A DNA stretch of 19,308 nucleotides from positions 1 to 19,308 of the forward strand of contig JADFWU010000054.1 in NCBI GenBank assembly GCA_015234045.1, written 5' to 3'. Positions within the stretch are counted from its first letter, which is position 1. Each line of letters begins with the position of its first letter. The position numbers and the translations under genes are program-made. The notes under the pieces were generated by a model, which was given only the letters and a program-made list of their open reading frames with translations, made no database searches and was not told the DNA's origin. This DNA comes from Magnetococcales bacterium. GTDB lineage: Bacteria; Pseudomonadota; Magnetococcia; Magnetococcales; JADFWU01. Positions 1 through 19,308 of the stretch are shown in pieces.

Positions 1-85
1 CTGCGCCTCTTCCTCTGGCTGCGCCTCTTCCTCTGGCTGCGCCTCTTCCTCTGGCTGCGCCTCTTCCTCTGGCTGCGTCTCTTCC
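1..85. repeat. 18-bp tandem repeat, four perfect copies plus a degenerate fifth
   Basis: The unit ctgcgcctcttcctctgg occurs four times without a mismatch at 1-72 and a degraded copy follows to about 85. It keeps the reading frame of the minus-strand zinc-ribbon gene and encodes QPEEEA on that strand. The array touches the window edge, so its full copy number is unknown. Confidence 0.95.
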
Positions 86-984
86 AGATCATTCAGAATA
101 TCACCGAGGCTCGCTAAATTTTCTTCTGCCTCAGGTTCGGTCTCTTCTTGCACTTCAGAAGGAACATCATCTTGGATAGGATCATCTGCAAAATCCAGAT
201 CCTCGTCATCATCCTCATCCAAGGCGGGCCGTTCCCGCAGAGCGGCAAGCTCTTCTGGATCCAGAATGGCACGTGATCTCAGAGGTTCATCTGCACTGGT
301 TTCGTCGTCACCCAGCTCCTCTTCACGCCCCGCCAAAACGGCAGGCAATACGCCATTATCTTCGGGAAAATCGTCAAAAGGTTCTATTTCATCAAAATCA
401 GGCTCATCCAGATCATTCTCAGATTGAGTTTCCGTATCATTTGACGAGATATCATTATTAAGGGATGAGACGGAATCATTATCGGCAGATTTTTCCGCTG
501 AATCGTTTAAAACGGCCTGTTCTGCCGCTTGGTCGGCAGCATCAATATCCTCTTGGCGTCCCATCTGCTGCAACATGGCTCTGAGCTGAGTGGGACTGGG
601 CAGGTCAGCATCGACCTCTTCATACTGATCATCAGGAAGAGACAACTCCGCCTGTTCAACAGGCGGCTCATCAGGGCGGCCACCTTGAAGATCCAATTCA
701 AATTCATCGCCTTGTGCGATGTCTTGATCGGCATCAGGATGTTCCTGATGTGTCTCTTGTTCAGAGGTCTTGGGTTCAGGTTGTGGTTGTTTTTGTTCTG
801 AATCCGAAGTCGGTGAGTCATCCGATGGCTTTTTTTCAGCCTCGGGCGATGGCTGGAAAAAGACATGCCGACATTTGGCACATTTCAACTCCCGACCATT
901 GGGTCCGATCAGCCCGTCGTCCAATCTGAAACGACTGCTACAGTTGTCACACTGAACAATCACAACACACTCCGAAACAGCCAT
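1..984 (-). CDS. MJ0042-type zinc-ribbon protein with acidic tail (3' end outside window)
   Basis: The minus frame is open from ATG at 984 to the window edge, 328 codons without a stop, so the C-terminus is missing. Near the N-terminus are two CxxC pairs (Cys12/15 and Cys35/38) in the spacing of the MJ0042 zinc-ribbon family, a short metal-binding finger often found at the start of proteobacterial regulatory or membrane-anchored proteins. From about residue 46 on the chain is Asp/Glu/Gln/Pro rich, low in complexity and probably disordered; the visible end is a run of QPEEEA hexapeptides encoded by an 18-bp tandem repeat. A GTG at 963, preceded by GGAG at 6 nt, would give a start just before IVQC, as is typical for the family, and may be the real start. 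No membrane segment is visible in the part present. Divergent from ftsE. Function beyond metal binding is not known. Confidence 0.8.
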   Translation of the reverse strand, partial: MAVSECVVIVQCDNCSSRFRLDDGLIGPNGRELKCAKCRHVFFQPSPEAEKKPSDDSPTSDSEQKQPQPEPKTSEQETHQEHPDADQDIAQGDEFELDLQGGRPDEPPVEQAELSLPDDQYEEVDADLPSPTQLRAMLQQMGRQEDIDAADQAAEQAVLNDSAEKSADNDSVSSLNNDISSNDTETQSENDLDEPDFDEIEPFDDFPEDNGVLPAVLAGREEELGDDETSADEPLRSRAILDPEELAALRERPALDEDDDEDLDFADDPIQDDVPSEVQEETEPEAEENLASLGDILNDLEETQPEEEAQPEEEAQPEEEAQPEEEAQ

Positions 985-1356
985 TAGGCCTGTTTATCTT
1001 GTATTATTAACCAATTCGCACATCCTAAAAGTGTCACGAACCGATGAAAATCCACCCATAACATACCCCATTTTAAGGCTATACACATCCTGTTTAATGG
1101 GTCAAAATCCAACCAGAGACAATCATGGATCAAGCCAACGTTATCACTGAATGGATTGTGTTGCCTTAACCATACATGTTCACACAGTTCCAACAGTAAT
1201 GTATTGCAAGCCTCAGGCCGAAGAGAGAGATACCCTGCTCTTGAGATTGTTTCGTCTGGACGCTACCATGTCTCATTACATGAAATAATAATGTTCTGTC
1301 GTTTTTCACTATGACGAAAAGCAAAATCAACCGTGCAACCTAATCGACTGCCTTGA
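985..1356. other. Divergent intergenic region between zinc-ribbon gene and ftsE
   Basis: This 372-bp gap should hold the promoters of both divergent genes. On the plus strand TTGAGA (1241-1246), 17 nt, TACCAT (1264-1269) is a weak sigma-70-like pair for ftsE. On the minus strand a frame without ATG or GTG near its head is open from 1262 to 987 and ends in TAATG, overlapping the zinc-ribbon ATG by one base; its only usable early start is TTG at 1193 and no ribosome-binding site is seen, so I do not call it a gene. No terminator or tRNA is seen. Confidence 0.4.
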
Positions 1357-2067
1357 ATGATTGAGTTCTATAATGTCAGCATGCGCTACCCAACGGGCTA
1401 TGTCGCCCTTAAGGAGTGCAGTTTTGCTATTCCCAAAGGATCGTTTCATTTTCTGTCCGGCCACTCCGGTGCAGGCAAAACGTCTGTCTTAAAATTGATC
1501 TACCGTGCCGAGGTGGCCGCAGAAGGTGCCGTGATCGTCAACGGACGCAATATTGAACGATTGACCCGACGACAAGTTCCTGAATTACGCCGCTCTATTG
1601 GTGTTATTTTTCAAGACTTTAAACTCCTATACGACCGAACGGTGTTTGATAATGTTGCCCTCGCCATGGAGGTCGCAGGTCATGATCCGGCAAAAATCCC
1701 GGGCCAGGTTGCCCGCACCCTGGAATATGTTGGTCTGAAAGACAGCATCTATCAAAACCCGATTTCTCTATCCGGTGGTGAACAACAGCGCGTTTCCATC
1801 GCTCGAGCAATTGTCAATCGACCACCTCTGGTTATCGCTGACGAACCAACCGGTAACCTTGATTTGGAAATGGGGCGCCGTATTTTTGCACTTTTTGAGT
1901 CTCTTCACCAACAAGGGACCACTATTTTTTTGGTTTCCCATGACCAACAGCTGATGGATGAGCTTGGACACCCGGCACTTCAAATGAAAGATTCACGCCT
2001 GATTCATATTCCCCCTTCAGCCCAATTGAAAGACTCTCACCCCTTGCCCGGAGCAGAACAGCCGTGA
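1357..2067 (+). CDS. ftsE: Cell-division ATP-binding protein FtsE
   Basis: FtsE is the cytoplasmic ATPase of the FtsEX complex, which in Gram-negative bacteria couples the Z-ring to activation of septal peptidoglycan hydrolases. All ABC motifs are visible in the 236 residues: Walker A at 35-42 (GHSGAGKT), Q-loop Gln86 in the FQD motif, signature LSGGE at 138-142, Walker B ending D162-E163, D-loop and H-loop His195. The sequence IFQDFKLL and ADEPTGNLD is characteristic of FtsE/LolD-like ATPases; the adjoining ftsX decides between them. The stop TGA overlaps the GTG start of ftsX by 4 bases, implying translational coupling. The start ATG has little Shine-Dalgarno sequence. The last 20-25 residues are a Pro/Ser-rich tail typical for variable FtsE ends. 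Confidence 0.96.
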
Positions 2068-3119
2068 TTCATCCACGCCGGGAAAGCAAAGGTGGCAAAA
2101 CCACCAATACCAGATCCAACAGCCGCGTTAAAAAAAGACGCCGGAATGTCCGAGATAGCAAGACAAACAACCGCCGTACCCGTCCGCCCACACCCAAAGC
2201 ACGTGAACGGATAACCAACCCGCGCCTTGCCTTTCATGGTCGAGCCATTCGTCGCGCATGGCGCCAATTTCATGACGGCTCGCTGTCTCATTGGATCACC
2301 ACCATGGTGATCGCACTTTCATTAACCATCTATGGCGCTGTTTCTCTGGTACTCACCAATGCGGATGCCACACTGGCCCGTTGGCAGGGTGATAACCGCA
2401 TCACAGTTTTTTTCAAGCCCGATGCCACCGAAAAACAGCGCTCGGAAGCATTAAGCGCCATCTCTGATGAACTGGTGGTCGATAAACAAGACATAACACG
2501 CGTCTCTCCGGACGATGCTTTAGTCCGTCTAAAAGAGATGCTCGGCACCGAAGCTGGTCTGCTGGATGAACTGGATGAAAACCCTCTACCCCATTCCGTC
2601 AACCTGAAACTGATTTCCAGTGATCCAACCATGGCTGGGAATCTGGCTAAAAAAATTGCCGAGTGGTCCATGGTTGAAGCCGTCTCATTTGATCATCTTT
2701 GGGCGGAAAGATTGGCAGCCATCATTCAAGCCTTCCGATATGGCGGTGGTGCCTTTTCATTTCTTCTGTTGGCTGCTGTGGCGCTAATCGTATCCAACAC
2801 TATTAAATTGACCATTATCGCCCGGCGTGATGAGGTGGAAGTGATGCGATTTATGGGCGCTACCCATATGTTTATCAAAGCACCTTTCATCTATGAAGGA
2901 ATTCTACAAGGCTTCTTAGGTGCCTCCGGTGCCCTGCTGCTTATCTCGCTACTCTATTTTGGTGCTCAACAAACCATCACTGATCTTGGCACGGCCTTTG
3001 GCATTCAACTCACCGTTCAGTTCTTGCCGACTTTTCAACTCAGTATCATTATGGGCATGGGTATTGTACTGGGTCTGACCGGTGCATTGATTTCCCTGTC
3101 TCGTTTCTTGAAAGTTTAG
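2064..3119 (+). CDS. ftsX: Cell-division permease-like protein FtsX, with basic N-terminal extension
   Basis: FtsX is the membrane partner of FtsE; its periplasmic domain transmits ATPase cycling to murein hydrolase activators. The 351 residues show the expected plan: TM1 about 78-99, periplasmic domain about 100-225, TM2 about 228-252, TM3 about 278-300, TM4 about 322-347. The cytoplasmic loop RRDEVEVMRFMGAT at 254-267 is the conserved family motif. The start is GTG at 2064, overlapping ftsE, with GGAG 10 nt upstream. Residues 1-70 form an unusually long, strongly basic (Lys/Arg) and Ser/Thr/Asn-rich cytoplasmic tail before TM1, longer than in many FtsX proteins; it could be a nucleic-acid or membrane contact. 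A later start would remove it, but the 4-base overlap with ftsE favours the long form. Confidence 0.95.
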   Translation: MIHPRRESKGGKTTNTRSNSRVKKRRRNVRDSKTNNRRTRPPTPKARERITNPRLAFHGRAIRRAWRQFHDGSLSHWITTMVIALSLTIYGAVSLVLTNADATLARWQGDNRITVFFKPDATEKQRSEALSAISDELVVDKQDITRVSPDDALVRLKEMLGTEAGLLDELDENPLPHSVNLKLISSDPTMAGNLAKKIAEWSMVEAVSFDHLWAERLAAIIQAFRYGGGAFSFLLLAAVALIVSNTIKLTIIARRDEVEVMRFMGATHMFIKAPFIYEGILQGFLGASGALLLISLLYFGAQQTITDLGTAFGIQLTVQFLPTFQLSIIMGMGIVLGLTGALISLSRFLKV

Positions 3120-3191
3120 CGTCTTACACCTACACTGCAAACAGGCTTGCCAGATTGAGCCAGTTTAAGATTCGCATAAGGAGTTTACTCA

Positions 3192-3575
3192 ATGTCCATA
3201 CCTTCAGATCTCAACTACTCAAAAGAACATGAGTGGGTACGCCGTGATGGTGATGAGGTGGTTATCGGTATTACCGCTTTTGCCGCTGAACAGCTCGGTG
3301 ATGTGGTGTTCGTGGAACTGCCTGAAGCAGGTAGCGTAATCAACGCTAATGATCCCTTTGGTAATGTGGAGTCAGTCAAGTCGGTTTCCGAACTGTTTGC
3401 ACCACTCTCCGGTACTATTACCAGCGTCAATGAAGCACTTGAAGATTCACCAGAATCAGTCAATGATGATGCCTATGGCAAGGGCTGGATGATTCGCATA
3501 ACACCCAGCAATCCAGAAGAAATGACTGCCCTGTTATCTGCCGATCAATACGCTGAACTTATCAGCGAAACCTGA
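3192..3575 (+). CDS. gcvH: Glycine cleavage system H protein
   Basis: GcvH carries the lipoyl group that shuttles the aminomethyl moiety between the P, T and L proteins of glycine cleavage; in some bacteria it also hands lipoyl groups to other enzymes. The 127-residue length is normal. The lipoylated lysine is Lys63 in the ESVKS motif, inside the typical barrel sequence, and the SGTI hairpin follows. AAGGAG at 3178-3183 lies 8 nt before ATG, a clear start. The partner genes gcvT and gcvP are absent from this window; the gene stands between ftsX (72 bp upstream) and an ankyrin gene (57 bp downstream), so its neighbours give no pathway support. All key residues are intact. Confidence 0.96.
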   Translation: MSIPSDLNYSKEHEWVRRDGDEVVIGITAFAAEQLGDVVFVELPEAGSVINANDPFGNVESVKSVSELFAPLSGTITSVNEALEDSPESVNDDAYGKGWMIRITPSNPEEMTALLSADQYAELISET

Positions 3576-3632
3576 TCACCAATGCGCGCCATCGCGCTAC
3601 ATAACCTCTACCTTTAGCGGATACGCCTCACC

Positions 3633-4421
3633 ATGAGTAAATCTGGAAACAACTCAATTCTCGCTCTCCATGATGCCATAGGATTTGGCGATCTGGATCA
3701 ACTTCAACTGCTTATCCGTGATGATGGCAATCTGAATGCGCCAGATGAAAACGGCTGCACCCCTTTGATTTGGGCCGTGGCAGAAGAGCGTTTTAATATG
3801 GTTCATATGCTGCTTGACAGCGGTGCAGATCCACAAACTCAGAATCATCAAGGGATGGCTCCCCTACACTTTTGCGCTTTACTTAACACACCAAGTATCG
3901 CGGCCCTGCTGATCAAGAATGGTGCAAAAGTCAATGCCATTGACCTTGATCTACGCACCCCACTACACATGGCTGCTAAACGCGGTGCAAAAAAAACCGC
4001 TATGGTTCTGATCAATGCTGGTGCCAACACAAATGCCTTGGATGATAATAACCGCTCGCCCCTTCATGAGGCGGCAAAAAAAGGTCATATGGCCATTGTA
4101 AAACTCTTACTAGCCAATAATGCCCAGGTTGATATGTTGGATGATGATGAGCAACGTCCGCTTCACGAAGCCGCAAAAAAAGGCCATGACCGAATGGTCA
4201 AAGTATTGATTAAAGCTGGTGCCAATCCCGCCTTGCCAGATAACAGCGGTGTCACTCCTCTGCATGAAGCGGCTAAAAAAGGCCATCTGTCTATTGCTCA
4301 ACGATTGATCAATAGTGGAGCTCCTTTTGACCCGCGTGACAATAATAATATAACGCCGCTTGATGAAGCTAAAAAAAAGGGACACCGTACCATCAACACG
4401 TTCCTAAGAGCTTGCCACTGA
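3633..4421 (+). CDS. Ankyrin-repeat protein, seven repeats
   Basis: The 262 residues consist almost entirely of 33-residue ankyrin repeats, beginning about residue 40 and running to the end, preceded by a less regular helical pair. Repeats 4 to 6 carry a nearly identical PLHEAAKKGH core, and the last, PLDEAKKKGH, is a capping variant. No signal peptide or membrane segment is visible, so a cytoplasmic binding protein is likely; the partner is unknown. The gene follows gcvH by 57 bp and may be co-transcribed. The start ATG is weakly supported by upstream sequence. Lysine pairs in the repeats are written as AAA codons, giving A6-A8 runs. Such repeat proteins occur in many free-living bacteria, so they do not by themselves indicate host interaction. 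Confidence 0.9.
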   Translation: MSKSGNNSILALHDAIGFGDLDQLQLLIRDDGNLNAPDENGCTPLIWAVAEERFNMVHMLLDSGADPQTQNHQGMAPLHFCALLNTPSIAALLIKNGAKVNAIDLDLRTPLHMAAKRGAKKTAMVLINAGANTNALDDNNRSPLHEAAKKGHMAIVKLLLANNAQVDMLDDDEQRPLHEAAKKGHDRMVKVLIKAGANPALPDNSGVTPLHEAAKKGHLSIAQRLINSGAPFDPRDNNNITPLDEAKKKGHRTINTFLRACH

Positions 4422-4492
4422 TAGCCTTTCAGGATGCTCAGAAAGATATAGTAAGAGTACAGGATCCATACCCCTGAAAAATGCCAGAATGA

Positions 4493-4747
4493 ATGAGCGT
4501 TACAATGAAGCATAAGGACAAGACATGCCCTTTCCTCATGAAAATCTGCATTCGCGATGAGTGTGCGATCTACAACATCCGCTCAAAAAATTGCAATATT
4601 AATGTAACCGCTCAAGCCCTCACCAGCGGCCCACCCTTCGGACCGCGTGGCCCTTTCAATAGACCAGGAGGACCACGCGGTCCTGCTGGACCTAAAGGAG
4701 GCAACACGCCTCCTGGAACGGACAACGATTCATCAACGCGACATTAA
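4493..4747 (+). CDS. Small four-cysteine protein with Gly/Pro (collagen-like) tail
   Basis: An 84-residue protein of unknown function. The N-terminal half has four cysteines, Cys12, 19, 24 and 34, in the pattern CPFLMKxC-x4-C-x9-C, which suggests a small metal (Zn or Fe-S) knuckle. From about residue 45 the chain turns into a collagen-like tail with GPRGP, GPAGP and GPKGG triplets. An internal ATG at 4505 would remove the first four residues; neither start has a strong ribosome-binding site. It lies 71 bp after the ankyrin gene on the same strand and could be the last gene of that unit. The two GPRGP segments are encoded by different synonymous codons that form an 11-bp perfect inverted repeat at DNA level. 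I do not recognise a named family. Confidence 0.6.
   Translation: MSVTMKHKDKTCPFLMKICIRDECAIYNIRSKNCNINVTAQALTSGPPFGPRGPFNRPGGPRGPAGPKGGNTPPGTDNDSSTRH
4640..4683 (+). repeat. 11-bp perfect inverted repeat inside the collagen-like tail
   Basis: GGACCGCGTGG (4640-4650) and CCACGCGGTCC (4673-4683) are exact reverse complements with a 22-nt loop. Both arms encode Gly-Pro-Arg-Gly-Pro in the same frame by different codons. The transcript could fold into a strong GC hairpin. Confidence 0.85.
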
Positions 4748-4884
4748 ACTTTATAATTCAACATATTAACCTGAAATCCTACATCCTCAATACAGCCCCT
4801 TTCTACCTTCGGCTTATCAATCAAAGACACAAAAAATCATTAGCTCTTTCTATTTCTAATAAAATTAATTTATGGTAAAATTGG

Positions 4885-5062
4885 TTTATTTTGTTGCAAA
4901 CAAATACATTAAACCTGCTTTTGGAAATTTTTGGGTTACATGGAGCTGTCAGGATAGACACCGTTGATAATTAACAGACTCGGTAAACGGGCGTGTTATT
5001 GGCTTATAAGGGAACCAGGTCGGCATGAAGACCGACCACAAACAATCATTGGGAGTAAGACC
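4885..5062 (+). promoter_or_regulatory. Conserved leader of small membrane peptide, copy 1
   Basis: This leader aligns with 6158-6335 upstream of the second peptide copy. Conserved blocks are TTTGTT-GCA-AACAAA followed by TACATTAAA (4890-4913), a TTTGGAAATT block, GGTTACAT, GCTGTCA, and a GGGAACCAGGTCGGCAT block. GGTCGG (5018-5023) and CCGACC (5032-5037) form a hairpin with loop CATGAAGA just before the ribosome-binding site GGGAG (5051-5055), 7 nt ahead of ATG 5063. The TTTGTT inverted repeat could be a protein operator; TAAAAT at 4876-4881 is a possible -10. Which part is DNA signal and which is RNA leader cannot be decided by eye. Confidence 0.6.
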
Positions 5063-5206
5063 ATGCATCTCGCCAGCCTACACGACATGAAATCAGATAT
5101 GTACAGCTATGATGTCAATCCGTTCTTTGGATTGCTCTCAATCACAGCCGGGCCAATTATCGCCCTGGTTGGTGTGCTGTTGGTCATCCACTATATGGTC
5201 GCTTGA
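5063..5206 (+). CDS. 47-residue single-pass membrane peptide, copy 1
   Basis: ATG at 5063 follows GGGAG by 7 nt, an excellent ribosome-binding site. The product has a polar, Met/His/Asp-rich N-terminus (1-19), the motif DVNPFFG at 17-23, and one hydrophobic segment from about 21 to 46 interrupted by GP at 30-31, with His43 near the far end. A paralogue at 6336-6479 is 39/47 identical; the eight replacements are all mild (Tyr/Phe, Leu/Ile/Met/Val, Ala/Ser, Tyr/His), while 14 further codons differ only synonymously, which shows selection on the protein. Length and layout resemble type I toxin peptides and other small bacterial membrane peptides; there is also a weak likeness to light-harvesting alpha chains. 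Role unknown. A 243-nt upstream-extended frame exists but lacks a comparable start. Confidence 0.82.
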   Translation: MHLASLHDMKSDMYSYDVNPFFGLLSITAGPIIALVGVLLVIHYMVA

Positions 5207-5222
5207 ATGAGCTGATCTGAGT

Positions 5223-5324
5223 CTTCCCGGTGGCATTTAGATGGGATTTCACCCCCTTTCTGTTGACACTGTGCATCCCCATTAAGTTGGTTTGATGTTC
5301 CATCAACAGCCAGCCACTGGGAAG
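5223..5324 (+). other. Long 3' hairpin downstream of peptide copy 1
   Basis: CTTCCCGGTGGC (5223-5234) pairs with GCCACTGGGAAG (5313-5324), 12 pairs with one G-U, starting 17 nt after the peptide stop. The 78-nt loop contains a second hairpin, TTGATG-TTC-CATCAA. No immediate T-run follows, so it is more likely a stabilising 3' structure than a classical terminator, though a T-rich stretch starts at about 5333. Copy 2 has an unrelated 12-bp hairpin in the same position. Confidence 0.6.
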
Positions 5325-5372
5325 CCTCGATTGGTATTTATTTTTTCAATATTCTACAACTGAAAAAAGGTG

Positions 5373-5401
5373 TTCATTAACAGGTTTAACATAAATATAT
5401 A
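5373..5401 (+). promoter_or_regulatory. Possible promoter of structured RNA copy 1
   Basis: TTCATT (5373-5378), 17 nt, TATATA (5396-5401) precedes the RNA. The alignment with copy 2 keeps the AAAAAGG-N2-TTCAT block at the same distance. The -35 is poor, so this is tentative; the RNA could also be processed from the peptide transcript. Confidence 0.35.
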
Positions 5402-5404
5402 GTC

Positions 5405-5511
5405 ATCCCTTGATCTGGGTTGCTACTCCCACAGCCCCCTCCAACAGTCCAGATCAAAGCTTCGCCTCTGGTTGCTTTCTGAATCGCCCCTGCAACCAGG
5501 GGCTTTTTTTT
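5405..5511 (+). ncRNA. Structured C-rich small RNA, copy 1
   Basis: Two stems with a T8 end. Stem 1: TTGATCTGGGTTG (5410-5422) with CAGTCCAGATCAA (5445-5457), 13 pairs including two G-U, enclosing a C-rich loop with TACTCCCA and CCCCCTCC. Stem 2: CCTCTGGTTGC (5465-5475) with GCAACCAGGGG (5492-5502), 11 pairs, loop containing AATCGCCCCT, then T8 (5504-5511): an intrinsic terminator. Comparison with copy 2 (6675-6780) shows compensatory changes in stem 1 (A5413-T5454 against T6683-A6723; G-U and U-G pairs replaced by A-U and C-G) and in stem 2 (G5471-C5496 against A6740-T6766). The loop TACTCCCA is the exact complement of TGGGAGTA (5050-5057) at the ribosome-binding site of peptide 1. I know no Rfam family that matches. 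Confidence 0.75.
5465..5511 (+). terminator. Rho-independent terminator of small RNA copy 1
   Basis: Eleven-pair stem (5465-5475/5492-5502) followed by C and T8. A shorter competing hairpin, GCCCCTG-CAAC-CAGGGGC at 5486-5503, uses the same 3' arm and would terminate equally well. Confidence 0.88.
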
Positions 5512-5536
5512 ATCCCACGCATAAAGAGATATTGTG

Positions 5537-5581
5537 ATTTCGATCCGAAATTTGACAATGAATCACAACCTGAGTGGAAGC
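5537..5581. repeat. 45-bp near-identical element, copy 1
   Basis: This element matches 6795-6839 at 43 of 45 positions, more than any other part of the duplication, and in both places lies just after the small-RNA terminator (25 and 14 bp of unrelated sequence between). It contains TTGACA (5552-5557) without a good -10. In copy 1 its head is a palindrome, ATTTCG-ATC-CGAAAT; both differences in copy 2 fall in the right arm. The plus frame reads FDPKFDNESQPEWK, in copy 2 FDPKLDNESQPEWK, so a gene remnant is also possible. Confidence 0.85.
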
Positions 5582-5650
5582 CCTGGTGATGTTTTTGCGC
5601 CGCTTTTGATATGCGAAGCAGATCATCAGAGCAAAAATATCACCAGGGCT
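5579..5650. repeat. 20-bp inverted repeat (long hairpin)
   Basis: Arms 5579-5598 and 5631-5650 pair at 20 positions with one G-U (19/20 identity), enclosing a 32-nt loop. The left arm begins in the last three bases of the 45-bp element. There is no T-run after it on the plus strand. It may be an RNA hairpin, the relic of a miniature inverted-repeat element, or a protein site. Confidence 0.8.
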
Positions 5651-6157
5651 GGAACGGCTCACTGTTCAAATTGTAGACGAAACCGCCATACAAACTGAAA
5701 GTTTCGATACTGGCTAAAGTCGGTGGTTTGAACCTTGCACAGGGATAATCAAAAAAACGATGAGGAGTTCTGGAATTCATGAACTATTCAGGTTAACCGT
5801 CCAAACACATAGATAACGCGTTCTTCATATCAATCAAACAGGATCTGATCAGATTGAATCATTGTTTATCATTTCATCATATTTTATTCATAGAAATGTA
5901 ACCAGACATTCTCTCTTCACGGTCCTAACCTCATCATATAGAGGCTATTTCAACAGATTATAATAAAAACACACTGCCATTTCTTCCTGATAGTCGTATA
6001 TAATATCTTACTATCAATCAAGAAGCACACCAACTTAATACTTTGTTTAATAATGACTTTACAACACACAACCTGATCCGATGTTGTCCGACATTCACTC
6101 AACGACACACCCCAAATTCAATCTATTCTTAATAAAAAAAATTAATATATTGATTGA
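5651..6157. other. Spacer between the two module copies, no gene seen
   Basis: About 500 AT-rich bases. I find no frame with a convincing start and ribosome-binding site (a GAGGAG near 5762 is followed only by a five-codon frame), no tRNA and no clear terminator. It contains the short palindrome TCTGATCAGA near 5845 and an imperfect repeat AAACCGCC/GGTGGTTT near 5690-5740. It has no counterpart on the far side of copy 2. Confidence 0.5.
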
Positions 6158-6335
6158 TAAGCTTTGTTACAAACAAATACATTAAAACTGTCTTTGGAAA
6201 TTCACGGATTACATCAGGCTGTCATAATCCAAACCATCAAACAGGCGACTGGCTCAACAAACGAGTCGGTTTTTTAAATACAAGGGAACCAGGTCGGCAT
6301 TAAGACCGATCACAAACCACCATCGGAGAAAAACC
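6158..6335 (+). promoter_or_regulatory. Conserved leader of small membrane peptide, copy 2
   Basis: It aligns with 4885-5062. It has TTTGTT-ACA-AACAAA (6163-6177), TACATTAAA, the TTTGGAAATT and GGTCGGCAT blocks, and the hairpin GGTCGG (6292-6297)/CCGATC (6306-6311), where a C-to-T change relative to copy 1 leaves a G-U pair and so keeps the fold. Only copy 2 has a second hairpin: GACTGGCTC (6247-6255) with GAGTCGGTT (6263-6271), nine pairs with three G-U, running into T6 (6270-6275), a possible attenuator. CGGAG (6324-6328) is the ribosome-binding site of ATG 6336. Confidence 0.6.
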
Positions 6336-6479
6336 ATGCATCTCTCTAGCCTACATGACATGAAATCTGATATGCACAGCTTTGACGTCAATCCCTTCTT
6401 TGGATTGATCTCAATCACCGCCGGACCGATCATTGCGCTGGTTGGCGTGTTGATGCTGATTCACTTCATGGTGTCTTGA
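6336..6479 (+). CDS. 47-residue single-pass membrane peptide, copy 2
   Basis: Paralogue of the peptide at 5063-5206, same length, 39/47 identical. GGAG (6325-6328) lies 7 nt before ATG. The polar head keeps MHLxSLHDMKSDM; DVNPFFG and SITAGPIIALVGVL are unchanged; the hydrophobic segment spans about 21-46 with His43 retained. Replacements relative to copy 1 are A4S, Y14H, Y16F, L25I, L40M, V41L, Y44F and A47S. Silent differences outnumber replacements although the genes are tiny, which supports translation. Same context as copy 1: leader hairpin upstream, long hairpin 24 nt downstream, small RNA about 200 nt downstream. A membrane effector controlled by that RNA is an inference from layout. 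No named family recognised. Confidence 0.82.
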   Translation: MHLSSLHDMKSDMHSFDVNPFFGLISITAGPIIALVGVLMLIHFMVS

Positions 6480-6502
6480 TTGATCGGAGTTGACGTTTTC
6501 CA

Positions 6503-6559
6503 GTGTCTGTTGAGCGGATGTGCTGCACAGCCTCTCAACAGACACCGTCTCCCCTTTTT
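6503..6559 (+). terminator. Hairpin downstream of peptide copy 2, possible terminator
   Basis: GTGTCTGTTGAG (6503-6514) pairs perfectly with CTCAACAGACAC (6534-6545), 12 bp, loop 19 nt. A T5 run follows only after CGTCTCCCC (6555-6559), so termination is plausible but not classical. It takes the place of the 5223-5324 hairpin of copy 1 with unrelated sequence. Confidence 0.55.
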
Positions 6560-6644
6560 GCACTGACTTTTTAACGTTGTTTATCGGTCATTCGGAAGGA
6601 TTGCGGGGGTGTGTGCCATTGAATTCTACATTTATAAAAAGGAC

Positions 6645-6673
6645 TTCATATATATATTTTACAAAGAATTAAT
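6645..6673 (+). promoter_or_regulatory. Possible promoter of structured RNA copy 2
   Basis: TTCATA (6645-6650), 17 nt, ATTAAT (6668-6673), aligned with the copy 1 candidate. The boxes are weak; the call rests mainly on conserved position. Confidence 0.3.
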
Positions 6674-6674
6674 T

Positions 6675-6780
6675 ATCCCTTGTTCTGGACTGTTACTCCC
6701 ACAACCCCTCCGACAGTCCAGCACAACACTCTTCCCCTGATTGCGTTCAATAATCGCCCCTGCAATCAGGGGATTTTTTT
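6675..6780 (+). ncRNA. Structured C-rich small RNA, copy 2
   Basis: Counterpart of 5405-5511. Stem 1: TTGTTCTGGACTG (6680-6692) with CAGTCCAGCACAA (6714-6726), 12 pairs and one T/C mismatch, loop with TACTCCCA (6694-6701) and CCCCTCCGA. Stem 2: CCCCTGATTGC (6734-6744) with GCAATCAGGGG (6762-6772), 11 perfect pairs, loop containing AATCGCCCCT, then A and T7. The retained TACTCCCA could pair with the ribosome-binding site of peptide 1, and CTCCGA (6708-6713) with TCGGAG (6323-6328) of peptide 2. A coding frame across it (plus, from 6680) is a by-product: it crosses both stems and is not conserved in copy 1. Confidence 0.75.
6734..6780 (+). terminator. Rho-independent terminator of small RNA copy 2
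   Basis: Perfect 11-bp stem (6734-6744/6762-6772) followed by A and T7. The shorter alternative CCCCTG-CAAT-CAGGGG (6757-6772) shares the 3' arm, as in copy 1. Confidence 0.9.
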
Positions 6781-6794
6781 GTCCATTTATAGTT

Positions 6795-6839
6795 ATTTCG
6801 ATCCAAAACTTGACAATGAATCACAACCTGAGTGGAAGC
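6795..6839. repeat. 45-bp near-identical element, copy 2
   Basis: 43/45 identical to 5537-5581, with TTGACA at 6810-6815. Similarity stops abruptly at 6839, so this end marks the right border of the duplicated module. The two differences break the ATTTCG/CGAAAT palindrome present in copy 1. Confidence 0.85.
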
Positions 6840-6864
6840 TATGGAAGAGATTTTCCTCGCAAAG

Positions 6865-6910
6865 TTAACAGTGGTAAGCGTTAACCGCCTACCACTGTTG
6901 ATTATTTTTT
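6865..6910 (+). terminator. Terminator between module copy 2 and secB
   Basis: TTAACAGTGGTA (6865-6876) pairs with TACCACTGTTGA (6890-6901), with an inner GCG/CGC pairing, and T6 at 6905-6910 follows on the plus strand. It sits just past the end of the converging secB gene and may also stop minus-strand transcription, though that side lacks a good T-run. Confidence 0.75.
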
Positions 6911-6915
6911 GAAGG

Positions 6916-7398
6916 TTAGTTTACCGTTGGCTGACCTTCGGCCTGTTTCCTTGCTTGTGCCTGATGATAGACCGCTGCAAAGTTGATTGGATCAAGCACC
7001 AATGGCTTGAATCCGCCTTCAGTCACGGCGTGTGAAACCAACTGGCGAACATAGGGGAACAAGATATTGGGACACTCAATGCCAATCAGCATGGGTACTT
7101 GCGGTTCGGGAACATTACGAACGACAAACAAACCAGCATAAGAAACCTCAATCAAGAATAACAGCTTGTCCTTGACCGTCACTTTTGTCGTGACATGCAA
7201 CGTCACTTCATAACCGGTTTCGCCCATCTTATTGGCAGATGTGTCGAGATTGAACTCTACCTTTGGCTCTTCGGATTCTTTGAAAATGGCTGGAGAGTTG
7301 GGGCTTTCATAGGAAAAGTCTTTAAGATAGAGCTTTTCCACGTGAAATACCGGTTGCTCGGCTGCCTGTTGTCCACCATTCTCGCCTACTTCAGCCAT
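6916..7398 (-). CDS. secB: Protein-export chaperone SecB
   Basis: SecB is a homotetrameric cytoplasmic chaperone that keeps preproteins unfolded and delivers them to SecA; it is largely confined to proteobacteria. The 160-residue length fits (E. coli about 155). Family sequence is recognisable from VEKLYLKDFSYESPN (about 20-34) through VTVKDKLLFLIEVSYAGLF to the CPNILFPYVRQLVSHAVTEGGF block and the closing LDPINFAAVYHQ. AGGA lies 8 nt before ATG. The gene is 61 bp downstream of the helicase gene on the same strand and could be co-transcribed with it. Confidence 0.97.
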   Translation of the reverse strand: MAEVGENGGQQAAEQPVFHVEKLYLKDFSYESPNSPAIFKESEEPKVEFNLDTSANKMGETGYEVTLHVTTKVTVKDKLLFLIEVSYAGLFVVRNVPEPQVPMLIGIECPNILFPYVRQLVSHAVTEGGFKPLVLDPINFAAVYHQAQARKQAEGQPTVN

Positions 7399-7459
7399 AA
7401 TTCTATCCTTTGTTTATCGGTTTACGTTTGTATACTTTCTGCTCTGATGTATAACTGCA

Positions 7460-9079
7460 CTATTGTGAATCTGCTGATCCTTGCTGCGTTTGAGCACCTT
7501 CTTTGGACACTGTTGATTTTTTACGTCTTCTGCGCCGTCTGCGTTTTTTTACTTCTCCAGCCTTTGTTTCGCCAGCTTCAGATGCTTGTTTTTGTTGGGA
7601 TACACCGGATTTTTTATTCTGCTCTGTGCTGGCATTATCCGTTTGGGATGCGTTGCTTTTTTTCTTACGGTGTCTGGATCTCTTTTTTCCAGGCTGACTG
7701 TTTCTATTTCCACTGGAGGGACCAGAAGAACGACGCTTGCCAGAATGTGACCGCTTCTTATCTTTAGGAACATACGGTGGTCGCTTCAAGTCAACAAACA
7801 ACGACTCATCTGCCCATCCGACAGGAATCTCTTGCTTAATAAAAGCAGTCAACGCTTCCAGATTATACGCGCCACCTTCATCTACCAGGGTAATCGCGTC
7901 TCCTTTAGCACCAGCTCGCGCGGTTCGACCAATGCGGTGTACATAATCTTCTGGATTATCTGGCAGGTCATAGTTAATCACATGGGTCACGCCATTGATA
8001 TGCAACCCGCGTCCAGCAACATCGGTGGCAATCAGTACAGGCAACTGACCTTCTTGGAAACGGCGTAGAATTTTTAGTCGCTTGGTCTGTGGCACATCAC
8101 CGGAGAGATAGCCGCTCTCAAAACCATTGACATTCAACCAACGCACAAGGGTTTCGCCCATCCGTTTGGTATTGGTGAAGATCATCACACGGCTATCCAT
8201 CACCGGTGTTTCACTCTCTTCTATGTCTTGAGACTCTTCTGCGTTCAGATTATCCGACTGTTCTGATTGGGCCTGCTGTTCTTCATCTTTTTTGAGTTTA
8301 GCATCGGCTGTTCGATCGGCCAGATCCTTGCGCAACAAGCCCACTAAAAGGGAAATTTTTTCTTTGCCGCTCACATGATAAAGCTGTTGAGTAACCTGAT
8401 CGGCGGTCATCTCTTCCTGTGGTGGCGCAATCACTTCCGGCAGGTTCATATACTCATAGGAGAGTTCCTGCGCCCGATAGGAAAGCGTTGCTGAAAAGAG
8501 CATGGAGAGCCGCTTCTCATAAGAAGGCATACGGCGCAACATAAAGCGCAGATCAGCAATAAAACCCATGTCAAACATGCGATCTGCTTCGTCAATCACC
8601 AACGCTTCGATCTGTCTACAGCTATAGGTCCGCTGTTTGAGATAATCAATCAATCGACCAGGCGTACCAACCAGGATATCTGTATCTCCTGCGATCAGGC
8701 TATCACGTTGGCGATCATAGTTCACACCACCGTAAACCGCCGTAACAGTCAGATCAGTATATTTACCAAGTAACAGCGCATCCTGTTCAATTTGCACCGC
8801 CAACTCTCGGGTTGGCGCAATAATCAATGCACGGGGATAACCACGCCCTTTGTGACGTGGTGGATCTAACGCTTTAGTGGGTTGTGACAGCAATCTGCTG
8901 AAAATAGCGATGAGATAGGCAGCTGTTTTACCAGTTCCAGTATGGGCCTGGCCAGAGACATCCCGCCCTGCCAGAGTCACCGGCAATGTCATAGCCTGAA
9001 TAGGCGTACACTCTACAAATCCCGCATCTCCAATGCCCTTCATTATTGGTTCTGGAATATCAAGCTCAGTAAATTTCAT
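7460..9079 (-). CDS. DEAD-box RNA helicase (RhlB/RhlE type)
   Basis: An ATP-dependent RNA helicase, probably acting in RNA decay or ribosome assembly. Visible motifs: Q motif ending at Gln28, motif I AHTGTGKT at 45-52, PTRELA 89-94, GG 117-118, TPGR 139-142, DEAD 163-166, SAT 196-198, then in domain 2 the ATDVAGRGLH and HRIGRTARAG motifs. Two oddities. An acidic, Gln/Ser-rich insertion of about 40 residues (about 255-298) separates the two RecA domains. The last 115 residues or so are a basic low-complexity tail with an Arg/Lys run (KKRRRRRRRKK), likely for RNA binding. RhlB is the closest assignment but RhlE-like proteins also have such tails. A perfect TATAAT (minus, 9141-9146) lies upstream. 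Confidence 0.93.
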   Translation of the reverse strand: MKFTELDIPEPIMKGIGDAGFVECTPIQAMTLPVTLAGRDVSGQAHTGTGKTAAYLIAIFSRLLSQPTKALDPPRHKGRGYPRALIIAPTRELAVQIEQDALLLGKYTDLTVTAVYGGVNYDRQRDSLIAGDTDILVGTPGRLIDYLKQRTYSCRQIEALVIDEADRMFDMGFIADLRFMLRRMPSYEKRLSMLFSATLSYRAQELSYEYMNLPEVIAPPQEEMTADQVTQQLYHVSGKEKISLLVGLLRKDLADRTADAKLKKDEEQQAQSEQSDNLNAEESQDIEESETPVMDSRVMIFTNTKRMGETLVRWLNVNGFESGYLSGDVPQTKRLKILRRFQEGQLPVLIATDVAGRGLHINGVTHVINYDLPDNPEDYVHRIGRTARAGAKGDAITLVDEGGAYNLEALTAFIKQEIPVGWADESLFVDLKRPPYVPKDKKRSHSGKRRSSGPSSGNRNSQPGKKRSRHRKKKSNASQTDNASTEQNKKSGVSQQKQASEAGETKAGEVKKRRRRRRRKKSTVSKEGAQTQQGSADSQ

Positions 9080-9140
9080 AAAATCTCTCAGAGCATGCCC
9101 ACCAACCCGTTATCAATAAATAGCTAAATATTTCGAGTGC

Positions 9141-9146
9141 ATTATA
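9141..9146 (-). promoter_or_regulatory. -10 box upstream of the DEAD-box helicase
   Basis: TATAAT on the minus strand, about 60 nt before the helicase start. No good -35 at 16-18 nt, so a promoter is likely but incomplete by consensus. Confidence 0.4.
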
Positions 9147-9223
9147 TTATTGTCGCACCAACTTCAGCCTGTTTTACTGATCCCTGCGAGTCTATCGACA
9201 CACCGTATCATGCAGTATGCATA

Positions 9224-9697
9224 TCAACGATGATAGGGAACACCATGGATAATCGTCATAGCCCGGTAAAGCTGTTCTAGCAGCAACACACGTGCCAACA
9301 TATGCGGGAACGTCATCGAACCCAATGAAAGGCGCAAATCCGCCTGCTTAACCAATTCGGGTGCCACGCCATCCGGTCCACCAATAATAAAGGTGACAGG
9401 GCCCAAGGCATCCTGTCGCCACTGATTCAGACGACTGGCCCACTTTTCGGAACTGAACACCTGCCCCCTGCTGTCCAGCACAACCAACACACCATCGCCT
9501 TGTTTTAGCTGTTTTTTAAGACGATTGGCTTCCTGCACCATGGCTTTATTCGGGGACAAGCCACCCTGTCGATGCGCCTCAGCGATTTCAATCAACTCGA
9601 ATTGACCATAGCGCTTCAATCGCTTGGTATAGTCATCAACCAGCATACGCACCGGCTCAGGCATGCCCCGCCCAACAGCCATTAAACGCCATTTCAC
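9224..9697 (-). CDS. rlmH: 23S rRNA (pseudouridine1915-N3)-methyltransferase RlmH
   Basis: RlmH is a small SPOUT-class methyltransferase that modifies helix 69 of 23S rRNA on the assembled 70S ribosome. The 157 residues match the family (155 in E. coli). The knot is visible in FIIGGPDG and in LSLGSMTFPHMLARVLLLEQLYRA, ending in the conserved GVPYHR C-terminus. The ATG overlaps the stop of rsfS by four bases, so translation is coupled. It is the last gene of the obgE-proB-proA-nadD-rsfS-rlmH unit. Confidence 0.96.
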   Translation of the reverse strand: MKWRLMAVGRGMPEPVRMLVDDYTKRLKRYGQFELIEIAEAHRQGGLSPNKAMVQEANRLKKQLKQGDGVLVVLDSRGQVFSSEKWASRLNQWRQDALGPVTFIIGGPDGVAPELVKQADLRLSLGSMTFPHMLARVLLLEQLYRAMTIIHGVPYHR

Positions 9698-10089
9698 GAA
9701 GCAGGCTTCCGTAATGCCTTCAAAGCATCAAGGTCCTTCTCAGAAGCACCTTCAGTACTCCAAAGCTTTTCGAGATTATAATACCCTCGGTTTTCCGCCT
9801 GGAACAGATGCACCACAATATCACCGATATCCACTAAAACCCATTCAGCCTCAGGTAATCCTTCAATACCCAATACCTCAATCTGATTCTGATGTGCATA
9901 GCGGTCCACTTCATCAGCCAGATGGGCGACATGTGTATTGGATCGACCAGTAGCAATGATGAAATAGTCGGTGAAGGCACCATGCTTACGCAGGTCCAAC
10001 ACACAAATATCCTCTCCCTTGGCATCGTCAAGAATAGTCTCAACAGCCTTGGCCATGGCTTCAATGGATTTTTCTACTTCGCTACTCAT
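9694..10089 (-). CDS. rsfS: Ribosomal silencing factor RsfS
   Basis: RsfS (Iojap/DUF143 family) binds L14 on the large subunit and blocks subunit joining in starvation. The 131 residues carry the family signature: DICVLDLRKHGAFTDYFIIATGRSNTHVAHLADEV and later EGLPEAEWVLVDIGDIVVHLF followed by YYNLEKLW. The start directly abuts the nadD stop (TAG at 10090-10092), and the stop overlaps rlmH. Confidence 0.96.
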   Translation of the reverse strand: MSSEVEKSIEAMAKAVETILDDAKGEDICVLDLRKHGAFTDYFIIATGRSNTHVAHLADEVDRYAHQNQIEVLGIEGLPEAEWVLVDIGDIVVHLFQAENRGYYNLEKLWSTEGASEKDLDALKALRKPAS

Positions 10090-10749
10090 CTAACGATCCG
10101 TCTCCACATAAAGATCATGCGTGCTGATATAGTCACGCACCGGATCTGGGATCAACCAACACCCATCTCCACCTGTTCCCAACTCACTACGTAACGCACT
10201 GGAACTGATTGATAATGGCGTTACTGGCACCAAACAGCAAGCATACTGTCCACTGGTTGAACAACGTAACACCGATGAATCAGCAATACGCCGCTGATTC
10301 AGGAATTCTACAGCTTGCCCTTTTAAGCGCTCCCATTGAAATCCAGGACGAGTCATAATCGCCAAATGTGCGATCGACAACAAACGCTGCCAGGACTTCC
10401 AAAGATGAAGCTCCTCAAGCAAATCCGTACCCATCAAGAAAACCAGTTCCACATCGGGAAACTGTCTACTCAATTTGGCCAGCGTGTTGACCGTATAGGC
10501 TGTAGAACGCTCTCGCACTTCCAGATCACTGACCGATAAACCAACACAGTTTTGCGTGGCTATCCGCGTCATTTCCAAACGCTGTTCCGGTGTAGCGCGG
10601 TTGCTCTCCGATTTAAAGGGATGACGCCCGGCTGGCATAAGAATAACTTTTTCCAAACCAAGCGCTTGACGTACTTCCAACGCAGGTCGCAAATGGCCGA
10701 TGTGTGGCGGATCAAAAGAGCCACCCAAAACACCAATCATTCGACTCAT
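10090..10749 (-). CDS. nadD: Nicotinate-nucleotide adenylyltransferase NadD
   Basis: NadD joins nicotinate mononucleotide to ATP, the penultimate step of NAD synthesis. The motif [12 protein letters not shown] at 9-20 is the nucleotidyltransferase HxGH signature, and [11 protein letters not shown] near the C-terminus is the second phosphate-binding motif. I chose ATG at 10749 because it overlaps the proA stop in ATGA and puts the signature at the usual distance; a longer frame to 10782 lies inside proA. This gives 219 residues, within the family range. Confidence 0.95.
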
Positions 10750-12006
10750 GACCGCAACTGACCGCTCCCTAATACGATCCATTTTTGGGTTGTCAGCCCT
10801 TCCAGGCCAACCGGTCCACGTACATGTAATTTATCCGTGGAGATACCCATTTCTGCACCAAGACCAAACTGGAAGCCATCATTGAATCGGCTAGACGCAT
10901 TGATCATGACCGCTGATGAGTCCACCTCTCGAACAAAACGCATAGCCCGATCATGATTTTTAGTCACAATCACTTCAGTATGTCGTGATGAATGTTCTTC
11001 GATGTGATCCATCGCCTCGTCCAAACCCTTCACCACTTTAACAGACAAAACCGCTGCTAAATGCTCAGTGTCCCAATCCTCATCCGAGGCCGCCGTTACC
11101 GGTGCGACACTGCTGATAGCGGCTTGACTGGCCGCACAACAGCGCATCTCACAGCCTGCTTCATTCAAGGCTTTGGCAACTTTGGGCAGAAAGGTTTCTG
11201 CTACTGCTTGATGAACCAATAACGTTTCAGTGGCATTACAAACCCCTGTGCGCTGCATCTTGCCGTTCATGGTCAGTTCAACAGCCATATCCAGATCTGC
11301 TTCACTATCCACATAGGTGTGACACAGACCATCCAGATGCTTGATCACCGGAATTTTTGACTCTGCCATCACCCGTTTGATCAATCCCTTACCACCACGC
11401 GGAATAATCACATCAACATAGTCATCACTCTTGAGCAATGCACCAACCGCAGCCCGGTCCGTAGTGTCTATAAATTGTACCGCTTCTGCTGGCAAACCCG
11501 CCACAGCCAAACCCTGTGCTAAACAGGAGGCAATGGCACGATTGGAATGATACGCCTCAGAACCACCACGCAGAATCACACCATTACCGGATTTCACACA
11601 GAGCGCAGCGGCATCCGCTGTCACGTTGGGTCTTGACTCATAGATGATGCCAAGCACACCCAGAGGCACGCGCATCAAGCCCACTTGCAAACCATTAGGC
11701 AACCGGCGCATCGTATTGATTTCACCAACAGGATCTGGCAGAGCGACAATCTGACGGATACCCTCCGCCATTGTCTCAATATAGGCATCAGTCAGACGCA
11801 GACGATCAATCATCGCCGCCGACAATCCCTTGGCCTCCGCGGCTTCAAGATCTCGTGCGTTTGCACGTTGCAGATCCTTCACACCCGTAACCAAAGCATC
11901 TGCCATAGCCAACAGAGCCGCGTTTTTGGCACCACCATCTGTCCATGCCAGCTTGCGTGCCGCTTGCCGTGCCTTGATTCCGATCTGTTGCATCATTTTT
12001 TCGATG

Positions 12007-12014
<8 letters not shown>
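10746..12014 (-). CDS. proA: Gamma-glutamyl phosphate reductase ProA
   Basis: ProA reduces gamma-glutamyl phosphate to glutamate semialdehyde with NADPH, the second step of proline synthesis. The start at 12014 (MTDIEKMM) is preceded by GAGGAG and overlaps the proB stop by 8 bases; a longer frame to 12122 lies within proB and lacks family sequence. The 422 residues include [16 protein letters not shown] (117-132), the glycine-rich [10 protein letters not shown] (142-151), [11 protein letters not shown] (201-211) and the catalytic Cys259 in [14 protein letters not shown]. Length and order are normal. Confidence 0.96.
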
Positions 12015-14549
<2,535 letters not shown>

Positions 14550-14801
14550 CTATTCAGCCACCACGTTTACCCACTGCCGGTTACGGCGTTTGGTAAAGGC
14601 AACTTGTCCTTCGGTCAGGGCAAACAGTGTGTAGTCTTTTCCCATACCCACGTTTTCACCGGGTTGGTACTGAGTACCACGTTGGCGCACGATGATATTG
14701 CCTGGGACAACGGCTTCACCACCGAATTTTTTTACGCCAAGCCGACGACCTGCTGAGTCACGACCGTTATTGGAACTACCGCCTGCTTTTTTATGTGCCA
14801 T
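14550..14801 (-). CDS. rpmA: 50S ribosomal protein L27
   Basis: L27 reaches the peptidyl-transferase centre with its N-terminus. The start [24 protein letters not shown] is the canonical bacterial sequence, without the cleaved leader seen in Firmicutes. The 83 residues include the [29 protein letters not shown]-type core. It lies 104 bp downstream of rplU and is surely co-transcribed. Confidence 0.98.
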
Positions 14802-14905
14802 GGTGTGTCATCCTTCTCAACCGATCAACTGCCAAGGCGTGCCAGCTGTTGCGCTCATCGGTCTCATTGCTTGAATTGCTGAATCCGAGTCTTTCGACAG
14901 AAACT

Positions 14906-15211
14906 TTACTGAATACTGGTGATTTTCAGCTCAGTGAAATTCTGACGGTGGCCTTGTTTACGGATATAATTTTTACGCCGTTTTTTCTTGAATACAGTAA
15001 TTTTCTTACCGCGTCCATGACGGGTAATGGCTCCAGAAACCGTGATACCATCAATGGCTTCACCAGCCTTGATTGCACCATCTTCAGAGACCATAAGAAC
15101 GTCAGCCAAGGTAACTTCGTCACCGACTTCACCGTCCAACTGCTCAACGCGCAGCACGTCATCAACCGCTACTTTGTACTGCTTTCCGCCGCTACGTACT
15201 ACTGCATACAT
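14906..15211 (-). CDS. rplU: 50S ribosomal protein L21
   Basis: L21 binds 23S rRNA near helix 80 in the large subunit. The 101 residues begin MYAVVRSGGKQYKVAVDDVLRVE and contain the KKRRKNYIRKQGHRQNFTELKI signature near the end. First gene of the rplU-rpmA pair, with a good promoter about 140 nt upstream and no other gene between. Confidence 0.98.
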   Translation of the reverse strand: MYAVVRSGGKQYKVAVDDVLRVEQLDGEVGDEVTLADVLMVSEDGAIKAGEAIDGITVSGAITRHGRGKKITVFKKKRRKNYIRKQGHRQNFTELKITSIQ

Positions 15212-15349
15212 AATCTAAACCTCATTTGACTAACAGCCGATAACCAACGACGCTGTTGCCGCCAATCACGGGAATATTTCTTATTTGGTCTCTACCACAA
15301 GAGCACATGACAGACATAGCTCTGACAATGCGTATCTCAGGAACCGGGC

Positions 15350-15378
15350 ATTCTCGAACGTTGCAAGCATTCTGTCAA
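15350..15378 (-). promoter_or_regulatory. Sigma-70-like promoter of rplU-rpmA
   Basis: On the minus strand TTGACA (15378-15373, perfect -35), a 17-nt spacer, and GAGAAT (15355-15350, 4/6 match to -10). It leaves a 5' leader of about 130 nt before rplU, long enough for autoregulation. Confidence 0.65.
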
Positions 15379-15420
15379 GACCTTATTTATCCACACACTC
15401 ATTTCTGCACCACTATTCCT

Positions 15421-16008
15421 TCAAACCGGTATTGCCTTGAACATTTCCAGCGTCTCGAACAGAGGCAAGCCAACGACATTGGAGTACGACCCATCAATCC
15501 GTTCGACAAGAAACGCGCCCATTGCCTGGATGCCATAGCCGCCTGCCTTATCCAAAGGCTCCTCAGTTACCACGTAGGCATCAATCTCAAGCGCTGTAAG
15601 CGATTTAAACCAAACTTGAGTAGTTACCGTCCGCCAAATCTGAAAACCGTCAGAACAGCGATACAGCGCCACGCCGGTGATCACCTGATGTTGTTGACCG
15701 GACAGAGCAGCCAACATACTCGCCGCGTCAGCTGCATCAGCGGGTTTGCCCAGTATTTGCCCTTTGAAGCTTAACGCGGTATCGGCACCGAGACAGAGCT
15801 GTCCGTCCAACTCAGAGCCACTTTGCGCTTTTTTTCGCGCCAATCGGGTAACCATCTCATGAGCGGTTTCACCGGGCGTGACTGTTTCATCAATATGAAC
15901 CGGCGTTACTTCCGGCTCTATTCCTACCTGTTGCAGTAGAGCCAATCGCCGCGGCGAGGCTGAAGCCAATCTCACGAACAAGTCTGGAACTAACCACGGA
16001 AGCGCCAT
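15421..16008 (-). CDS. maf: Maf-family nucleotide pyrophosphatase
   Basis: Maf proteins hydrolyse non-canonical or modified nucleoside triphosphates to monophosphates. Family motifs are LASASPRR near the N-terminus (loop binding phosphate), VTPVHIDETVTPGE, the acidic GADTALSF site, and KAGGYGIQAMGAFLVERIDGSYSNVVGLPL near the end. I take ATG at 16008 (195 residues); a GTG at 16038 would add ten residues without family character. It points away from ispB across a 315-bp gap and is 209 bp from rplU. Confidence 0.93.
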   Translation of the reverse strand: MALPWLVPDLFVRLASASPRRLALLQQVGIEPEVTPVHIDETVTPGETAHEMVTRLARKKAQSGSELDGQLCLGADTALSFKGQILGKPADAADAASMLAALSGQQHQVITGVALYRCSDGFQIWRTVTTQVWFKSLTALEIDAYVVTEEPLDKAGGYGIQAMGAFLVERIDGSYSNVVGLPLFETLEMFKAIPV

Positions 16009-16178
16009 ATTCCTGATTATAGTGTTTCGTCTTCCCACGATTCATCCATCATTCATCTATATATTTCAGGGCCGTTGCGTACCCAATTTGTAATGGAAAA
16101 TGGACAAAATTGCACCCTATAATCGGTGTTTCAAAATTAATTAATTTGCAACAAACGCCCCTTTGCGCGTATGAATCC

Positions 16179-16208
16179 TTGACGATAAGGGAGTTGGCTT
16201 TCTATGTT
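16179..16208 (+). promoter_or_regulatory. Possible promoter of the prenyl synthase gene
   Basis: TTGACG (16179-16184), 18 nt, TATGTT (16203-16208), about 115 nt before the start codon. Five of six and four of six consensus matches. Confidence 0.4.
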
Positions 16209-16323
16209 TTCATGATTCCGATACACTAAATCGTGTTGGATTGTCCTTTTGAATGCGGGTACGCGGAACCCTGTTATGGTTCCAGAAAACCATATTAACT
16301 GAACTGAACCGGCCCAAACATCC

Positions 16324-17316
16324 ATGTCCTTGACAAGTGCCCAGGTGCTAAAGCGTCTTCACGCCCTTATCGGTAATGATCTGAAACAAACCAATCAGAT
16401 CATCATTGACAAGTTGGATTCCCAGGTGGATCTCATTCCCACCATGGGTCAGCATCTTATTGAGAGTGGCGGCAAACGCCTGCGCCCAATTCTGTTATTG
16501 GTGTCAGCCCGCATGTTCGGGTTCACCGGCAATAATCATGCGCTTTTGGCTGCGGTGATTGAGTTCATTCACACAGCCACTTTGTTACATGATGATGTTG
16601 TGGACATGTCCAGCACGCGACGTGGACAAGAGACGGCCAACACAGTTTGGGGTCCAAAGGCACCTGTATTAGTGGGTGACTTTCTCTTTTCGCGTTCGTT
16701 CCAAATTCTTGTTGAGCATGCGGATCTGAAGGTATTGAAGATCGTTGCCGATGCGTGTGCGATCATCTCCGAAGGTGAAGTGCTTCAGCTGGAAGTAGCC
16801 AATAATCTAGGCACCTCTGAAGAAAAATATTTGGAAGTTGTCACCTGCAAAACGGCGACACTGTTCTCTGCTGCCGCTCAAGTCGGTGGTGTTGTGGCGG
16901 GTTGCTCAGAAGAGATCCAGACCCGTCTACACGACTATGGCATCTTCCTTGGCAAAGCCTATCAGGTTGTTGATGACGCGCTGGACTACTCGGCCACCCA
17001 GGAGACACTGGGCAAATCCATTGGTGATGATTTCCAGGAAGGCAAAATCACCTTACCGGTGATTCATGCGTACGGAAACGGCACCGAGGAAGAAAGAAAA
17101 TTTTGGGAAACCTGCGTTCAGGACAGAAAGCAGGAAAAAGACAGCCTGCAAAGAGCTATCCAGTTAATCCGCGAACGCGGTTCACTGGACTATGCCATCA
17201 ACAAGGCACGTCACTTTGCCGACCAAGCCATTGCTGCCCTTGAACCACTGCCCGATGGCCCAGAAAAAGAGGCTATGATCATGCTTGCCGATTTTTCCGT
17301 TGACCGCAGCTATTGA
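16324..17316 (+). CDS. ispB: All-trans polyprenyl (octaprenyl-type) diphosphate synthase
   Basis: It condenses isopentenyl diphosphate onto an allylic diphosphate to make the long side chain of ubiquinone or menaquinone. The first aspartate-rich motif is LLHDDVVD, Asp90/91/94; the second is Asp217/218/221 in VVDDALDY, followed by GKSIGDDFQEGKITLP. The GGKRLRP motif (49-55) binds diphosphate. Small residues before the first motif (IHTATLLHD) allow long chains, pointing to octaprenyl-type rather than farnesyl synthase; exact length cannot be read. 330 residues, normal. Divergent from maf and followed by tRNA-Pro. Confidence 0.92.
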   Translation: MSLTSAQVLKRLHALIGNDLKQTNQIIIDKLDSQVDLIPTMGQHLIESGGKRLRPILLLVSARMFGFTGNNHALLAAVIEFIHTATLLHDDVVDMSSTRRGQETANTVWGPKAPVLVGDFLFSRSFQILVEHADLKVLKIVADACAIISEGEVLQLEVANNLGTSEEKYLEVVTCKTATLFSAAAQVGGVVAGCSEEIQTRLHDYGIFLGKAYQVVDDALDYSATQETLGKSIGDDFQEGKITLPVIHAYGNGTEEERKFWETCVQDRKQEKDSLQRAIQLIRERGSLDYAINKARHFADQAIAALEPLPDGPEKEAMIMLADFSVDRSY

Positions 17317-17358
17317 TCGTTTTAATCTGCCTTCCTTCTTTCGTTGGATCAAGAATTT

Positions 17359-17435
17359 CGGGGTGTAGCTCAGCCTGGTAGAGCACTGCGTTCGGGACGC
17401 AGGGGCCGTAGGTTCAAATCCTATCACCCCGACCA
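17359..17435 (+). tRNA. tRNA-Pro (anticodon CGG)
   Basis: Full cloverleaf: acceptor CGGGGTG/CACCCCG, D arm with AGCTCAGCCTGGTAGAGC, anticodon stem CTGCG/CGCAG with loop TTCGGGA (anticodon CGG), T arm with GGTTCAAATCC, discriminator A and encoded CCA. 77 nt. The 3' end is followed at once by T5 and an AT-rich region, a common setting for integrated DNA, but no repeated att core was found in the window. Confidence 0.97.
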
Positions 17436-17992
17436 TTTTTACATCAATGTTTCAGCAAGTTAGTCACACACCCTTCAATAATTCTTAGCACTGAAATAAG
17501 GTGAAATTTGCATCTTCTCTACCTTCAAAGAATGCTGTGTAGTTTACCATTCAAGTTTGAAGTATACTATACTGTTCACTGATATTTTTAGTAATATATA
17601 TTTTACATCTGACTTTACCATCAATCCCACCGTAAATGTTTCCGCTATAAATATTATAACCGACATTCCGCATACCCAACCTGAAAATTGGTATTAATTT
17701 ATCGTGTTGTATTTATAGTGAAAATATTTAAACAAAATAAATTGATGCGTGTATATATAATATTGATCTTTAATGCAGGGCCATTTTGAATTTCAGTAGA
17801 CTGGAAAACGACTGCTATTTGGTGCGAATCCCTCGTCTAATCAGGGAAAACCTTGGAATTATTACTTGTATTTTTTCTGTTTTTATGAATGAATACTACA
17901 TATAGAAATATAGAATGCACGATTAATAGATTTTACTTTAAACTTTATCATTTAAAAACAAACTGATACTTAAAACTCCATTTTTCGGTTAG
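17436..17992. other. AT-rich gap between tRNA-Pro and glycosyltransferase remnants
   Basis: About 560 bases, clearly more AT-rich than the housekeeping part. No frame with coding character was seen. A short GC-richer patch at 17798-17862 includes GGTGCGAATCC and the small hairpin TCCCT-N8-AGGGA; it resembles neither a complete tRNA nor a known riboswitch. Likely a decayed junction of imported DNA. Confidence 0.5.
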
Positions 17993-18250
17993 GTGTGCGG
18001 AAAGTCGGATGTTAATAAAGATGGTGAACATATTAAGGCAGAGGGATTTCAGTTAATACCAATCCGTATGCGGCGGAGTGGGCATGGTTTGTTTGGTGAA
18101 TTACTTTCTCTTATTGAGTTGATTCACATCTATCGAACGGAACGACCTGATGTTGTGCATCATGTTGCTATTAAGCCCGTTATTTTTGGTTCATACGTTG
18201 AAGAAACTATGGATATAGTATATGGACAATCTTTAGGAAGGGCTGAATGA
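17993..18250 (+). pseudogene. Truncated glycosyltransferase, N-terminal-domain fragment
   Basis: The 85-residue frame from GTG 17993 reads like the middle of a GT-B (family 4) N-terminal domain: VCGKSDVNKDGEHIKAEGF, then a helix with LLSLIELIHIYRTERPDVVHHVAIKPVIFG. The block RPDVVHHVAIKPVIFG corresponds to KPDIFLGYTIKPVIFG in the next gene. The usual first 30 residues are missing (a stop lies directly upstream), and homology ends after IKPVIFGS, followed by 17 unrelated residues and a stop. No second domain and hence no catalytic site is present. It ends three bases before the next start, so it was probably replaced by, or left after recombination with, the neighbour. Confidence 0.7.
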
Positions 18251-18253
18251 TTT

Positions 18254-19306
18254 ATGGCTAAAATATTTGTTCTCGGTAGCTATGCTCCATCACTGATCAA
18301 CTTCCGAAGAGTTATGCTTCAAGAAATGGTTCGGCAGGGACATGAAGTCATCGCCGCAGCACCCGATGCATCTGAAAATATTATTAGTGCTTTGAAAGAG
18401 TTAGGCGTTATTTATCATAATGTGCCATTAAATCGTTTTAATCTTAATCCGTTACGCGATTTTTCAATATTCTGGAAGCTTTTTCACTACCTCAGACAGT
18501 CAAAGCCAGATATTTTCCTGGGCTACACTATAAAACCGGTGATTTTTGGAACTCTTGCAGCCTATTTTGCAGGAGTTCCAAGAATACATTCAATGATAAC
18601 CGGTACTGGGTATGCCTTCTCACAACAGGGGCTGAAGAGCTTATTTGTGGGATGGATAGCCAAATTTCTTTACCGATTGAGTCTCAGGTGTGCTCGAAGT
18701 GTCTTTTTTCAGAATCCGGATGATAAGAATCTTTTTGTTTTTAATCATTTAATTAAGCATGAAAAAGGAATATTGATCAATGGTTCTGGCGTTGATATTC
18801 AACAATATTACCCTGTCCAGCTTCCACAAGACATATCTTTCCTGATTATTGCGCGTCTTCTTCGCGATAAAGGGATTTATGAATATGTAGAAGCAGCGAG
18901 AATAGTTCGTCAACGAAATCCGGAAATTTTGTTTAGAATTGTCGGTTGGTTAGACAAAAATCCCAATTGCTGCAAGCAAGAAGAGCTTGATGAGTGGGTT
19001 CATGAGGGTATAATAGAATATCTTGGTCAGTTGGAGGATGTTCGCCCCGCCATTGCCGAAAGTTCTATTTACGTGTTGCCATCCTATGCCGAAGGAACGC
19101 CACGTACAGTATTGGAAGCTATGGCAATGGGACGCCCCATTATTACTACTGATACCCCAGGATGCCGAGAGACCGTTAAGGATGGAATAAATGGTTTTCT
19201 TGTTCCAGTCAAAAATGTGCCCAATTTAGTACAAGCCATGGAAAAATTTATTGCAAAGCCAAGCTTAATAAAAAAAATGGGAGAGCACAGTCGGTATCTT
19301 GATTAA
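18254..19306 (+). CDS. GT-B glycosyltransferase (family 4 type), possibly C-terminally truncated
   Basis: It probably transfers a sugar to a lipid-linked intermediate of a surface polysaccharide. The N-terminal domain starts MAKIFVLGSYAPSLINFRR and includes TIKPVIFGTLAAYFAGVPRIHSMITGTGY; the C-terminal domain has ILINGSGVDIQQYYP, FLIIARLLRDKGIYEYVEAA, and the donor-binding EGTPRTVLEAMAMGRPIITTD with Glu279, then CRETVKDGINGFLVP. The reading frame ends with MGEHSRYLD and TAA at 19304-19306. Relatives usually continue with a helix of about 20-30 residues after MGxxSR, so the end looks premature by a point change or frameshift, which the window edge prevents me from checking. AT-rich like its surroundings. 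Substrate unknown. Confidence 0.88.
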   Translation: MAKIFVLGSYAPSLINFRRVMLQEMVRQGHEVIAAAPDASENIISALKELGVIYHNVPLNRFNLNPLRDFSIFWKLFHYLRQSKPDIFLGYTIKPVIFGTLAAYFAGVPRIHSMITGTGYAFSQQGLKSLFVGWIAKFLYRLSLRCARSVFFQNPDDKNLFVFNHLIKHEKGILINGSGVDIQQYYPVQLPQDISFLIIARLLRDKGIYEYVEAARIVRQRNPEILFRIVGWLDKNPNCCKQEELDEWVHEGIIEYLGQLEDVRPAIAESSIYVLPSYAEGTPRTVLEAMAMGRPIITTDTPGCRETVKDGINGFLVPVKNVPNLVQAMEKFIAKPSLIKKMGEHSRYLD

Positions 19307-19308
19307 CA

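Follow-up and report, generated by a model that had tools for sequence, protein, structure and literature searches.

What kind of locus carries a very small membrane protein gene and a structured RNA side by side, on the same strand, and carries the pair twice? The window analysed here is a 19,308-nt stretch of DNA (contig C67) from the 3.65-Mb draft genome, in 117 contigs, of a bacterium of the order Magnetococcales. The paired layout lies between an ankyrin-repeat gene (3633-4421) and a minus-strand SecB-like gene (6916-7398), both names being our own reading of the translations. The original prediction described a duplicated five-part unit, selected as a layout and reminiscent of tandem type I toxin-antitoxin loci. 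We put at about 0.5 the probability of a different reading, namely a duplicated small-membrane-protein gene followed by a sibling small RNA (sRNA), possibly derived from the 3'UTR, with anti-Shine-Dalgarno seeds.

Two diverged copies and a mobile repeat

The features of the two copies, and the repeats that adjoin them, are as follows.

4890-4913, plus strand: copy 1 upstream palindrome, TTTGTTGCAAACAAA + TACATTAAA, probable operator/promoter region; one base differs from copy 2
5010-5062, plus strand: copy 1 leader with AGGGAACCA, hairpin GGTCGG..CCGACC and Shine-Dalgarno sequence GGGAG; 85% identical to copy 2
5063-5206, plus strand: copy 1 ORF for a predicted 47-residue single-span membrane protein; 83% nucleotide identity to copy 2, hydropathy maximum 2.6
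5221-5328, plus strand: copy 1 3' hairpin region past the stop codon; z -3.8, 46% identical to copy 2
5405-5512, plus strand: copy 1 putative two-hairpin RNA with C-rich loop and terminator (5486-5503); z -4.0
5530-5690, plus strand: complete copy of a MITE-like repeat, including the 45-bp element and a hairpin at 5579-5650; outside the module
6163-6186, plus strand: copy 2 upstream palindrome, TTTGTTACAAACAAA + TACATTAAA
6284-6335, plus strand: copy 2 leader with AGGGAACCA, hairpin GGTCGG..CCGATC and Shine-Dalgarno sequence GGAG
6336-6479, plus strand: copy 2 ORF for a predicted 47-residue single-span membrane protein
6502-6546, plus strand: copy 2 3' hairpin past the stop codon; z -4.6
6675-6782, plus strand: copy 2 putative two-hairpin RNA with C-rich loop and terminator (6757-6772); z -8.1
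6788-6838, plus strand: truncated left end of the MITE-like repeat; outside the module

The same ordered layout of leader, 47-residue ORF, 3' hairpin and terminated two-hairpin RNA does occur twice, about 1.27 kb apart. Leader and ORF are shifted by 1273 bp between the copies, and the RNA by 1269-1270 bp (1273, 1273, 1274, 1270, 1269 and 1270 bp for repeats D1, D4, D5, D8, D9 and D16, D1 being 181 nt long at 80% identity), and the RNA begins ~199 nt past the stop codon in copy 1 and ~196 nt past it in copy 2. Identity between the copies varies along the unit: 74% in the upstream block, 57% in the mid leader, 85% from the leader hairpin to the Shine-Dalgarno sequence, 83% in the ORF, 46% after the stop, 58% in the 59 nt before the RNA and 78% in the RNA itself. 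The ORFs differ by 17 synonymous and 8 non-synonymous changes, with dS ~0.96 (near saturation), dN 0.08 and dN/dS ~0.08. These values mark an ancient tandem duplication whose copies have since diverged, with the protein kept under strong purifying selection. Besides the ORF, selection acts on the RNA and on some parts of the leader. The further claim that the layout itself is selected does not follow, because common descent explains the kept spacing, which in just two copies is weak evidence.

Upstream of each leader lies the inverted repeat TTTGTTRCAAACAAA (at 4890 and 6163), which was found nowhere else in ~420 kb of the same genome with one mismatch allowed; the genome backgrounds given below were computed on these ~420 kb. 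In both copies the Shine-Dalgarno sequence is preceded by the leader hairpin GGTCGG..CCGAYC.

Four of the five predicted parts thus recur in order, and the fifth, the 45-bp element, turned out to belong to a dispersed MITE-like repeat of ~161 bp, of which it forms the left end. Its 43-bp core lies at 82 places in the genome within 3 mismatches, and an alignment of 28 copies gives a ~161-bp element with imperfect inverted ends (TATAGTSATTTCG..RAAATTTGAC / GTTCAAATTTTAGACGAAACYACTATA) and a central hairpin. As expected of a MITE it is short, non-coding, present in many copies and bounded by terminal inverted repeats, and its TA ends suggest an IS630/Tc1-type parent. Relative to the genome consensus the window copies show 0 and 1 differences, while the module copies are near synonymous saturation; the two elements were therefore most likely inserted separately, after the old duplication. 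The spacer from terminator to element cannot be aligned between the copies, and at least one further copy of the element (L044) also lies right after a terminator.

A small family of predicted membrane proteins

Hydropathy reaches 2.5-2.6 over 19 residues in the 47-residue peptides, from which we infer a single-span inner-membrane protein. Pfam and NCBIfam profiles gave no match to it at E values up to 10, in agreement with the earlier view that it belongs to no catalogued family. Relatives do exist: the peptide family comprises seven genes in the host genome (the window pair plus five) and three in two related genomes. The additional host members are L003 (54% identity), L004 (44%), a tandem pair at L036, and L005, which adjoins a PstS-like gene and a PiT-like gene; one relative holds L007/L028 and L033, the other L006. 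The relatives searched were genomes of one order, with none of the same class from outside that order, and a search of genome contigs by species gave a peptide relative on one contig of 'Magnetococcales bacterium isolate nwalbin5', plus one match inside a long AsmA-like protein that was discarded as due to chance. Viral contigs and plasmids gave no match to the peptide.

Family members have the pattern D-x-N-P-[FLI]-x-x-[LV], with a second proline 11 residues further, within the hydrophobic span. The best-conserved part of the peptide is the motif on the soluble side (DVNP), ahead of the membrane span. L005 and L036 are the most distant members (E ~0.04-0.06 before joining the profile), and their membership is less sure. 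By the RNA model described below, no RNA follows any of the other family members (5 host genes, 3 in relatives), though a terminator-like hairpin soon after the gene is seen among them too. To judge from these searches, the family is small, lineage-restricted and single-span, and its members are mostly without the RNA.

PHO-box-like sites lie upstream of L004, L005 and L036. Scored against the E. coli PHO-box consensus, these sites rank within the uppermost 0-0.4% of 260 gene starts. A matrix that combines the host's own pst and npt sites with this consensus puts L004 and L005 above every one of the 260 starts, L036 at 2%, and L003 and L007 at 3%. The same PHO-like word recurs upstream of L080, a gene for an npt-type Na/Pi cotransporter, and of L099, which is pstS-like. 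Since the motif was first spotted by eye at the peptide genes and then served to find the nptA site, PHO-box control of the peptide paralogues should be taken as a lead rather than as proof. By the pst/npt matrix no such site precedes the window pair, which has the palindrome TTTGTTRCAAACAAA instead. A candidate box there (TTACATC-AGGC-TGTCATAA), plausible by eye and by the E. coli-consensus score (10-16% of the background as good), was rejected on the pst/npt matrix, by which 47-77% of the background is as good.

The predicted C-rich RNA and its possible pairing

All 24 stem pairs (24/24) form in both RNAs; 6 of them vary between copies, 3 with changes on both sides, and when the stem partners are slid by 1-3 columns pairing is found in just 27-46% of cells. 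This level of covariation, in a single comparison of two RNA sequences, was matched by 66 of 500 shuffles. In the first hairpin the loop, UACUCCCACA..CCCCUCC, has ~20 of 22 positions unchanged, against 46% identity in the 3' region next to it (binomial probability ~1e-5 against 46% and 9e-4 against 58%). The second hairpin is a terminator with AAUCGCCCC in its loop, and intrinsic terminators stand at the expected places in both copies.

Searches of the module against Rfam, at the gathering score and at E values up to 10, gave no credible match, so that the description of a structured C-rich RNA of no catalogued family stands. An RNA model found nothing in the host genome beyond the two window copies and, in 47 other genomes of the order, no convincing match and two weak ones; viral contigs gave no match to the RNA loop. 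We did not count the two weak matches as homologues: L027 has no C-rich loop, and L026, which lies downstream of uvrB on the opposite strand, is a C-rich-loop hairpin of another kind. Hfq is encoded in the host genome. A promoter scan before the RNA gave a weak match in copy 2 only, and no convincing separate promoter was found upstream of either RNA.

These observations bear on a plainer account, in which the RNA serves the peptide mRNA simply as 3'UTR and terminator and does no regulating of its own. The RNA does lie on the same strand ~200 nt past the peptide stop, other family genes also have a terminator-like hairpin soon after them, and a clear promoter is missing ahead of the RNA. However, a plain terminator would have no need of the first hairpin, nor would it account for a C-rich loop kept at ~20 of 22 positions next to 3' sequence of 46% identity, and we regard this account as rather unlikely, though the most serious of the rivals considered here.

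We favor instead a regulatory RNA. Each copy would consist of a promoter/operator region, a structured leader, the 47-residue protein and, on the same strand ~200 nt downstream, a terminated RNA whose first hairpin exposes the C-rich loop and whose second ends transcription. The RNA would most likely act in trans as an sRNA, either transcribed from a promoter of its own or released by cleavage of the protein's mRNA in the 3'UTR; by analogy with the CcsR RNAs behind ccaF1, 3'UTR processing is as plausible as an own promoter. Its C-rich loops would pair with G-rich ribosome-binding sites, and since both RNAs keep the same seeds they may be viewed as siblings. The protein may modulate a membrane partner, by analogy with MgrB-type small proteins.

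The loops resemble an anti-Shine-Dalgarno sequence, and many ribosome-binding sites can pair with them; target prediction is accordingly generic, as any anti-Shine-Dalgarno loop pairs with many starts. The peptide starts were rejected as special targets, having moderate ranks at most among 269-271 starts. This weighs on a feedback proposal, in which translation of the peptide mRNA would be limited by the C-rich loop pairing, in cis or in trans, with its Shine-Dalgarno sequence. With accessibility counted, the start of leader 1, where UGGGAGUA pairs with UACUCCCA of both RNAs, ranks 13/269 for RNA 2 and 38/269 for RNA 1, and UCGGAG of leader 2 pairs with CUCCGA of RNA 2 at rank 41. Such pairing is nevertheless expected at many starts, the ranks fall to 60-236 when accessibility is left aside, and CUCCGA lies partly inside the closing stem; we consider feedback of this kind improbable.

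The same pairing figures enter the toxin-antitoxin question, in which a toxic membrane peptide would be kept in check by base pairing of the RNA. The peptide is small and hydrophobic, as expected of a type I toxin, the locus is duplicated with a structured RNA adjacent, and between the loop and the copy 1 Shine-Dalgarno sequence 7-9 nt could pair. Known type I antitoxins, however, have at least 18 nt of complementarity to the toxin mRNA (PMC4147584), and here the longest perfect complementarity between RNA and transcript is 8-9 nt. Duplex energies are near those of shuffled transcripts, with the exception of RNA 2 on transcript 2 (~2 sd), and the copy 2 start is an ordinary target, at rank 41 to 142 of 269 depending on the loop (accessibility counted). 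As the original prediction had noted, the RNA is downstream on the same strand rather than antisense, and it has no overlap with the peptide gene. That prediction also staked the pairing of peptide and RNA on their occurring together: the RNA is found only beside the peptide, but the peptide occurs without it at L003, L004, L005, L036, L006, L007 and L033, five such genes being in the host genome itself. The best conservation, moreover, falls on DVNP, before the span. A type I pair is thus very improbable.

Comparison with known systems

The type I loci to which the window had been likened (Ldr/Rdl, Ibs/Sib and Zor/Orz) share with it a short hydrophobic peptide, a duplicated locus and a small RNA close by. 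They differ in that the window RNA is not antisense, has at most 9 nt of complementarity, and has a peptide with paralogues that lack the RNA; we therefore do not uphold the likeness. IsrR, RsaE and LhrC are sRNAs with CU- or C-rich hairpin loops proposed to pair with Shine-Dalgarno sequences, and their resemblance to the window RNA would be one of mechanism only, with no sequence relation. MgrB is likewise a small inner-membrane protein of 47 residues (PMC12501420), and the likeness of the window peptide to it and to other small sensor-kinase modulators is limited to size and predicted location.

The layout is closest to that of the alphaproteobacterial ccaF1-CcsR (CIN1) locus, with no homology of protein or RNA by the searches made. 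In Rhodobacter sphaeroides, ccaF1 encodes a 71-residue DUF1127 protein and is followed by four CcsR RNAs that are cotranscribed and processed (PMC10253847). The ccaF1-CcsR1-4 operon likewise places a small-protein gene before same-strand hairpin sRNAs, with homologous sibling RNAs and a terminator at the end (PMC10253847), but in place of a DUF1127 protein the window encodes a single-span hydrophobic peptide without a Pfam match, and it has one RNA per peptide gene, the whole unit being duplicated. Membership of the CIN1/cuckoo group is defined by a match to the ar14 model, a DUF1127 protein, and cotranscription with the small protein plus RNase E processing; the ar14 covariance model matched nothing in the module (E up to 10) or in the genome (E up to 0.1), and the peptide has no DUF1127 domain. 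The hairpin loops of the CcsR RNAs are C-rich, as are those of the window RNAs.

Most known pairings of a small protein with C-rich-loop sRNAs are those of the alphaproteobacterial DUF1127/CcsR loci. We tentatively suggest, while holding it doubtful in its entirety, that the window represents a small-protein/sRNA locus outside that DUF1127-CcsR (CIN1) group, in which a duplicated membrane protein accompanies a 3'-encoded anti-Shine-Dalgarno sRNA and belongs to a family otherwise apparently under phosphate (PhoB-type) control. The find is modest and predicted from sequence. Its two diverged copies show what has been preserved, namely loop seeds, stems, terminator and peptide. It also directs attention to a family of small membrane proteins not described before, whose upstream PHO-box-like sites bear on how phosphate sensing is tuned by small proteins. 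Provided that the RNA is real, the layout of ccaF1-CcsR would have arisen here as well, in a deep-branching lineage and around an unrelated membrane protein.

PHO-box-like sites at the peptide genes

Direct repeats resembling PHO boxes, spaced by 11 bp, lie upstream of small membrane peptide genes at three loci in the window's genome (L004, L005 and L036) and one in a relative (L007), and their word is the same as that upstream of an npt-like Na/Pi cotransporter gene (L080) and a pstS-like gene (L099). The small membrane peptides with such sites may constitute a phosphate-starvation small-protein family in Magnetococcales.

Repeats and a further ORF

Window 1-90: the 18-bp unit CTGCGCCTCTTCCTCTGG repeated in tandem, where the contig begins
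Window 4493-4747 (+): ORF of 84 aa, located after the ankyrin gene and before copy 1
Window 5530-5690 and 6788-6838, also loci L038-L057 and others: MITE-like repeat

The tandem repeat probably falls inside a minus-strand coding sequence, and the 84-aa ORF has a G/P-rich C-terminal tail (GPPFGPRGPFNRPGGPRGPAGPKGG). The MITE-like repeat (~161 bp, with imperfect inverted ends) is dispersed in more than 80 copies through the genome; contig ends hold several, and at L043 (8931-9617) copies are arrayed head-to-tail with a 161-bp period.

Hairpins in a relative

L026 1535-1644, minus strand, relative G030: C-rich-loop hairpins, loops UUUCCCUCUCCUCC and CCCCCUCCCCCCCC

These hairpins sit downstream of a uvrB-like gene and score weakly, at 22 bits, against ar14, the Rfam family akin to the cuckoo (CcsR) RNAs; this is below the gathering cut-off.
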